Source of the DNA: Spirochaetae bacterium HGW-Spirochaetae-1
Lineage (GTDB): Bacteria > Spirochaetota > UBA4802 > UBA5550
Direction: 5' to 3'
Assembly (NCBI GenBank): GCA_002839375.1
Contig: PGXY01000007.1
Coordinates: forward strand, 248,001 to 312,000
Length of the DNA: 64,000 nucleotides
Part shown: in pieces, positions 1 through 64,000 of the stretch
How the letters are laid out: every line of letters starts with the position of its first letter
How positions within the stretch are numbered: the stretch's first letter is position 1
Translations under genes and position numbers: made by a program
The notes under the pieces: model-generated
What the model was told of the DNA's origin: nothing
Databases searched by the model: none
The model's input: only the letters and a program-made list of their open reading frames with translations

Positions 1-1865
1 CTTTCAGTAGCATTTATAAGCTGAAAAATCTCCTTGAGGCTTTCCCCCGTCCTGTCTGAAAGCTTCGATATCTCGTCGGCAACAACAGCGAAACCTCTCC
101 CGGCTTCTCCCGCCCGTGCAGCCTCAATGGCAGCGTTAAGCGAGAGGAGGCGTATCTTGTCTGAAATGTCATCAATTACATCAACAATCTGAGTCATTTT
201 TTTTGAACTTTCACTGATGGCGCCCATGGTCTCGTTCATCCTGGAAAGCGATTCCTCACCGGACTTCGACTTGTTCCGCGTCTCCTCGGAGAGACGAGTC
301 GTATCCTCAATACGCTTCTTCATGGCGTCAATGGACTCGGACAACTGTGCGATACTCTGTATAAACACTGTGACGCTGTCGAACTGCATTTCGACGTTTT
401 TATCGACCAGCTCCATGCTCGCCGTTACCTCCTCTATCGATGATGTGATCTCCTCCACGGCTGCCGCCTGGCTCTGCGTGTTTTCCGAAAAGAGATCCAT
501 CATGTCTGCCAGCCTGACCGAGGTCTGTGCCAGGCCGTCCGACACATCGGTTGTCGACGACATGAGGTCCCTGATTGTAAAATACTGCCTGCCGGTTTTT
601 TCAGAAAGCTGTTCGGCTGTTTTCAGTGCACGGGCGTTCCAGCGGGCAATTATGACAGACTGGCTGAATACAAAAGCAGCAAGCCCGTAATGTGCGAGTA
701 TTGGTGTGGAAATGATTCGCTGGTTAGCAAGAATGTCGTTTGCGACTGTAAGAAAGAAGATGAAGCCGCCGGCAAGGGCAATCCACGGGGATGTTCTCTT
801 TTCCTTCAGCCCTATCGCAGCCAGACGCACTACAAGGTAGATAAAGGCGATGGGGGTAATAAGGTTAAAATAGGTCATGCCCTGCGTAAAATAGAATTCG
901 GGAATGAACACCGTCAGGGAAAAAATAGTACTAATGGCGATAATTGCAAAAAATACAACCCGATGAAAAAGCCCTGGGAACAGGCGATCAAAAAACAGAG
1001 CGAAGGAGGCAACACCGGAAAAATAGGTGAGATATTCGAGCCTGATCAGCACACCGTAGCTGTGAAGGCCGGGGAGCATGCTTTCAAAGTACCTGCCGGT
1101 GATTATCGTTCGCATTGTTATAGTGATACAGAAAACAGCAAACCACAGTGGAGCCTTTTCCGCAGGACGAAGCAGGAACAAAAAAATGTGATACAGAGCG
1201 AAAATGAATATGATCCCAACGATGAAAAAGTCCGCCACGGTGCTTTTCAGCGTATGGCTTTCAATTGAATGCGCCATACCCAGAAGCGGAGCATGGGAAG
1301 GCCCGCCACGGCTGTGAGAGTAATTACTTACCTGAAAATAGAGGTCTGCTTCGTCCGACGGAGGCAGCATGCCTCGCGAGGATAGATACTGAGGCACAGA
1401 GGTTTCATCCGTTTCCCCGACCGTACCTCCCGAAATGATTTTTTCCAATACACCGGACTTTCTGTCATGGTAGTATACAGCATATGATGTCTTGGCCTCT
1501 TTAAGAAAGATCACAAGCGGTTCTTTCTGCGCAGCTGTCCCGGGAGGCAACAATAACCTGAGACGGAAGGTCACGTAACCGCGGCTCTCGAGTTTCAAGC
1601 CGTTTTTAATGACATACCCCTTCCATTTTCCCGGTATATGGAAATAACCGTCGGGTACTATGCTTGTACCAATGCCTTCTTCCGCACCGGTGAGAAGCTT
1701 CCCCCAGTACATCTCCCACGGTCCTTCAAGACTGACGGTCCCGTTCTTTTCAAAATCCCAACCTCGCAGATTGAGAATGCCATCGCGGATATCCGGCTGT
1801 CGGGAAACGGCATACGCCGCAGGAGAGATCAGCAGACAGAACACAATGACGATCGATTTTTTCAT
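1..1865 (-). CDS. 7TMR-DISM methyl-accepting chemotaxis protein, 3' end outside window
   Basis: Membrane chemoreceptor expected to signal to CheA/CheW. The start is the ATG at 1865, chosen because GAGAGG lies just upstream and the product begins with a signal peptide ([19 protein letters not shown]). Residues about 20-195 form an extracellular domain like the 7TMR-DISM extracellular families. Residues about 200-390 are a 7TM block containing stretches such as [17 protein letters not shown], typical of 7TMR-DISM. The C-terminal part is an MCP signalling domain; near residues 567-592 the conserved hairpin tip is readable ([19 protein letters not shown]). The gene runs off the left edge in frame, so the adaptation region beyond the tip is unseen. 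The ligand is unknown. The next gene on the same strand starts more than 1.5 kb upstream, so it is probably transcribed alone. Confidence 0.9.
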
Positions 1866-2097
1866 ATGGATGCCTCTCATACTCACCTGCTATTTATTGC
1901 AGTCTTACTGCTCCTTCGGAATGTGCCCTTAGATACTGCTTATATTATGTATCGGTATACAGGAAGTATAATATAAACGGTATCAAATTAAAGCATTTTT
2001 GTGTACATCAGGATAGAAATGGCGGCAATAGCAGCGCCGTTTTCTTTCCTGCAGAACTTTTCATGGCAGCAATTATAAATAGCTTTATTATACATTG

Positions 2098-3534
2098 TCA
2101 TTGCTGTAATGATCTGCCTTTAATGAAATAATTCACGGAAAAACCAACAGTCAGCGATATGAGGAGGCCGATGGGAACATACCAGGGCCAGAATACGGCA
2201 AGATATTTTGAAATAGCTATAACTCCGGCAATGCTGACAAACACACCGGTCAGGGCTGCCTTATCGCTGAAATTCTTTATGAACCGCCCCTGGATAAAAA
2301 TGCCCAGTATGCCGCCATACAACAGAGATGTTATGCCCAGGCCCAGCTCGATGAGAGGGCTGGTACTGTCCTGAATCAGGGTAGCCACCAGGATAAGGGC
2401 CGCCGACCATATAACGGTCACGACGCGGGAAATATTCATGCGACGATTTTCCGGCATATCCCGGTCCTGGAGACGAAGTATATCAAGAACCGTTGACGCT
2501 GAAAGCGAATTGATTGATGAACTGAGGGATGACATGGCAGCAGCGAAGATACCGGCCAGCATAAGCCCCCGGAGACCATTGGGCATATGGTTGATTATAA
2601 AATAAGGCATGATCTCATCGGGACGGGTAAAAGTCCTCTTGTCCAGGAGCACCATGATGAAAAGCCCCAGGACAAGAAAAAGAGAGAACTGAAAGAATAC
2701 GATGACACCACTCCAGATCATGGCCTTCTGAGCTTCCTTTTTATTTTTACATGCCAGCACCCGCTGAACGATGATATGGTCAGTGCCATGGGAACCGATT
2801 GAGAGAATAGCCCCTCCGATAAGCCCGGAAAATATGTTATACGACCCGAATAAACTCTTCCATCCTTCACTGAGGCCTGAAGAGAACACTGCCAGTCTTT
2901 CGCCGGGAATCATTGTGAAGATCTCCTCAAGGCCATGTCCAGTCAGGCGCGTAATCATATATATCCCCATGAGAGCGCAGAAAAGATAAAGCACCATCTG
3001 GATGGCATCAACAATGACAACAGATCTTATGCCGCCATAGTAGGTATAAAAAAAAGTGGCAACACCAATGACGATAACAGCCGCACGGTAATCCTGCCAT
3101 CCCATGAGAATCGCCAGGGGAATGGCCGTGGCAAAAAGACGTATGCCGTCGGCCAGTATCCTTGTTATATGGAATAAAATTGCAATTATCCGCCGCGCAT
3201 TTACCCCGAACTTGTTATGAAGATATTCATAAACCGTGCTCAGGTTTCCCGCATAATATTCGGGAATAAAAATGAAGGCCACGACGATCCTGCCAATCAG
3301 GTATCCCATGGCCACCTGGAGAAAACCCACCCCTTTTACATAGGCCAGTCCGGGAACAGAAATGAAAGTAAGGGTACTCGTTTCAGTGGCAACGATGGAG
3401 AAGCAGGCCACGATCCAGGGGATCGACCTGCTGCCAAGAAAATATTCATTCACGGTTTTTGCCCTGGCGGAAAATATGCCAACGACATTGATGGCCAGGA
3501 GATATATGGCAATAACGATCAGGTCCAGTGTCAT
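2098..3534 (-). CDS. Sodium:solute symporter family permease, candidate MurNAc transporter
   Basis: A 478-residue polytopic membrane protein of the SSS family. It starts MTLDLIVIAIYLLAINVVGIFSA, followed by the typical segment VNEYFLGSRSIPW and about 13 hydrophobic helices. The open frame extends further upstream, but the ATG at 3534 fits the family start, has AGGACT upstream, and lies 4 nt after the stop of the NamZ-like gene, so the two are one operon. Known context: in Tannerella forsythia an SSS-type permease (MurT) imports N-acetylmuramic acid. The adjacency here to a NamZ-family muramidase makes MurNAc, or another peptidoglycan sugar, the best substrate guess. That is inference; sequence alone cannot fix the substrate. 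Confidence 0.85.
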   Translation of the reverse strand: MTLDLIVIAIYLLAINVVGIFSARAKTVNEYFLGSRSIPWIVACFSIVATETSTLTFISVPGLAYVKGVGFLQVAMGYLIGRIVVAFIFIPEYYAGNLSTVYEYLHNKFGVNARRIIAILFHITRILADGIRLFATAIPLAILMGWQDYRAAVIVIGVATFFYTYYGGIRSVVIVDAIQMVLYLFCALMGIYMITRLTGHGLEEIFTMIPGERLAVFSSGLSEGWKSLFGSYNIFSGLIGGAILSIGSHGTDHIIVQRVLACKNKKEAQKAMIWSGVIVFFQFSLFLVLGLFIMVLLDKRTFTRPDEIMPYFIINHMPNGLRGLMLAGIFAAAMSSLSSSINSLSASTVLDILRLQDRDMPENRRMNISRVVTVIWSAALILVATLIQDSTSPLIELGLGITSLLYGGILGIFIQGRFIKNFSDKAALTGVFVSIAGVIAISKYLAVFWPWYVPIGLLISLTVGFSVNYFIKGRSLQQ

Positions 3535-3538
3535 GTTT

Positions 3539-4711
3539 TCAGTCCTTGTATAAATGATACTCTTCTTTCTCTTCCCGGAACTGTTTTTCCGCCGGGGCCC
3601 AGGAACGGCCGATCTCATCCATGGTTTTCCCGGCCAGGATGCCCTCACGGATTACGCTGCTCCCGGTGAGCAGATCAAAGGCCCGGTGCATGTCGTTGAA
3701 CTCATAGACCCCCTGGAGAAAATCGCTTTGCGGGTAGAGGTCATGGGCTGCCCCGGTAATGGCAACACCGCAAAGAAAGGGCCTGAACGAATCGCGGTCA
3801 GTCACGTGTATACACAAACCGCCGCACTCCTCGCCGCGGTACTTGTTGAAAGTTGGACGAAAATAATGCGGCCTGAACATGACGCCATCCAGGTTAAAGG
3901 AATTAAGCCGTTCCCGGAGAGCATAAGGATCAATAAAAGGCGCCCCGAAAAGTTCAAAGGGCGTTGTTGTCCCCCTTCCCTCCGATATATTCAGGCCCTC
4001 CAGGAGACAGAGACCGGGATAGACCAGGGCGGTCTGCAAAGAAGGCATATTGGGTGACGGGGGAATCCATGCACAGCCCGTATGGTCGAAGTACATATCC
4101 CTCTTCCAATTTTCCATGGCGACGATAGTGAGATGTATATCCAGGTTGTGCTTTTCCTTCACCATGAGTCCCATTTCGGCAGCAGTAAGACCGTGCCGGA
4201 CCGGCACAGGTTCCACGCCCACGAAAGACTCATATCCTGCCCCTATGAGCGGGCCCTCGACGATTCTGCCTCCCAGGGGATTGGGCCGGTCGAGAATCAT
4301 GAATTCCACATCAGTGCCGTGCAGCGCCTTCATGAAAAGGATCATGGTGTTTACATAGGTATAGTAGCGCGTGCCTATATCCTGAATATCAAAAATAATG
4401 AGATCTATATCGTCAAGCATTCCCGCCGGGGGTTTCAGGGTTTCAGCGGAATGCCCGTAAAGGCTCACCACTTCGATTCCCTGCAGCATTCCGGGGTCCA
4501 CGGCTACCTGGTCCTGTTCTGTGCCGAAGAGCCCGTGTTCCGGTGAAAAAATCCTTACGACGGGGCACCCCGACCGCCGAAGCGCATCCCATGAGTATTC
4601 AAACCGCGAAGTCAGCGAGGTGTGATTGACCAGCAGGGCTGTTTTTCTTTTAACCAGGTTTTTAAGCGCGTCTCTATCGTGAAGAAGCCGTTCCAGTCCC
4701 GTTATTACCAT
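3539..4711 (-). CDS. NamZ-like exo-beta-N-acetylmuramidase (DUF1343 family)
   Basis: A 390-residue protein matching DUF1343, the family of Bacillus subtilis NamZ (YbbC), which removes N-acetylmuramic acid from non-reducing ends of peptidoglycan fragments. Family stretches are readable: LLVNHTSLT near the N-terminus, FSPEHGLFG, IIFDIQDIGTRYYTY, DRPNPLGG, VPVRHGLTAAEMG and LEGLNISEGRGTTTPFE. No signal peptide is evident at the chosen start (ATG at 4711, preceded by AAGGCGG), so a cytoplasmic location is possible unless the true start lies elsewhere; B. subtilis NamZ is secreted. It is followed 4 nt later by the sodium symporter. Together they could liberate and take up MurNAc. Family membership is clear; activity is inferred. 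Confidence 0.85.
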   Translation of the reverse strand: MVITGLERLLHDRDALKNLVKRKTALLVNHTSLTSRFEYSWDALRRSGCPVVRIFSPEHGLFGTEQDQVAVDPGMLQGIEVVSLYGHSAETLKPPAGMLDDIDLIIFDIQDIGTRYYTYVNTMILFMKALHGTDVEFMILDRPNPLGGRIVEGPLIGAGYESFVGVEPVPVRHGLTAAEMGLMVKEKHNLDIHLTIVAMENWKRDMYFDHTGCAWIPPSPNMPSLQTALVYPGLCLLEGLNISEGRGTTTPFELFGAPFIDPYALRERLNSFNLDGVMFRPHYFRPTFNKYRGEECGGLCIHVTDRDSFRPFLCGVAITGAAHDLYPQSDFLQGVYEFNDMHRAFDLLTGSSVIREGILAGKTMDEIGRSWAPAEKQFREEKEEYHLYKD

Positions 4712-4726
4712 ACAACCGCCTTATGG

Positions 4727-4757
4727 AATATATCAATTATTTTTATTCATGAATAAA
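4727..4757 (-). promoter_or_regulatory. Possible promoter and operator of the NamZ-symporter operon
   Basis: A perfect 16-bp palindrome TTTATTCATGAATAAA occupies 4742-4757, about 30 nt upstream of the NamZ-like start. On the minus strand a TATATT hexamer (4727-4732) could be a -10; a correctly spaced -35 would fall inside the palindrome and is a poor match. A repressor site over the promoter is one reading. Chance in AT-rich intergenic DNA is the other. Confidence 0.3.
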
Positions 4758-4790
4758 GCACTATCCCGAAGGACCGCCCGCGAAGAGCCG

Positions 4791-5405
4791 TCAGGGTTTC
4801 AATATACGCCAGAAATAGTCAAAAAAATCCGGTATGGTTTCCGCCAGGCTCCATTTCATGCCATGATAATACCAGGAATGAATATGGCGGTGGCAGAACA
4901 TGAAATACAGGTCCGCCATCCGCCGGTCGTCAATTGAAACGTCGAAATCATTTCGTTTGCGGGCCGAGGACAATATTTCCGCACCCAGAGTGTTGAAATC
5001 GTTTCGGCGGTAGGAGTTTTCTTTCATCCATGTCCGCATGGGTACGGTTATGAAAGCGGTAATAGCAACGCCGGGATTCCTGTCATAAAATTCCATGGTA
5101 ACCCGGAATATCTTCCGAAATACTTCCCTGGTGTTCTCAATCCCGGCCACGTGCTCCCGTATAAGGGGACCGATCTCTGAAATCTTCTCATCAAGAATGG
5201 TAAAAAGAAGTTCCTCCTTGGATGAGAAATATTTGTATATCGTTCCCGAGCTGATACCGGAACGGTTTGAAATTTCACGCAGGTTTACCCGGTGAAAATC
5301 ATTTTCACTGAACAGTTCAAGTACGACAGGATACAGCCTGTCCTTTATTTTCTGCGGTATGTCCATACTCTCCTGTTCCCGGAATGATTTTCCCGCCGGG
5401 CTCAT
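4791..5405 (-). CDS. TetR-family transcriptional regulator
   Basis: A 204-residue protein with an N-terminal TetR helix-turn-helix, about residues 18-65: LREISNRSGISSGTIYKYFSSKEELL is the recognition region (quoted in two parts: LREISNRSGISSG and TIYKYFSSKEELL). The C-terminal part is an all-helical ligand-binding and dimerisation domain without a recognisable ligand signature. The start is uncertain: ATG 5405 has only a weak AGAGAAAG, while the in-frame ATG at 5366 (MDIPQKI) has AGGAG very close to it and gives a more typical TetR length. It is the last gene of the MaoC - acyl-CoA synthetase - TetR run. By analogy with fatty-acid TetR regulators it probably controls this operon, and the tandem palindromes upstream of the MaoC gene are candidate targets. 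Confidence 0.88.
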   Translation of the reverse strand: MSPAGKSFREQESMDIPQKIKDRLYPVVLELFSENDFHRVNLREISNRSGISSGTIYKYFSSKEELLFTILDEKISEIGPLIREHVAGIENTREVFRKIFRVTMEFYDRNPGVAITAFITVPMRTWMKENSYRRNDFNTLGAEILSSARKRNDFDVSIDDRRMADLYFMFCHRHIHSWYYHGMKWSLAETIPDFFDYFWRILKP

Positions 5406-5475
5406 CTTTCTCTACGCAACGGAGGTTCAACCAGAAACGGGAAAATCGGGAAATCACACGCGTATTGCCCTGTTT

Positions 5476-7164
5476 TCAACCGGCATCCCAGCCGCCCTGC
5501 GCACGAAGCCTTTCGATAATCTCTCCGGCAATTTTCTGAAGAGTCAGTTTATCAACCTTGGCGGTCCTGGTCAATGGAAATTCCTTTTCATTCTGCCATA
5601 TTTCCACGTGCTGCGGCCGTTTGTACGATGCTATGCCTTTACAGTGTTCCATCACTTCTTCAGCCGTAAGATCGCAGTCTTTTTTCACCCTCACAAAGGC
5701 GAAGACCCCGTCATCGAACATCTCATGCTTCATGCCGACAACTTCCGCCGCATCGACCTTTTCCATTTTCACGATATGATCTTCAATTTCATCAGGGAAT
5801 ACTTTATACCCTTTCTGCTTGATCATAAACTTCTGCCGTCCCGACAGATACAGGGCCCGGTAACTGCCCATGTCTTTGAAATAGCCGATGTCACCGGTAT
5901 AGAGAATTCCCTCCCGGGATATGGTTTTTGCCGTGGCCTCGGGCTGGTTATAATATCCGAGAAACACGATGGGCGGATGATAACATATCTCTCCCACCTC
6001 CCCGTCCGGAAGCTGCTCCCCGGCCGTACCGTCATGATTCATGGGTTTGCGGATTGTCACTTCAGCCAGATCAGGAAAGGACTGTCCCACCTGTCCGGCC
6101 ATTTCTTCAGGTCCGATTCCCGGCGGAGTAAAGGTCGCAAAGCCGGCATTCTCAGTCATACCGATCCCCGTTCCGATGGCCGGCGCCATGGCTGCAAGCC
6201 TTTTAAGGAATGCCACATCAACCGCTGAACCGGCACAGGCCGCCAGTTCAAGACTGGAAAGATCGTATTTATCATAATCAGGGCGGGCCCACATCATGCG
6301 GTACTGCGTCGGGATCATCCCAATTGCCGTGACATGGTGCTTTTCTATCGCCTCAAGGCTGAGTGCCACGTCAAAAATGCGGAGCATGACGGCTGTTGCA
6401 CCCACGAACATGGCCGTCATAAAAAGCTCGGTCACGCAGCCCACGTGGCTTGGAGGAAGGTTGATGAGCACCGAACCCTTCTTCATCGCGGAACCGCGCT
6501 GCAGAATCTGGTTCTGGACAATAATGTTTTCGTGGCATATGAGGGCGGGTTTCGGTTCACCCGTGGTTCCGGTCGTGAATATGATCAGGGCGGGAGTCCT
6601 TGTATCAATCCGCGAATAGGCCTTTTTAAGACCGCCGGTTACCATATCCTTCACTTTCAGCCATATGAGCCTCTTTTTTTCCATCATGCCGGTGATACTC
6701 ACGGCGCCTTCCATGATATCTCCCGGTTGAGGATCGGGAGTAAACTGAATGAAATGCTTCACGCAGGGGCAGCTTTTTTTTACCGCCTGCCCGGCCGTGC
6801 GGAAATCACGCACAGGGGTATTGCCAAGGAAAAAAAATGCTTTTGCCTGTATCTTATCGATCTCGCGCACCACCTCATCATCCTTCAAACGAGCGTCCAA
6901 CGGTGCGATAATCGCGCCTATTTTAAAACAGGCGTACATGAGCATCATATGCTCCGGCAGCAGCACAAGCAGGGTCGCGACAGTATCACCCTTCCGTATG
7001 CCCATATCAAGAAGCCGCAGCGCAAAAAAATCTATAAGAGAGGCGAACTTTTTGTAGGTAAAAGATCTGCCGTCTTCATGCTGAATCATCGCCACGGCAC
7101 CGGGCGTTTTCCCCGCCCAGTATTCAATATAGGAATTAACCAGAGGCAGCCGTTCTGTTGTCAT
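5476..7164 (-). CDS. AMP-dependent acyl-CoA synthetase / ligase
   Basis: A 562-residue ANL-superfamily enzyme expected to activate a carboxylic acid as acyl-adenylate and transfer it to CoA. The P-loop (A3) motif is at about residues 197-207 (TTGTTGEPKPA). An A5-like region containing GIGMTENAGF, an A7-like YTGDIGYF, and an A8-like hinge with SGRQKFMIKQKGYKVFPDEIE follow. The C-terminal PLTRTAKVDK supplies the expected catalytic lysine. AGGAGG precedes the ATG. It lies 18 nt downstream of the MaoC-like gene and upstream of the TetR gene. The P-loop ends KPALICHE rather than the commoner KGV(MV)xSH, so it belongs to a divergent branch. Substrate unknown; the context suggests a fatty or branched acyl chain. 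Confidence 0.9.
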   Translation of the reverse strand: MTTERLPLVNSYIEYWAGKTPGAVAMIQHEDGRSFTYKKFASLIDFFALRLLDMGIRKGDTVATLLVLLPEHMMLMYACFKIGAIIAPLDARLKDDEVVREIDKIQAKAFFFLGNTPVRDFRTAGQAVKKSCPCVKHFIQFTPDPQPGDIMEGAVSITGMMEKKRLIWLKVKDMVTGGLKKAYSRIDTRTPALIIFTTGTTGEPKPALICHENIIVQNQILQRGSAMKKGSVLINLPPSHVGCVTELFMTAMFVGATAVMLRIFDVALSLEAIEKHHVTAIGMIPTQYRMMWARPDYDKYDLSSLELAACAGSAVDVAFLKRLAAMAPAIGTGIGMTENAGFATFTPPGIGPEEMAGQVGQSFPDLAEVTIRKPMNHDGTAGEQLPDGEVGEICYHPPIVFLGYYNQPEATAKTISREGILYTGDIGYFKDMGSYRALYLSGRQKFMIKQKGYKVFPDEIEDHIVKMEKVDAAEVVGMKHEMFDDGVFAFVRVKKDCDLTAEEVMEHCKGIASYKRPQHVEIWQNEKEFPLTRTAKVDKLTLQKIAGEIIERLRAQGGWDAG

Positions 7165-7182
7165 ATTCTAAAGTCCTCCTTT

Positions 7183-8058
7183 TTATTTTGCTATTTCTGC
7201 ATACCCATTGCTTATGGCCTTCCGGTCATCACAGTTCATCACCTGGAAAAAGATATCCGTGCTCTTTTCGTTTTCTCTTTTCCCGGTCTGTCCGACTGTT
7301 ATATCCGTGCCGGGCATCACCATCCCGGTAAAACGGCAGTACAGCCTTTTAAGACGTTCAGGATCCCCCGCTGCCTCCCTGTTCACCAGTTCACGCACAG
7401 CCAGGGCCAGTGTGGCAGTGCCCTGGAGAATAATTCCCGGGAGCCCCACCTGGCGTGCGAATTTCGGTGAAGTGTGAATGGGAAAAGTGATATCCGTGCA
7501 GCCGTCATATACATGGGGCAGCAGCGGATCGATATATATTTTCGACTCCCAGCCGGGCGCCCCCGTGTCCTGTTCGGGGATAACGGGCATTTCTTCAGCC
7601 CCTGAAGCTCCGTTCCGGCATGAAACTCCGCGCATCATGGCGCCCATGACTTCGGTAAATACCGGCCCGCCTTTTGCGTCCATGGCATCAAAGCGGATGT
7701 TCACATGAGTGCCTGCACGATGGGGAAGTATGGCAGATATGCGGCCCCGAATTGTCAGCTCATCACCGGGCAAAACCGGCCTATGAAACTCAAGGTATTC
7801 CGTATAATGTACCTGTGTTGCTATTATTTCATGGGGGAAATTATCAGCTTCGATATATTCCCATATCCTCCCACAGATGGGCCATGTAATGGCTACACAG
7901 TTCATGGGGTGGGCGATGATGCCTTCTTTTCTTTCATCATCAAAATAGTGAGCATTGTTGTCGCCGATTGCAGCGGCATAACTCATGGTGTCCCGCCAGC
8001 TTACTTTTGTGGCATATTCGCGCAGAGTGGTTCCGGTGAAAGCAGAATCAAGTTCCAT
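7183..8058 (-). CDS. MaoC-like double-hotdog acyl dehydratase
   Basis: The ATG at 8058 (MELDSAFTG) is chosen over upstream in-frame starts because CAGGAG sits 7 nt before it; the product is 291 residues. The N-terminal half resembles a MaoC/FAS1-type hotdog fold, with IGDNNAHYFDDE around residue 33 recalling the D-x-N-x-x-H hydratase signature but one residue shorter. The C-terminal half looks like a second hotdog (FPIHTSPKFARQVGLPG, then ILQGTATLALAVREL). Enzymes of this type hydrate enoyl-CoA or dehydrate 3-hydroxyacyl thioesters. It is first in the operon with the acyl-CoA synthetase and TetR, behind a tandem palindromic operator. Whether both halves are catalytic cannot be told from sequence. 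Confidence 0.8.
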   Translation of the reverse strand: MELDSAFTGTTLREYATKVSWRDTMSYAAAIGDNNAHYFDDERKEGIIAHPMNCVAITWPICGRIWEYIEADNFPHEIIATQVHYTEYLEFHRPVLPGDELTIRGRISAILPHRAGTHVNIRFDAMDAKGGPVFTEVMGAMMRGVSCRNGASGAEEMPVIPEQDTGAPGWESKIYIDPLLPHVYDGCTDITFPIHTSPKFARQVGLPGIILQGTATLALAVRELVNREAAGDPERLKRLYCRFTGMVMPGTDITVGQTGKRENEKSTDIFFQVMNCDDRKAISNGYAEIAK

Positions 8059-8092
8059 ATGGCAGCTCCTGTATACATACTTGTCATGAATC

Positions 8093-8121
8093 ATCAAAAA
8101 AGATAAAGCTGGAGATGTCAA
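8093..8121 (-). promoter_or_regulatory. Promoter of the MaoC - acyl-CoA synthetase - TetR operon
   Basis: On the minus strand TTGACA (8116-8121) is followed after exactly 17 nt by TTTGAT (8093-8098), a 4/6 match to the -10 consensus, placed about 35 nt before the MaoC start. The two operator-like boxes lie immediately upstream of the -35. Confidence 0.55.
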
Positions 8122-8122
8122 T

Positions 8123-8180
8123 AATAAAACATTGTTTCAATAATAACATGTTTAATAAAACATTGTTTTATTAAACATGT
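8123..8180. promoter_or_regulatory. Tandem palindromic operator, probable TetR site
   Basis: Two copies of AATAAAACATTGTTT occur at 8123-8137 and 8154-8168, each containing the palindrome AAACATTGTTT. Their centres (8132 and 8163) are 31 bp apart, close to three helical turns. The distal copy is embedded in a perfect 17-1-17 inverted repeat (8146-8180). The position abuts the -35 of the operon that ends with a TetR gene, so autoregulation is the natural inference. A transcription terminator is unlikely: the stem is nearly all A/T and has no U-tract. Confidence 0.6.
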
Positions 8181-8196
8181 ACAGAATGAGGAAAGA

Positions 8197-8254
8197 GGCT
8201 CTGACCCCCGAGTATGTCACTACGGCATATATAAATTCAGGGCTCTGACCCCGG
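8197..8254. repeat. Pair of dispersed GGCTCTGACCCC elements
   Basis: GGCTCTGACCCCC at 8197-8209 and GGGCTCTGACCCCGG at 8240-8254. Copies of the same core recur elsewhere in the window, including 51609-51619 and 63301-63314. It is probably a dispersed REP-like element. The stretch 8255-8375 holds nothing else recognisable. Confidence 0.6.
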
Positions 8255-8375
8255 CTTGGGGTATCACATGTAAGATATCGGAGGGATTATAGTATATAGA
8301 AGAAATGAGCTTTTCCAGGGACTGATTAAAGCCGGGCAGCTGTCATGAAAACTGACCCGGCACAAACGGCATCTG

Positions 8376-9206
8376 TCAGAACCAGGCCGTTATTCCCAGG
8401 GTCGGGATGATGATGTTCTGGAAACCCGTTACATTGTCGCCGGCATTGTCAAAGGCCAGGGTGACTCCCAAATTCAGTATGACGCCGCTGGTGAGAATGA
8501 ATTTGACTCCCAGTTCGTTGCCGTACCGGAATCCCAGCTTTTTGGAAAGCTCCGTGTTCATGCTCATTCCCATGTATATGGAGGTATAGAAACAAAATTG
8601 TTCTTTTTTATCGATGCCGAAAACGAACATGGGACCGGCTCCGACATAATAGACCTGGGAACCGGCAGTGATGTTGAAATCGGCCTCACCGCGAACACTC
8701 AGGGCCAGGTTCTGACCCAGAAAATAATTGACCAGGGGAAGCACCTTGAAGCGAAAATTGTTGTCCGTAGAATCGCTCGAGAGCCCCTTGAACTGGGCCG
8801 AGATGAATCCGCCCGCTTCCCAGGTCCCGGCCGCAAGATATTTCTTTTCTTTTATTTTTATGGCATCCTCGATTTCTTCACGGACAATGCGGCGGACATC
8901 CTTTATCAGCTTATTTTCATTGATGACCTTGGTGCTGGCCTTTCTCTCCTTGCTTATGGAGGTGTCAATTTCCTCACGGACTGCTCCGCGCAGATCATCA
9001 AAAAATCCCTCCTGTTCCTCGATGCGCACTTCCGAGAGGGGCTTGTCCCGCTGTACATTCTGATCTTTCCTGGCAGGGTATTCCCTGTTGGCCCTGTCCC
9101 GCTCATATCGGTAATCCTCGTAGCTTTCCTGGGCCATAAGATAGGCAGCGGTGCCGAACACGGTTATGGTTGCAGCTATAATAAAAATATTCCGGAATAT
9201 GCGCAT
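8376..9206 (-). CDS. Secreted/outer-membrane beta-barrel protein with charged central segment
   Basis: 276 residues from the ATG at 9206, which has AGGAGG upstream; the longer open frame lacks a ribosome site. A signal peptide (MRIFRNIFIIAATITVFGTA) is followed by a highly charged region, about residues 30-130, with repeated DDLRGAVREEID / DVRRIVREEIED segments that suggest helices or a coiled coil. The C-terminal half (about 135-276) alternates polar and hydrophobic residues, ends in a terminal aromatic (ITAWF) and reads like an eight-strand-type beta-barrel. No known family is recognised. It is probably an envelope protein exposed to the periplasm or inserted in the outer membrane. Divergent from the OmpA/PD40 gene. 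Confidence 0.7.
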   Translation of the reverse strand: MRIFRNIFIIAATITVFGTAAYLMAQESYEDYRYERDRANREYPARKDQNVQRDKPLSEVRIEEQEGFFDDLRGAVREEIDTSISKERKASTKVINENKLIKDVRRIVREEIEDAIKIKEKKYLAAGTWEAGGFISAQFKGLSSDSTDNNFRFKVLPLVNYFLGQNLALSVRGEADFNITAGSQVYYVGAGPMFVFGIDKKEQFCFYTSIYMGMSMNTELSKKLGFRYGNELGVKFILTSGVILNLGVTLAFDNAGDNVTGFQNIIIPTLGITAWF

Positions 9207-9472
9207 GAAACAACCTCCTGACGATTCAGTATTATTATCGGTCCGGCGAAGCAAAAATTAATAAGTTCTTTGCTGATTATGATGAAATTTAATAGTTTCT
9301 GCAGTGATTTATGCCATTAATTTCACCCATGCGGGATTAATTGGAAGGAATTTGAATTATAACTACAGAATGGCATGGAAAAAATCGATTATATATATAT
9401 GGCGGCAGATATCAGAAGGCTCGATACATCCGTCTTTTTGCATATTATTTATAAATGAGGATAGTATCTCTC
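9207..9472. other. Divergent intergenic region
   Basis: 266 bp between two divergent envelope genes, so it must hold both promoters. It is AT-rich with a run of TA dinucleotides near 9390-9401. I could not pick a convincing -35/-10 pair, hairpin or small gene. Confidence 0.5.
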
Positions 9473-11266
9473 ATGAAAAAATTATACCGGTCATCACTCC
9501 TGGCGCTGGGCGCAATCCTGTTCTGCGTTGTCATTGACAGCACCAACGCCGCCATGATCAGGGTCCGGAACATAATCAACGTCGGCGATCCCGTGAATTC
9601 CATGGGAGACGATTTCTCCCCGTCCCTTGTGGCCGACGGCTCCGTCATGGTATTCAATTCCCGCCTCCCCGACGAGGAGGACCACAATATCTACATAACC
9701 TATTTTTCCGGCGGCGCCTGGTCAAAGCCGCAGTTCATGGAACAGATAAACTCGGCCTACAACGAGGAGACACCCTATATAACCCCCGACGGCAAGGTTC
9801 TCCTCTTCGCCTCGGACCGGCCCGGCAGCATGCAGCCTTCGGTGACAGCCGACGGGAATGTGCGTATAACCTATGATATTTACATATCGTACAACATAGG
9901 CGGACGATGGACGAAACCGGTTCCCGTGCCCGGCGACGTCAACACAACAAGAAATGAACGTTCGCCGAGCCTGAGCCTTGACAAAAAAACATTATTTTTT
10001 TCACGCTGGAGATTCAGGAACATCCGCAATTCAAAACTCATGCAGGCCTCACTCAGGGATAATGAATATGTTGATGTCCGCGAACTCCCCTATCCCCTCA
10101 ATTCCGATAATTTCGACATGGCTCTGACCCCCTCGCAGAGGCGGCCCGGCTTCTACCTGGCTTCGCGTAGACCGGGAGGATACGGCGGATGGGACCTCTA
10201 CTTCGCGGGATATAAAGACGGAAGCTTCTCCGAAATCATCAACCTGGGCCCCGAGGTCAATTCCGCCGACAATGAACTTTTCCTCTCGGAAGTGGACAAT
10301 ACGCTTTATTTCTGTTCAGACCGGATCGGGTCATTGGGCAGGTATGATATCTTTTCCGCATCAGTTCCCGGCGAGATACGCAGGCTGGATTTGCCGAAAA
10401 CCCCCGTAACCGTAAAACCGGAAATTCCATCGGGCATGGACAAAAAAGATGCAATTGATAAAAAAGCCGAGGCAAAAATCACCGAACCCGACGAGAAGAA
10501 AGCGGAGGATAAAACGCCGGCAGTTATCCCGCCCGAAGACCTGAAGCCTGAAAAAACTGACAAAGAAGAAAAAATCCCGTCAACGGCCGATATCATTATC
10601 CCCGATTCGAAACCATCGGTTCCCTGTACGGACAACCGCACACGAATACACGTATATGTGACGGACGGCGAGACAGGCAAGCCCCTTTCAATCCGATTTA
10701 GGATATACCTGAAGAATACCGACGACCCCGGGGCCGCCCCCATACGCACCAACGTACGAAAAAGCGAAATGGATGGAACATTCAGGATATTTCCCAAAGG
10801 AGATGTTTCCTGGGTTGTTATGAAGCTGGACCAGGAGGGATATAAACCCCTGCGTGAAGCCATAGAAGTGGCACCGGGCCGCATGAAAGAAGTGAAAATT
10901 ACCGTTTATCCCGACCGTGATCAGAACATGAAATTCCTCTTCAAGCCGGTCTATTTCCCCTTCAATTCGAGCCATATCCGCCTTGAGTATTATCCATATC
11001 TTCACAAAATCATCAACTATCTGCGCGAACACCCTTCCCTGCGTCTCCGCATCACGGGCCATGCCGACATCACCGGATCAGAGTCATCGAACTACCGGAT
11101 CAGTGTTAAACGGGCCCGGGCGGTGCGGGATTATTTTGTTAAAATGGGACTGCACCAGAAACGCTTTGACGTAAAGGGAATGGGTGAAAGACAACCAGTA
11201 GCCACACAGAGGGGCAGAGAATTCGATGAACTGAACCGCAGAGTGGAATTTAAATATTATAAATAG
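9473..11266 (+). CDS. PD40-repeat OmpA-family peptidoglycan-associated protein
   Basis: 597 residues from ATG 9473; an in-frame ATG at 9455 has no ribosome site and would spoil the signal peptide MKKLYRSSLLALGAILFCVV. Residues about 30-310 contain repeated TolB/PD40 propeller signatures (DDFSPSLVADGSVMVFNS, EETPYITPDGKVLLFAS, ERSPSLSLDKKTLFFS, ADNELFLSEVDNTLYFCS). A Lys/Glu/Pro-rich linker (about 315-385) and a carboxypeptidase-regulatory-like beta domain follow. Residues about 485-597 are an OmpA C-terminal domain with ITGHADITGSESSNYRIS and the RA-x-AV-x-DY segment that binds peptidoglycan. It probably tethers the outer membrane to the wall. A GGCTCTGACCCCC string lies in the coding sequence at 10120-10132. 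Confidence 0.88.
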   Translation: MKKLYRSSLLALGAILFCVVIDSTNAAMIRVRNIINVGDPVNSMGDDFSPSLVADGSVMVFNSRLPDEEDHNIYITYFSGGAWSKPQFMEQINSAYNEETPYITPDGKVLLFASDRPGSMQPSVTADGNVRITYDIYISYNIGGRWTKPVPVPGDVNTTRNERSPSLSLDKKTLFFSRWRFRNIRNSKLMQASLRDNEYVDVRELPYPLNSDNFDMALTPSQRRPGFYLASRRPGGYGGWDLYFAGYKDGSFSEIINLGPEVNSADNELFLSEVDNTLYFCSDRIGSLGRYDIFSASVPGEIRRLDLPKTPVTVKPEIPSGMDKKDAIDKKAEAKITEPDEKKAEDKTPAVIPPEDLKPEKTDKEEKIPSTADIIIPDSKPSVPCTDNRTRIHVYVTDGETGKPLSIRFRIYLKNTDDPGAAPIRTNVRKSEMDGTFRIFPKGDVSWVVMKLDQEGYKPLREAIEVAPGRMKEVKITVYPDRDQNMKFLFKPVYFPFNSSHIRLEYYPYLHKIINYLREHPSLRLRITGHADITGSESSNYRISVKRARAVRDYFVKMGLHQKRFDVKGMGERQPVATQRGREFDELNRRVEFKYYK

Positions 11267-11289
11267 AAATCTAAAATTCAATCCTCCGG

Positions 11290-12426
11290 GTGTTGACATT
11301 TATCGTGGAAAATAAATTTTTCAAATACAGCAATTCATGGCTTTCCCGCACCCTTGTTAAGCTGGGAAGCATCCATGAACTGGAACCTGAAGAAAAACGC
11401 CGAAGAATGCCGGCCATATTTATTCTTTTAACTGCTATATGCGTGACATCATTTTTTGCCATTTTTCACTTATTATTTCACCGCTATTTTTTTGTCACCG
11501 CAAACCTGATCTCATTTGTCATTCTCATTTCAGGCATCGCACTCCTGCGGCGTAAAAAACATGGCGTTTTCTTTTACCGGATCATCACGCTGTTTTTTAT
11601 GCTCATCTTTCCATTGATAATAATCGAGGGCCGGAAGGAAATATCCTATTTTCTATGGGTATTTATATTCCCCGCCGCCTCTTTTTCCGTACTGGGTAAG
11701 AGAGATGGTGTTATTGCCAATTTTATTTTCCTCATACTGAGTCTTGCTTTCATGCTGGCACCACAATCACTGTTCGGGACAGAGCCTTATTCAAATGCTG
11801 TTGTAATTCGCTACATCATCGCCAATACGGCGCTGACTTTTATTATCTACAACTATGAATCATCACAGCAGCTGCTCTTCCGCTATATGAAGCAGGAAAA
11901 GGATAAATTTGAAACCGCCTCTAAATATGATCCGCTGACAAAGCTCTCAAACAGAAACGATATAAGGGAAAAGATACTGGCGGAACAACAACGCCAGAAA
12001 AAACTGAGCAAGCCTTTTTCCGTTATTCTCTGCGACATTGATAATTTTAAAAAACTTAATGATGCACACGGACATGATTGCGGAGACTATGTTCTCCAAT
12101 CCATTTCTGACATCATCCGTGGCCAGCTTCGTAACGTGGACTGCCCTTCACGATGGGGAGGCGAGGAATTTCTCATCCTCCTCGTGGAAACGGACCTCGA
12201 AGGCTGCGGGATTGTGGCGGAAAGAATTCGGGAAAAGATCAGGCAAACAGTGTTCCGTTACAACGGGATACCCCTGAAAATAACACTTACATTCGGAATC
12301 AGCACCTGCAAGAACGCCGATGAAGAGATTGAACGATGCATTAAACGAGCGGACCAGGCCTTGTACCGGGGTAAAAAGAAGGGAAAAAACTGCGTGATAG
12401 CCGCAGCAGATGAAAAGACTTTATAG
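11290..12426 (+). CDS. Membrane diguanylate cyclase (GGDEF)
   Basis: 378 residues if started at GTG 11290; no strong ribosome site is visible and GTG 11305 is an alternative. The N-terminal half has about six hydrophobic helices (residues about 38-185), resembling a membrane sensor. The C-terminal GGDEF domain (about 210-370) contains DPLTKLSNRN, the metal-binding CDIDNFKKLND, and an intact active-site RWGGEEF. An inhibitory-site RxxD (RNVD) lies exactly five residues before GGEEF, so product inhibition is expected. It should make cyclic di-GMP from two GTP. It ends 11 nt before the PAS kinase gene, so the two are probably co-transcribed. Confidence 0.88.
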   Translation: MLTFIVENKFFKYSNSWLSRTLVKLGSIHELEPEEKRRRMPAIFILLTAICVTSFFAIFHLLFHRYFFVTANLISFVILISGIALLRRKKHGVFFYRIITLFFMLIFPLIIIEGRKEISYFLWVFIFPAASFSVLGKRDGVIANFIFLILSLAFMLAPQSLFGTEPYSNAVVIRYIIANTALTFIIYNYESSQQLLFRYMKQEKDKFETASKYDPLTKLSNRNDIREKILAEQQRQKKLSKPFSVILCDIDNFKKLNDAHGHDCGDYVLQSISDIIRGQLRNVDCPSRWGGEEFLILLVETDLEGCGIVAERIREKIRQTVFRYNGIPLKITLTFGISTCKNADEEIERCIKRADQALYRGKKKGKNCVIAAADEKTL

Positions 12427-12437
12427 GGAGACTCACT

Positions 12438-13607
12438 ATGAACGACATTAATTCCATAAACATCGGAGATATATTCGGAAGCACGGGCAAACAGCACAGC
12501 CTCATCGCATCATTTATAGAAAAAACTCCCGATATCATCTGCTTCAAGGACGGTCATGGTCGATGGCTCGAGGCCAATACGACATGCCTTGAACTCCTGG
12601 GCCTGTCCCATATTGAATACCGGGGCAGGAATGATGAGGAATTGGCTCTCATTGCTCCTTTTTACCGGAATATCTTTAAAAACAACCGGGTCAGTGACCG
12701 TTATGCACTGCAGAAAAAAATTCCCGTCCGTCACAAGGTACTTGTTCGAAAACCCGACGGTTCGCAGTTTGTTTTTGATATTCTGCGTATTCCCCTGTTC
12801 CATGACGACGGCAGGCCCCGCGGCATCATTACCGTGGGAAGAGATGACACTCTCAGGGACCGGGTCGAAAGGGAACACCAGATGCTCATCGACGACCTGA
12901 TGAAAAAATTCAGGGAGCTGGAAAAACTAACGCTGTCGGTTCCCCATGACCTTAAAAATCCCGTGATAACCATTAAGAGCTTCATCCGCCTCATCATCGA
13001 CAATGTGAGATCGGGAAACCTTGACACTCTTGAAGAAGATCTCCTTCGCATTGAGAAGGCAGCCTGTCGCCTGGAAAACCTGACCGAGGACCTGATTAAA
13101 CTGACTAAAAGCGGGCGGGCCGTCAGTGATATAAAACTTATCTCCATGCATCAGCTGGCCAAGGAATCGGTACAGCATCTTCACAACCTGCTGGAGGAAA
13201 CAGGTGCTGTCATCTCCATTCAGGAGGATATTTTCCCAGCCATGGGAGACCCCGTTCGTATCACCCAGGTACTTCTGAATCTCATTGAAAACGCCGTCAA
13301 GTACAGCTCACCGGCCGGATCCCCCCGGATAAAGATAGGTTCATGCCGTCACAAAGGAGAGCAGGTATACTTTATAAAAGACAATGGGATGGGAATCGGT
13401 AAAAAGGATATTGAAAAAATATTCGAACTCTACAACCAGGTCGACTGTTCCTCCCGGGGCTGCGGGCTGGGTCTTGCCCTGGTTAAGTCGGTCATCGAGG
13501 CCCACGGCGGACATATATGGGCGGAATCGGCTGGAAAAAACAGGGGGACTACTTTTTATTTTACACTCCCCTCACCCGAGGCTGCGAAGGGCAAGGTAAT
13601 CCAGTAA
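12438..13607 (+). CDS. PAS-domain sensor histidine kinase
   Basis: A 389-residue, apparently soluble kinase (no membrane helix). A PAS domain (about 24-140, with FIEKTPDIICFKDGHGRW) is followed by a short helix, a HisKA dimerisation domain with the phospho-acceptor in SVPHDLKNP (near residue 171) and an HATPase domain with N box LLNLIENAVKYS, G1 DNGMGIG and G2 GCGLGLALV. The histidine is followed by DLKNP rather than E-L-R-T-P, a common variant. GGAG precedes the ATG. No response regulator is adjacent; its partner may be elsewhere or linked to the preceding diguanylate cyclase. The C-terminus lies 20 bp from a displaced murU fragment. Confidence 0.88.
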   Translation: MNDINSINIGDIFGSTGKQHSLIASFIEKTPDIICFKDGHGRWLEANTTCLELLGLSHIEYRGRNDEELALIAPFYRNIFKNNRVSDRYALQKKIPVRHKVLVRKPDGSQFVFDILRIPLFHDDGRPRGIITVGRDDTLRDRVEREHQMLIDDLMKKFRELEKLTLSVPHDLKNPVITIKSFIRLIIDNVRSGNLDTLEEDLLRIEKAACRLENLTEDLIKLTKSGRAVSDIKLISMHQLAKESVQHLHNLLEETGAVISIQEDIFPAMGDPVRITQVLLNLIENAVKYSSPAGSPRIKIGSCRHKGEQVYFIKDNGMGIGKKDIEKIFELYNQVDCSSRGCGLGLALVKSVIEAHGGHIWAESAGKNRGTTFYFTLPSPEAAKGKVIQ

Positions 13608-13626
13608 GGTGCCCTTCCCTTTTCAT

Positions 13627-13725
13627 TCACTTCACCGTCCCCAGGGCCTGCCGCACCTTTTCGGGCAGGTCTTTTCTCTCCGAGAGAAGAAGTTTATCCG
13701 CCGCGGCAAGACTTTCCGGCGTGCC
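13627..13725 (-). repeat. Left copy of 99-bp direct repeat (murU 3' end)
   Basis: Base-for-base copy of 19602-19700 with a single difference (G at 13646 against A at 19621), in the same orientation. Homology begins exactly at the murU stop codon and ends abruptly at 13725. Confidence 0.92.
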
Positions 13726-13859
13726 TCCTGCCATAGGGAATCGTGGATATAATAACCCAGTGAATGCTCCGTGACGAGCGATGGATAGCCCTTATTTGCC
13801 ATGTGAGAAAACCATGCCTTCCGGATAACCGCATCGATGTAAAAGCATTCAATATAATT
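13627..13859 (-). pseudogene. Remnant of a MurU-like nucleotidyltransferase gene
   Basis: The minus strand from 13859 reads an open stretch without a proper beginning (a stop codon precedes it). It includes KGYPSLVTEHSLGYYIHDS, closely resembling TGYTSLVTHHSLGYTGTPES in the C-terminal part of the intact murU-like protein at 19602-20315. At about 13725 the sequence changes from diverged to about 99% identical to the intact gene, and the reading frame needed for the intact C-terminus (AADKLLLSERKDLPEKVRQ) is shifted relative to the upstream fragment. I read this as the broken end of a paralogue joined to a recent copy of the murU 3' end. The stretch 13860-14050 holds no recognisable gene. Confidence 0.65.
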
Positions 13860-14050
13860 TCATTTCATGCCAGTCTGATCAACATTGCATTTTTTCCGGT
13901 TGTCATATATACAATCGGGATTTAATGCGGAAAATAATTAGAAGCGTTAGTCATAATCGGATTGACAGCGATATCTTTTAATGATAATGATCGCTTGATC
14001 TCTCATAACTTTTTGCAATCAGGTTACAATATCTTTCGGAGGGCATATAC

Positions 14051-15151
14051 ATGCATTTAAGCCTGCAGGCCGGGCCTTTTCCATTGCTCGACTTTTTTAT
14101 TCTCTTCAGCGGATCGCTTTCCGTGCTTATGTCTATCGCACAACTTACTCGTCCGAACAGAAAATTCCTTAACAATTATTTCGGCGTTGTCTTCCTCGGG
14201 ACCGGTTTCGTTATCCTTTATTTCCATGCATACCTGCCTGATCCGGCCTTCGATTATACATTCTTCGCGGCACCAATCCTTTTTCTACTGCTCTATGCCA
14301 CGAGCCCGCTCCACTACTTAATAGCCTATAAGGTCATTATTGAGGATATCGATTTAAAAAAAAGAAATACAGTTCATTTCATACCCGCCCTCACCGCCGC
14401 GATCCTCTCGACCCTGAACACTACAGGCCTTCTCAATGTCCGCAGAACCCTGCCCTGGAACGATACACGCGAGATAAACCTTGTGCAATACTTTCTGCTC
14501 GTCCTCTGGTTTATTCAGCTGCTCTCTTATGAGTCAATACTTGTGATCCGGTTTTTTCGAAAGCGTCAGAAGGACGATGACAGGCGCACTGCCTACCCGA
14601 TCCTTTATTCTATCATCTTTCTGATATTCATACTGGGACTTGTCCTGATCTCCCAGTTGCTTCTCTCTTCGTCGCTGGCGCTCACGGGTCTGGCATTGGT
14701 GAGTGTCCTCGTGATAACATGGAATCTTTTTACGTACCGCTACCCCGATCTCTATCCCAACCTCAATGCGGCGCTGGGCCGCTACGAATTGACTCATACA
14801 AAAGGACTCGATCGTATTTCCCTTCGCAACCGCCTCAACGAACTCATGGAAAGTGAGAATATCTACTGCGACGAGGATCTCTCCCTGGCCCGTCTCGCCT
14901 CCCTGCTTGATCTTTCTCCCCACCAGCTCTCAGAATTTCTTAATCGTGAACTGGGAGAAAGCTTCAGCACCTACCTCAACCGTCACCGCATAGAAGAGGC
15001 CAAGCGCATGCTTCGCCAGGACCCTGCACGATCGATACTCTCGATAGCGATGGCGGTGGGCTTCAATTCCAAGTCGGTTTTTTACCGGGCATTCACCAGA
15101 CACACGAATATGTCACCGCAGAAATTCAGAAAAAACCTCCACATTTCATAA
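14051..15151 (+). CDS. AraC-family regulator with N-terminal membrane domain
   Basis: 366 residues; GGAGGG lies 7 nt before the ATG. Residues about 10-235 contain seven or so hydrophobic helices (for example IFLIFILGLVLISQLLL), so this regulator is anchored in the cytoplasmic membrane. Residues about 265-366 form a double-HTH AraC domain (DLSLARLASLLDLSPHQLSEFLN; SILSIAMAVGFNSKSVFYRAF; quoted in pieces of the family signature). The membrane part probably senses a lipid or small molecule and acts directly on DNA without a kinase. It heads a co-directional block of START, membrane, SDR and acyl-CoA ligase genes and is their likely regulator. Target and ligand are unknown. Confidence 0.87.
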   Translation: MHLSLQAGPFPLLDFFILFSGSLSVLMSIAQLTRPNRKFLNNYFGVVFLGTGFVILYFHAYLPDPAFDYTFFAAPILFLLLYATSPLHYLIAYKVIIEDIDLKKRNTVHFIPALTAAILSTLNTTGLLNVRRTLPWNDTREINLVQYFLLVLWFIQLLSYESILVIRFFRKRQKDDDRRTAYPILYSIIFLIFILGLVLISQLLLSSSLALTGLALVSVLVITWNLFTYRYPDLYPNLNAALGRYELTHTKGLDRISLRNRLNELMESENIYCDEDLSLARLASLLDLSPHQLSEFLNRELGESFSTYLNRHRIEEAKRMLRQDPARSILSIAMAVGFNSKSVFYRAFTRHTNMSPQKFRKNLHIS

Positions 15152-15372
15152 TCTTCCATCCCTCTTTTTAAGTCCTGTTTTATAAAAAGTGAATCAATAA
15201 TTATAAAGAAGGACGACATGTTATAGCCCGGCATGTTATTTTCACAACGCACCGGGCAGCTTCCATAACCCGATGTATATCCAAAAAACAATTTTTCAAG
15301 CATTTTTGCATCATTTCATGCAGCGTCTGTATTTTGTGAATCTGCTAAGAATATTTCAGGAGGATTAATTGG

Positions 15373-16065
15373 ATGAAATGTTTGAAAGTATTTCTGGCAT
15401 CATTGATTTTTATCTGCGCGAGCCCTATTATCGCCACCGAGGGAAACAACCCCTGGAAACTTCTTATTGACCGGAATGGCGTTAAAATTTACAATCGGGA
15501 TATGGCGGGATCACCCATCCGTGAGTTTATGGGCCGCTGTGTCGTTGATGCTTCACTCTACACGGTAGGGGTGCTCATGCTGGATTTCACCGCCTATCCT
15601 GAATGGGTAGCGTCCTGCAAGGACCTTCGCAGTGTCGCCTGCAGGAATACCCTTAACTGTGATCTTTATTATATCATGGCCCTCCCATGGCCGGTTTCCA
15701 ATCGTGATGTTATATTGCGGGCCGTTGCCACCGTATACCCTGATGAAGGTGTCATACATGTTCAGTGTGACGCCATTCCCGATGATAACAGGGTCCCGGT
15801 TCCCAGCGGCTATGTCCGTCTTAAAGCCATGTATGTTAAATGGATTTTAAAACAGCTCCCCGACGGGAAGACCGATGTAACATTCCTGAGCTGGGCCGAA
15901 CCCGGGGGATTTGTTCCTTCCTTTGTCGCCAACATGTCGACATCGGACTTCCCCTATAAGTCTCTGCTGAACCTGGCCAGGATGGTGCGCCTGCCTAAAT
16001 ATGTAGAAATGGCCCGTGGAATGAACGGACAGAACTACAAGCAGAAGATGAAACTCAGCCAGTAA
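15373..16065 (+). CDS. Exported START-domain lipid-binding protein
   Basis: 230 residues with AGGAGG before the ATG and a signal peptide (MKCLKVFLASLIFICASPIIA). The rest matches the START/SRPBCC lipid-transfer fold: NPWKLLIDRNGVKIYNRDM is the typical START entry strand, followed by FTAYPEWVASCKDL, WPVSNRDVILRA and YVKWILKQLPDGKTDVTF. Such proteins hold a hydrophobic ligand such as a sterol, fatty acid or phospholipid in a deep cavity. With export predicted, it probably works in the periplasm. The neighbouring 3-beta-HSD-like SDR and acyl-CoA ligase support a lipid-handling role. The ligand cannot be read from sequence. Confidence 0.82.
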   Translation: MKCLKVFLASLIFICASPIIATEGNNPWKLLIDRNGVKIYNRDMAGSPIREFMGRCVVDASLYTVGVLMLDFTAYPEWVASCKDLRSVACRNTLNCDLYYIMALPWPVSNRDVILRAVATVYPDEGVIHVQCDAIPDDNRVPVPSGYVRLKAMYVKWILKQLPDGKTDVTFLSWAEPGGFVPSFVANMSTSDFPYKSLLNLARMVRLPKYVEMARGMNGQNYKQKMKLSQ

Positions 16066-16123
16066 CACTTTAACAAGCAAAATTTATTTCCTGAATTTTA
16101 AAAAATAAAAACGAGAGGGAAAA

Positions 16124-16735
16124 ATGAAAAAAATAATGAACACCGTATACTCATGCCTTAAGGCGATTCTTACAGACAATTCCGGGACAGTGCAGCTCGA
16201 CATTATACTTACGGGCCTGCTGGGCCTGCTTTTCTCCCTGATGTCACCAAAGGATGAACACGACAAACCCCTTTTTAACAGGAAAACTTTCAGACTGAGT
16301 TTTTTATATATGCTGATCTCCGGTATAGGGGTTGCAGTGGGCGCCTATATTATCGAACCGGCATGGATGTTGATGTACTGGATTAATCCCGTATGTATTC
16401 CTCTGTCACACATTATATTTCTCTTTGCATTGATTTATCCCGGCAGCTTTTTACTCGGGTATCTTGTCGCACCTCACCTCGACGCCGCCGGCTGGGGCTG
16501 GAGGGTCCTTTCGGTGTTGATCGGCTATGAAGTGATCTTCGTTATCATGAATCTTACCAGCCGCCTCTGGAAGGTTGCCTCATTCGAAAATTTTGCACAG
16601 GGCAATACAGTACCGCTGGTCAGTTTCAGCCCCCTGTCTTTTACACCCCTGGCAATCGAGCTGACAATCGGTCTTGGCGTGGCCGTATCAAGCGGTATCG
16701 CGCTGCTGTTATATCTCCGCAAATTGTCAAAATAG
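16124..16735 (+). CDS. Small polytopic membrane protein, function unknown
   Basis: 203 residues with GAGAGGG before the ATG. About five hydrophobic helices are visible: residues about 24-40, 56-75, 88-118, 125-145 and 175-198. I recognise no family. It lies 58 nt after the START gene and 65 nt before the SDR gene on the same strand, so it is probably part of the same lipid-related unit and could act with the exported START protein at the membrane. That partnership is inference from position only. Confidence 0.7.
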   Translation: MKKIMNTVYSCLKAILTDNSGTVQLDIILTGLLGLLFSLMSPKDEHDKPLFNRKTFRLSFLYMLISGIGVAVGAYIIEPAWMLMYWINPVCIPLSHIIFLFALIYPGSFLLGYLVAPHLDAAGWGWRVLSVLIGYEVIFVIMNLTSRLWKVASFENFAQGNTVPLVSFSPLSFTPLAIELTIGLGVAVSSGIALLLYLRKLSK

Positions 16736-16800
16736 GAAACTTTAGTCTTCCGGTTATTGTTTAGATACTTTTAAAGAAAAGTTGAGATGGAGCGTAGATT

Positions 16801-17868
16801 ATGAAAGGTTTGATTATTGTTGATGGAGCCGGCGGATATGTCGGCGGACATGTGGTAAAACGCCTGGCAAAAGCAGGATACAGGGTGAGAGCAGTAGACC
16901 TGCCAGGCATTAATCTGGAAAAAATTGCCGAAGAAAATGTGGAAACTGCTTCCTTTGATCTGACCCGGCCGGAAACAATTCTACGGGTACTCATCGATGC
17001 GACGGCCGTGGTTCACTGTGCAGCAGCCTTTGACCTGTCACTGTCATATGAAGCGCTTGCTAAAGTAAATGTGAATGGGACCAGGAATCTGATCAGGGCC
17101 TGCCAGGGCATGAAAATTAATCGCTTCATACACATCTCTACCGGAGGAGTGTATGGTTCATCTAAAACATGGCCCATTGATGAAACGTATCCAACCAGGC
17201 CCATGGATGCCTATGCGAAAAGCAAACTGGATACGGAAAAAGAAGTACTCAATGCCGCAAATATTAATGCCACGATTTTCAGGCCAACGGTAGTGTATGG
17301 TCCCGGGGGGAAATACATAGCGGGAGCATTCTATTCCTTCGCCTGCATACTTTCCGAGAGAAATATCCCCCTTCCTCGCATAAAACGCGGGCCTATGTTT
17401 AACTGGATCCATGTCTCCGATATTGCCGGAGCGGTGGAGTTTGCCCTGCGGGAGGAAAAGACCATCGGCAATATATATAATCTCGCCGAACAGGAAATGC
17501 TTGAAGCCGGCGATTTTTTCGAAATTCTCAAAGAGAACTTCGGAATAAAGACCATGGGCAGTATTACTATTCCGACTGTCGTGGCATCTATCTTCGGAAA
17601 ACTGGGATGGCACTTGCCCATGGCAATTTCGGCAAAACCTGTCTCAAAAATCATGTCCCATGAATGGAAGAAAATAGTAGCCCGACACAATCTCGTGCCT
17701 GATCTGCAGCCCACATTTCCCCGAGACTTTTATCCATACTTTATCGGGCATCACGCCTATTCCAGCAAGGCACTGTGTGATCTCGGCTTTGTTCATGAAC
17801 ATCCTAAATTCAGCACCTCCTTTCCCGGTGTTTTGCAATGGTACCGCGATAAAAAATGGCTGCCATAG
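16801..17868 (+). CDS. NAD(P)-dependent extended SDR, 3-beta-HSD/epimerase-like
   Basis: A 355-residue extended short-chain dehydrogenase. The N-terminal nucleotide-binding motif is GAGGYVGGHVVKRLA, a TGxxGxxG variant with GAGG. The catalytic YxxxK is in DAYAKSKLDTEKE, with a serine/threonine-rich HISTGGVYGS upstream. RPTVVYGPGG and GPMFNWIHVSDIAGA match the epimerase/3-beta-hydroxysteroid dehydrogenase branch. It probably oxidises or reduces a hydroxyl group on a lipid-like substrate. It sits between a membrane protein gene and an acyl-CoA ligase in a block that also holds a START protein. A sugar-nucleotide substrate is an alternative; the context favours a lipid or sterol-like one. Confidence 0.82.
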   Translation: MKGLIIVDGAGGYVGGHVVKRLAKAGYRVRAVDLPGINLEKIAEENVETASFDLTRPETILRVLIDATAVVHCAAAFDLSLSYEALAKVNVNGTRNLIRACQGMKINRFIHISTGGVYGSSKTWPIDETYPTRPMDAYAKSKLDTEKEVLNAANINATIFRPTVVYGPGGKYIAGAFYSFACILSERNIPLPRIKRGPMFNWIHVSDIAGAVEFALREEKTIGNIYNLAEQEMLEAGDFFEILKENFGIKTMGSITIPTVVASIFGKLGWHLPMAISAKPVSKIMSHEWKKIVARHNLVPDLQPTFPRDFYPYFIGHHAYSSKALCDLGFVHEHPKFSTSFPGVLQWYRDKKWLP

Positions 17869-17952
17869 TACCGAAATTGAGGCAAGGCGCAGCACAGGTT
17901 CACCACATGATGACAGAGTCGACAGAAATTCGATAAAAAGGAGATATGTATT

Positions 17953-19593
17953 ATGGATAATGAACTGTTACTCAGGAACTTTCTTCTACGGACAGCCAGG
18001 TTCTATCCCGGAAAAGAAATAGTATCTGTATATCCCGATCAGGTATTTCGATACAGCTATGCCGATTACTTTAAGCGAACCTGTCAACTGGCCCATGCCC
18101 TCAAGGCACTGGGCATAGAAAAAGGCGACCGTGTGGCCAGCTTTTCCCTCAACAACCACCGCCACCTGGAACTTTATTTCGGCGTTCCCTGCTACGGCGC
18201 CGTACTGCATACCGTCAATATCCGTCTTCCCAGGGAACACCTGATCTATATCATCAACCATGCCGAAGACCAGGTCCTCTTCATCGATGAAGACCTTCTC
18301 TTCCTCATCGAACCCATAAAGGACGAACTGACAACAATCAGGCATTTCGTGGTGCTTTCCCAGAGCGGAAAAAAACCTGAAACGACACTGTCACCGATTC
18401 ACCTCTACGATGAGTTAATATCCCAATACCCCGAAAGCTACGAATTCCCCGACAGTCTCAACGAGAGGGACCCGGCCGTAATCTGTTATACCTCCGCCAC
18501 TACGGGAAAGCCCAAAGGCGTGGTCTATTCCCATCGCAATATTGTCATGCACACCTATGGCATAGTGGCAACTCTGAGCGTCATGGAGTCCGATACTGCG
18601 CTGCACATCGTACCCATGTTCCATGTCAACGGGTGGGGAGCTCCCTTCGGGGCCCTGGCCATGGGTTGCAAGCAGGTTCTTCCCGGCAGGGATATCCTCA
18701 ATATGCAGAAACTCTGCCATATCATCGCCGAGGAGAAAATAACCTTCACGGGCGGTGTTCCCACAATATGGATGATGCTCTATGATTATCTTGAAAAAGA
18801 CGGATGGTATGACTTTTCAAGTCTCAAGACCATATTCTCCGGTGGGGCGGCATGCCCTCTTTCTCTCATGAAGGGGCTCAATGAAAAATACGGATTTCCC
18901 ATCCGCCAGGCCTACGGCATGACCGAAACATCACCAATGGCCCTGGTATCTGCTACAAAGAGCTATATGAGCGACTGGCCTATGGAAAAGATTTACGATA
19001 TCAGGAGCAGCGCCGGTATGCCTGCCCTGGGCGTGGAAATGAAAATTGTCACTGATCAGGGCAATGAAGTCAGGATGGACGGCAGGGAATGGGGCGAAAT
19101 TTATCTCAGGGGGCCCTGGATAGCCAGGGAATATTTCAAGGACCCGGAAAACACGGATAATTCATTCATCGATGGCTGGCTGCATACCGGTGATATCGCA
19201 ACTATGGACGAAGAGGGATATGTTAAACTTGTAGACCGGAAAAAAGATCTCATCAAAAGCGGCGGTGAGTGGATTTCATCGGTAGACATAGAGAATAGCC
19301 TTATGACCTGCCCCAAGATAATGGAAGCAGCGGTAATCGGTATCCCCGATGCCAAGTGGCAGGAACGGCCGCTGGCATGCATCGCTTTATACCCCGGAGA
19401 AACCATCACTATGAATGAGATAAAAGAATATCTCAAAGATAAGATCACACCGTGGTGGATACCTGAACAGTTTATCTCGATGAACCAGATTCCTAAAACC
19501 AGTGTTGGAAAATTTAACAAGCGTGAACTGAGGCAGCTCTTTTCTGAAGGCAGAATCGTCCCTGTTTCAGATAACTCCGGACAGCGGGGATAA
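17953..19593 (+). CDS. Fatty acyl-CoA synthetase (FadD-like)
   Basis: A 546-residue ANL ligase with a good GGAG ribosome site. The P-loop YTSATTGKPKGV starts near residue 177, the A5 motif is QAYGMTETSPM, the A7 region is GWLHTGDIATMDEEGY, the A8 hinge contains RKKDLIKSGGEWIS, and the C-terminal lysine is in PKTSVGKFNKREL. This full set matches medium/long-chain acyl-CoA synthetases, which convert fatty acid, ATP and CoA to acyl-CoA. It differs clearly from the ligase at 5476-7164, so it is not a duplicate. It is the last gene of the AraC/START/SDR block and ends 8 nt from the stop of the convergent murU-like gene. Confidence 0.92.
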   Translation: MDNELLLRNFLLRTARFYPGKEIVSVYPDQVFRYSYADYFKRTCQLAHALKALGIEKGDRVASFSLNNHRHLELYFGVPCYGAVLHTVNIRLPREHLIYIINHAEDQVLFIDEDLLFLIEPIKDELTTIRHFVVLSQSGKKPETTLSPIHLYDELISQYPESYEFPDSLNERDPAVICYTSATTGKPKGVVYSHRNIVMHTYGIVATLSVMESDTALHIVPMFHVNGWGAPFGALAMGCKQVLPGRDILNMQKLCHIIAEEKITFTGGVPTIWMMLYDYLEKDGWYDFSSLKTIFSGGAACPLSLMKGLNEKYGFPIRQAYGMTETSPMALVSATKSYMSDWPMEKIYDIRSSAGMPALGVEMKIVTDQGNEVRMDGREWGEIYLRGPWIAREYFKDPENTDNSFIDGWLHTGDIATMDEEGYVKLVDRKKDLIKSGGEWISSVDIENSLMTCPKIMEAAVIGIPDAKWQERPLACIALYPGETITMNEIKEYLKDKITPWWIPEQFISMNQIPKTSVGKFNKRELRQLFSEGRIVPVSDNSGQRG

Positions 19594-19601
19594 CGCATGC
19601 A

Positions 19602-19700
19602 TCACTTCACCGTCCCCAGGACCTGCCGCACCTTTTCGGGCAGGTCTTTTCTCTCCGAGAGAAGAAGTTTATCCGCCGCGGCAAGACTTTCCGGCGTGCC
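19602..19700 (-). repeat. Right copy of 99-bp direct repeat (inside murU 3' end)
   Basis: Identical to 13627-13725 apart from one base. It forms the last 99 bp of the intact murU-like gene, including its stop codon. The two copies bracket the 5.9-kb AraC-START-SDR-FadD block. Confidence 0.92.
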
Positions 19701-20315
19701 AGTGTAGCCAAGGGAATGATGTGTCACCAGAGAGGTGTAGCCCGTGTACACCACGCTGGAAAATTCAAATGAAAGATAGGGGAAGATCATCGGCGACAGC
19801 AGGGCTATCCCCATATAGTCCCAGGCCGGCTCAACCGGTGAACCCAGGGCCTTCTTGAAGTCCACGACACGGTCGCCCTGTACGGCCACGGGCGCGGGCC
19901 CATCGTTCTTCCAGGGATAGAGGACGATTGTCCCGGGGTGATGGCCTTCATGGTGAGCCGTGATGACCCGGGAAAGCTCCAGGTCGCAGATGATGTCGCT
20001 GTTGATGATGATAAAATCATCCTCGCCGAACCAGGATTGGCACTTTTTAAGTCCGCCGCCCGTTCCCAGGATACTATCCTCGATTGAGAAAGAGACATTC
20101 ATGCCAAAGGAGTCGTTCCCGGCAAAAAAATCCATGACATCCTCATGACGATAATGCACATTGCACATGATATCACTGATTCCCGCTTCTTTCAGCATGG
20201 CCAGGGCGTAACAGATCACGGGAATGCCCGCCACGGGCACCAGGGACTTGGGGACACGCTCCGTAAGGGGACGGAGCCGCTCACCGAAACCGGCCGCAAG
20301 CAAAAAGGCCTTCAT
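19602..20315 (-). CDS. murU: MurU-like MurNAc-1-phosphate uridylyltransferase
   Basis: A 237-residue sugar-1-phosphate nucleotidyltransferase. The N-terminus MKAFLLAAGFGERLRPLT, then KSLVPVAGIP, carries the pyrophosphorylase signature and closely follows the Pseudomonas MurU pattern; GTGGGLKK and IINSDIICD are the sugar and metal-binding segments. It overlaps the AmgK-like kinase gene by 4 bp, the arrangement of the Pseudomonas amgK-murU pair, which converts MurNAc via MurNAc-1-P to UDP-MurNAc without MurA and MurB. Its last 99 bp are duplicated at 13627-13725, so the 3' end may derive from a recombination event. Another sugar-1-P specificity (for example mannose or glucose) remains possible. 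Confidence 0.75.
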   Translation of the reverse strand: MKAFLLAAGFGERLRPLTERVPKSLVPVAGIPVICYALAMLKEAGISDIMCNVHYRHEDVMDFFAGNDSFGMNVSFSIEDSILGTGGGLKKCQSWFGEDDFIIINSDIICDLELSRVITAHHEGHHPGTIVLYPWKNDGPAPVAVQGDRVVDFKKALGSPVEPAWDYMGIALLSPMIFPYLSFEFSSVVYTGYTSLVTHHSLGYTGTPESLAAADKLLLSERKDLPEKVRQVLGTVK

Positions 20316-21343
20316 GCTCTAACTCCCTCCCCCGGATCCATGGCTTCAAGACCGGTCAGACCCGCAATTATTCTCCAGGACGGAAGCAGTGCAGGCCTTC
20401 TCAACGCGATCATTCCCGCGCTTTCAAGAGCGGGCACGATATAGCGCTCGAATTCATATTTCTTTTTCACGGCCGTGAGATACCCGTAGCTTCCCGCTGC
20501 TTTGACAAGCCGCTGAAACGCCATGAGATCATAAAAATAGTCAAACTCTTCCCTGCCCATGGCGGTGATCCCCTTTTCAACGGCCCGGGAAAAATAGTAT
20601 TCCTTCAGCACCGCGGCGGCATGGCCGGGAATCCGTACATAGGGATCGCAGAGGAGAGAAACAAGATCATACTGGGGAAGTCCCAAGCGGGCGTCCTGGA
20701 AATCTATAAGGTAGAGGCCGCCGCGGTGCACCATGATATTCCGGGCGTGGAAATCACGATGATTGAGGACAAAGTGTTCGGGCCGGTCCAACAATGCGGC
20801 TATATCCTCAAAGGCAGCCGTCAGACCGGCCTTCATTTCCGGGGAAAGGCCGCAGCGGAAATAGCATTCCAGGGTGTTTTCGATGAAAAAATTAAATTCG
20901 TACATGAGTTTCGCCCTGTCAAAGGCCAGGGTAAAAGGAGTCTCGCCGTTTCCCCTGATGCCCTGCAGGCCTACAAGAAGATCGATACAGAGGCGGTAGA
21001 TGGGGATAACCGTGCTAATGTTTTTATCCCTGATGTGATACTCCAGCAGGTCATCACCCAGGTCCTGAAGTACCAGGAGTCCTTTCGTCTTATCACAGGC
21101 GAGAATGGCCGGTACGGGGATTCCCGCTTCATCGAGAAGCCGCTGTGTCGTTAAAAAGGGATATTCCGTGCCGGGGTATTCGGAGAAAAGGTGATCATGG
21201 CAGAGGATAAAATTTTTGTTTTCGGCATTTACCCGGTAATAAATCCTGGTGGAGGCATCTCCGGCAAGACGCGTTTTTTCTCCTGCACCCTTCATGATGC
21301 GGCCGTACAGCTCATCATCATTTTCATTTATTGCGTAGCTCAT
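20312..21343 (-). CDS. amgK: AmgK-like anomeric sugar kinase (aminoglycoside phosphotransferase fold)
   Basis: A 343-residue APH-fold kinase. The catalytic loop NHRDFHARNIM and the metal-binding LIDFQDARLGLPQYDL are intact; LAGDASTRIYYRV is the nucleotide-binding N-lobe segment typical of AmgK-type kinases. AmgK phosphorylates N-acetylmuramic acid (and GlcNAc) at C1. Its ATGA overlap with the MurU-like gene and its position 81 bp after ftsZ place it in the dcw transcription direction. If correct, MurNAc recovered from the wall would re-enter as UDP-MurNAc, the MurC substrate. Substrate specificity is inferred from pairing; the fold is certain. Confidence 0.78.
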   Translation of the reverse strand: MSYAINENDDELYGRIMKGAGEKTRLAGDASTRIYYRVNAENKNFILCHDHLFSEYPGTEYPFLTTQRLLDEAGIPVPAILACDKTKGLLVLQDLGDDLLEYHIRDKNISTVIPIYRLCIDLLVGLQGIRGNGETPFTLAFDRAKLMYEFNFFIENTLECYFRCGLSPEMKAGLTAAFEDIAALLDRPEHFVLNHRDFHARNIMVHRGGLYLIDFQDARLGLPQYDLVSLLCDPYVRIPGHAAAVLKEYYFSRAVEKGITAMGREEFDYFYDLMAFQRLVKAAGSYGYLTAVKKKYEFERYIVPALESAGMIALRRPALLPSWRIIAGLTGLEAMDPGEGVRA

Positions 21344-21424
21344 AGCACAATCCGTATAACATGGAACAGGGGGAAATCCCGGCCTCTTTGCCGGGAATTC
21401 CCCTTGTCGGGAGGATGGGAAAAA

Positions 21425-22600
21425 TTACTCCGCGCCCCTTCGCAGGAAGGCCGGTATATCCAGGTCTTCGTTGGAAAAATCGCGTTTTCTTCTTTTTTCA
21501 TAGTTGAGTGAAAAGGTATTGGAGCCGGGCTGCTGCCTGCCATGAGGCTGGGCGTCCTGGCTTCCTTCGATGACGGTGAGGGTTGTTCCGGTTTTTTTAT
21601 CCAGCTCGCTCGCCCTGGGTGTGTGGCGTGAAAGCATATTCTTCTTTTTATCAAAACCCGTTGCTATAACCGTTACCCTGACGCGGTCATCCAGCGCCGG
21701 ATCAACGGTTGTTCCAAAAATAATATTAGCTTCGGGATCGACCTGGCTGGTGACGATTTCCGTGACTTCGTTAACTTCGTGAAGAGAGAGATCATTGCCG
21801 CCTGCAATGTTGATAAGCACGGCCTTGGCTCCTTCAATGCAGGTCTCCTCGAGCAGGGGACTGTTGATGGCCATGGTTATGGCCTCCATGGCCTTGTTTT
21901 CGCCGCTGCCGATACCCACGCCCATGAGAGCATCGCCGGTCTCCTTCATAACCGTTTTAACGTCGGCAAAATCCACATTGACTATGCCTGTAACCATGAT
22001 GAGGTCGGCTATGCCCTGCACTCCCTGGCGGAGTATATCGTCGGCCAGTTTAAAGGCATCCTCAATGGGAGTTTTTCTGTCGATTATTTTGAGAAGAAGA
22101 TCATTGGGAATGGTGATGAGGGTGTCGACGCGCTGCTTTAGATTATTGATCCCCTCCTCGGCCTTCTGTGATCTTCTCTTCCCTTCCACCTTGAAGGGCT
22201 TTGTCACAACACCCACTACGAGGGCATTCTGTGCCTTGGCTATTTCAGCCACGATGGGGGCTGCCCCGGTACCGGTGCCGCCGCCCATGCCCGCGGTGAT
22301 GAACACCATGTCGGCCCCCTTCAGTGCCTTTTCCAGCTTGTCCCTGTCCTCATTGGCTGCCTCACGTCCTATATCGGGATCGGCGCCGGCCCCGAGTCCA
22401 CGCGTGAGCTTTTGTCCCAGCTGTATCTTGCTGGGTGCCAGGCTGTCGCGGAGCTGCTGAGCATCGGTGTTGGCCACGATAAATTCAACACCGTCCATGC
22501 CTGTAGCTATCATCCTGTTTACCGCGTTGGTCCCGGCACCGCCCACACCTATTACCTTGATGATAGTGTTTAGTGGTCTTTCCTCTTCTAGCTTAAACAT
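21425..22600 (-). CDS. ftsZ: Cell division tubulin FtsZ
   Basis: A 391-residue GTPase that polymerises into the division ring. [15 protein letters not shown] opens the domain, [10 protein letters not shown] is the tubulin signature, [12 protein letters not shown] and GVQGIADLI follow, and [11 protein letters not shown] carries the T7 synergy-loop region. The C-terminal tail ends [13 protein letters not shown], containing the conserved DIPAFLR peptide that binds FtsA. A very purine-rich site (GGGGGAGGAG) precedes the ATG. It is separated from ftsA by 290 bp of AT-rich DNA, so independent promoters are likely. Confidence 0.97.
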
Positions 22601-22890
22601 GTCTCCTCCCCCATGTCCCCTTTGTTATGTCGCATAATAAAATATTATGTCGCATTAGGCAAGAAAAAAACCATTTTCGTATTAATTTTTATGCAAAAAA
22701 GACTTTATGTTATTATTAAAATTAATTAATATATACAGCTGATTTTGCATTAATAATACCTGTTTTTGCCCCATTAATATATACAATAATCAATTTACTG
22801 TTGCATTAATCACAAAAAATAGAGCAATCGGTCATATCAAATCTTCCCCGAAAAGGGGAAATACCACTCAATGTCTATGCAAATTTATAT
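22601..22890. other. AT-rich ftsA-ftsZ spacer with direct repeats
   Basis: 290 bp without an open frame. ATTAATATATACA occurs at 22725-22737 and 22773-22785, each followed by TTGCATTAAT (22745-22754 and 22801-22810). TTATGTCGCAT occurs at 22625-22635 and 22645-22655, a 20-bp period just upstream of the ftsZ ribosome site. Probably the ftsZ promoter region; which repeats bind a regulator is unknown. The dcw genes around it are otherwise packed or overlapping. Confidence 0.6.
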
Positions 22891-24114
22891 TTACAGATAT
22901 TCCTCAAACCACTGCTTCATTTTGTTTATCAATGATCCCTTTTTCTTCTCAAAACGTGGTTTTCCTCTGAACTGGTTCATGCGTATTCCATACTTGAGAA
23001 GACCCACGCCATTGGCATACTGGGGAGTGGCCACGACATCCTTGAGACCCACGATATCCCGCGGCGTGCCGATGCGAACCGGCATATTAAAGACACGCTC
23101 TCCGGCCTCGATGCATCCATCCATCATGCAACCTCCCCCGGTAAGTACCACGCCCGCCGCCATCATATCCTTCTTGCCGCTCTTCACCAGTTCAAGCTCC
23201 ACCATCTCCATGATCTCCGTCATGCGCGGTTCGATTATCTGCGTCAGTTCCTGCCGGAATAGCCGCCGCGGTGCACGTCCTCCCACTGAGGGAACCTCCA
23301 CCATTTCCGAAGCATCCACCAGGTCCAGAACAGCGCATCCGTATTTCCTTTTTATCATCTCGGCCGATTCAAGGGGCGTGCGCAGGCCGATGGATATGTC
23401 ATTGGTCACGTATATTCCGCCCACGGAAAGCACCGAGGTGTAGGAAACGCCCCCCTCCATGTAGATCACAATGTCCGTGGTTCCGCCGCCGATATCCACC
23501 AGTGCCACGCCAAGTTCCTTCTCATCCCTGCTGATAACGGCATCGGCCGAGGCAAGAGGGTTGAAAACGATGTCCTGGTAGGAAAACCCTGCCTTTTCCA
23601 CGGCCTTCATCATATTCTGAATGCTGGCAATGGCCCCGGTTATGATATGAACCTCGGCCTCGAGGCGGACACCGCTCATGCCGATGGGGTCCTTGATGCC
23701 CGTCTGGTCATCGACGGAAAACTCCCGCGACAACACGTGCATGATCTCCCTGTCCACGGGAATTACAACGGCCTGGGCCGCTTCCACTACTCGTTTCACT
23801 TCTGTATGTGATATGGTCCTGCTCCGATTTGTGATGGCCACGACTCCGCGGGAATTCTGTCCCTTCACATGCTGGCCGCTTATCCCCACATAGACCGTGC
23901 TGACTTCATAGCCGGCCATAAGTTCGGCGTCCTCAATGGCTTTCTGGATCGATGCGGCCGTATTATCTATATTGACGATTATTCCGTTTTTCAGGCCCGT
24001 TGACGGAGCGACTCCAACCCCGGCTACCTCGATCTGATTATTTTCGTCGAGTCTGCCGATGACGGCACAGGTCTTTGTCGTTCCGATATCTAGTCCTACG
24101 ATTATCTCTTCCAT
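22891..24114 (-). CDS. ftsA: Cell division actin-like protein FtsA
   Basis: 407 residues of the actin/Hsp70 ATPase fold. IIVGLDIGTTKTCAVIG is the phosphate-1 motif, LVDIGGGTTDIVIY the phosphate-2 motif and VVLTGGGCMMDG the adenosine motif. The inserted 1C domain (about residues 85-165) is present. The C-terminus KKKGSLINKMKQWFEEYL is an amphipathic membrane-targeting helix. It tethers FtsZ to the membrane and recruits later divisome proteins. It lies 16 nt downstream of ftsQ. Confidence 0.95.
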   Translation of the reverse strand: MEEIIVGLDIGTTKTCAVIGRLDENNQIEVAGVGVAPSTGLKNGIIVNIDNTAASIQKAIEDAELMAGYEVSTVYVGISGQHVKGQNSRGVVAITNRSRTISHTEVKRVVEAAQAVVIPVDREIMHVLSREFSVDDQTGIKDPIGMSGVRLEAEVHIITGAIASIQNMMKAVEKAGFSYQDIVFNPLASADAVISRDEKELGVALVDIGGGTTDIVIYMEGGVSYTSVLSVGGIYVTNDISIGLRTPLESAEMIKRKYGCAVLDLVDASEMVEVPSVGGRAPRRLFRQELTQIIEPRMTEIMEMVELELVKSGKKDMMAAGVVLTGGGCMMDGCIEAGERVFNMPVRIGTPRDIVGLKDVVATPQYANGVGLLKYGIRMNQFRGKPRFEKKKGSLINKMKQWFEEYL

Positions 24115-24130
24115 TTTCCCCCCCTGGATT

Positions 24131-24838
24131 TCATCTGATCACGATCATGTTGCCGTTGATGTCCAGCTTTTCCGGATAGTATTTAATCCTGTCAAGATAG
24201 CCCGTTATATAATTCAGGCGCCGTATATTCCCCTTTCCTGCTTTCATGTTCATCTCAGTCCTTCTCCCCTTCAGTTTCACCCGTATAAGGTCCGAAGGCC
24301 CGGGAGACAGTTCCGAGAGCTCCCTGTACAGGGACGGGAAAGCCCCCTTTGTCCAGGCGCAAAGTTCATGGAGGCGTCGCACCCTTTCCGAAAGTACTCC
24401 GCTCCTGATATCCTCCCTGCCGATTAAAGTCAGGGGACTGTCTTCACTGTATATTTTACCCTTCGATATAAGGCTGTAATTTTCATCAAATTCCAGCAGC
24501 AAGGTCGTCGCACCGTCCGTCACGGCCACGGGGAAAGAGGGTATCTTTTCCTTCACCCGCACTATAAGCCTGTCTCCCTTTGTGCTGATAGTATAATCCT
24601 CTATCATGGGCAATCCGCCCAGTATCGACTTCAGGGAATCCATATCCACCAGTATCCCCTTTCCCGTCGTTGCGGCCCGTACTTTTTTTATGATGTCATA
24701 TTTTGACATATACACAAGTCCCTGGAACTCGATGGATCGAAAAAGCCTCTCGTTTTTAGCTCCACCCGGACCGCCGGTGCATTCCGCGAAAATCAGCACA
24801 AGCAGGACCACTGTTATATGTATCGGTATTTTTATCAT
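24131..24838 (-). CDS. ftsQ: FtsQ/DivIB-type cell division protein
   Basis: 235 residues with one N-terminal hydrophobic helix (IPIHITVVLLVLIFAEC). A POTRA-like domain follows (FRSIEFQGLVYMSKYDIIKKV, read in two parts) and then a FtsQ-type beta region (KGDRLIVRVKEKIPSFPVAV). It is short and divergent, so the call leans on its position between murC and ftsA, the usual place of ftsQ. FtsQ links FtsA/FtsZ with the FtsL-FtsB-FtsW-FtsI synthase. The start overlaps the murC stop by 4 bp. The cysteine at the end of the helix is preceded by glutamate, which argues against a lipoprotein. Confidence 0.8.
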   Translation of the reverse strand: MIKIPIHITVVLLVLIFAECTGGPGGAKNERLFRSIEFQGLVYMSKYDIIKKVRAATTGKGILVDMDSLKSILGGLPMIEDYTISTKGDRLIVRVKEKIPSFPVAVTDGATTLLLEFDENYSLISKGKIYSEDSPLTLIGREDIRSGVLSERVRRLHELCAWTKGAFPSLYRELSELSPGPSDLIRVKLKGRRTEMNMKAGKGNIRRLNYITGYLDRIKYYPEKLDINGNMIVIR

Positions 24839-26211
24839 CCTGCCCAGTTTTTCAGTTCGTCAAGTATCATTTTTCCAGCTTTGTAAATGTCGCCGGCTCC
24901 CAGGGTTACGACAACATCTCCCCTCCTGACATGTTTCAATATGGTGGCGGGGATATCCTCAAACTTTGGAATTATCACGGGTTCCCGGCCCTCGTGCTTT
25001 ATGACGGCATCCCTGATGAGATCCGATGAAACACCATCGATGGGCTTTTCACCGGCGGGATATATCTCCGTGAAAAATATGACATCGGCATTGGCGAAGG
25101 ACTGCCCGAACTCGTCCCACAGGAGCTCGGTCCTGGTGAAACGATGAGGCTGAAAAATAACGAGGAGACGCCGGTCGAGCTTCTTAAGCGCCGCCAGGGT
25201 TGCGCGTATCTCCGTTGGATGATGACCGTAATCGTCCATGACCAGAACATCCTTTTCCTCGCCGATACGTTCGAACCGGCGCCCCACGCCCTGGAAGGCC
25301 ATGAGCCCTTCACGGATTACATTTTCCGGGAGCCCCAGTTCCAGGGCAACGGCGATGACCGACAGCGAATTAAGCACATTATGATTTCCCAGGGATGTAA
25401 TCCCGAATTCACCCAGAGGCTTATCACGGTAAAAGGCCGAGTACTTCATTTTCCCGTCTTCGAGGCGGATATTTGCGGCCCTGAAATCGGTGTCGTCGGA
25501 AAAACCATAGGTAAAAAAGGGCCGTTCGACGCGCGGCAGGATTTCCCGTACAATAACATCGTCGGTGCAAAGGACCGAGTAACCGTAAAAGGGAATATTG
25601 TTTATGTACTGGAGAAAGGCCTCTTTCACATTATTGAAATACTTATAGTGATCCAGGTGGTCCGCGTCGATGTTGGTGACGATGCCGATGGTAGGCAGAA
25701 GCTTCAGGAATGAACCGTCGGACTCATCGGCCTCGAACACGATGTATTCACCCTGGCCCGCGTAGGCATTGGAGCCAAAATTCAGGACCTTGCCGCCGAT
25801 GATGGCCGTGGGGTTTATCCCGCCGTGATACAACAGGTAAGCCAGCATGGAGGAAGTGGTGGTTTTCCCATGAGTTCCGGCCACGCCGATTCCATGCTTC
25901 AGGCGAACCAGTTCGGCCAGCATCTCCGAACGGTGTATGATGGGGATACGCCTCTTGCGTGCCTCGATTATCTCGGGATTGCTTAAATCGATCGCCGTGG
26001 ACGTAACCACAACGTGATAATCCTGTATATTTGACGCGCCGTGACCTATATAGACCACGGCGCCCATTTCCTTCAGCCTTTTTGTCTGTTCCGATTCCCT
26101 GAGATCGGAGCCGGAAACATCGTAGCCCAGATTTATGAGTATCTCGGCGATACCGCTCATGCCGATGCCGCCGATCCCCACAAAATGCATTTTTTTCGAA
26201 TTTCTAAACAA
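24835..26211 (-). CDS. murC: UDP-N-acetylmuramate--L-alanine ligase
   Basis: A 458-residue Mur ligase adding L-Ala to UDP-MurNAc. The N-terminal HFVGIGGIGMSGIAEIL binds the uridine nucleotide, GVAGTHGKTTTSSML is the ATP loop, and DDYGHHPTEIRATL is the MurC-specific motif. The listed start is a TTG at 26211 with GAGG six nt upstream; an ATG eight codons in is an alternative but would cut close to the conserved N-terminus. It follows murG by 27 nt in the dcw operon. Confidence 0.95.
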   Translation of the reverse strand: MFRNSKKMHFVGIGGIGMSGIAEILINLGYDVSGSDLRESEQTKRLKEMGAVVYIGHGASNIQDYHVVVTSTAIDLSNPEIIEARKRRIPIIHRSEMLAELVRLKHGIGVAGTHGKTTTSSMLAYLLYHGGINPTAIIGGKVLNFGSNAYAGQGEYIVFEADESDGSFLKLLPTIGIVTNIDADHLDHYKYFNNVKEAFLQYINNIPFYGYSVLCTDDVIVREILPRVERPFFTYGFSDDTDFRAANIRLEDGKMKYSAFYRDKPLGEFGITSLGNHNVLNSLSVIAVALELGLPENVIREGLMAFQGVGRRFERIGEEKDVLVMDDYGHHPTEIRATLAALKKLDRRLLVIFQPHRFTRTELLWDEFGQSFANADVIFFTEIYPAGEKPIDGVSSDLIRDAVIKHEGREPVIIPKFEDIPATILKHVRRGDVVVTLGAGDIYKAGKMILDELKNWAG

Positions 26212-26238
26212 TGTAGACCTCTTTCAATTTACCATGCG

Positions 26239-27351
26239 TCAGATATTTTTAATGATATCCCCGATTATAACCCCTGCAGCGTCACTTTTTGCCAGGGCCA
26301 GTGCTTTTTGCGACATTTTATCGAGAGACCGCTGATTGTTGAGCAGGCCGAAAAGCACGGGTGCCACCTTCCCCGGCGTGGCCTCGGCGTCCTTTATCTT
26401 TACGGCAGCCCCTTCACGCTCGAATACATCGGCATTTTTATCCTGGTGATCCAGGGCCGCGAAGGGATAGGGTATCTGGATCGAAGGAAGCCCCGTTGCC
26501 GCCAGTTCCATCATGACACCGGCTCCGGACCTGCTGATGGCGATATCGCTTGCCCGGTAAGCGAGCCCCACCCTGTCTATGTAGGGAGATATATAGATGG
26601 AGCCCCCGTCTATCTCGTTCTGAACCTTTTCCTTGTACGAGTCATATGAAAAGGCTCCCGTGCTCCAGATTATACCCACGTCCTTCAGGTCACCGCTAAA
26701 TTCCTTTTTCAGCCCGAATGTAAGCTTGTTGAGATTAAGGGCCCCCTGACTGCCGCCTATAACAAAAATAATTTTCTTGCAGTGTTCCAGGTGAAATGAT
26801 TTTTTCGCTTCGTCGCGCGATACGTCCTTTATGACTCCTTTCCTGATGGGATTCCCGGCGTGGACAAAAATATCGGCCCTTTTGAGATAATCGCAGGACT
26901 CCCTGAATGTACCGTACAGCCGTACGGCGCGCTTTTCAAAAAACTGGGTCACCTTGCCAGGTACCGTGTTCTGTTCACAGAGGAATATTTTGGTACCCGT
27001 CATGCGCGCGGCGAAAAGCAGCGGTGCCGATACATAACCGCCCATGCCTACCACGGCATCAACGCCGTTTTTTCTTATCAGGCCTTTTGCCCTGATAACG
27101 GCCCAGGCGAATCGCAGTATAAAGAAAGGGATTTTAAAGATATTCCTGGTAAAGGAAGGGGCATTATAATAAAGGAGATCACCCTCCCTGATATCGCCCA
27201 GCGATGAAAAACGCCTGTCTTTTGCCCCCGTAAGGAAGAGACAACGTACGCTTTGCGCCACTCCCTCTTCATACAGGGCAATGCCGGGGCTGATATGTCC
27301 ACCCGTGCCGCCGCCCACGATAAGTATTGTTTTTGCCGTCGTATCGTTCAC
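26239..27351 (-). CDS. murG: Lipid II glycosyltransferase MurG
   Basis: 370 residues from a GTG whose four bases GTGA overlap the ftsW stop; the frame stays open upstream, but that part is an out-of-frame reading of ftsW. ILIVGGGTGGHISPGIAL is the N-terminal glycine loop, GMGGYVSAPLLFAARM the membrane-face motif, LCEQNTVPGKV and VIGGSQGAL follow, and AISRSGAGVMMELAATGLPS is the UDP-GlcNAc binding region. It transfers GlcNAc to lipid I at the inner membrane face, giving lipid II. Confidence 0.95.
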   Translation of the reverse strand: MNDTTAKTILIVGGGTGGHISPGIALYEEGVAQSVRCLFLTGAKDRRFSSLGDIREGDLLYYNAPSFTRNIFKIPFFILRFAWAVIRAKGLIRKNGVDAVVGMGGYVSAPLLFAARMTGTKIFLCEQNTVPGKVTQFFEKRAVRLYGTFRESCDYLKRADIFVHAGNPIRKGVIKDVSRDEAKKSFHLEHCKKIIFVIGGSQGALNLNKLTFGLKKEFSGDLKDVGIIWSTGAFSYDSYKEKVQNEIDGGSIYISPYIDRVGLAYRASDIAISRSGAGVMMELAATGLPSIQIPYPFAALDHQDKNADVFEREGAAVKIKDAEATPGKVAPVLFGLLNNQRSLDKMSQKALALAKSDAAGVIIGDIIKNI

Positions 27352-28502
27352 TGCCAGACCTCTTGTGTAAATTTTGCTTCCTGCCGCACTACCTCGCGGT
27401 ACCGTGAAATATTGAGAAGGATTCCCACCGCTATCATGCTCGAAAGAAAGGACGACCCGCCATAGCTGATAAAGGGAAGCGGAATTCCCGTGGTGGGCAG
27501 GCTCCCGGTTACCACTCCCAAATTTATGAAGGCCTGCACTACCAGCAGAAGGCCCAGCCCTATGGAAAGAAGCCGGCCGAACGCATCGGGAGCGGCGAGA
27601 GCGATGGACACGGCACGCATAAACAGCAGGCAGTAGAGCACCACCATGAAGGCCGTGCCGAAGAATCCCACCTCCTCGGCCATAACTGCAAAAATGAAAT
27701 CCGTGTGAGGCTCCGGCAGGCGGCTGATTTTTTGTGTTCCGAATCCCAGCCCCACGCCGAAAAGTCCACCCTTTTTGAAAGCAATGAATGACTGTATGAT
27801 GTGATATCCATTGCCGAAACGGTCTTTCCATGGATCAAGATAAGCCAGCATCCTGTCGCGGCGGTAATCCACCTGGTATACCAGGAGATAAAACATGGGG
27901 ATACTGATGACAAACAGGGACAGAATGTAGGTAAGAGGAAAACCCGATACAAATAAAATAAGGACTGAAACGATAAGAAGATCCACGGCGGTGCCGAAAT
28001 CGGGCTGCATCATAATGAGAACAAACATCACAGCCACAATGATAATGGGAACAAGAACCTGGACCACATTGTGACTGCTGCCCTCCGATGAAAAAACCTT
28101 GACCAGGTAAATAACCATGAATATTTTCACGAACTCCGAGGGCTGCAGGCGGAAAAACCCCAAATCTATCCACCGGGCCGACCCTTTCACGTTATGACCG
28201 ATACCGGGCACAAGGACAATGACAAGCAGTACCAGTGATACAAGGAGCATGACCTTTGTGTGCCGCAAATAAATACGGTAATCCAGTTCCTGAAAAACCA
28301 GCAGGGCTCCCAGACCTATGAGAAACCAGAGAAGCTGTTTCTTGAGAAAATAGAAAGAATCTCCCATGCTTTTCATGGCCAGCACGGCGCTGGCGCTGTA
28401 ACTCATGGCGATACCCACTCCCGCCAGAATGAAAACAATGATGAAGAGCGCCATATCGGGCTCGCCCCTCCGCCGCGTATCTATGACAGCTTTCAGGTCC
28501 AC
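27348..28502 (-). CDS. ftsW: Septal peptidoglycan polymerase FtsW (SEDS)
   Basis: 384 residues with about ten hydrophobic helices. The SEDS signature is readable: FFRLQPSEFVKIFMV, MLAYLDPWKDRFGNGYHIIQS, PEPHTDFIFAVMAEEVGFFG and TTGIPLPFISYGGSSF. Together with its class B partner PBP it polymerises lipid II at the septum; RodA is the elongation paralogue, but dcw position between murD and murG identifies FtsW. It overlaps murD by 10 bp and murG by 4 bp. The expected partner gene ftsI is not in this cluster. Confidence 0.95.
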   Translation of the reverse strand: MDLKAVIDTRRRGEPDMALFIIVFILAGVGIAMSYSASAVLAMKSMGDSFYFLKKQLLWFLIGLGALLVFQELDYRIYLRHTKVMLLVSLVLLVIVLVPGIGHNVKGSARWIDLGFFRLQPSEFVKIFMVIYLVKVFSSEGSSHNVVQVLVPIIIVAVMFVLIMMQPDFGTAVDLLIVSVLILFVSGFPLTYILSLFVISIPMFYLLVYQVDYRRDRMLAYLDPWKDRFGNGYHIIQSFIAFKKGGLFGVGLGFGTQKISRLPEPHTDFIFAVMAEEVGFFGTAFMVVLYCLLFMRAVSIALAAPDAFGRLLSIGLGLLLVVQAFINLGVVTGSLPTTGIPLPFISYGGSSFLSSMIAVGILLNISRYREVVRQEAKFTQEVWQ

Positions 28503-29887
28503 GGCAGCTCCCCCGTCACCAGTTTATTATAGGAATTTTTAAACACTCTTCCCCTGTCCTCGAAGCTCATAAACATATCAAAGGAGGCGCAGGCCGGCGA
28601 AAGAAGAATGATATCCCCCTCGCTGCTCTCCTTCATGGCCTTCACAACGGCATCATCCATGCTCCCGGCTTCCACAAAGGGGAAATCCCGGAAAACGACG
28701 GAAAAATCGTTAGTTGATTCGCCGATGAGCACCAGCGATTTCACCCTGCCTGCGATCTCATCTCTCAGGCGTGAATAATCATCACCCTTTGTACGTCCTC
28801 CCAGAATGAGAACGCCGGGCCTGGTGATGCTCCGAAGCGCCATGGTCACGGCGCCCACGGTGGTGGCCTTGGAGTCATTGATGAATTCGCGTCCCTGGAA
28901 TGTTCCCAGGCGCTCCATACGATGCTCCAGACCCTGAAAGGAATAGCATGCCCCGGCAAGGGCCGTAAAATCCGGTATTATCCCCCGTTTTTCAAAGACA
29001 GAAATAACCAGCAGCAGGGCGGCCATGACGTTCTGCACGTTATGGAATCCCATGATGAAAAGCCGGTCCGCGTCAATCACCTTCACCGGCTTGCTCCCGT
29101 TCCTGATATATACGGAACCGTCAAGGTAAAAGGCATCGGCCGAAGTATCATTAAGTGAAAAGGTGAGGATATGGGCCTTCACGCCATCGAGGCGGGCCCG
29201 CAGTATTTCATCGTCCAGGTTGTAGATATAAAAATCATCAGCGGTCTGGTTGAGAGTAACGCGCTTCTTGGCTCCGAAATAGTCATCCATGCCGTCATAC
29301 CGGTCCAGGTGATCGGGGGTCACGTTTAGAATGGCCGCAGCATCGGGCCTGAAGGAATCGATGGTTTCCAGCTGAAAGGAGGAAAGCTCTATGACTGAAA
29401 TGGATTCGTCACCGCTTTCATCGACAAGGGATACGAGGGGGATGCCGATATTGCCTCCCACCAGGGATTGAAAACCCAGTTCGCGGAGGATATGCCCCGT
29501 CAGTGTCGTCGTTGTTGACTTGCCGTCCGTGCCTGTTATGGCAATGATGCTTCCCCGGAGAAACGTGTATGCGAGTTCTATTTCAGCGATGACGGGGATA
29601 TTTCTTTCATAGGCCGCGGCGATGAGGGGAATGCTCCGGGGCACACCGGGACTCAGCACAACCAGGTCGAATCCCTCATCCAGCAGGGACGGGTCCTGTC
29701 CGCCGGCACGCACCTGAACTCCCGGACTCAGCCTGGAGATGACATCCTTCAGGTCTTCGGCGCTTTTTTTATCGGAGACCGAGACGTCCACTCCCCGCGC
29801 CGAAAGAAAATTTGACGCGGCCAGTCCCGTCCGGTATCCCAGACCCACGACCAGTGCCTTCCTTATTTCTTTTCCTTTTATATTCAT
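28493..29887 (-). CDS. murD: UDP-MurNAc-L-alanine--D-glutamate ligase
   Basis: A 464-residue Mur ligase. ALVVGLGYRTGLAASNFL is the N-terminal nucleotide-binding loop, IAITGTDGKSTTTTL the ATP loop, ILNVTPDHLDRYDGMDDY the MurD-specific segment, and INDSKATTVGAVTMAL the C-terminal substrate loop. It adds D-Glu to UDP-MurNAc-Ala in the cytoplasm. It is separated from mraY by 106 bp that hold two perfect palindromes, unlike the tight packing elsewhere in the cluster. Confidence 0.95.
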   Translation of the reverse strand: MNIKGKEIRKALVVGLGYRTGLAASNFLSARGVDVSVSDKKSAEDLKDVISRLSPGVQVRAGGQDPSLLDEGFDLVVLSPGVPRSIPLIAAAYERNIPVIAEIELAYTFLRGSIIAITGTDGKSTTTTLTGHILRELGFQSLVGGNIGIPLVSLVDESGDESISVIELSSFQLETIDSFRPDAAAILNVTPDHLDRYDGMDDYFGAKKRVTLNQTADDFYIYNLDDEILRARLDGVKAHILTFSLNDTSADAFYLDGSVYIRNGSKPVKVIDADRLFIMGFHNVQNVMAALLLVISVFEKRGIIPDFTALAGACYSFQGLEHRMERLGTFQGREFINDSKATTVGAVTMALRSITRPGVLILGGRTKGDDYSRLRDEIAGRVKSLVLIGESTNDFSVVFRDFPFVEAGSMDDAVVKAMKESSEGDIILLSPACASFDMFMSFEDRGRVFKNSYNKLVTGELPWT

Positions 29888-29912
29888 ACTATTTATTTAC
29901 AATTTTTTGTAC

Positions 29913-29933
29913 GGTCGGGTTTCAAACCCGACC
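29913..29933. repeat. Perfect palindrome 1 in murD-mraY gap
   Basis: GGTCGGGTTT (29913-29922), one central C, AAACCCGACC (29924-29933). The flanks TGTAC and CTGC resemble those of the second palindrome (GTAC, CTAC), suggesting two members of one mobile palindromic element family. Confidence 0.75.
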
Positions 29934-29971
29934 CTGCATATATTGGTACGGAACATATTTTCTATTAGTAC

Positions 29972-29993
29972 GGAACGGTTGTTAAACCGTTCC
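29972..29993. repeat. Perfect palindrome 2 at the mraY 3' end
   Basis: GGAACGGTT (29972-29980), loop GTTA, AACCGTTCC (29985-29993). The right flank CTA (29994-29996) is the mraY stop codon read on the minus strand, so the element ends exactly at the gene. A short direct repeat TACGGAAC also precedes it (near 29947 and 29969). Confidence 0.75.
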
Positions 29994-31079
29994 CTACAAT
30001 ATTTTTAACGAACTCAATCCCAGGATTGCCAGGATTATCCCCAGTATCCAGATTCTCACCACAACCTTCTGCTCGGGCCAGCCCGAGAGCTCGAAGTGAT
30101 GATGTATGGGCGCCATCTTGAACACCCGCTTTTTCCTCAGCTTAAAGGACCCCACCTGGATTACCACGGACAGGGCCTCGAGAACGAACACGCCGCCCAC
30201 GATAACCAGGAAGAACTCTTTCTTTATCATAACGGCCACAATGCCGATGACGCCGCCCAGGGCCAGGGAACCCGTATCACCCATGAACACCGATGCGGGG
30301 TTGCTGTTAAACCAGAGAAATCCCAGCAGGGCCCCGGCAAGGGCCGAGAGGAAAACCGTCAGCTCGGCGCCGTCGCTGATATAGGGTATGCGCAGGTACG
30401 CGGCAATCTTCACGTGGCCTGTAATATAGGTCATGATGGCCAGGACGACCACTACTATTGCCACGGAACCCGTGGCAAGCCCGTCGAGGCCGTCGGTGAG
30501 ATTGACGGCATTGGAATACCCTATGATCACTATGACGGAAAAAACAACCCATATCCAGCCCAGGTCAAATATCGCCTCATTGACGAAAGGAACAAAGAGC
30601 GTGCTCGTATGGGCCGGGTTTGATGGAAAGAAATATATCGAAAGGGACACAATGAGCGCCACGACAAACTGCACAAAGAGCTTCCCTCGCGGCGGAAGCC
30701 CGTCCTTTTTTTTCATAACGGCCTTTATGTAATCATCGGCGAATCCCAGGGCACCCAGTGCCACCGTAGCGAAAATAAGCAGAAGCAGATATCGGTTCGT
30801 GAAATTGCCCCAGAGAAGGATGGACACGGTAACGGCGCCCAGGATGATTATCCCTCCCATGGTGGGAGTCCCGGCCTTGGCCTGATGGCTCTGGGGACCA
30901 AGTTCCCTGATCTCCTCCTTCAGCTTCAGCCGCTGGAGCCACTGTATCATGACATTCCCCAGAAGCAGTACCAGCACAAGTGCCGTAACGGCGGCATAGG
31001 CTGACCTGAAGGTTATGTACTGGAACAGCCGTAAAAAGGAAACAAATTCCTGCAATGGTAAAATAAAATGATAAAACAT
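29994..31079 (-). CDS. mraY: Phospho-MurNAc-pentapeptide translocase
   Basis: 361 residues and about ten hydrophobic helices. The conserved cytoplasmic motifs are present: GTPTMGGIIIL, FADDYIKAVMKKKDGL, NAVNLTDGLDGLATG, FMGDTGSLALGG and MAPIHHHFEL. It transfers phospho-MurNAc-pentapeptide to undecaprenyl phosphate, making lipid I. The C-terminus SSLKIL and the stop codon abut a palindromic element. It lies 10 nt after murF. Confidence 0.96.
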   Translation of the reverse strand: MFYHFILPLQEFVSFLRLFQYITFRSAYAAVTALVLVLLLGNVMIQWLQRLKLKEEIRELGPQSHQAKAGTPTMGGIIILGAVTVSILLWGNFTNRYLLLLIFATVALGALGFADDYIKAVMKKKDGLPPRGKLFVQFVVALIVSLSIYFFPSNPAHTSTLFVPFVNEAIFDLGWIWVVFSVIVIIGYSNAVNLTDGLDGLATGSVAIVVVVLAIMTYITGHVKIAAYLRIPYISDGAELTVFLSALAGALLGFLWFNSNPASVFMGDTGSLALGGVIGIVAVMIKKEFFLVIVGGVFVLEALSVVIQVGSFKLRKKRVFKMAPIHHHFELSGWPEQKVVVRIWILGIILAILGLSSLKIL

Positions 31080-31089
31080 CTCTCTTCCC

Positions 31090-32478
31090 TCACCTGCTCA
31101 ATGCCTGAATAATTTCTTCCATCTTCATCGAACGTGATCCTTTCACCAGGACCACGTCATGTTCCGTAAGGGTCCCTTTCAGGAACCGTACCATATCGTC
31201 CTTGCTTTCAAATTCCCGGGCCCGGCCGTCAGTCATGCCGCTTTCACCGGCGCCTTTTACATAGTCCGCAGCCATACTCCCCCAGGCACAGAGAAGATCA
31301 AAACCGTTCTCTCCCACGGCCCTGCCGATCTCCGCATGGAAACGCTCTGCGCCGTCGCCCAGCTCTTTCATGTCGGACAATACGGCCACTTTGCGCCTTT
31401 CGGGGAATATCATACTGACGGATTTGAGCGCGTATCGCGACGACAGGGGATTGGAGTTATATGTATCATTGATAAGAACGTAACCCCTGTCTATCATCTG
31501 GCTTCTGCCGTCAACATTATTAAAGGAAAGAAGGGATTTTTTTATTTCCTCAATGGAAATATCATATTTTTCCGCCACGGCCACGGCGGCCATGAGATTA
31601 TATACGTTATGAATTCCGTAAAGCGGTGCGCCGATATTCTCGCCCCGGTATGTTATTTCCACGCGGTCCCTCTGAAGACGGTATGATTCAGGCCGGATAT
31701 GGGCGCGATCCGTAAGCCCGAAGGTTCTGACTTCGCATCCCCGTTCCCGCGCCTCGCTCGTGACAATATCAAGGCACTCCGTCTCGGCATTCACGAACAC
31801 CGTCGATCCCCGTTCCATGCCGGCGAATATCTCGCTCTTGGCGCGGGCCACATTCTCCACGGTGCCGAGAAACTCCAGGTGTCCCTCGCCCACATTGGTA
31901 ATGACGGCGCAATGGGGCCTGACGATGCGCGAGAGCCTTTCTATTTCTCCGCGGTGGTTCATACCCAGTTCCAGGACCGCCATTTCATGAGAATCGGCAA
32001 GACCCAGGACCGTAAAGGGCACGCCGATCTCGTTATTGTAGTTCTTTTCATTTCTAAGTGTTCGGTAATGTCCCTGCAGCATGGCGCCGAGGAGCTCCTT
32101 GGTCGTGGTTTTCCCGTTGGTGCCGGTGATGGCGATGACCTGCGCCTTCTTTGTCAGGCGGTGTGCCGCCGCCAGGGAACCCAGGGCGCGCAGCGTATCG
32201 TCACAGCGGACGAGAACTATATTGCTTCGCCGCGCCAGTTCCTCAAAACCGTCCTTCATGACAAAAACGGCCCTGACCAAGCCGCCTTCCGCCAGGGCGG
32301 GGATAAAATCATGGCCGTCGAACTTCTCCCCCGCCAGGGGAATAAAAAGACAGTCCCGGCCCAGGTCGCGGGAATCCGTCGAGATGGAACCAAGTACGGT
32401 TGCCGTATCACCGCAGATGATCCGTCCCCCGCAGGCCCGGGCCGCCTCACCGGCAGTTATGACATAGTCGGCCTTCAT
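31090..32478 (-). CDS. murF: UDP-MurNAc-tripeptide--D-Ala-D-Ala ligase
   Basis: A 462-residue Mur ligase. ISTDSRDLGRDCLFIPLAGE is the N-terminal MurE/MurF-type domain, VIAITGTNGKTTTKELL the ATP loop, LELGMNHRGEIERL the MurF hallmark, and INDTYNSNPLSSRYAL the C-terminal segment. It adds D-Ala-D-Ala to the tripeptide precursor. The ATGA overlap with murE means translational coupling. The D-Ala-D-Ala ligase gene (ddl) is not in this window. Confidence 0.95.
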   Translation of the reverse strand: MKADYVITAGEAARACGGRIICGDTATVLGSISTDSRDLGRDCLFIPLAGEKFDGHDFIPALAEGGLVRAVFVMKDGFEELARRSNIVLVRCDDTLRALGSLAAAHRLTKKAQVIAITGTNGKTTTKELLGAMLQGHYRTLRNEKNYNNEIGVPFTVLGLADSHEMAVLELGMNHRGEIERLSRIVRPHCAVITNVGEGHLEFLGTVENVARAKSEIFAGMERGSTVFVNAETECLDIVTSEARERGCEVRTFGLTDRAHIRPESYRLQRDRVEITYRGENIGAPLYGIHNVYNLMAAVAVAEKYDISIEEIKKSLLSFNNVDGRSQMIDRGYVLINDTYNSNPLSSRYALKSVSMIFPERRKVAVLSDMKELGDGAERFHAEIGRAVGENGFDLLCAWGSMAADYVKGAGESGMTDGRAREFESKDDMVRFLKGTLTEHDVVLVKGSRSMKMEEIIQALSR

Positions 32479-34016
32479 ACCTTTTCGCGCTCCCGGATAT
32501 ATTTCGAGGCTATCTCGTGGTCATCGAAGTGTATCTTGCTCCGGCCCAGTATCTGGTAGTCCTCGTGCCCCTTCCCTGCGATAACGATGATGTCACCGGG
32601 CTCTCCCATGGCTACGGCCATGGCAATGGCCTTTTCCCGGTCGCTCTCCACATCATAGTTAATTTTTTCAATGCCCGCCGTTATGTCTCTGATGATGGCA
32701 TCGGGTTCCTCGGTCCTGGGATTATCACTGGTGATGATGACGTGATCGGAAAAATCCACGGCGATTTTTCCCATAATTGGCCGTTTGGTCCTGTCACGGT
32801 CGCCGCCGCACCCGAAGACCGTGATGATCCTGTTTTTTTTCAGTTCATTCACCGAATCAAGAAGCTTCTGCAGGGCATCGCTCGTATGGGCATAATCTAC
32901 AACGACGCCGAAACCCAGGCCCGTGGTGATGGTGTCGAAACGGCCCGGAACGCTCTTCAGCTTTTTAAGCCCCTGCTGTATGACCGCATAGGGAACGTCA
33001 AGAGAAACCAGTGTTGCCAGGGCCGCCAGGGAATTATATACGTGAAAAGTCCCGGCAAGCTGGAGACTAACGGACAGTCCCTTCTCGGGGCTTTCCAGGA
33101 CATAGCTCAGTCCCGATATCTCGTTAACGATGGATTTTCTGTCGGTTCTGAAGTAAGCGTCGCTGTCCACGCCGAAACTGACAATGGGATAGGAATAGTT
33201 GTTCCGGTTTTTCAGGATACGCGCACCGTATTCATCATCGCCGTTCACGATGCCGATTTTTTTTTCTTTTATGCTCCTGTCGAGAATGGAGAAGATGCGC
33301 TTCTTGGCGCTGAAATAGGCCTCAAAATCATGGTGAAAATCAAGATGATCGCGCGTCAGGTTGGTAAATACTGCCGCATCGAGGTCAATATCATCGGCCC
33401 TGTTCAGCTCGAGTGCGTGTGAGGATATTTCCATGACCACGGCCCTGACCCCGTCCCGGTGCATGCGGTAAAACATCTCCTGCATATCCCTCGACTCCGG
33501 CGTCGTATTGGGCGCCGGCCGCTCCACTCCGCCCCAGCGGTAGTTAATCGTTCCCATAACGCCCGTTTCCAGGCCGTTTTCCTTTAGAACCGATTCGATC
33601 ATGTAGGTGATCGAAGTCTTTCCATTGGTACCCGTGATGCCGATGACCTTCATCTTCCGCGACGGATTATCGTAAAAGGAAGCCGAGAGGCACGACAATG
33701 CCTTCCTGGTGTTGTCCGAAACCAGAAGCGTTATACTTTTCCTGTCGAGATGCAGGAATTCTCCGGCCCTTTTCCTGGAAACCACCACTGCAGCAGCTCC
33801 CTTGGCAATGGCCGCATCGATAAATCCGTGGCCGTCCGTTTCGTATCCCTCGACGGCGACAAAGACCGCTCCCTCCGTCACCTTCCTTGAATCATACTCC
33901 ACGGCTACTACTTTCACTTCCTTCAGATCACCGGAGGAATAGAGCTCTGCACTCTGGCGGCATTGATCCAGCAGATCGGAGAGATTTCTTGTTATATTAA
34001 TATCACTTTGTTCCAT
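32475..34016 (-). CDS. murE: UDP-MurNAc-dipeptide--meso-diaminopimelate ligase
   Basis: A 513-residue Mur ligase. VEYDSRKVTEGAVFVAVEG is the uridine-binding domain, GITGTNGKTSITYMIES the ATP loop and NTTPESRDM the MurE-specific loop. The C-terminal ITSDNPRTEEP contains DNPR, the motif that in known enzymes selects meso-diaminopimelate; lysine and ornithine ligases differ here. The wall is therefore predicted to be of the DAP type, which fits Leptospira-like rather than Treponema/Borrelia-like spirochaetes. The gene overlaps ftsL by 14 bp, leaving no room for ftsI between them. Confidence 0.95.
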   Translation of the reverse strand: MEQSDINITRNLSDLLDQCRQSAELYSSGDLKEVKVVAVEYDSRKVTEGAVFVAVEGYETDGHGFIDAAIAKGAAAVVVSRKRAGEFLHLDRKSITLLVSDNTRKALSCLSASFYDNPSRKMKVIGITGTNGKTSITYMIESVLKENGLETGVMGTINYRWGGVERPAPNTTPESRDMQEMFYRMHRDGVRAVVMEISSHALELNRADDIDLDAAVFTNLTRDHLDFHHDFEAYFSAKKRIFSILDRSIKEKKIGIVNGDDEYGARILKNRNNYSYPIVSFGVDSDAYFRTDRKSIVNEISGLSYVLESPEKGLSVSLQLAGTFHVYNSLAALATLVSLDVPYAVIQQGLKKLKSVPGRFDTITTGLGFGVVVDYAHTSDALQKLLDSVNELKKNRIITVFGCGGDRDRTKRPIMGKIAVDFSDHVIITSDNPRTEEPDAIIRDITAGIEKINYDVESDREKAIAMAVAMGEPGDIIVIAGKGHEDYQILGRSKIHFDDHEIASKYIREREKV

Positions 34017-34269
34017 TTTGAACCATCACAACATCAAAATCCGACGGTGTTATTTTTTTCAAACCGCTTCGCAGGGCATGATGCTCCACATTCTCCATAC
34101 TCCTGTACCGTTCGATGCCGAAAAGAATCCTGTCATTGTCCTTTACAAGCTCCCCGGCCACGGCGCTGAGTTTCCGGCATTCCAGCTTCATTTTCATCAT
34201 TTCCACGTTCTGCCATACAAAGATCAGAACAAAAAGCGACATGCAGAAAACAATAACCAGGTGTTTCAT
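34003..34269 (-). CDS. ftsL: FtsL-like small bitopic division protein
   Basis: 88 residues: one N-terminal membrane helix (LVIVFCMSLFVLIFVWQ), then a short helical segment compatible with a coiled coil (VEMMKMKLECRKLSAVAGEL). There is little sequence conservation in FtsL; the call rests on size, topology and position between rsmH and murE. FtsL forms a trimer with FtsB and FtsQ that activates the septal synthase. It lies 3 nt after rsmH and overlaps murE by 14 bp. Confidence 0.75.
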   Translation of the reverse strand: MKHLVIVFCMSLFVLIFVWQNVEMMKMKLECRKLSAVAGELVKDNDRILFGIERYRSMENVEHHALRSGLKKITPSDFDVVMVQNGTK

Positions 34270-34272
34270 ACA

Positions 34273-35244
34273 TTATAACCTTTCACAAACCCGCAGCTTC
34301 GCACTCCTGGCACGATTGTTCACGGCCATTTCTTCTTCGCCGGGAATCACGGGTTTTTTTGTCAGAATGGAAACAAGAGCCCTCTCCGTACAGATGCAGT
34401 GTTTCGGCTCCCGTCCGCAGGTACATCCCCGCGCCAGTTCCCTGAAACGGTTTTTCACGATACGGTCCTCCAGAGAATGAAAGGATATGGCAATGACTCT
34501 GCCGCCGGGAACACAGTAACGGTATGCCGCGGAAATGCCCGCATCAATAGCCGTCAGTTCGTCATTCACTTCGATACGGAGAGCCTGGAAAACGCGTGTC
34601 GCGGGATGTATATTCTTCACATGAAACTTGCGCGGAATCGCACCGAGGACAATGGAAGCCAGTTCCCCCGACGTGGTAATATCCTTCTCCTGCCTTCTGT
34701 CACACAACACCGTGGCGATCCTCCGGGACCACCGCTCTTCACCGTAGCGGTAAAAAATATCAGCCAGTTTTTCCCGGGTGTAATGATTTATCACATATGC
34801 CGCGTCCAGGTCCTGGCCCGTGGCGTTCAGCCTCATGTCCAGCGGCTCATCGTCGCGGAACGAAAATCCCCGGCCGCTTCTGTCAAAATGGAAGGAGGAT
34901 ATGCCGAAATCATAGAGAATGTAGGCGGCCTTAATATTCCTTTCATCAAGATGTTCCGGGAGTTCGGAAAAATTGGCATGGATACACTCTATCCGGTCCC
35001 CGAATTTGGCAAGCCGTTTACGGGCGATTTCCAGAATTTCAGCGTCCCTCTCAAAAGCAATGATCCGCAGATCAGGGAAAGCCTCCAGGAGCATTCCGGA
35101 ATGTCCGCCCTCGCCCAGGGTGCAGTCGACGAAATATCCCTGCCCGCCAAAGGGGGATTCCTTCACATAGTTCATCACCTCGCGCCAGAGCACGGGAGTA
35201 TGAGCATAATCTTTTTCCACCGCTTCCCCCATATTATGTCTCAT
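34273..35244 (-). CDS. rsmH: 16S rRNA (cytosine-1402-N4)-methyltransferase
   Basis: A 323-residue methyltransferase. HTPVLWREVMNYV opens the protein, VDCTLGEGGHSGMLLE is the AdoMet-binding loop, ILYDFGISSFHFDRSGRGFSF carries the DLGvSS-like motif (here DFGISS), and AISFHSLEDRIVKN is the C-terminal hallmark. It N4-methylates C1402 of 16S rRNA with RsmI. The start may be ATG 35244 or, four codons later, ATG 35232; neither has a strong ribosome site. It lies 21 nt downstream of mraZ. Confidence 0.95.
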   Translation of the reverse strand: MRHNMGEAVEKDYAHTPVLWREVMNYVKESPFGGQGYFVDCTLGEGGHSGMLLEAFPDLRIIAFERDAEILEIARKRLAKFGDRIECIHANFSELPEHLDERNIKAAYILYDFGISSFHFDRSGRGFSFRDDEPLDMRLNATGQDLDAAYVINHYTREKLADIFYRYGEERWSRRIATVLCDRRQEKDITTSGELASIVLGAIPRKFHVKNIHPATRVFQALRIEVNDELTAIDAGISAAYRYCVPGGRVIAISFHSLEDRIVKNRFRELARGCTCGREPKHCICTERALVSILTKKPVIPGEEEMAVNNRARSAKLRVCERL

Positions 35245-35265
35245 TAACCGCCGGATATATCCGAC

Positions 35266-35703
35266 TCAAAAACCAAGCTCCGACGCGAAGGACTCCAGGG
35301 AATCCCCGCTGGGCTTATACTCACGATACACCTCTTCGGACCATATCTCGATGCGATCATACATGCCCAGGATGGTCAGGTCCTTCCGTATCCCGGCATA
35401 GTCCTGGAGATAGGGAGGGATGATGAGCCGTCCCTGCTTATCCAGTTCGCATTCACTGGCGCCGCCCAGGAGAAACCGGAGACGCATCCTGTTTTTCGGA
35501 TCGGCCTGCGGCAGGGGCATGAGCTTTTTCTCAACAAACTCCCGCCAGTCATTCTCCCGGAAGGCCATTATGCATTTATCAAAACCATGGGTGATAATCA
35601 GCTTATCGATGGGAACATCGCCGCCATAGGCCCTGCGCAGCCGCATTGGTACGGCCACACGCCCCTTCTCATCAAGAGCAGGATGATATTCCCCCATGAA
35701 CAT
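35266..35703 (-). CDS. mraZ: Transcriptional regulator MraZ
   Basis: 145 residues from ATG 35703, giving the family N-terminus MFMGEYHPALDEKGRVAVP; the frame is open further upstream but that stretch covers the promoter and MraZ boxes. Two SpoVT-AbrB-type halves are visible (DEKGRVAVPMRLR and LDKQGRLIIPPYLQ). MraZ represses the dcw promoter by binding TGGG repeats in other bacteria, and two such boxes lie just upstream. First gene of the cluster. Confidence 0.95.
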   Translation of the reverse strand: MFMGEYHPALDEKGRVAVPMRLRRAYGGDVPIDKLIITHGFDKCIMAFRENDWREFVEKKLMPLPQADPKNRMRLRFLLGGASECELDKQGRLIIPPYLQDYAGIRKDLTILGMYDRIEIWSEEVYREYKPSGDSLESFASELGF

Positions 35704-35737
35704 TATTCGGCAAACCTCACCATTTTTTGGAACAATT

Positions 35738-35762
35738 CGACACAAATCCCCACGCTTCCCCA
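35738..35762 (-). promoter_or_regulatory. MraZ boxes upstream of mraZ
   Basis: On the minus strand TGGGG-AAGCG-TGGGG-ATTTG-TGTCG: two exact TGGGN boxes (35758-35762 and 35748-35752) with 5-nt spacers and a third degenerate repeat in register (35738-35742). This is the published architecture of MraZ binding sites. They overlap the expected transcription start, consistent with repression. Confidence 0.82.
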
Positions 35763-35791
35763 CTTATGCACCAATGAGACATAATTGTCAA
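35763..35791 (-). promoter_or_regulatory. dcw cluster promoter
   Basis: Consensus TTGACA (35786-35791) and CATAAG (35763-35768, 3-4 matches to the -10) with a 17-nt spacer on the minus strand, directly upstream of the MraZ boxes. The remaining DNA to 35996 is AT-rich and must also hold the promoter for the divergent sensory operon, which I could not place. Confidence 0.7.
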
Positions 35792-35996
35792 GTAAAAAAG
35801 AAAGCAAAATGGCCTAAAATAAGAAGACAATCTGGATTCAGCATTCAATAGCAATAATAATAAAGTCATTAAAGGCATTGACATATGGGAAAACCAGGTC
35901 CTATAATTAAGGAAAGGACGGTCAGTATCGAGAGGCGGCAAAAAAAAATGAGAGGGAAAGACTATTTAAGCCCCGGAAGCCCACAAATGAGCCCAT

Positions 35997-36665
35997 ATGA
36001 AAAACGGCAAACGGCATATAATCCATATTTCAGGCATTGTCCTAATGTTGCTGTTTATATATCCGGAAACTTCATTCCTCTTTGCAAGGCATGATAACTC
36101 TCTTCGCATAGATCAGAATTTCTACGGCACCATTGATGAAAGATTTCAATTAATATGCTATGTATTTGAACAAATCAATAACAATATTTCGACTTATGAC
36201 TACATTGAACTCGGAACAGGGCTGCAGTATCAGACGCCTTTATCCTGGCTCTCCCTGCTGGTTTACTATCAGCAATCCTATTCACAGGATGACGATGGCG
36301 ACTGGCTGCTTGAACAAAAACCCAGCATGAATTTAAACACTTCTGTCATTTTCTCTCATTTTAAATTTTCAAACCAGATCCGATATGAATACCGGATAAC
36401 ACCGGAATGGCATGATTATAGAATAAAAAACTACCTTGTAATCTCTCTCCATGACATTTTCCTGCAGCCCTACACGGGATGGGAGCTGTTTTATGAAAAC
36501 AGGGCTAAATCAATCATGCTCAACAGAATCAAATTCGGTATAAATAAAAATGTTTACAGCAATATCCATCTCGGAGTATATTATAGAATTGATTTGTCAA
36601 AAATAAACAGGCACTGGGAATTCTCGCGACAGCTCATTGGATTCCAGTTTGCGCTAAAATACTGA
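35997..36665 (+). CDS. DUF2490-like outer-membrane protein
   Basis: 222 residues. The N-terminus has a hydrophobic signal segment (ISGIVLMLLFIYPETSFLFA). The mature part alternates polar and aromatic residues (DYIELGTGLQYQTPLSWLSLLVYY read in parts) and ends RQLIGFQFALKY with a C-terminal aromatic, as expected for an outer-membrane barrel; spacing of motifs recalls DUF2490. The stop overlaps the next start (TGATG), so it is coupled to the solute-binding sensor kinase. A role in delivering or sensing the kinase's ligand is possible but unproven. Confidence 0.65.
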   Translation: MKNGKRHIIHISGIVLMLLFIYPETSFLFARHDNSLRIDQNFYGTIDERFQLICYVFEQINNNISTYDYIELGTGLQYQTPLSWLSLLVYYQQSYSQDDDGDWLLEQKPSMNLNTSVIFSHFKFSNQIRYEYRITPEWHDYRIKNYLVISLHDIFLQPYTGWELFYENRAKSIMLNRIKFGINKNVYSNIHLGVYYRIDLSKINRHWEFSRQLIGFQFALKY

Positions 36666-39208
36666 TGACGAAAAACAAACCGGCAAACCAAATTAAAAAT
36701 GATAAAACGCCCCAATCGGGACAACGGGCATGCCTGGTCATCTTCTCACTGCTTATGTTATGTACGAACATTTTACCGGCGACAGCCGGAGACAAGACGG
36801 TAATCGTGGGGCTCTATGAAAACCCTCCCAAAATATTTACCGATGAATCGGGAAAACCCTCGGGCATTTTTATAGATATAATAGAGAATATCGCAAAAAC
36901 GGAAAACTGGAAGCTCCACTATGAATCCGGCACATGGGGCGAAGGATTAAATCGTCTGGAAAAAGGGAAGATCGATCTTATGCCCGATGTTGCATATTCG
37001 GCAACACGGGCTGAAAAATTCGGGTTTCATAAAATTCCGGTTCTTTCCTCATGGTATCATGTTTATGCTCCCAGGGGAAACAGGATTAAATCGATACTGG
37101 ACCTGGACGGAAAACGAATTCTCGTCCTGGAACGATCTATTCAGCAGGAAGCGTTCGCCCGCCTGAGCAAAGGGTTCGGCCTCAACATCAGCCTGATCCC
37201 CATTGCGGATTACAATACCATATTTAAAATGGCCGCGGCTGGTGAAGCCGATGCCGTCATTACCAACCGCTTCTATGGAATCATGAATGCAAAAAAATTC
37301 GGCCTCGAAGACACGGCGGTGATTTTTGAACCTTCCGACCTTTATTTCGCATCAGCCAAAGGAGATCCGAAACATTTGCTGGATTCAATAGACAGCCATC
37401 TGGCTATTCTGAAAAAAGACACTCAATCGGCATACTATGCGTCAATGAAAAAATGGACGGCCGAGAAAGTCAGGTTTAATGTACCGCCGTGGTTGAAAAT
37501 CTTCGGTCTCGTAATAAGCATCGTACTGCTGACAAGCCTGGCGGGAAGTTTTGTTTTAAAACATCAGCTGAATGCCCGCACCACGGAACTGCAGGCTGCG
37601 CTGCATCAGTTTGTAAATATTGTCGAGTTTCTTCCCGACGCGACATTTGTAGTCGATCAGGACAATAAAATCATCGCCTGGAACCAGGCGTGCGAAGACA
37701 TGACCGGCGTAAAGAAGGAAATGCTGCTCGGCAAAGGAAATTTCGCTTATGCCGAGCCCTTCTTCGATGAACGACGTCCAATTCTCATCGACCTCCTCAA
37801 CCTGCCCATACAGGAGATTGAAGAGACTTATAAATATATCCAGCGAAAAGGAGACAGGCTTTACGCGGAATCCTACATCCCTCGCCTTAGAAACGGCCAG
37901 GGAGCCCACTTGTGGGGCGTGGCGGCTCCATTGTACGACCACAACGGCCGTCAATGCGGCGCCATTGAAACCGTCCGTGACGTGACCGAACAAAAACAGA
38001 TGGAGGAAGCGTTGCGCGCAAGTGAACGGGAATACCGTGAGCTGATGATGCTGGCCAACAGCATCATCCTTCGCTGGTCGCGTGACGGTAAGATTACTTT
38101 TTTAAACGAATTTGGCCTGCGGTTTTTCGGTTACACGGAAGCGGAAATCATCGGCCGGCACGTGATAGGAACAATAGTCCCGGAGAATGAAACAACGGGC
38201 AGAGACTTACGTCAACTGATAGAAGAAATCTGCACCAATCCAAAAAAATTCGAACGTAATATCAACGAAAACATGCTCAGTACCGGCGAATCGGTCTGGA
38301 TCGACTGGACGAATAAGGCCGTGCTTGATGATGCGGGACGGATAAAAGAGGTCCTGAGCATAGGCTCCGATATAACAGATCGCAAACAGGCCGAAGAACA
38401 GGTCCGTCTGCTTAACGATGACCTGCGGCGCCATGCGGAAATCCTCGAACAGCGCGTGAATGAGCGCACGGCCGAACTCGCTGCGGCCATGGAAAAGGCC
38501 CAGGCGGCCGACCGGATCAAATCAGCTTTTCTGGCCACCATGTCCCATGAATTGCGCACTCCTTTGAATTCGATCATCGGCTTTACCGGTATTATGCTTC
38601 AGGGACTGGCCGGGCCCATGAATGAAGAACAGCATAAGCAGATGACCATGGTTCAAAACAGCTCCCGCCATCTTCTATCCCTGATCAATGATGTGCTGGA
38701 TATTTCCAAGATTGAAGCAGGCCAACTTGATCTGTCCATATCATCTTTTAATCTAAAGGCATCCATTGATAAAATGGTCAAACTGATTTCTCCGCTTGCA
38801 GAACAAAAGGGTATTGATTTAAAAGTAGACAACCCGGGAGATATCGATACAATTACCGCCGACCAGCGTCGTCTTGAACAGATCATTATCAACCTGTTGA
38901 ATAATGCCATTAAATTCACTGAAAAAGGCCATGTTCGCGTCACCTTCTGGAATGAAAACGATCATTATTTCCTGTCGGTTTCCGACACCGGCATCGGAAT
39001 TCAAGCCGATGAAATTTCCAAACTCTTCCAACCCTTCCATCAGATCGATACGGGTCTTTCACGCAAACACGAAGGGACCGGCCTGGGCCTCTCCATTTGC
39101 AAAAAGCTTCTCAATATGATGGGAGGCGCCATCGAAGTAAAAAGCGTCTTGGGACAGGGAAGCACCTTCACGATCAGTATTCCAAAAGAGCCAGGGGGAT
39201 TATCATGA
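36665..39208 (+). CDS. Solute-binding sensor histidine kinase with two PAS domains
   Basis: 847 residues. After a signal-anchor helix comes a periplasmic family-3 solute-binding domain (about 45-265; VGLYENPPKIFTDESGKPSG is the typical entry). A membrane helix (about 276-300), PAS domain 1 (about 315-440), PAS domain 2 (about 445-575), a helical linker, HisKA with the acceptor in MSHELRTPLNSI (near residue 627) and HATPase (about 735-845; N box IINLLNNAIKFTE, G boxes DTGIGI and GTGLGLSI) follow. It has no receiver of its own; the next two genes supply receivers. Domain family 3 usually binds amino acids or similar small solutes. Confidence 0.92.
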   Translation: MTKNKPANQIKNDKTPQSGQRACLVIFSLLMLCTNILPATAGDKTVIVGLYENPPKIFTDESGKPSGIFIDIIENIAKTENWKLHYESGTWGEGLNRLEKGKIDLMPDVAYSATRAEKFGFHKIPVLSSWYHVYAPRGNRIKSILDLDGKRILVLERSIQQEAFARLSKGFGLNISLIPIADYNTIFKMAAAGEADAVITNRFYGIMNAKKFGLEDTAVIFEPSDLYFASAKGDPKHLLDSIDSHLAILKKDTQSAYYASMKKWTAEKVRFNVPPWLKIFGLVISIVLLTSLAGSFVLKHQLNARTTELQAALHQFVNIVEFLPDATFVVDQDNKIIAWNQACEDMTGVKKEMLLGKGNFAYAEPFFDERRPILIDLLNLPIQEIEETYKYIQRKGDRLYAESYIPRLRNGQGAHLWGVAAPLYDHNGRQCGAIETVRDVTEQKQMEEALRASEREYRELMMLANSIILRWSRDGKITFLNEFGLRFFGYTEAEIIGRHVIGTIVPENETTGRDLRQLIEEICTNPKKFERNINENMLSTGESVWIDWTNKAVLDDAGRIKEVLSIGSDITDRKQAEEQVRLLNDDLRRHAEILEQRVNERTAELAAAMEKAQAADRIKSAFLATMSHELRTPLNSIIGFTGIMLQGLAGPMNEEQHKQMTMVQNSSRHLLSLINDVLDISKIEAGQLDLSISSFNLKASIDKMVKLISPLAEQKGIDLKVDNPGDIDTITADQRRLEQIIINLLNNAIKFTEKGHVRVTFWNENDHYFLSVSDTGIGIQADEISKLFQPFHQIDTGLSRKHEGTGLGLSICKKLLNMMGGAIEVKSVLGQGSTFTISIPKEPGGLS

Positions 39209-39579
39209 ACGATACATTTTTGATAATTGAAGACAATGAACAGAATTTTTATATGATGCGCTTTCTGCTGGAGAAACATGGATTCACAATCATCGGTGCG
39301 GAAAACGGAAGGTTGGGAATCGAAATGGCATTGCGCCACAAACCACGGGCGATATTGCTGGACATCCAGCTGCCCGAAATGGACGGGTATGCGGTCGCGG
39401 CGGAGTTAAAAAGACACAATGAGTTATCGGGCATTCCCATTATTGCGGTGACTTCCTATGCTATGGTAGGCGACCGGGAACAGATTCTGGCTGCAGGGGC
39501 CACCGGTTATATCGAAAAGCCCATCAACCCTGAAACATTTGTGGATGAAATTATTCATTACCTTCCTGATAAAGAGTGA
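39205..39579 (+). CDS. Stand-alone response regulator receiver
   Basis: 124 residues, a single CheY-like receiver without an output domain. LIIEDNEQNFYMM supplies the acidic pair, AILLDIQLPEMDGYAV the phospho-acceptor aspartate, AVTSYAM the conserved Thr/Ser and YIEKPINPE the lysine. The start at ATG 39205 overlaps the kinase stop as ATGA and has GGGGGA upstream; the open frame extends further back but inside the kinase gene. Resembles DivK-type carriers that pass phosphate between kinases. Confidence 0.9.
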   Translation: MNDTFLIIEDNEQNFYMMRFLLEKHGFTIIGAENGRLGIEMALRHKPRAILLDIQLPEMDGYAVAAELKRHNELSGIPIIAVTSYAMVGDREQILAAGATGYIEKPINPETFVDEIIHYLPDKE

Positions 39580-39590
39580 GGAGAAATCCG

Positions 39591-41642
39591 ATGAAAATTC
39601 TCATTGTCGATGATAACCTTGAAAACCGATATCTGCTGGAATCACTTCTCAAGGGAAACGGGTACGAGGCACAGACAGCCGTTAACGGAGCCGAGGCTCT
39701 TGACTTGCTGACAAATAGTAATTTTGACCTGATCATCAGCGATATCCTCATGCCGGTGATGGATGGTTTTGAACTGTGTCGAAAAGTCAGGGCAGATGAA
39801 AAACTGCGCCATATCCCCTTTATTATTTACACAGCCACCTACACCGGCCCCCTGGATGAGGCCTTTGCCCTCAAGATAGGCGCAGACCGGTTCATTATAA
39901 AACCATGCGAGCCTGACATATTCATAGAAGCTATCCATGATGTCATGTCGACCGACAAGCGCGGCAATATCACCGCAATAAATGAAGAACCTCAGGAAGA
40001 AGAAATTCTCAAGCTTTACAACGAGCGCCTGGTGAGAAAACTCGAGCAAAAGATGCTGGAACTGGAAAAAGAGGTTCAGGCGCGAAGCGAGACTGAAAAA
40101 ACTCTGAAGCAAAGTGAAAATCGATACCGGTCATTATACAACAGCATCCGGGATGCTATTATAATTGCCGACACGGAAATACGAATGATTGACTGCAACC
40201 GGGCCTTTATCGATTTGTTTGGCTATACGTTCGAAGAAATATCAGGAAAAAATTCTCTCCTTATATACGAAAACGAAAATGAATTCAGGAGGCTCGGCAA
40301 CGCACTCAGAGAACATACCGGCGATTCTTCATTTCTATACGCCGTTAATCTCAAAAAAAAGGACGGGACGGTGTTCCCCGGTGAAGTCGGTATTTTTTAT
40401 CTGCGTACTGATGAAGGGGAGCTGGCCGGTTTCATCGGTCTCATACGGGATGTCACGGAGAAGAAACAGGCCGATACAATACAGAGAAATCTTGAAGCTC
40501 AGCTCTACCAGGCCCAGAAAATGGAATCCATCGGCAGACTTGCGGGCGGAATCGCCCATGATTTCAACAATCTGTTGTCAGTCATACTGATGTATGGCAA
40601 CATTGCCATGGAATCCCTGGGAAAGGACCATCCCCAATATGAAAAACTGAACCAGATATACCAGGCCGGAATCAGGGCCGGTAATCTCACCAGACAACTA
40701 TTAGCTTTCAGTAGAAATCAGGTACTGGAAATAAAAACCATTGATGTAAATGCCGTTGTAACGGGATTTGAAAAACTTATACGCCATATGATCGGCGAGG
40801 ATATTCAGATGAGGCTGATCCTGGATTCAGCACCACTTACAGTAAAAGCCGACATTACACAACTGGAACAGGTTCTGATGAACCTGGCGGTAAATGCCCG
40901 GGACGCCATGCCCGATGGCGGAACGCTGACAATCGAAACCATGGGCATTGAACTGAACGGTGCTTTCATAGAAAAAACGCCCAATATTAAAGCCGGCAAT
41001 TATGCCATGATTCTGGTGAGCGACACGGGCTGCGGCATGGACATAGAAACTCAAGAACAGATATTTGAACCTTTTTATACAACCAAAGAAGCGGATAAAG
41101 GCACCGGTCTGGGACTTGCCACCTCATATGGTATCATCAAACAGCATGGAGGGAACATATTTGTCAGCAGTGAACCAGGCAAGGGAACCGCATTTACTAT
41201 ATATTTACCGTTGTGTGTTGAATTAAATGAGCCTCCAAAGAATTATCGGAAAGTTCAAAATTTGAGATCAGGATCAAAAACAATCCTGGTCGTGGAGGAC
41301 GATCCTTCTCTTCGAAACCTTATCAGTAAAATTCTCATGGAACATGGATTTACCGCAATACTGTCAGAGACGGCATCCGATGCGATAGAAAAAGCTAAAG
41401 GATATCAACACTCCATTCACCTGGTGCTCTCCGATGTGGTTATGCCGGGAATGAAAGGTCCAGAGGTTTTTAATCGTATCCTTGAGCACCATCCCGAGGC
41501 AAAAGCACTGTATATGTCCGGCTACACGGATAATATTATCATCAGTAATGGCTTGAGAAAGGATGATATTCAATTTATCCAGAAACCCTTCACCGTCAAT
41601 GCATTACTGGAGAAATGCTCCCAGGTTCTTCGGGACAAATGA
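39591..41642 (+). CDS. Hybrid histidine kinase, REC-PAS-HisKA-HATPase-REC
   Basis: 683 residues from ATG 39591, which has GAGGAGA upstream; a GTG at 39576 overlapping the previous stop is less likely. Receiver 1 (residues 1-120, [13 protein letters not shown]), a coiled linker, PAS (about 175-295), HisKA with the acceptor in [15 protein letters not shown] (near residue 322), HATPase (about 430-545; [22 protein letters not shown]) and receiver 2 (about 562-683; [15 protein letters not shown]). The HDFNN type of acceptor motif differs from the HELRTP type of the first kinase. Last gene of the operon; the output is not encoded nearby. Confidence 0.92.
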
Positions 41643-41722
41643 ATTTGCAGTGAATGCGCCAACTTTATATCAGTTCATTCTTGAATTCAGGGATTTCTGA
41701 AAATGGTTGTTGAATTTTTTTG

Positions 41723-41753
41723 TTGACACAGGGCACAAGAGCCTTTTTATGTT
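41723..41753 (+). promoter_or_regulatory. Promoter of tRNA-Gly
   Basis: Consensus TTGACA at 41723-41728 and TATGTT at 41748-41753 (19-nt spacer), putting the transcription start within a few bases of the tRNA 5' end at 41762. Confidence 0.6.
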
Positions 41754-41761
41754 CACAACAT

Positions 41762-41832
41762 GCGGGTGTAGTTCAATGGTAGAACTTCAGCCTTCCAAGC
41801 TGACCACGTGGGTTCGATTCCCATCACCCGCT
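41762..41832 (+). tRNA. tRNA-Gly (anticodon TCC)
   Basis: 71 nt cloverleaf. Acceptor arms GCGGGTG and CACCCGC pair fully. The anticodon stem TCAGC/GCTGA encloses loop CTTCCAA with anticodon TCC, and the T arm contains GGTTCGATTCC. The 3' CCA is not encoded (CAT follows the discriminator T). Confidence 0.95.
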
Positions 41833-41843
41833 CATGAAAGACC

Positions 41844-41872
41844 AAAAGGGACCTCTACAGGGTCCCTTTTTT
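41844..41872 (+). terminator. Rho-independent terminator after tRNA-Gly
   Basis: Stem AAAAGGGACC (41844-41853) and GGTCCCTTTT (41861-41870), 7-nt loop, followed by further T residues; 12 nt after the tRNA. The stretch to 42095 holds nothing else recognisable. Confidence 0.88.
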
Positions 41873-42095
41873 AATATCCCCCCTACGCTAAAGCCGATGA
41901 AAAATCATTATAAAAACCGGGATGGAACCGAAATTTTAATTTTTATACTGTTTGACAGAAGATATGTGCTCTGATTTTCTGGAAAAAATTCATGTCGGTT
42001 AAAGGTGAACATTCATCCATCGACATTCAGGCCGCCCGTAGCGGTTTGAATCCGGATATTCACCGTCAACCAAACTATTTCCGGGAGATATTGTA

Positions 42096-43616
42096 ATGAA
42101 AAAAACACTTATCGGGGTACTGGCCGTGATGACCATCATGTATATCACGCCATTGTTTGTATCAGCTTATGCTGAAAAAGGCCATGAAACGGTAAAAATA
42201 GAGCATGCAGCCTCTGATGCCTCTCATGGAGAACATAATGCCGAAAAGTCAGCCGTGAGCCACGGTGGACACGGTGCGCCGCACTTAGATGGAAAAACCC
42301 TGAAATTATTCTGGGCAATCCCCTTCCTGGGAATACTGCTTTCCATCGCCCTGTTTCCGCTCCTGGCGCCCCATTTCTGGCACCATCATTACGGGAAAGT
42401 CTCCCTTTTCTGGGGACTGCTGTTTTTCGGCGCCTTCAGCGTAAGTTTCGGCCCGGGTATGAGCTTCTTCTACCTGCTGGAAGTATACCTGCTGGAATTC
42501 TTCCCCTTTATCATCCTGCTCCTGGCTCTTTTCACCGTTGCCGGTGGAATCCGTCTCAAGGGTGAACTGGCGGGCTCACCGAAAGTGAATGTAATCCTGA
42601 TCCTCATCGGAACCTTTCTGGCAAGCTGGATGGGAACCACGGGAGCGGCCATGCTCCTTATCAGGCCTGTTCTCCGGGCCAATGCCTGGCGGAAATACAA
42701 GGTCCACGTGGTTGTTTTCTTTATATTTCTCGTTGCCAATATCGGCGGCTCCCTCACCCCCCTGGGCGATCCCCCCCTGTTCCTGGGCTTTCTGAAGGGC
42801 GTTGATTTCTTCTGGACCACTATTCACATGCTTCCGTCGATGCTCGTTGCCATTGCCGCTCTCATCGTGATTTTTTTCATAATGGATACCATCCTCTACA
42901 AAAAAGAAACGGAAAAACCGGCGAAGAATCCCAATGGTGAAAAACTGGCACTGGAAGGAAAGGCAAACATCTTCCTCATTCCTCTCATTCCCGTGGCGGT
43001 TCTCATTTCCAGCATGGACCTGGGTACGGCCTTCACATTCCATTACGTGGCCCTTCCCGTCGCTTCCCTGGCCCAGATGGTCCTTCTCCTTATTATAACT
43101 TTTGTTTCACTGAAGATCACGAAGAAAGAAGTACGGACAAAGAACGAATTCAGCTGGGAACCCATCATTGAAGTGGGGAAACTATTCGCCACCATATTCA
43201 TCACCATGGTGCCCCCCATTGCCATGCTCAAAGCCGGCGCCGACGGTCCCATGGGAGCCATTATCAGGAGCCTCACCGATTCCAACGGCGAGTTCATCAA
43301 TGCTAACTTCTTCTGGGCCACGGGAGCGCTCTCCAGTTTCCTGGATAACGCGCCCACATACCTGGTATTTTTCAACACGGCCGGAGGCAACGCGCTGAAT
43401 CTAATGGGCACACACGCACAGACCCTTCTGGCCATCAGCGCCGGCGCCGTATTCATGGGAGCCAATACCTATATTGGAAACGCGCCCAATTTCATGGTTA
43501 AATCCATTGCTGAAGAGGCGGGCGTACCAATGCCCAGTTTCTTCGGATACATGATCAAATATTCCATTCCCATTCTGATACCGACATTTATTCTTATTAC
43601 GTTGATATTCTTTTAA
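42096..43616 (+). CDS. Ion antiporter of the NhaD/CitMHS-like superfamily with His-rich N-terminus
   Basis: 506 residues. A signal-like helix is followed by a histidine-rich segment (about residues 28-66: GHETV, SHGEHNAEK, SHGGHGAPHLDGK), then about 12 hydrophobic helices. GTTGAAMLLIRPVLRAN and NIGGSLTPLGDPPLFLGF are the paired re-entrant motifs of the NhaD/ion-transporter superfamily, and SSFLDNAPTYLVFFN and GNAPNFMVKSIAEE repeat the pattern in the C-terminal half. Probable Na+/H+ antiport; anion transport is an alternative. The His-rich tail could bind metal ions or sense pH. It is followed 18 nt later by a small unknown gene. Confidence 0.85.
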   Translation: MKKTLIGVLAVMTIMYITPLFVSAYAEKGHETVKIEHAASDASHGEHNAEKSAVSHGGHGAPHLDGKTLKLFWAIPFLGILLSIALFPLLAPHFWHHHYGKVSLFWGLLFFGAFSVSFGPGMSFFYLLEVYLLEFFPFIILLLALFTVAGGIRLKGELAGSPKVNVILILIGTFLASWMGTTGAAMLLIRPVLRANAWRKYKVHVVVFFIFLVANIGGSLTPLGDPPLFLGFLKGVDFFWTTIHMLPSMLVAIAALIVIFFIMDTILYKKETEKPAKNPNGEKLALEGKANIFLIPLIPVAVLISSMDLGTAFTFHYVALPVASLAQMVLLLIITFVSLKITKKEVRTKNEFSWEPIIEVGKLFATIFITMVPPIAMLKAGADGPMGAIIRSLTDSNGEFINANFFWATGALSSFLDNAPTYLVFFNTAGGNALNLMGTHAQTLLAISAGAVFMGANTYIGNAPNFMVKSIAEEAGVPMPSFFGYMIKYSIPILIPTFILITLIFF

Positions 43617-43634
43617 TAAAGGCAGGTGATAATC

Positions 43635-44222
43635 ATGGCAAAAACATATTATGAAGTGGTATTTGAAGGACATTTTCGAGCAATTACCGGGCTGCTGGAG
43701 GGCTTCAAACTGGGTTCCGGCAAAAAGGACTGGACCTATTATTTCAGCAAGGCCCGTGGAATCAAAACGGAAACCTTCACGGAAATAATTTTAGAATGGA
43801 TCACACTGCAGACCAAAATGCATCATGTGGTCATGGAAGCCGATTTTTACACGGCCTTTGATAAGGCCCTGGGCGGCATCGCCGAATCCGCTTTCGTAAG
43901 CAAAAGGTATATCCGTTCAGCCCTGAAGATCAAAGAGGCCTCATTCCAATTCGTCGCAAAAACCTATGGTCAAAAGTATGGAAATGAAATAAAGGCTCTT
44001 CTCAAAAATCTTCCGTCCGACCTTGTACTCCACGATTATAATCCCATAGAAAAAATCGATGAAAATGCCAAGGGCGTAGAGCTTTACGCTCCGGAGCACA
44101 GCTATACTTTTGAGGCAATGGGCAGATTGGCCGGGGATCTGGGCGCCCTGGTGGAATTCAGGAAAAAGCTCGATGACCATCCACTGGTTGAGGTGAAGGA
44201 AATAATTTTATCCTTCCAATAA
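43635..44222 (+). CDS. Conserved-looking soluble protein of unknown function
   Basis: 195 residues from ATG 43635 (AGGTGATAATC upstream; the first possible start three codons earlier is less well placed). No signal peptide or membrane helix. It begins AKTYYEVVFEGHFRAITGLL; the mixed alternating segments at each end and central helices give a globular impression, and VVFEGHFRAITGLLEGF could form a ferredoxin-like strand-helix pair. I recognise no family. It lies 18 nt downstream of the antiporter gene and before a strong terminator, so the two form an operon and it may regulate or assist the transporter. Confidence 0.75.
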   Translation: MAKTYYEVVFEGHFRAITGLLEGFKLGSGKKDWTYYFSKARGIKTETFTEIILEWITLQTKMHHVVMEADFYTAFDKALGGIAESAFVSKRYIRSALKIKEASFQFVAKTYGQKYGNEIKALLKNLPSDLVLHDYNPIEKIDENAKGVELYAPEHSYTFEAMGRLAGDLGALVEFRKKLDDHPLVEVKEIILSFQ

Positions 44223-44273
44223 TTTTTTATAAAGAAATTACACAGTCCATTTAAAAAGGACTGTTGCAAAGAT

Positions 44274-44309
44274 AAAAGGGCCGTCATGTTTATTACAGCG
44301 GCCCTTTTT
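44274..44309 (+). terminator. Rho-independent terminator of antiporter operon
   Basis: Perfect 10-bp stem AAAAGGGCCG (44274-44283) / CGGCCCTTTT (44299-44308), 15-nt loop and a T-run. A smaller hairpin (AGTCC ... GGACT, about 44245-44262) precedes it. The AT-rich stretch 44310-44507 probably carries the cyclase promoter, which I could not define. Confidence 0.9.
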
Positions 44310-44507
44310 CATTCCATCATCGGTAAAAAACAGCCATGCACCGTCAACAGTCCCGGAAATAAGTGTTTCTTCAGCCCTGTTTTTTATATTTTATCAACGA
44401 AAGGCGGCTGTTTTATACTATCATATTAATATATTAATCCGAAAATAAAATATAGATATTTCTATGATTATATTTGATTAAAAAGCCTATCCTCGGCGGG
44501 GACTATT

Positions 44508-47500
44508 ATGAGCGGAAAATTCAGGATATTGACCACGGGATTTCTCATTATTTTCGTGGCTGTCATCGTCTATTTATCCCTGAGAATTGATATACTGGAA
44601 ACCAGTTATATAAACAGGCTGGAAAAATCCACGGCCGATATAACAACGGCTCTGGAATCCTTAAAAGGAAAGAACGGTTCAGGGGAACTTACCGACACAG
44701 CTTTTCAATCCTTCGCCGCTGCCCTGTTTAAAAAATACGGCAATACTGCCATTGTGGCCGTATCGGACCATGACAACAATGTCCGGCATGTACAAAAAAA
44801 TGAATCGATCCTGAAAACTCCTGAACTTTTCGATTCCATCATGAACGATTACAAGAACAGGAAAGTGAGCGCAGACCTGAAATCCGGTCCGGCCCGACGC
44901 TACTACTCTGTTCAGAAAAATGAAACAAGAAGCGAAGAAAAATTCTACCTGTATATCAGGGACGTGGGGAAAAACCGCCTTTTTCTGGCATTTCCCTATC
45001 AGGCCGATAGAAAAATAATCACCAGGATTGCCCTGGAGGTCGCACTGCTCATTCTCATTTCCGTTATTTTAATGGCCCTGGTTTATATCGTTTCCCAGAG
45101 AAAGGAACCGAAACAGGTGACAGCGGGGCAAACGAGGGGGATACAACCGCACACTCTCCATGCCTCAGTGGCGGGAGAGCAAAACATGATTACCGGGGAG
45201 CGTCTTGTAACATCGGAATCTCTGAGCGATCATGTTTTCTCCATACTGAACAGTCTGAGCAGAGATTACGGCTCCAATTCCCTTTCCCTGTATCTTAAAA
45301 CCACGCCGGACCTCCTCTCAAAGGCCTATGAGCTCAAGGGAAAAACATTCCTCAGGATCGATTCCGGCAACTTCGATACGCTGGATCTGCGTCAGGGCCT
45401 CGGGCAGGAACTCCAGAATAATGCGGCCATGATCCTTAACGAAGGGAAAAAAATCATACTCCCCCTCCAGCACGATAATTCCCTGCTGGGCATACTGGTG
45501 GTAGAACGGGAAAATCCGCTGAACGGGCAGCAAATCCAGGATATAAGAAGGCTTCTCGGCGCAACAGCCCGGGAAATCAGTGATTTTCTGGTCATCAACA
45601 ATGTCATGATTCATTCAGGAACAGGGCTCTACAGCAAGTCCTATTTTGACATGAAGCTTCATGAATCCATTGCCATCAGCAGAAAGGGGTCAGAGCCCCT
45701 GTCTGTGATGTTAATATCCTGCATTCCAGCGGATGTACAGCTTACCGATTCGCAGAAAAACAACGTTTACAGGATAATCGCCCCTTCGATAAAGGAACAC
45801 CTGGCTGCCCGGGACATCGTGGCCGTTTACAATGAAAACCTGGCCCTTCTCCTCCCGGGCACAGGCTCGGACAGGGCTTCAGAGCTTACGGGGATACTGG
45901 AGAACTCTCTTTCCAGGTACAGGCTGAAAATCGATACGGGCAGTTTTCTCAATATTTCGGTACGTTCAGGGTCGGCTTCGACGGACACCACAAGGAAGGG
46001 CAAGGACCTTGTTATGACCGCCATGAAAAACCTCTCCATGGCCGCTCAAAAACAGCCCGATGGAAAGACACTGCCCACCACGGTCCAGGCCGTGGAAAAA
46101 GCACGTCCCGATGAACGCATCCACCCGGAATCTGACACCGGCATGGATGAGGGTTCTCTGAAAAAAAAAAGTGAACGTCGTTTTAAAACATCCATCGGCC
46201 TGAAGCTCATCAGTATAATCTCACTGATAATACTGGCGTCACTTACCTCCATGAGCATCATAACCACAAAACTTTTCAGAACCGACAACGAAATCAGGAT
46301 AAAGGAAAGCAACCACAAGATATCGGAAATAACCGCACTCAATATCAGGACCGATTTCACCTCCATCATCGAAAAAAGCATGATCATTACCCGCTCCATG
46401 ATAGACGAGGGGGTCACGCAGGATGGGAACCAGTTCCTGGTACAGCGCTTTTTCTCCAACGACCAGGACACCCTTTTCATAGGACTGGCCGGAATGAAAA
46501 ATGGGACCCTGGAGTTAAACAGGTCGCTGTATAACACCGCCCTCACTGATAAAAACGGTATATCGCAGAATTCTATTTCCACGGCTCTTATGGGTGAACA
46601 GGAACAGTTCCTCAAGAGCTTTAATCTTCAGGAAATCGTCCACAATGTCTCGCCCCACTTCAGTATTCCCGTGATAGCCATAAGCGTCCCCTATATCAAA
46701 AAAAGCGAATCATCGGCGGAATCCATCCTCATTATCATGGTCCATGGCGACAGGTTCAACCGCGCCGTCAGCAACCCCGGCATAACCAAATCATTCATTG
46801 TCAACGGCTCCGGCGAGCTCATCGCCCACTACAACGCATCACTGGTTTCGGCCGGTGTGAGTTTCCGCCAGTTTCCCATTGTAAAGCTCATGATGACGAG
46901 TCCCGTGGACAACGGGCAAACGCGCTATAATGATGAAAAGAATATATACTACCTGGGGTCCTATAAAAAAACGGGTTTTGCCGGCACCGGCGTCATCTCC
47001 ACGGTGCAGGAAGACAAGGCCTTTGAGGCCGTAAACCAGATCCAGCGCCGCAACGCCTTCATTACGGTAATTGTTCTCAGCGCCGCTATCCTCATCGTTT
47101 ATTTCTTCGCAAAAACGCTGACGGGCCCCATCAAACGCCTGGTGAAAGCAACACGCCAGATAGAACAGGGCAACTTTGATATTGATATCACTAGTAGCTC
47201 AGGTGACGAGATAGGCATGCTGACGGAATCATTTATAAACATGGGAAAGGGACTCTCGGAAAGAGAAAAAATCAAGGTGGCTTTCGGCAAGTTCGTCAAT
47301 AAGGAGATAGCCGATAAGGTGCTCCGTGATGAGATCAAGCTCGGAGGCGAACGCAAGACTGTTGCCATTTTCTTCTCCGACATACGGTCCTTCACTTCCA
47401 TATCGGAGAAGCTGGAGCCGGAAGAAGTTGTGGAATTCCTGAATGAATATATGACCCGCATGGTGGACTGCGTGAACAAAACAAACGGTGTGGTCGACAA

Positions 47501-48047
47501 ATTCATCGGCGACGCCATCATGGCCACATGGGGCGCCCCTGTCTCCCACGGCAATGACACGGAAAACGCCATAAACGCAGCCCTGATGATGCGTGAATCG
47601 CTGCAGGACTTCAACAGGGAACGGGGCGGTCCCAAAAAACCGGTCATCAAAATAGGGTGCGGAATCAACACCGGCCCCGTACTGGTGGGACAGATCGGTT
47701 CTCATGACAGGATGGAATATACAGTCATAGGAGACTCGGTTAATCTTGCTTCCCGCGTAGAAACACTCAACAAGCCCTTCGGCACCGATATTCTCGTATC
47801 GGAGGAATCGTATAAACTGGTCAAAGATATCTTCACTATGGAGAGAATGCACGACATTAAGGTCAAGGGCAAATTTGAGACGCAGAAAATCTATGCCGTC
47901 CTGGGCCGCAGGGACGATCCACACTGTGCAGGCTCCCTGGGAGAACTGCAGAGCCGGCTGGGCGTCGATGTTTCCTCCCTGCCCTCCTTTGATCCCGAAG
48001 CGGAAGAGGAAAAATTTCAGATCCTGTCTAAAAAAAGTGAATCATGA
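44508..48047 (+). CDS. Multi-domain membrane class III adenylate cyclase with degenerate GGDEF-like module
   Basis: 1179 residues. Membrane helix 1 (about 7-25), extracytoplasmic region (26-165), helix 2 (about 168-198), a GAF-like domain (about 215-365), a GGDEF-like fold (about 370-530) whose GGDEF site reads NENLALLLPGTG and is therefore catalytically dead. Then helix 3 (about 562-590), a Cache-like sensor (591-845), helix 4 (850-872), HAMP (872-925) and a cyclase catalytic domain (about 950-1130). VAIFFSDIRSFTSIS and VDKFIGDAIMATWGAP carry the two metal aspartates, and MEYTVIGDSVNLASRVE the threonine typical of class IIIb adenylate cyclases. It appears to be two sensors joined in one chain. 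The stop overlaps the FecR gene (ATGA). Confidence 0.88.
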   Translation: MSGKFRILTTGFLIIFVAVIVYLSLRIDILETSYINRLEKSTADITTALESLKGKNGSGELTDTAFQSFAAALFKKYGNTAIVAVSDHDNNVRHVQKNESILKTPELFDSIMNDYKNRKVSADLKSGPARRYYSVQKNETRSEEKFYLYIRDVGKNRLFLAFPYQADRKIITRIALEVALLILISVILMALVYIVSQRKEPKQVTAGQTRGIQPHTLHASVAGEQNMITGERLVTSESLSDHVFSILNSLSRDYGSNSLSLYLKTTPDLLSKAYELKGKTFLRIDSGNFDTLDLRQGLGQELQNNAAMILNEGKKIILPLQHDNSLLGILVVERENPLNGQQIQDIRRLLGATAREISDFLVINNVMIHSGTGLYSKSYFDMKLHESIAISRKGSEPLSVMLISCIPADVQLTDSQKNNVYRIIAPSIKEHLAARDIVAVYNENLALLLPGTGSDRASELTGILENSLSRYRLKIDTGSFLNISVRSGSASTDTTRKGKDLVMTAMKNLSMAAQKQPDGKTLPTTVQAVEKARPDERIHPESDTGMDEGSLKKKSERRFKTSIGLKLISIISLIILASLTSMSIITTKLFRTDNEIRIKESNHKISEITALNIRTDFTSIIEKSMIITRSMIDEGVTQDGNQFLVQRFFSNDQDTLFIGLAGMKNGTLELNRSLYNTALTDKNGISQNSISTALMGEQEQFLKSFNLQEIVHNVSPHFSIPVIAISVPYIKKSESSAESILIIMVHGDRFNRAVSNPGITKSFIVNGSGELIAHYNASLVSAGVSFRQFPIVKLMMTSPVDNGQTRYNDEKNIYYLGSYKKTGFAGTGVISTVQEDKAFEAVNQIQRRNAFITVIVLSAAILIVYFFAKTLTGPIKRLVKATRQIEQGNFDIDITSSSGDEIGMLTESFINMGKGLSEREKIKVAFGKFVNKEIADKVLRDEIKLGGERKTVAIFFSDIRSFTSISEKLEPEEVVEFLNEYMTRMVDCVNKTNGVVDKFIGDAIMATWGAPVSHGNDTENAINAALMMRESLQDFNRERGGPKKPVIKIGCGINTGPVLVGQIGSHDRMEYTVIGDSVNLASRVETLNKPFGTDILVSEESYKLVKDIFTMERMHDIKVKGKFETQKIYAVLGRRDDPHCAGSLGELQSRLGVDVSSLPSFDPEAEEEKFQILSKKSES
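45686..45699. repeat. GGGGTCAGAGCCCC element inside the cyclase gene
   Basis: Complete 14-bp copy of the dispersed element (reverse complement of 63301-63314), encoding part of RKGSEPLS within the degenerate GGDEF-like domain. Confidence 0.55.
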
Positions 48048-50137
48048 AACTGATAGGGAAAGACCTGCTCATAACCGCCTTCAGCATTGCAGCCATGTCC
48101 GCGGCGGGCACGGCGCTCTATTACGATTTCACCGGTAAAATGGATGCTGAAAAAACAGAAAAAATCGGAACCATTACCTTTAAAAAAAAGACGGCCCAGA
48201 GAAAGTATTCAGGCCAGGTCATCTGGGAAAACCTGAACCAGACCGATGCCGTGTATAACTACGATACTATCCGCACCGATGCGGACTCCCTTTCCATAAT
48301 AAAACTGAAAGACGGATCACAGATCGAACTGAATGAAAACACCCTGATTTTGCTGTCCCTGACGGAAAATAAAACCACGATAGATTTCTCTCAGGGATCC
48401 ATAAATGCCGCTGGTGCCGCGAATCTCAACATAAAAGCCGGAAATACCGTCATCACCGCCGGCAACAGCACTATCAACCTCAGTAAAGATGCCGCGGATA
48501 ACCTCAACCTCAATGTAAATTCCGGCGTGGCCGCCCTGGGTGATAAAAAAATAGGAGAAAACCAGGAGGCCGTTATCGGAGCCGGAACGGCCGAGGTGTC
48601 GGACCGGGAGTTCATTCCCGGGGAACCGCGCTCCGGCGCCTATATCCTCGCTTTCTCAGGGGAAAAAAATATCCGTTTCGCCTGGACATCAAAGGCGGTG
48701 AAAAAATATCTTTTGGAAATAGCCGGGGACCCGTCATTCAGGAAAAAGTTCGTCAGCAGAGCCGTTATTAAACCGGAATCAGCGGTCCGACTGAAGCCCG
48801 GTACGTATTTCTGGCGAATCGGGTATGCGGAAAAAAATGGAAAAATGAGCCTGCCGCAGCCCTTCATCATTATCAAAGAACGCGAGGAGAGCCTTATCGC
48901 ACCGGCCGACCTCTCGGCCTTCAATTACGTAAAAACCCTCCCCCTTGTTCCGCTGCAGTGGTCGGGAAGCACCGTTGCTTCATCGTACACCATCAGCCTG
49001 GCGGCGGACCCGGGCTTTAAAAATATCATCAAGACAATCGCCACCAGTGACAACAGTATCGCCGTGGACAGTCTTTCCGCCGGGACCTATTACTGGCAGG
49101 TAACCAATGTGTATCCCTTTCCCGACGCGGGCCTCACCGTAAAGAGTCCCGCCAGGTCCTTCGTCATAAGGCAGGGCACAACGGTAAAACCACCGGAGCC
49201 GATGAATCCCCCCAATGGACACCGGATCAGCTCCCTGTTTCTTACCGGAGGAATGCAGCTCTTCAGCTGGCAGCCCGGCGACGACATGAAAAAATATGTC
49301 ATCAAAATCGACAGGGACCGCGAGTTTAAAAATCCCGTCATCAGCACCACGACAGCACAGTCCTTTTATCAGCTCTCGGGCGTAATTGCCACGGGTACCT
49401 ACTACTGGCGCATTGAAGGAATTGATGCAGGCGGGGTTCCCCATGCATCGGTGGAACGATCATTCATCATAACGGATGCGGAAAAAATAACAACTGTCAG
49501 CCCCGCCGACGGCGGAATCGTAAGCGTGACGGACAACCGGAACACAGTGCAGTTTACCTGGAATGATCCCAACAGGGGAAGCATGTATCGCCTTGAACTG
49601 TCGGATAAAAGCGATTTCTCCCGGATACTCTCATCTCATGCATCGACAGCCACGTCCCTTTCCGCGGCGGGAATCCCCCGCGGCACGTTCTACTGGCGCG
49701 TATCCCTCATGGACAAAAAAGGGAAAGCCATCCTGCGGAGCAATATCGCCTCGGCCCGCAGCACCGACGTTCTGGAGTCACCGGTGAGCATCACACCGGC
49801 CGATGGTACCGCCATTGACATGACTTTCAGGAACACTATAACTTTTTCCTGGAAAAAAGTGCCCTCGGCGACCCATTACCGCATAATCGTCGGCTATTAT
49901 TCCGGCGGATTCAGTAAAAAGATTCTTGAAACCGAGACCACTGATACCACATATGTCCTCAGGCAGCTCGAACTTCTTGATGAAGGGAATTTCACCTGGG
50001 AAATAAAGGCCCTGCGCTACGCGGGAAATAAACTTGAAAATGAAAGCCCCCTGCGGAAAAATTATTTCAGCATTACCCTGCAGAGCGCGATGGATAAACC
50101 GGAGATCATATCTCCGAAAAACCTGTATATAAAATAA
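48044..50137 (+). CDS. FecR-domain protein with repeated FN3-like/SPADG domains
   Basis: 697 residues. An N-terminal membrane helix (LLITAFSIAAMSAAGTALYY) is followed by a FecR-type domain (about 60-190: VIWENLNQTDAVYNYDTIRT, then IKLKDGSQIELNENTLILL). Four to five beta-sandwich repeats follow, each with a Tyr-Trp-Arg/Gln strand (TYFWRIGYA, TYYWQVTNV, TYYWRIEGI, TFYWRVSLM, NFTWEIKAL) and openings such as SPADGG or TPADGT. It is translated coupled to the cyclase and precedes the outer-membrane gene by 17 nt. FecR domains usually act in periplasmic signalling, so it may relay envelope information to the cyclase. Ligand unknown. Confidence 0.8.
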   Translation: MKLIGKDLLITAFSIAAMSAAGTALYYDFTGKMDAEKTEKIGTITFKKKTAQRKYSGQVIWENLNQTDAVYNYDTIRTDADSLSIIKLKDGSQIELNENTLILLSLTENKTTIDFSQGSINAAGAANLNIKAGNTVITAGNSTINLSKDAADNLNLNVNSGVAALGDKKIGENQEAVIGAGTAEVSDREFIPGEPRSGAYILAFSGEKNIRFAWTSKAVKKYLLEIAGDPSFRKKFVSRAVIKPESAVRLKPGTYFWRIGYAEKNGKMSLPQPFIIIKEREESLIAPADLSAFNYVKTLPLVPLQWSGSTVASSYTISLAADPGFKNIIKTIATSDNSIAVDSLSAGTYYWQVTNVYPFPDAGLTVKSPARSFVIRQGTTVKPPEPMNPPNGHRISSLFLTGGMQLFSWQPGDDMKKYVIKIDRDREFKNPVISTTTAQSFYQLSGVIATGTYYWRIEGIDAGGVPHASVERSFIITDAEKITTVSPADGGIVSVTDNRNTVQFTWNDPNRGSMYRLELSDKSDFSRILSSHASTATSLSAAGIPRGTFYWRVSLMDKKGKAILRSNIASARSTDVLESPVSITPADGTAIDMTFRNTITFSWKKVPSATHYRIIVGYYSGGFSKKILETETTDTTYVLRQLELLDEGNFTWEIKALRYAGNKLENESPLRKNYFSITLQSAMDKPEIISPKNLYIK

Positions 50138-50154
50138 CCGTAGTCACAGTAAAT

Positions 50155-51510
50155 ATGAAAAAAACTGTATATAAAACCATAAGGGCCTTTCTCTTTCTCA
50201 CTTTCATCGTCCTTTTACCATCCTTCGTGCTGGCCCAGGATGATGATACAGGAGCGACGCTGCGCTGGAAAAATGTCCCGGGTGCCGTGGGATATAAAAT
50301 AGAGATCAGGGACGCCCGGGGTACTATTATCCATCGCGAGACACTTACGGACGCAATCGTCACGCTCAACCTGCCCTACGGCTCTTACCAGGGACGCGTG
50401 GCTGTCCTGAACAAATTCAAAAAGCCGCAGAAGTGGGGTTCGTGGTTTATCTTTAATATCAAGCGTTCCCTGAAACCGGTGTTCTCGTCACTGTCGCACC
50501 GGCAGTTTTCCCCGGAAGACGGGGAAACGGAAATCAGGGTCAGGGGCGACAACTTCATGGAAGGGTGTTCCCTGTCGCTGAAGAGCAGGTCCGCCGTTAT
50601 CAGGGCCGATATATTGCCCGGACGAAAAAACAACGAGCTGACCTTCCGCTTCAATCCCTCATCGGCGCCGGGCGGAACCTATGATCTTATTATAACCAAT
50701 CCCGGCGACAACAGCATCTCCGTTTCCGGCGCCCTCCAAATAACGGCAGTCCCACAGTTTAAAGACATATCCCCCTCTTCAATCCGCGATACAGTGGAAA
50801 AGCAGACCGTGACGATAACGGGGAAACGCCTCATGAAAAATGTGGCTATAACACTGAAAAAGGGCGATGATATTATCAGGCCCATGGAGGTCGTGCATCA
50901 TTCACTCAACGAGGTCTCCTTTACCATTGCCCCGGCACAGATGAAGCGGGGAAGCTATGATATCATTATAGCCAATCCCGGCGATAACCGGGAGACCGTC
51001 AAAAATGCCCTGCGCATCAGCGCACAGTTAGGCCTTACCCTGGCCGTCGGCGGTTTTTATTCCTATCCCCTGCCGGAATGGAACAACTTCCTGAACGGCA
51101 GCTTTACCGGCGGAGAATTCTATGCCGGTTATCAGCCTCAATTTCTGTCAGATGTAACCTTTATTAAATACATGGGCCTCGAAGTTCGATTCATATATAC
51201 GCAATACGGAAGCACACAATCATCCCTGCCCGATATGACCATCATGAGTTTTGGCAGCGGTATCTTTTTCAATATTCCCGTAACGGGCCTGCTTTCCTTC
51301 GCCCTGCATGCCGGCAGCGGCGCAGCAATCTCCTCACTGGAAGGAAGCAGCAGTTCCACCGATCCCCTGTTCTATACCGGTCTTTCGGTGCGGTTAACTC
51401 CTGGAAGATATTTCTTCGTTGAATCCGGCGCTGAATATCACCATCTCCTGTACCTTGGAAAACCCCTGAAATCCATCTATCCCTTTCTGCGGGTCGGACT
51501 GCGATTCTGA
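50155..51510 (+). CDS. Exported IPT/TIG-like domain protein with C-terminal beta-barrel
   Basis: 451 residues with signal peptide (AFLFLTFIVLLPSFVLAQDD). A FN3-like opening (TLRWKNVPGAVGYKIEIRDA, read in parts) resembles the repeats of the preceding FecR protein. Two IPT/TIG-like domains follow (FSPEDGETEIRVRGDNF ... PGGTYDLIITNPGDN and ISPSSIRDTVEKQTVTITG ... RGSYDIIIANPGDN). The last 170 residues have alternating strands with tyrosine and phenylalanine and end FLRVGLRF, typical of an outer-membrane barrel. Third gene of the cyclase operon; likely the outer-membrane part of the same envelope signalling unit. Confidence 0.75.
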   Translation: MKKTVYKTIRAFLFLTFIVLLPSFVLAQDDDTGATLRWKNVPGAVGYKIEIRDARGTIIHRETLTDAIVTLNLPYGSYQGRVAVLNKFKKPQKWGSWFIFNIKRSLKPVFSSLSHRQFSPEDGETEIRVRGDNFMEGCSLSLKSRSAVIRADILPGRKNNELTFRFNPSSAPGGTYDLIITNPGDNSISVSGALQITAVPQFKDISPSSIRDTVEKQTVTITGKRLMKNVAITLKKGDDIIRPMEVVHHSLNEVSFTIAPAQMKRGSYDIIIANPGDNRETVKNALRISAQLGLTLAVGGFYSYPLPEWNNFLNGSFTGGEFYAGYQPQFLSDVTFIKYMGLEVRFIYTQYGSTQSSLPDMTIMSFGSGIFFNIPVTGLLSFALHAGSGAAISSLEGSSSSTDPLFYTGLSVRLTPGRYFFVESGAEYHHLLYLGKPLKSIYPFLRVGLRF

Positions 51511-51608
51511 ATTCAATTGTAATTAACTGATTTTTCACCCCAGTTTTATGACTAATTGAATGTTTTTGTGCATTTTATTACACAAATTGCTTACCTCGCC
51601 CCAGTGAT

Positions 51609-51619
51609 GCTCTGACCCC
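51609..51619. repeat. GCTCTGACCCC element upstream of metH
   Basis: Core of the dispersed element in the intergenic region, 15 nt before the metH -35. A further partial copy (GGGGTCAGAGC) lies within metH at 51862-51872. Confidence 0.45.
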
Positions 51620-51633
51620 TTTGTAAAAAAAAC

Positions 51634-51662
51634 TTGACATGGGAAGTAAACTATATTACTAT
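51634..51662 (+). promoter_or_regulatory. metH promoter
   Basis: TTGACA at 51634-51639 and TACTAT at 51657-51662 with a 17-nt spacer. The -10 lies inside the left arm of the palindrome at 51655-51686. Confidence 0.7.
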
Positions 51663-51686
51663 ATCAAGATATATTGATATAGTAAT
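51655..51686. promoter_or_regulatory. 13-6-13 palindromic operator of metH
   Basis: Perfect inverted repeat ATTACTATATCAA - GATATA - TTGATATAGTAAT, covering the -10 and ending 11 nt before the ATG. The ATATCAA-N6-TTGATAT core resembles operators of ArsR-family regulators, including (from memory) SahR, the S-adenosylhomocysteine-responsive repressor of methionine genes in other bacteria. No such regulator gene is in the window. Confidence 0.65.
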
Positions 51687-51697
51687 CGAGGTAGACC

Positions 51698-54121
51698 ATG
51701 AATTTCAAAGAAAAACTCCTGACGCCGGAACCAATTATCATAGACGGTGGGATGGGCTCCCTGCTCTTCCAGAAAATCCCGGGCTACGCGGGGTCCTTTG
51801 AGCTCCTTAACGTAGAAAAGCCTGAAATTCTTCAGGATATTCACCGCCAATACTTTGAAGCGGGGTCAGAGCTGGTGGAAACCAACACCTTCGGCGGCAG
51901 CATCATCAAGCTTGCTGAATATGGCCTGGACCATCGCTGTGCAGAGATCAACGAAGCAGGCGCCGCCCTGGCCCGCAAGGTAGCCGATGAGTATAACGGC
52001 TTCGTGGGAGGCTCCGTAGGTCCCACGGGAAGGCTCATCGAACCCATGGGAGAAACCCCGGCGGAAGAAATATACAAGTCCTACGCGGAACAGATGATCG
52101 GCCTGGAGCGGGGCGGAGCTCATGTGATCGCCATCGAAACCATGAATGACATCCAGGAGGCGAAGCTGGCCCTCATGGCTGCCCGGGACAACACGTCCCT
52201 GCCGGTCATCTGCAGCATGACTTTTGAGGAAAACGGGAAAACCATGACGGGAACCGACATGCTCACGGCTTTTTCCACCCTGTCAGAGTACGGCGCCCAA
52301 GTAGTGGGAGCCAACTGCAGCATGGGCCCTGCCGCCATGGTGAAAATTTTCCAGGATAACATACAGGCCCTCTCGCGGCTGGGAATCCCTCTCAGCGTCT
52401 GGTCCAATGCCGGGCTTCCCGAGATGATCGACGGACGCACGGTGTACCGGCTCTCGGCCGATTCCTTTGCCGCATCCTCCCTGGAGCTGGCCGATATGGG
52501 CGTCAAGGTAATAGGCGGATGCTGCGGAACCACACCGGAGCACATCGCGGCCCTGAAAAAGGCCGTATCGGGAAAAACCTTTTCACCGCGCCGGTATGAA
52601 CGCTCATACAGTTACATCACGAGCAGAAGCAAAGTGCTGGACCTGGAAAAACACCGGGGGCTCATTCTCCTGGGCGAACGGCTCAATCCCACGGCACGCA
52701 AGAAATTCGCCGAGGATCTCCGGGAGGGACGCCAGACCTTCCTGCGCGCCGAATCGCGCAAGCAGGTAGAAGAAGGCGCCCATATACTGGACATCAATGT
52801 TGGCGTTCCCTCTATCGATGAAACGACGGCAATGAACCGATCCATTATAACGCTCAGTTCCACCGTGGACGTGCCCCTCATGATTGACTCAGATAATGCT
52901 GAGGTCATCGAACGGGCGCTCCTGACCTATCCGGGGATACCAATCGTCAATTCCATCAACGGAAAGGAAAAGAGCATCAGGACCGTTATTCCCCTTTTAA
53001 AGCGATTTGGCTGTTTTGTCGTGGCCCTGTGTCTTGACGACTCGGGCGTACACCAGGATGCTGAAAAACGTATCGCCGCCGGCCAGCGTCTTCTGGATAC
53101 GCTTCATTCCGAAGGCATAGACCTGAGCCGTGTTTTTGTGGACCCGCTGATCCTGGCCGAAAGCGCCGAACCGGGCAGCGCCCTGGAAACGCTAAAAGTT
53201 ATTGAATATTTTTCAAAAAAGGGTATCAAAACCTCCATCGGCCTCAGCAACATATCCTTCGGCCTGCCCCAGAGAAAACACATCAATACCGTGTTCCTCA
53301 ACCTGGCCCTGGCCAGGGGACTCACGGCGGCCATCATCAACCCCTCGGCTGTGCGTATCATAGACCAATACAGTACCGAGGAGCAACTCGCCCTGGAATT
53401 CCTGGAAGGCAGTGATCCCGGCGCAGCCCGGTACATTGCCCATTTCCGTGAATCATCGGCGGTGGAAAGCGGCGCATCCCCGGGTTCGGCGGCACAGAGG
53501 AACAGTATCGAACAGATATTTTATGCCGTGGTTGAAGGTAATGTCGATGATATTGAAGAACAGGTACGGACGGCGCTGAAGGAGCATGATCCGCCATCGA
53601 TCATGAACCAGGGCCTGCTCAGGGCTCTGGAAAAAGTGGGAGAGCTCTACAGCACGGGGGAATATTTCCTCCCGCAGATGATTGCCTCGGCCAATACCAT
53701 GAAAAAAGGCTTTAATATCCTGAAGCCCCTTCTGGCGGGAGAATCGGCGGAGAAGCGGGGAAAGGTCGTCATATGCACGGTAAAGGGCGATATTCACGAT
53801 ATCGGGAAAAACATCGTGGCCATGATGATGGAAAATCACGGCTTTGAGGTCCGGGACCTGGGCAAGGATGTCCCCGCTGAAACAATAATCCAGGCGGCCA
53901 GGGATATCAGCGCTGACCTTATCTGTCTCAGCTCCCTGCTTACCACAACCATGAATGAAATGAGGAATATCAGCGAACTTCTCAAAGAAGCAAAGCTCGA
54001 TATTCCCTTGCTCGTGGGCGGCGCCGTGGTTAATGAAGAATATGCGAAATCGATTGGCGCCCATTACGGAAAAGATGCCGTTGACGGTGTTAACAAGGCC
54101 AAGTCGCTCATGGCCCGATGA
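51698..54121 (+). CDS. metH: Cobalamin-dependent methionine synthase lacking the reactivation domain
   Basis: 807 residues. The homocysteine-binding domain (about 1-290) has IIDGGMGSLLFQ, the zinc cysteines in VVGANCSMGP and GGCCGTTPEHI. The pterin-binding domain (about 315-580) has LLGERLNPTARKKFAE, HILDINVGVPSIDE and INSINGKEKS. The B12 cap and Rossmann domains (about 600-807) contain GDIHDIGKNIVAMMM with the cobalt-ligating histidine of DxHxxG. It ends there, about 400 residues short of E. coli MetH, without the AdoMet-binding reactivation domain. Such short forms need a separate reactivase. It methylates homocysteine from methyl-tetrahydrofolate. ATG 51698 follows GAGGTAGACC. Confidence 0.88.
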   Translation: MNFKEKLLTPEPIIIDGGMGSLLFQKIPGYAGSFELLNVEKPEILQDIHRQYFEAGSELVETNTFGGSIIKLAEYGLDHRCAEINEAGAALARKVADEYNGFVGGSVGPTGRLIEPMGETPAEEIYKSYAEQMIGLERGGAHVIAIETMNDIQEAKLALMAARDNTSLPVICSMTFEENGKTMTGTDMLTAFSTLSEYGAQVVGANCSMGPAAMVKIFQDNIQALSRLGIPLSVWSNAGLPEMIDGRTVYRLSADSFAASSLELADMGVKVIGGCCGTTPEHIAALKKAVSGKTFSPRRYERSYSYITSRSKVLDLEKHRGLILLGERLNPTARKKFAEDLREGRQTFLRAESRKQVEEGAHILDINVGVPSIDETTAMNRSIITLSSTVDVPLMIDSDNAEVIERALLTYPGIPIVNSINGKEKSIRTVIPLLKRFGCFVVALCLDDSGVHQDAEKRIAAGQRLLDTLHSEGIDLSRVFVDPLILAESAEPGSALETLKVIEYFSKKGIKTSIGLSNISFGLPQRKHINTVFLNLALARGLTAAIINPSAVRIIDQYSTEEQLALEFLEGSDPGAARYIAHFRESSAVESGASPGSAAQRNSIEQIFYAVVEGNVDDIEEQVRTALKEHDPPSIMNQGLLRALEKVGELYSTGEYFLPQMIASANTMKKGFNILKPLLAGESAEKRGKVVICTVKGDIHDIGKNIVAMMMENHGFEVRDLGKDVPAETIIQAARDISADLICLSSLLTTTMNEMRNISELLKEAKLDIPLLVGGAVVNEEYAKSIGAHYGKDAVDGVNKAKSLMAR

Positions 54122-54444
54122 TTCGTTCTGCCGCATGACCCCTGAAAAGTTATGCGGCAGATGTATTTATAAGCACTTCCTTTGAAACTGAAAACAAGAT
54201 ATATTCCACCCCTCTAACTTTTTTATGACCCTCGAATTTTAACAATAAAGAACTTCAGTATCCTCTCAATTTCTTAATTTCCGCATAACAGACAAGAGAC
54301 TATTTTTTTTAAATTTTGTTGACATTATTCAACATTAAATTTTTTCTATTTTAAGAATAGAATTAATTTTCTATGTACTTCAGGCTTTACTATTCAATAT
54401 TTTTGTTATCAAACAGAAATATATCATGAATAAGGAGAAAATTT
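54122..54444. other. AT-rich intergenic region before the redox operon
   Basis: 323 bp with no open frame. A TTGACA occurs near 54319-54324, but a well-spaced -10 is not clear (TATTTT lies too far). GGAG sits upstream of the GTG start at 54445. No hairpin that I would call a terminator for metH was seen. Confidence 0.5.
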
Positions 54445-54996
54445 GTGAGACGATCAATTCTGCTATTCTTGTTACCATTCATTGTATTTTCATACCTGTT
54501 CTTTCTTATTTCCCAAACGGCATGCGACGCATTCAGAGCTCCCAGGCCGCAGAAAGAACTCCCCTTCAATCATAAATCGCATGTTACCAAGTATGGCGCA
54601 GAGGATTGCACCATGTGCCATGGTTACTATGCTGATGGCCGCTTCAAGGGAGTACCCACGGTCGCCGAGTGCGTCCAGTGTCACGACAGAGGAGGCGAAG
54701 TAACCGGTGATCCCGAAACACCGAAACGCAAGCCCTTCTTCGACAGCTACAAGGACACTGATAAACCCTGGGGTGCCTACGCGACACAACCCGATCTGGT
54801 CTACTTCAGCCACGAGGTTGTTATGACTGCCAAATATGAAGACGGCAGACTCAAGGCGCGATGTGGTTCATGTCACGGCGATAAAGCCGGTTCCATGACT
54901 ACAGAGATGATAAAAGGCAAAATGCTCATGGGTCAGTGTATGGACTGCCATACCGCATTAAAACTCAGCAATAAATGTATGGTTTGCCACGACTAA
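54445..54996 (+). CDS. Membrane-anchored pentaheme cytochrome c
   Basis: 183 residues from a GTG with AGGAG upstream. One N-terminal hydrophobic helix (LLFLLPFIVFSYLFFLI) anchors or exports it; TACDAF after the helix could be a relaxed lipobox. Five c-type heme sites CxxCH are present: CTMCH, CVQCH, CGSCH, CMDCH, CMVCH. Additional histidines (NHKSHVTKYG, SHEVVM) fit class III/c7-like bis-histidine hemes. It precedes genes for a molybdopterin-family subunit, a ferredoxin and an NrfD-like subunit, the order seen in Qrc (where the cytochrome is hexaheme) and resembling the ActABC core of alternative complex III. It probably passes electrons between periplasmic carriers and the complex. Confidence 0.88.
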   Translation: MRRSILLFLLPFIVFSYLFFLISQTACDAFRAPRPQKELPFNHKSHVTKYGAEDCTMCHGYYADGRFKGVPTVAECVQCHDRGGEVTGDPETPKRKPFFDSYKDTDKPWGAYATQPDLVYFSHEVVMTAKYEDGRLKARCGSCHGDKAGSMTTEMIKGKMLMGQCMDCHTALKLSNKCMVCHD

Positions 54997-55029
54997 TCAT
55001 GAAACTTAGCAAGAGGAGTATTTGAATCC

Positions 55030-56958
55030 ATGAAGAAAATAGAACGCAAAGAACTTTTAATGATGACCGGCGGGGCAGTCGTTGGTGGTCTTACGGGATA
55101 TGTGTTGTCAGGAGCCCCGTTTCTGATGTTTCAGGACCTGGCCGAATGGACCCAGGACCAGTATGTGCCCCTCAAAGGAGAAATTAAACTTCTCCAGAGC
55201 ATATGCCAGTCCTGCACGACCAAATGTGAAATTTCCGTACGGATGGTTGCTGACAGGGCCGTAAAGGTTGAAACTTCAAATGCCGCCTGTCCCCTGGGAC
55301 AAGCTTCACTGCAATTGCTGTATCATCCCGAACGTATAGACAAACCGTTGAAAAGAACGGGAAATAAAGGTAAGGGCCGCTTCGTCCCCGTATCATGGGA
55401 ATCAGCCATGGCGGATATTTCCGGCAAAATGAATGCCCTTGTAAAAAATAACAAAAAGGACGCCATTGCCGCCATCAACAAAGATATCAACCTCTCATCT
55501 GAACTTCTGGAGAAGCTGATAACATCGACGGGCAGCACAAATGTCTTTTATGAATCATCCCTCAACGCCCTGACCATGTCGGCCCTGGGCGGAGTAGTGG
55601 ATTACGACTTTAACAAGGCCGACTATGTTCTCAGTTTCGGCGCCAAGCTTTTCGAAGGTTGGGGAGTGCCCGGTGCCATGAACAAGGTCCTGGCCGCCTG
55701 GCCCGGCAGCGGCAAAAAACTGGTACAGGTCGACACGAACTGCTCACGCACTACGTCCCTGGCCGATGAGTGGGTGCCGGTAAAAGCAGGTACGGAGCCT
55801 GTTCTGGCCATGGGTATTGCCAATTATCTTATTAAAGAGAAAAAACTCATCTCGGCCGGCGAAGGATTCGCCAAATGGGCGCAATATGTTTATCAGTACG
55901 ACATGCCTACAACGGCAAAATTAACCGGTGTTTCCGAGGACAGAATCAAGGCGCTGGCCGAAGCATTCTACGGAGCCAGGAATCCCATGGCTGTTGCAGG
56001 CCGGGGAGCCCATGGTGTTTCATCTTCTGCATCGGAAATCATTGCCGTGTACGCCCTTAACACCCTGGTGCGATCCACATCAGTGAGCCTGAAACAATAC
56101 ACCGGCATGGGAACGGGAAAAAATCCCGCCGGTATTGATGATTTTATTAAAAACGGCAATTTCGAGCTCCTCTTCGTCAACGAGGCCGATCCCGTTTACA
56201 AAAGTGTTCTGGGAAAAGACCTGGCGGCAAAAATGGAAAAGGCCTTTGTTGTTGCCATGATGCCCCTGATCAATGATACGGCTCTCTACGCCGATTATGT
56301 GCTTCCTTCACTCACCTTCCTGGAGACCCTGCAGTCCGATGGTCAGACGGTGTTGAAGCCTTATGCGAGCGCAAAACATGCCGGTGATATCATCATCGAG
56401 CTGGCCGGCAAAGTAGATGCGGCAAAAGGAGCTTTCCCCTGGACCTCGTATCTCGATGCAGTAAAACAGGCGGGGAATACCCGCGGCGTGGCCGGCTTTT
56501 CATTCAAAGTTGACAAGCTGAAAGAGCAGCTCTCAGGATTTAAAAAACAGAAAGCCAATGCCGAGTATCCGCTGTCGCTGATTCCCGTTGAAATGCCCCT
56601 TGTGGGAGACGGTGATGGTATGGCTTTCCCCTATGTTCTGAAAAACATCGATTCTGACAGCTTTATGCTGGGAAAAATGAAAGTTCTCATGAACAAGGCA
56701 ACGGCTAAAAAAGAGGGAGTTTCTGAAGGAAGCTCCATAAAAATCATCTCTGAACGCGGAAAAATAGGCAGTGTCAAGGTTCATATAACCGATACGATTG
56801 CTCCCGATGTTGTTGCCGTTCCCCTGGGATTCGGCCATATGGCATACACCAAGTATGCGCAAAAAAAGGGAGTCAATCCCAAGGAAATTATGGCTGCTGA
56901 TATCGATCCTGTAACCGGCGCAGCTAACTGGTGGGGAACCAGGGTAAAAATCAGTTAA
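55030..56958 (+). CDS. Molybdopterin-oxidoreductase family subunit (QrcB/ActB-like)
   Basis: 642 residues. An N-terminal region with ERKELLMMTGGAVVGGL looks like a Tat signal with RK in place of RR. The iron-sulphur cysteines are C59, C62, C66 (CQSCTTKC) and C87. MopB-fold segments follow: PVSWESAMADI, the ALGGVV region, WVPVKAGTEPVLAMGIA, VNEADPVYKS, YADYVLPSLTFLET. The C-terminal dinucleotide-binding domain ends PVTGAANWWGTRVKI. Near residues 160-180, where catalytic family members carry the metal ligand, I see FYESSLNAL and no obvious Cys. In Qrc and Act complexes the homologous subunit lacks molybdenum and is structural, and this one may be the same. Confidence 0.83.
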   Translation: MKKIERKELLMMTGGAVVGGLTGYVLSGAPFLMFQDLAEWTQDQYVPLKGEIKLLQSICQSCTTKCEISVRMVADRAVKVETSNAACPLGQASLQLLYHPERIDKPLKRTGNKGKGRFVPVSWESAMADISGKMNALVKNNKKDAIAAINKDINLSSELLEKLITSTGSTNVFYESSLNALTMSALGGVVDYDFNKADYVLSFGAKLFEGWGVPGAMNKVLAAWPGSGKKLVQVDTNCSRTTSLADEWVPVKAGTEPVLAMGIANYLIKEKKLISAGEGFAKWAQYVYQYDMPTTAKLTGVSEDRIKALAEAFYGARNPMAVAGRGAHGVSSSASEIIAVYALNTLVRSTSVSLKQYTGMGTGKNPAGIDDFIKNGNFELLFVNEADPVYKSVLGKDLAAKMEKAFVVAMMPLINDTALYADYVLPSLTFLETLQSDGQTVLKPYASAKHAGDIIIELAGKVDAAKGAFPWTSYLDAVKQAGNTRGVAGFSFKVDKLKEQLSGFKKQKANAEYPLSLIPVEMPLVGDGDGMAFPYVLKNIDSDSFMLGKMKVLMNKATAKKEGVSEGSSIKIISERGKIGSVKVHITDTIAPDVVAVPLGFGHMAYTKYAQKKGVNPKEIMAADIDPVTGAANWWGTRVKIS

Positions 56959-56979
56959 GGAAAGAATGAGGTATTGATA

Positions 56980-57801
56980 ATGAAAACAAGCAACTCCAAG
57001 ATGAAAAGAAGATGGGGGATGGCCATAGACCTTGATAAATGCAACGGTTGCGGGCAGTGCTCCATCTCCTGTGCACAGGAAAACAATATGCCTATTTTCG
57101 AAGATGATTCCGATGTTCCCAAAAGGGTGTCTTTCCTTGATCTGATGAAAGTAACCAATGACAGGGACGCGAGTTATCCCGACGTAAAAGTGGCATTTAT
57201 TCCGAAAATGTGCCAGCAGTGTGAAGGCAACGACCCTCACAATCCCACACCTCCCTGCGTTTCGGTTTGCCCCGCAGTGGCAACGGACGTAGGAGACGAC
57301 GGAGTGGTGAGCCAGATATGGTCACGCTGCATCGGCTGCCGGTACTGCCAGACAGCCTGTCCTTACGAGGCCAGGGCCTTCAACTGGTGGAAGCCAAAAT
57401 ACGAATCAACTTTTAAAAAATCCCTCAATACCGATGTATCCATCGCATCAAGGGGAACAATTGTTAAATGCACCTTCTGCAGTCACATCTGGAAACGTGA
57501 ACGCGACAAGGCGGCGGCTAACGGCGAACTGGATATCAATGCCGTTACCTACTCGCCGGCATGTGTGACATCATGTCCCACGGGTGCCATGGTTTTCGGC
57601 GATCTCAATGATCCCGCATCGGAAATATCCATGCTTTCCAGGGATAAGAGGGCTTTCAGGCTCGTACACACCATAGATGAAAAGTCACCGGAAGAGCAGA
57701 AGAAGTTAATGAAAATCAAAAACTATCCGAATCCCAAAGTTTACTATCTCAGCAGTCAGAAGTGGATCCGCGATATGATGCGGTTTAACTCAGGTAAATA
57801 A
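56980..57801 (+). CDS. Four-cluster ferredoxin subunit (QrcC/ActB-like)
   Basis: 273 residues from ATG 56980 (GAGG eight nt upstream; a TTG two codons earlier is less likely). Four cysteine groups are readable: CNGCGQCSISC, CQQC with CVSVCP, CIGCRYCQTACP, and CTFC with CVTSCP. This matches the DmsB/HybA-type subunits with four iron-sulphur clusters found between the MopB and NrfD subunits of Qrc, Act, Psr and related complexes. No signal peptide, so export would need the MopB partner's signal (hitch-hiking). It wires electrons between the MopB/cytochrome part and the membrane quinone site. Confidence 0.92.
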   Translation: MKTSNSKMKRRWGMAIDLDKCNGCGQCSISCAQENNMPIFEDDSDVPKRVSFLDLMKVTNDRDASYPDVKVAFIPKMCQQCEGNDPHNPTPPCVSVCPAVATDVGDDGVVSQIWSRCIGCRYCQTACPYEARAFNWWKPKYESTFKKSLNTDVSIASRGTIVKCTFCSHIWKRERDKAAANGELDINAVTYSPACVTSCPTGAMVFGDLNDPASEISMLSRDKRAFRLVHTIDEKSPEEQKKLMKIKNYPNPKVYYLSSQKWIRDMMRFNSGK

Positions 57802-57812
57802 GGAGAAAACCC

Positions 57813-59075
57813 GTGAATGTAATATCAAAATTTTTCAATGACATGAAAGAACTCTATAAGAGTTATCCCAAAAATATCAGGATCACACTGCTGGTACTCA
57901 TTGCACTGGTTTGTGGATTCGGTATATTCGCAATCCAGATCCTCTTCTGGGGACTGGGGTATACGGACATGAATAATGTCTTCACCTGGGGAAACTGGAT
58001 TATCGGCGACCTGGGCCTGGTGGCCCTGGGAGGCGGAGCCTTTTTTACCGGTTTCTTCCTCTATATTTTCAGAGTGGAAAAGCTGGAACCTATAATCAAC
58101 TCAACGGTGCTTATTGGTTTCATGTGCTATCTTTTCACCTTTGTGTTTCTTCTTTTTGACCTGGGACAGCCCCTGCGATGCTGGTTCGGTTTTGCCTATC
58201 CCAACTGGGGTGAGCATCTCATGCCGACCTCCATGCTGACAGAAGTATTCTTCTGCTTGTCGGCATACTTCTGCATCCTCTGCGTCGAGCTCGTCCCGGT
58301 AGCACTTCGACACAAGTTTCTCGACAACGTCCCCGTTCTCCATACCATCGGCCACTACATGCACAAGCTGATGTGGATCATGGCTGCGGCTGGTACCTTC
58401 CTTTCATTCTTCCACCAGGGATCACTGGGCGGCGGCATGTGGGACGTGCTCTACGGAAAACCAGGCTGGTACAGGCCTCATCACCAGTACTTCTTCCTGG
58501 CGATCGTTGCAGCAACGGCGGGTGGAACATCCTTCATGACACTGTGCCCCTATATCGCAGGGAAAATAATGAAGAAAGAAGTTATGCCGAAAGAAACCTA
58601 TTGGACGCTGACAAAAATTTCCGGCGCCATGTTCATCTTCTACACCCTTTTCAGGACCTATGACGTATACTCCATGGCGGCAAAATATGTTCCCATGGCA
58701 GACCGCAAGTTTACCGATATTTATGGCGGTTATTACGGCTTATGGCTCGTTGTTCTGGAATTTATATTTTTGGCAGCCCCGGTGGTTCTGCTCAATTTAA
58801 AAAAATTCCGCGAACAGGAAAAATTTATGGCCATCGGTATAAGCGGCGGAGTACTCGCCATCATTACCAGCAAGCTGGAAGTCATGCTCCATGGTTTCTC
58901 GGTGCCTAACTTCCCCTGGAGACCCTTTGCCGCATACAACCCCACATTCCAGGAATGGATTATAACCCTGGGCTGTTTCGCCACCATGATTCTGATCTAT
59001 ACGGTATTTGCCAAATGGTTCAGACTGTTTCCTCACCTCGATCATGAAGGTCATGGCGAAGGGGAAGCTCATTAA
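57813..59075 (+). CDS. NrfD/PsrC-like membrane subunit (QrcD/ActC-like)
   Basis: 420 residues from a GTG with AGGAG upstream. About ten hydrophobic helices. GGGAFFTGFFLYIFRV, FLLFDLGQPLRCWFGFAYPNW and LSFFHQGSLGGGMWDVLYGKPGWYRP (in parts) carry the acidic/His/Arg positions typical of the NrfD family quinone-site subunits, in the longer 10-TM form seen in ActC and QrcD. It anchors the complex and exchanges electrons with menaquinone. The protein ends with a His-rich tail (HLDHEGHGEGEAH). Last gene of the operon, followed by a terminator. No actD, actE or actF homologue follows, so the complex is a four-subunit form. Confidence 0.9.
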   Translation: MNVISKFFNDMKELYKSYPKNIRITLLVLIALVCGFGIFAIQILFWGLGYTDMNNVFTWGNWIIGDLGLVALGGGAFFTGFFLYIFRVEKLEPIINSTVLIGFMCYLFTFVFLLFDLGQPLRCWFGFAYPNWGEHLMPTSMLTEVFFCLSAYFCILCVELVPVALRHKFLDNVPVLHTIGHYMHKLMWIMAAAGTFLSFFHQGSLGGGMWDVLYGKPGWYRPHHQYFFLAIVAATAGGTSFMTLCPYIAGKIMKKEVMPKETYWTLTKISGAMFIFYTLFRTYDVYSMAAKYVPMADRKFTDIYGGYYGLWLVVLEFIFLAAPVVLLNLKKFREQEKFMAIGISGGVLAIITSKLEVMLHGFSVPNFPWRPFAAYNPTFQEWIITLGCFATMILIYTVFAKWFRLFPHLDHEGHGEGEAH

Positions 59076-59102
59076 AAGACATTACACTTGTAAATAATAA
59101 AT

Positions 59103-59136
59103 AAAAAAAGGTGCCCCCAGAGGGTACCTTTTTTTA
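59103..59136 (+). terminator. Rho-independent terminator of the redox operon
   Basis: AAAAAGGTGCCC (59105-59116), 5-nt loop CCAGA, GGGTACCTTTTT (59122-59133) with one G-U pair, then more T. It lies 30 nt after the NrfD-like stop. The remaining stretch 59137-59371 has no recognisable gene; it must contain the acyltransferase promoter. Confidence 0.88.
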
Positions 59137-59371
59137 TTCCCATATCCCCCGGAACCGCTGATAAAAAATGATATGAAAAAATAAATCAGATAAATAAAAA
59201 AGCGTTGCCCCTCAGGACCCTTCTTTCAATACTTAGATAAATTGCCAATCATAAACAGGTCAGGGGAGACCTGCCAAACCACAACACAATTATGAGACAC
59301 ACAGACTCATTAATCGGATTGTAATAACGGCGAAAATTCCTATATATACTCCATACGCAAAGGATATGATA

Positions 59372-60295
59372 ATGCTTAAACATTTTTTTAACCGTGTATT
59401 CGCGTGTATAATAATCACCATACTTTTTATAAATACTCTTGCCTGCGCAGCACAGCTCTTCCCGCTTGCCATTATCAAATTTTTAATTCCATTCAAATGG
59501 TGGCGGAAAATTCTCAATAAAATACTGATAAGAGTGGCGAACAACTGGGTTCTAATAAATTCGTTGTTTATTCACTACTGCTTCAATATTAAGTGGAACA
59601 TAACAGGTCTTGAGAAACTTAAAAAAAAGGACTGGTATCTGGTTATATCCAATCACCAGTCATGGGTTGATATAATCATAATACAGAAAATACTTTATGG
59701 CAGGATACCATACATAAAGTTCTTCCTTAAGAAAGAACTGATCTGGGTGCCGATTATGGGGCCAGCCTGGTGGGCCCTTGACTTTCCCTTTATGAAACGA
59801 TACACAAAGGAGCAAGTGGCAAGAAACCCTAAACTGAAAGGGAAAGACATTGAGATCACACGCAAGGCCTGCGAAAAATTCAAGACCGAGCCTGTGGCAA
59901 TCATGACATTCCCAGAAGGGACCCGTTTCACACCGGAAAAGCACGATATGCAGAACTCGCCATACGAACATCTGCTCAAGGCAAAGGCTGGCGGTGTCTC
60001 TTTCACCATTTCATCAATGGGGGAGCACCTGCACAAGCTGCTCAATATAACTATAATATATCCCGAGGGACCCAAAAGCCTGTGGGATTTCCTCTGCAGA
60101 AAAATAAGGAGTGTTGATATCGTCGTGGAAACAGTAGATATCCCCGAACATTTTGTAAAGGCGAATATTGAAGATCCTGCCTTCCAGAAAGAATTCACCG
60201 GGTGGCTGAACGAGATATGGAGTAAAAAAGACCAGTTGATTCACAGGATCACCGAAGAGAAAAAGAGCCGTTCAGGACCATCAATCAAGTTTTAA
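59372..60295 (+). CDS. PlsC-type acyltransferase
   Basis: 307 residues from ATG 59372, which has AAGGA seven nt upstream (an ATG two codons earlier is too close to it). An N-terminal hydrophobic helix (about 8-35) precedes the acyltransferase domain. The HX4D motif reads SNHQSWVDI and the second block TFPEGTRFTPEK; KKELIWVPIMGPAWWALDF and ITIIYPEG complete the set. It resembles the YihG branch of 1-acylglycerol-3-phosphate acyltransferases, which add the second acyl chain to lysophosphatidate. It is the only gene between two terminators, so it is probably transcribed alone. Confidence 0.88.
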   Translation: MLKHFFNRVFACIIITILFINTLACAAQLFPLAIIKFLIPFKWWRKILNKILIRVANNWVLINSLFIHYCFNIKWNITGLEKLKKKDWYLVISNHQSWVDIIIIQKILYGRIPYIKFFLKKELIWVPIMGPAWWALDFPFMKRYTKEQVARNPKLKGKDIEITRKACEKFKTEPVAIMTFPEGTRFTPEKHDMQNSPYEHLLKAKAGGVSFTISSMGEHLHKLLNITIIYPEGPKSLWDFLCRKIRSVDIVVETVDIPEHFVKANIEDPAFQKEFTGWLNEIWSKKDQLIHRITEEKKSRSGPSIKF

Positions 60296-60326
60296 CATTA
60301 TAACAACGGATAACCCGATAAATCCG

Positions 60327-60357
60327 GCAGGGGATTGGCCGCAACCCTATCCCCTGC
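60327..60357. terminator. Probable bidirectional terminator
   Basis: Perfect 9-bp inverted repeat GCAGGGGAT (60327-60335) / ATCCCCTGC (60349-60357), 13-nt loop, between convergent acyltransferase and folD genes. T-tracts are weak on both sides. Confidence 0.55.
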
Positions 60358-60373
60358 ATGCTTCTATATTTAT

Positions 60374-61264
60374 TTACTTTATTCCATTCTGGAGCCTGCA
60401 GGCCTTCACCGTATTTTTCAGGAGCATGGTGATGGTCATGGGCCCTACCCCGCCCGGCACGGGCGTTATGGCTGAAGCCTTTTTTGAAACCCCTTCGAAA
60501 TCCACATCACCCACCAGTTTTGTTTTACTGCTGTCATCGGGATGAGGAATTCTATTTGTTCCCACATCAATTACCATGACACCATCCTTTACCATATCGG
60601 CGGTCACGGTATTGGGTCTGCCGGCAGCCACCACCAGGATGTCGGCCTGTTTCGTATAATAGCCGATATCTTGTGCCGCGGTATGACATACGGTCACAAT
60701 GCAGTTTGCACGATCATTTTTCTGCACCATCATATTTGCAATGGGCTTCCCAACGATATTGCTTCTTCCAACAACCACCAGGTGTTTTCCCTTTATGTTC
60801 GGGTCAGTCCGCGCGATGAGTTCCTGAATACCGAAAGGAGTACAGGGACAGAAACAATCGTCATCACCTATCACGATCTTCCCCACATTGACGGGATGGA
60901 AACCGTCCACATCCTTCATGGGATCTATCCTGTTGATGACCTTTTCTTCGTTTATATGTTTTGGAAGGGGCAGCTGCACCAGGATTCCATTAACGTCGCC
61001 GTTCCTGTTCAGATCATCTACCAGGGCCAAGAGCTTTTCTTCACTGGTATCACTGGAAAGAGTATATTCATACGACCTGATACCCAACTCCTCACAGCCT
61101 TTTTTTTTGTTTCTGACATAAATTGCCGATGCAGGGTCATCCCCTACCAGCACAACTGCCAGTCCCGGAACCAGATTCCTGTTTTTTTTCAGATCAAGAA
61201 CATCTTCCTTAACCTCATTCCTGATTTCTTCCGACACCTTTTTCCCATCAATAATTAACGCCAT
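60374..61264 (-). CDS. folD: Bifunctional methylenetetrahydrofolate dehydrogenase/cyclohydrolase
   Basis: 296 residues. VLVGDDPASAIYVRNKKKGCEELG holds the catalytic tyrosine and lysine (YVRNKKK), GILVQLPLPKHI and DVDGFHPVN follow, VVGRSNIVGKPIANMM is the NADP loop and TPVPGGVGPMTITML the C-terminal hallmark. FolD interconverts 5,10-methylene-, methenyl- and 10-formyl-tetrahydrofolate, feeding purine and formyl-Met synthesis and, via MetF, the methionine synthase found 7 kb away. It starts divergently from ilvD. Confidence 0.96.
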   Translation of the reverse strand: MALIIDGKKVSEEIRNEVKEDVLDLKKNRNLVPGLAVVLVGDDPASAIYVRNKKKGCEELGIRSYEYTLSSDTSEEKLLALVDDLNRNGDVNGILVQLPLPKHINEEKVINRIDPMKDVDGFHPVNVGKIVIGDDDCFCPCTPFGIQELIARTDPNIKGKHLVVVGRSNIVGKPIANMMVQKNDRANCIVTVCHTAAQDIGYYTKQADILVVAAGRPNTVTADMVKDGVMVIDVGTNRIPHPDDSSKTKLVGDVDFEGVSKKASAITPVPGGVGPMTITMLLKNTVKACRLQNGIK

Positions 61265-61449
61265 ATATTTCTCCTCGTCGCCAGGGGCGGTTTATTTACA
61301 AAATATGATATACACATTGTTTTTAAGCATTTTTTTCGGCAAGAAATTTATGAAATACCAGTCATATAAAATGCTAAATGGTATTGAACTTGACAGATAC
61401 AGGTTCGTCTTTTACTTTCCCTGTTATCAATTTTTTTTGGAGGATCAAC

Positions 61450-63297
61450 ATGGCAATACCACTGAGAAGCCGGATAAGCACCCAGGGAAGAAAAATGGCC
61501 GGCGCCCGAAGCCTGTGGAGGGCCAATGGCATGAAAGAAGACCAGATAGGACAGCCCATAATTGCCGTCGTCAATTCATTCACGCAATTCGTACCGGGCC
61601 ATGTTCACCTCCATGAAATCGGGCAGCATGTTAAATCTATCATTGAAAAACAGGGATGCTTCGCGGCCGAATTCAATACCATCGCCATTGACGATGGTAT
61701 TGCCATGGGCCACAATGGGATGCTCTATTCCCTCCCTTCCAGGGATCTCATAGCCGACAGCGTTGAGTACATGTGCAATGCCCATACCGTTGATGCCATG
61801 ATCTGCATCAGCAATTGCGACAAAATCACCCCCGGCATGCTCATGGCCGCCATGCGCCTCAATATTCCAGCCATATTTGTGTCCGGCGGTCCCATGGAAG
61901 CCGGAATTTTCAAGGAAAAGAAAAGAGATCTCATCGATGCAATTGTACAGAGCGCCGACACCTCGGTATCTGACGAGGATATTGCCGGGCTGGAACGCTC
62001 TGCCTGCCCCACCTGCGGTTCCTGTTCCGGCATGTTTACGGCCAATTCCATGAACTGCCTCACCGAGGCCCTGGGCATGGCCCTTCCCGGCAACGGCACC
62101 GTGGTAGCCACGCATAAAACCAGGAAGTTGCTGTTCGAGGAAGCTGCCCGCCACATTGTAGAAATGACAAAGCAGTATTACGACAGGGGCGATGATTCCG
62201 TTCTGCCCCGGTCCATCGCCACTCGGCAGGCATTCCTCAATGCAATGTCCCTTGATATAGCCATGGGCGGATCAACCAATACGGTTCTCCATCTGCTCGC
62301 CATTGCCGATGCCGGAGAGGTCGCCTTCAGCATGAAGGATATCGATACCCTCTCCCGCAAAATTCCCAACCTGTGCAAGGTGGCCCCCAGCTCCCATTAT
62401 CACGTCGAAGATGTCAACCGTGCAGGAGGCATCATGTCCATCATGGGCGAGCTGGACCGCCAGGGCCTCATTGATAAATCAGTAAAAAGAGTGGATTCAC
62501 CGAACCTTGGCGCGACCCTGGACCGGTACGATATAATGAGAAGCACCGTCACCAATGAGGCTGTCAGCATCTTCAAAAGCGGACCGGCACACGCCGGGCG
62601 CAACCTTGTCATGGGGTCCCAGGAAACCATGTACGGTGAACTTGACAGAGACCGTTCAGCCGGCTGCATACGCGACCGTGAACACTGCTACAGTCCCGAT
62701 GGCGGTCTCGCCGTGCTCTTCGGCAATCTGGCCCAGAACGGCTCTATTGTCAAAACGGCCGGGGTTGACCCATCCATTTATAAATTCAGCGGTCCTGCAC
62801 GCGTTTTCTTCTCCCAGGAGGCAGCCGTTGATGCAATCATCGCCGGAGAAATCAAGGCGGGGGATGTGATGGTTATTCGATATGAAGGTCCCAAAGGCGG
62901 TCCCGGCATGCAGGAGATGCTTTATCCCACTTCGTACATCAACTCCATGGGTCTGGGAAAATCCTGCGCTCTCATAACCGACGGTCGTTTCTCGGGCGGT
63001 ACGGCAGGTCTGTCCATCGGCCATGTTTCGCCCGAGGCTGCATCGGGAGGAAATATCGGCCTTGTTGAAAATGGCGATTTGATAGATATCGATATACCGG
63101 CCCGATCATTGAATGTGCGCGTCAGTGATTCCGATCTTGAAAAACGGCGGCAGAAGGAACTGGCCAGAGGGGAAAAGGCCTTTGCTCCCACAGGAAGGGA
63201 CAGAAAGGTGTCCAGGGCCTTACAGGCCTATTCGCTGCTGGTATCTTCGGCTGACCGTGGAGCGGTACGTATCATACCCGATTCCTGCGAAGAATAG
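61450..63297 (+). CDS. ilvD: Dihydroxy-acid dehydratase
   Basis: 615 residues from ATG 61450 (GGAGG upstream), matching the usual IlvD length; the open frame to the left is not part of the protein. The iron-sulphur cysteines are in [13 protein letters not shown] and [19 protein letters not shown], and [19 protein letters not shown] is the conserved C-terminal motif. It dehydrates dihydroxy-isovalerate and dihydroxy-methylvalerate in valine, isoleucine and leucine synthesis. Other ilv genes are not adjacent. Confidence 0.96.
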
Positions 63298-63318
63298 GCA
63301 GGGGCTCTGACCCCTGCC
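63297..63318. terminator. Hairpin containing a GGGGCTCTGACCCC element, convergent gene end
   Basis: GGCAGGGG (63297-63304), loop CTCTGA, CCCCTGCC (63311-63318), a perfect 8-bp stem straight after the ilvD stop and 18 nt from the stop of the exonuclease. There is no T-tract, so termination is uncertain; its core is the dispersed element. Confidence 0.5.
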
Positions 63319-63336
63319 CCGCGGACACCATTCTTT

Positions 63337-64000
63337 TCAGGGCCAGGGAACCCAGTCACCCCAGTTTTCATGGTATTCCTTCAAGGCGGGAATGCGCTCG
63401 ATATTTCCGGCAATAAAATCCCTGGCCTGACGTACAATGTCCTGCTCCCTGTTGATGGTCATCTCACCCAGTAAGACCCGGGTCCTGAGAAAAACAAAAT
63501 ATGTATCCAGGACGTCGTGGATGCAGTAATTATTGATTTCCCGAAGCTTCCCTTCGAGAAACATGTCGAAGACCTCGCTCCCCTTGGTAGACATCTTGCC
63601 GGGTTTACCGAGAATCTTTGCCAGGAGGTTCAACCCACCATTCATTCGGATAGCATTGTAGTTCGAAAGCCAGTCCTGCAGGTCGATATGTTTCGTGCCA
63701 AACCTGTTCCTGCCTGCAAATTTATCCTTAAAATGACGCTTTGCCGTATATCCGTACCGATAAGCCATGAGTTCCAGGAGAGGAATATCAAATCCCCTGC
63801 CGTTGAATGTCACCATTGAGGCGTGGTTATAGAGATCCTCTATGCCCAGCCAAAAGAGACGCACCATTTCCGCTGCACGAAATTTTGGTTCATCGAGACA
63901 GACCACGTCCTGGAGAGTAAAATCTTCCCTTACTTTCGCGATACAGATGGAAACAGGATACTGATATGTCACCGGTATAAAGTCCGATGTGCCGTTGTTC
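63337..64000 (-). CDS. Predicted PolB-like 3'-5' exonuclease, 5' end outside window
   Basis: 221 codons are visible and the frame stays open to the right edge (NNGTSDFIPVTYQYPV precedes the first in-window ATG, and DFIPVxYQxPV belongs to the family), so the start lies outside. The protein matches the predicted 3'-5' exonuclease family related to the exonuclease domain of PolB. MVTFNGRGFDIPLLEL is the ExoII motif (Asn/Asp), and INNYCIHDVLDTYFVFLR holds the ExoIII tyrosine/aspartate; the first DxE motif is off the edge. It probably degrades DNA or RNA 3' ends in repair; the exact role is unknown. Confidence 0.85.
   Translation of the reverse strand, partial: NNGTSDFIPVTYQYPVSICIAKVREDFTLQDVVCLDEPKFRAAEMVRLFWLGIEDLYNHASMVTFNGRGFDIPLLELMAYRYGYTAKRHFKDKFAGRNRFGTKHIDLQDWLSNYNAIRMNGGLNLLAKILGKPGKMSTKGSEVFDMFLEGKLREINNYCIHDVLDTYFVFLRTRVLLGEMTINREQDIVRQARDFIAGNIERIPALKEYHENWGDWVPWP

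Follow-up and report, generated by a model that had tools for sequence, protein, structure and literature searches.

Qrc is a membrane complex of sulfate reducers that carries electrons between periplasmic hydrogen- or formate-splitting enzymes and the quinones of the membrane, and QrcABCD has c3:menaquinone activity with an H+/e- of 1. In Nitratidesulfovibrio vulgaris, residues D70, Y110, S138 and Y150 of QrcD, together with Y113 of QrcC, are described in part of PMC13059093 as essential for activity. Passages of PMC6303296 and PMC8076601 call QrcD restricted to the Deltaproteobacteria, and no report of Qrc in Spirochaetota was found among the literature matches listed, which came from open-licence papers only.

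The window analysed here, a stretch of 64,000 nucleotides from Spirochaetae bacterium HGW-Spirochaetae-1, carries four ORFs on the forward strand (54445-59075) that are separated by gaps of 33, 15 and 11 bases and follow, as the preliminary description stated, the order of QrcABCD: cytochrome, MopB protein, ferredoxin and NrfD-like protein (Table 1). The QrcC-like ORF has an alternative ATG at 56980. The hairpin behind the operon was not flagged by the terminator scan, and the ORF directly downstream is acyltransferase-like by reading. The reported absence of actDEF is borne out by the ORF list, which holds no actD/E/F-like gene between 59075 and 63297. The same four genes in identical order occur in 14 of 17 stretches of this and related genomes, the window being one of the 14; two of the other three are cut by contig ends and the third carries an orphan NrfD gene. 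Since 20 of 26 named spirochaete loci also show the full order, and the remaining six are cut by contig ends, the arrangement is taken to be more than chance. The second NrfD gene of this genome was considered as a second Qrc and rejected, as the other three genes are absent from the surrounding 19 kb.

Table 1. Features of the qrc-like locus, in window coordinates
Feature	Position	Strand	Remarks
QrcA-like pentaheme cytochrome c	54445..54996	+	183 aa, GTG start; NF041781 87.9 bits, cut-off 180
QrcB-like MopB-fold protein	55030..56958	+	642 aa; NF041783 298.6 bits, cut-off 440
Tat-like motif ERKELL (RK for RR) in QrcB-like protein	55042..55059	+	
QrcC-like four-cluster ferredoxin subunit	56974..57801	+	275 aa from TTG; NF041782 276.8 bits, cut-off 400
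QrcD-like NrfD-family membrane subunit	57813..59075	+	420 aa, GTG start; NF041784 305.4 bits, cut-off 570
Hairpin followed by T-run, possible terminator 3' of operon	59103..59136	+	read by eye

In NCBIfam, every protein of the operon has the corresponding Qrc subunit as its best match, and for the MopB subunit the next-best family, PhsA, reaches 191.2 bits against 298.6 for QrcB. All four proteins nevertheless score below the NCBI equivalog cut-offs (0.49-0.69 of the cut-off score), which counts against a Qrc-kind reading, and for this reason the complex is filed as a Qrc-like sister variant and not as Qrc sensu stricto. A phmmer search of the QrcD-like subunit against solved structures gave no match. 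Within one uncultured Spirochaetota order, 33 of 46 genomes gave strong matches, against none of 250 other genomes of the phylum, so that a deep sister lineage of Qrc appears to be common in this order, as opposed to the Deltaproteobacteria-only distribution given in the passages cited above.

In the NrfD tree, the 25 other QrcD sampled form the sister group of spirochaete QrcD plus the orphan paralogue (100/99). AU tests on chosen reduced sets (39 of 49 MopB rows and 51 of 66 NrfD rows, with near-duplicates and long branches dropped) rejected a grouping of the spirochaete proteins with ActC (p 0.032), the alternative complex III (ACIII) being represented in the trees by two operons. The same tests did not reject spirochaete QrcD with the HybB/HmcC types (p 0.173) or spirochaete QrcB with ActB (p-AU 0.26), and both results are points against the Qrc-kind reading. 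A quick MopB tree joins the spirochaete proteins to Qrc (SH-aLRT 97) and places them within it, beside L264 (support 44), and in another MopB tree the Qrc group has 65/88. The phylogeny proposed in the preliminary description thus assigns the NrfD subunit to Qrc, whereas the MopB subunit, taken alone, may also group with ActB.

This bears on the earlier suggestion of a form intermediate between Qrc and ACIII, in which the complex would be a menaquinol:cytochrome c oxidoreductase feeding an oxidase or another high-potential acceptor. The MopB test is in its favour, and so is a haem-copper oxidase match in 15 of 44 genomes from this order, but the NrfD tree speaks against it, ActB is a MopB-FeS fusion where the window has two genes, and actD/E/F are missing from the locus. 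Moreover, this genome yields neither a TIGR04519 (ActB signal) match nor a haem-copper oxidase, and the two proton-path residues, Asp and Tyr, are absent from both ActC compared, which makes such an intermediate very unlikely. Its remaining argument was the heme number. The cytochrome does carry the five CxxCH motifs first described (CTMCH, CVQCH, CGSCH, CMDCH, CMVCH), and these align one-to-one with the motifs of QrcA. The contrast drawn with six hemes in Qrc fails, however, because all 30 QrcA above the NCBI cut-off have five motifs, as do all 39 non-spirochaete QrcA compared, these figures being CxxCH counts on fetched QrcA loci that do not include N. vulgaris QrcA. The published number of six (PMC8076601, Table 1) is not reproduced by the motif count. 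Therefore, heme number does not discriminate between Qrc and ActA, and the likeness to ActA ceases to be a pointer to ACIII. At the N-terminus of the QrcA-like protein lies a hydrophobic anchor, and behind it a Cys that the spirochaete clade conserves.

The residues essential in N. vulgaris are all kept. Tyr124 of the QrcC-like subunit, within CIGCRYC, is the counterpart of Tyr113, and D66, Y106, S140 and Y152 of the QrcD-like subunit correspond to D70, Y110, S138 and Y150. The four QrcD residues are present in 14/14 spirochaete QrcD, and the QrcC Tyr in 24 of 26 spirochaete QrcC, both misses being fragments. Spirochaete QrcD also has a six-residue insertion ahead of the essential Ser, and R358 is replaced by Lys in 13 of the 14, which speaks against a Qrc-kind complex.

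The MopB subunit begins MKKIERKELL and, as noted at the outset, departs from the RRxFL Tat motif. Among spirochaete QrcB with a readable N-terminus, 19 of 22 have RK and three have RR, as opposed to RR in 24/24 other QrcB compared; RK is the usual Tat motif of the spirochaete clade. In most members the signal is followed by an (I/E)W(T/S)Q motif. It has to be weighed whether this subunit makes the complex a catalytically active Mo/W reductase for polysulfide, thiosulfate, tetrathionate or arsenate. PhsA is the second family match, the highest-ranking structural matches of the AlphaFold model (MopB fold, pLDDT 78) include Arr and Psr, and the CxxCxxxC...C motif of the window protein is complete, so that an Fe-S cluster could be held there, a point against a cofactor-less QrcB. 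In the fold search, catalytic enzymes score from Z 28.1 downward and the ActB chains of ACIII 26.6, 25.6, 25.4, 23.6 and 22.9, and because these ranges overlap the search does not decide between them. However, the Lys/Arg found two residues past the fourth Cys in 9/9 catalytic homologues is lost in the window protein (C-P-L-G), as it is in 24/24 other QrcB and 21/22 spirochaete QrcB (L077 has Arg), and 9 of 22 spirochaete QrcB have degenerate cysteines in the Fe-S motif. The trees separate the groups, nothing places the complex among the polysulfide or tetrathionate reductases, and the genome has a separate PhsA-like enzyme; a catalytic role is exceedingly improbable.

The electron donor, first described as unknown, now has candidates. 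In two relatives (L062 and L063) a tetraheme cytochrome, a protease and the small and large subunits of a [NiFe] hydrogenase directly adjoin qrcABCD in one cluster, these being the only two with a hydrogenase among 86 Qrc loci scanned, many of them cut short. The genome studied here encodes the same tetraheme cytochrome (127 aa)-protease-small-large set on contig C3, a different contig from that of qrc, which weakens the link between the two. Its large subunit scores 672.1 against the NF033181 cut-off of 600, and 545.6 for HysA against a cut-off of 780. The tetraheme cytochrome has cytochrome c7 as its best NCBIfam match (41 of 120 bits), and NCBIfam does not identify it as a c3 of the Desulfovibrio type, a further point against the Qrc-kind reading; some PF02085 matches were QrcA itself. 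A hand-compiled survey of 44 genomes, which are not phylogenetically independent, found strong QrcD and a full hydrogenase together in 30, Qrc only in 3, hydrogenase only in 3 and neither in 8, one genome with Qrc fragments only (G039) being counted as lacking Qrc. An FDH-N-type alpha subunit with an adjoining Fe-S subunit is also encoded here, and no cytochrome b gene was seen beside it. The genome survey advised earlier thus yielded multiheme cytochromes and a [NiFe] hydrogenase, and no haem-copper oxidase. MqnA/MqnD-type menaquinone genes are present.

It is very probable that this is a Qrc-kind, periplasm-facing and electrogenic cytochrome c:menaquinone oxidoreductase, a deep sister variant, its activity, electrogenicity and cofactor content being argued by analogy from N. 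vulgaris work (parts of PMC6303296 and PMC13059093). In the model proposed, electrons would come from a [NiFe] hydrogenase in the periplasm, with a formate dehydrogenase that is Tat-exported and contains Sec as a probable second source, and would enter the small tetraheme cytochrome, which is probably lipid-anchored. The QrcA-like subunit with its five hemes would receive them next and hand them on, through the four Fe-S clusters in the QrcC-like subunit, to a quinone site on the periplasmic side of the QrcD-like subunit, while the QrcB-like subunit would serve as a scaffold with no working Mo centre. Quinone reduction would take its protons from the cytoplasm via D66, Y106 and Y152, and the reaction would therefore be electrogenic without pumping. 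The direction in vivo may be uptake of H2 or formate or, in syntrophy, the reverse.

Because related lineages have been proposed as syntrophic fatty-acid oxidisers (in parts of PMC13248872 and PMC7382037, which place digester spirochaetes in class UBA4802, families UBA5368 and UBA5550), it is conceivable, although somewhat doubtful, that in this order Qrc runs mainly backwards, from menaquinol to the tetraheme cytochrome, driven by the proton motive force. The menaquinol pool would be filled by acyl-CoA and hydroxyacid oxidation and drained by Qrc, and the cytochrome would supply the periplasmic hydrogenase and a formate dehydrogenase, both devoid of quinone subunits of their own. In the 650,010 bases checked for ETF and acyl-CoA genes, about an eighth of the genome, the flavoprotein is FixC-like with no ETF-QO Pfam match, and acyl-CoA-ligase matches are only 22-28% identical. 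A Wood-Ljungdahl setting was considered and set aside for this genome, whose CdhC matches are weak (60.8 and 45.6 bits); they are strong in some relatives. The same complex might instead have large multiheme cytochromes for extracellular or interspecies transfer as its main partner, and neither hydrogenase nor formate dehydrogenase. The genome encodes 15-heme, 8-heme, octaheme and TmcA-like cytochromes, part of PMC7382037 describes conductive pili as well as multiheme cytochromes for Spirochaetota that degrade fatty acids, and one genome that is 95% complete (G032) has Qrc and no full hydrogenase, yet the hydrogenase-cytochrome-qrc clusters and the co-occurrence of Qrc with hydrogenase make this partner unlikely. 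With hydrogenase and formate dehydrogenase as partners, spirochaete Qrc points to a way in which the uncultured anaerobes of this lineage might produce or consume hydrogen and formate, and offers digester spirochaetes a candidate route from menaquinol to formate or H2, the machinery of which is an old question of syntrophy. If the reverse direction is true, Spirochaetota that oxidise fatty acids in syntrophy would have Qrc as their step of reverse electron transport.

Compared with QrcABCD of N. vulgaris and other Desulfobacterota, the spirochaete complex shares the gene order, the five aligned motifs, a separate QrcC, the post-signal QrcB motif in most members, the loss of the catalytic Lys, the essential QrcC and QrcD residues and a periplasmic hydrogenase link through a tetraheme cytochrome. 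It differs as a deep sister branch with a shorter QrcB (642 aa vs 699-849 in those compared), RK in place of RR, the QrcD insertion, mostly Lys at R358 and the extra Cys of the QrcA anchor. ACIII (ActABCDEF) also combines a pentaheme cytochrome, a MopB-like protein, a ferredoxin module and an NrfD-type protein, but its ActB is one fused protein, further genes lie downstream of actC, and ActC forms a separate clade in the NrfD tree. The HybB/HmcC-type complexes adjoin Qrc in that tree and carry the four QrcD residues as well (8 or 9 of 9), but they lack the QrcA/QrcB pair. Blakebacterota QrcABCD, proposed in part of PMC9727166 to link H2 and formate to menaquinone, likewise lies outside Desulfobacterota and largely occurs without Dsr; it belongs to another phylum, and that part of the paper mentions no hydrogenase-qrc cluster. 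The spirochaete loci set Qrc apart from a setting of sulfate reduction only, and link hydrogenase, tetraheme cytochrome and Qrc directly at the genetic level.

The four genes of the operon, which lies in a genome of 5.2 Mb in 14 contigs, are listed below with their neighbours. The metH-like gene and folD flank qrc in many relatives from several families, and an ORF weakly similar (25–32% identity) to the window's adenylate-cyclase-like ORF directly precedes qrc in several relatives.

Genes of the qrcABCD-like operon and of its surroundings (window positions; scores in bits against the NCBIfam cut-off)
Feature	Position	Strand	Description
Adenylate-cyclase-like large ORF	44508-48047		upstream of qrc
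metH-like gene	51698-54121		upstream of qrc
QrcA-like cytochrome	54445-54996	+	183 aa, five CxxCH; best NCBIfam match QrcA, 87.9 vs 180
QrcB-like MopB-fold protein	55030-56958	+	642 aa, N-terminus MKKIERKELL; best NCBIfam match QrcB, 298.6 vs 440
QrcC-like four-cluster ferredoxin	56974-57801	+	275 aa; best NCBIfam match QrcC, 276.8 vs 400
QrcD-like NrfD-type membrane protein	57813-59075	+	420 aa; best NCBIfam match QrcD, 305.4 vs 570
folD	60374-61264		downstream of qrc

The preliminary description had set five hemes in the cytochrome against six in Qrc, the cytochrome:menaquinone oxidoreductase of sulfate reducers. The five motifs are borne out, but the contrast fails, since exactly five CxxCH were found in all 30 fetched loci whose QrcA exceeds the NCBI cut-off (drawn from 39 such genomes among 198 searched; N. 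vulgaris QrcA is not among them). The motifs of the compared Qrc loci align with those of the spirochaete proteins, 20 of which carry five CxxCH, the twenty-first (locus L083) having four and one CX3CH. Six hemes are given for QrcA in Table 1 of PMC8076601, and a passage of PMC6303296 terms it 'penta/hexaheme'. Directly after the N-terminal hydrophobic helix, the QrcA-like protein has a cysteine, Cys27 (54523-54525), which by script count only one of 21 spirochaete QrcA lacks (L070, whose start lies upstream) and which 2 of 39 others have; it may be lipidated or have another role.

The unusual Tat signal of the MopB subunit, ERKELL in place of RRxFL, was confirmed and is not isolated: of the 22 spirochaete QrcB whose N-terminus could be read, 19 have R-K and 3 have R-R, R-R being the signal of all 24 other QrcB compared. 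Among the further MopB proteins in the comparison, R-K is seen in an ActB (L261) and in those of loci L191 and L192; Tat signals with a single Lys can work, and R-R motifs are carried in the window genome by the hydrogenase small subunit and the formate dehydrogenase. According to the consulted part of PMC13059093, QrcB is cofactor-free. The Lys or Arg that stands two residues after the fourth Cys in nine of nine catalytic homologues is lost in the window's QrcB and in 24 of 24 other QrcB, one spirochaete protein (L077) having an Arg there, and of 22 spirochaete proteins 13, including that of the window, have the full cysteine motif and 9 a degenerate one; a scaffold function would fit these sequences. 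The AlphaFold model of the protein (18 sequences, mean pLDDT 78, pTM 0.82) has the MopB fold, and in structural comparison its matches among catalytic enzymes overlap with those among ActB chains.

An intermediate between Qrc and alternative complex III (ACIII, or Act) had been proposed, to be judged by phylogeny of the MopB and NrfD-type subunits. In the IQ-TREE phylogeny of 66 NrfD proteins, 14 spirochaete QrcD and an orphan paralogue from the window genome form the sister group of 25 other QrcD, with support of 100/99 for the joint branch and for each half; HybB, HmcC and FDH-linked types come next, and ActC, ActF, DsrP-like and MopB-linked types lie farther away. The MopB tree is weaker, with the spirochaete QrcB in one clade (100/100) and 24 other QrcB grouping at 65/88; a quick tree of 39 rows holds a branch with spirochaete and Qrc proteins on one side (SH-aLRT 97), the spirochaete clade falling inside Qrc, beside locus L264, with support of 44. 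The NrfD subunit joins Qrc, its grouping with ActC being rejected by the AU test (p 0.032; reduced set of 51 rows, in which a grouping with Hyb/Hmc was not rejected, p 0.173), but a grouping of MopB with ActB was not rejected (p 0.26, 39 rows), the power of these tests being limited because ACIII is represented in trees and tests by two operons only. Two genomes (G302 and G300; loci L260, L261, L136 and L117, named Terriglobia and Ignavibacteriae) each hold a Qrc operon besides one of ACIII type, and relatives hold further FeS-NrfD-MopB modules (L187, L190, L206; MopB of ~830 and 1050 aa).

In N. vulgaris, as described in the consulted part of PMC13059093, Y113 of QrcC and S138, D70, Y110 and Y150 of QrcD are essential, and D120, R358 and E413 are non-essential. 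By spacing and alignment, the counterparts of the essential QrcD residues in the window are D66, Y106, S140 and Y152, and every QrcD compared, 14 from spirochaetes and 25 others, keeps all four. Y113, the Tyr of CxxCRYC, is found in 24 of 26 spirochaete QrcC (the two misses are fragments) and 49 of 50 others, and the non-essential R358 site is Lys in 13 of 14 spirochaete QrcD. Since the essential residues are conserved, the spirochaete complex retains Qrc's quinone site and proton path. ACIII differs, as both ActC compared carry Phe at the site of D70 and Val at that of Y110, where spirochaete QrcD keeps Asp and Tyr; HybB/HmcC-type proteins also have the four residues (8 or 9 of 9), which are therefore a mark of this branch of quinone reductases and not specific to Qrc. 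The orphan QrcD paralogue (L051:9408-10712; contig C3:104416-105591 of the window genome, G000) is 48% identical, keeps the four essential residues and adjoins, by reading, a TetR-like regulator, and no qrcABC was found in the 19 kb fetched around it.

The electron donor, previously left as unknown, now has a candidate. In two loci of one family (L062 in G022, L063 in G031), genes for a tetraheme cytochrome, a hydrogenase maturation protease (named by reading) and the hydrogenase small and large subunits lie in this order ahead of qrcABCD on one strand, the only such cases among 86 Qrc loci with flanks of at most 10 kb, many shorter; the same cytochrome-protease-small-large set is found on contig C3 of the window genome. 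The large subunit encoded there passes NF033181 (672.1 vs 600 bits), falls below the HysA model (545.6 vs 780) and has as top PDB matches 4kl8 and 1cc1, which we take to be Desulfomicrobium [NiFeSe] enzymes, Desulfovibrio-type [NiFe] and [NiFeSe] chains following closely; by reading, Cys occupies the Sec position of [NiFeSe] enzymes. The consulted part of PMC13059093 describes a supercomplex that in N. vulgaris can assemble from the [NiFeSe] hydrogenase, c3 and Qrc. Among 44 genomes, 30 have both a strong QrcD and a full hydrogenase, 3 Qrc alone (G032, G040, G043), 3 hydrogenase alone (G013, and G004 and G007, where a HybB-type gene adjoins it) and 8 neither (Fisher p 1.2e-4, relatedness not removed).

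As for the rest of the chain, the window genome has two MqnA/MqnD-type genes for menaquinone and an enzyme resembling PhsA (479.7 of 694 bits). It also encodes an FDH-N-type protein, obtained by reading through a TGA, that carries an R-R signal and is accompanied by an Fe-S subunit; no cytochrome b gene was seen beside it. Neither an ActB signal nor a haem-copper oxidase, present in 15 of 44 genomes searched, was found in the window genome. The 650,010 bases sampled, window included, hold EtfA/EtfB with a FixC-like flavoprotein, adjoined by FAD_binding_4 and CCG-domain proteins, one acyl-CoA dehydrogenase and several weak matches to acyl-CoA ligases. Other cytochromes of this genome include an octaheme one of the tetrathionate-reductase family, after which come a 7-heme protein containing a cytochrome b domain of thiosulfate-reductase type (L231:6532-10397) and then two small membrane-protein ORFs. 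A further one is a TmcA-like tetraheme cytochrome (L232:5799-7358; 79.4 of 114 bits), with a small Fe-S protein and an ORF resembling a membrane protein ahead of it and a MetF-like ORF behind.

Most likely, electrons would pass, in either sense, between hydrogenase or formate dehydrogenase, the tetraheme cytochrome, QrcA, the QrcC clusters and menaquinone at the periplasmic face, with quinone protons exchanged with the cytoplasm and one charge moved per electron. Run forward, the complex would conserve energy from H2 or formate; run in reverse, it would spend proton motive force to drive electrons from menaquinol to H2 or formate. If menaquinone is taken at about -74 mV and the proton motive force at about 170 mV, the reverse sense is estimated to reach ~-240 mV, which would suffice only where H2 or formate is very scarce. 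A reverse role is plausible, because Qrc is important for H2/formate production during syntrophic growth (PMC13059093, consulted part); 'Qrc' does not occur in the consulted part of PMC7382037.

In the uncultured order that includes the window genome, 33 of 46 genomes gave a strong QrcD-family match (E < 1e-70); 13 other genomes of the phylum gave none. With the window's QrcD as query, 33 genomes of the order and 0 of 250 others matched at E < 1e-100 (296 in all, unlisted genomes counted as outside the order), 17 of the 250 matching weakly (E 1e-7 to 1e-3). An intact four-gene operon occurs in 14 of 17 fetched stretches, window counted (two are cut by contig ends, one is the orphan NrfD gene), and in 20 of 26 named spirochaete loci, the other six being cut. 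No report of Qrc in Spirochaetota was found among the literature matches listed. Its occurrence outside Desulfobacterota is not wholly new, because Qrc is reported from Blakebacterota in the consulted part of PMC9727166 and QrcD above the NCBI cut-off is also found in G301 and G302 (loci named Candidatus Abyssobacteria and Terriglobia).

That the spirochaete complex works like Qrc is well supported, and it is a deep sister variant rather than a full member, because its subunits score below the NCBI equivalog cut-offs. Class III cytochrome matches occur in 37 of 44 genomes, some being QrcA itself; the window genome's own small cytochrome passes the Pfam class III cut-off and was not recognised by NCBIfam as Desulfovibrio-type c3 (best match cytochrome c7, 41 of 120 bits). 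The hydrogenase-linked cytochrome may be a membrane-tethered lipoprotein, whereas the c3 of Desulfovibrio is soluble: among the ten small genes with three or four hemes that were listed (L223:11261-11644; others in L233, L235-L239 and L062), nine encode a Cys close to the hydrophobic N-terminus.
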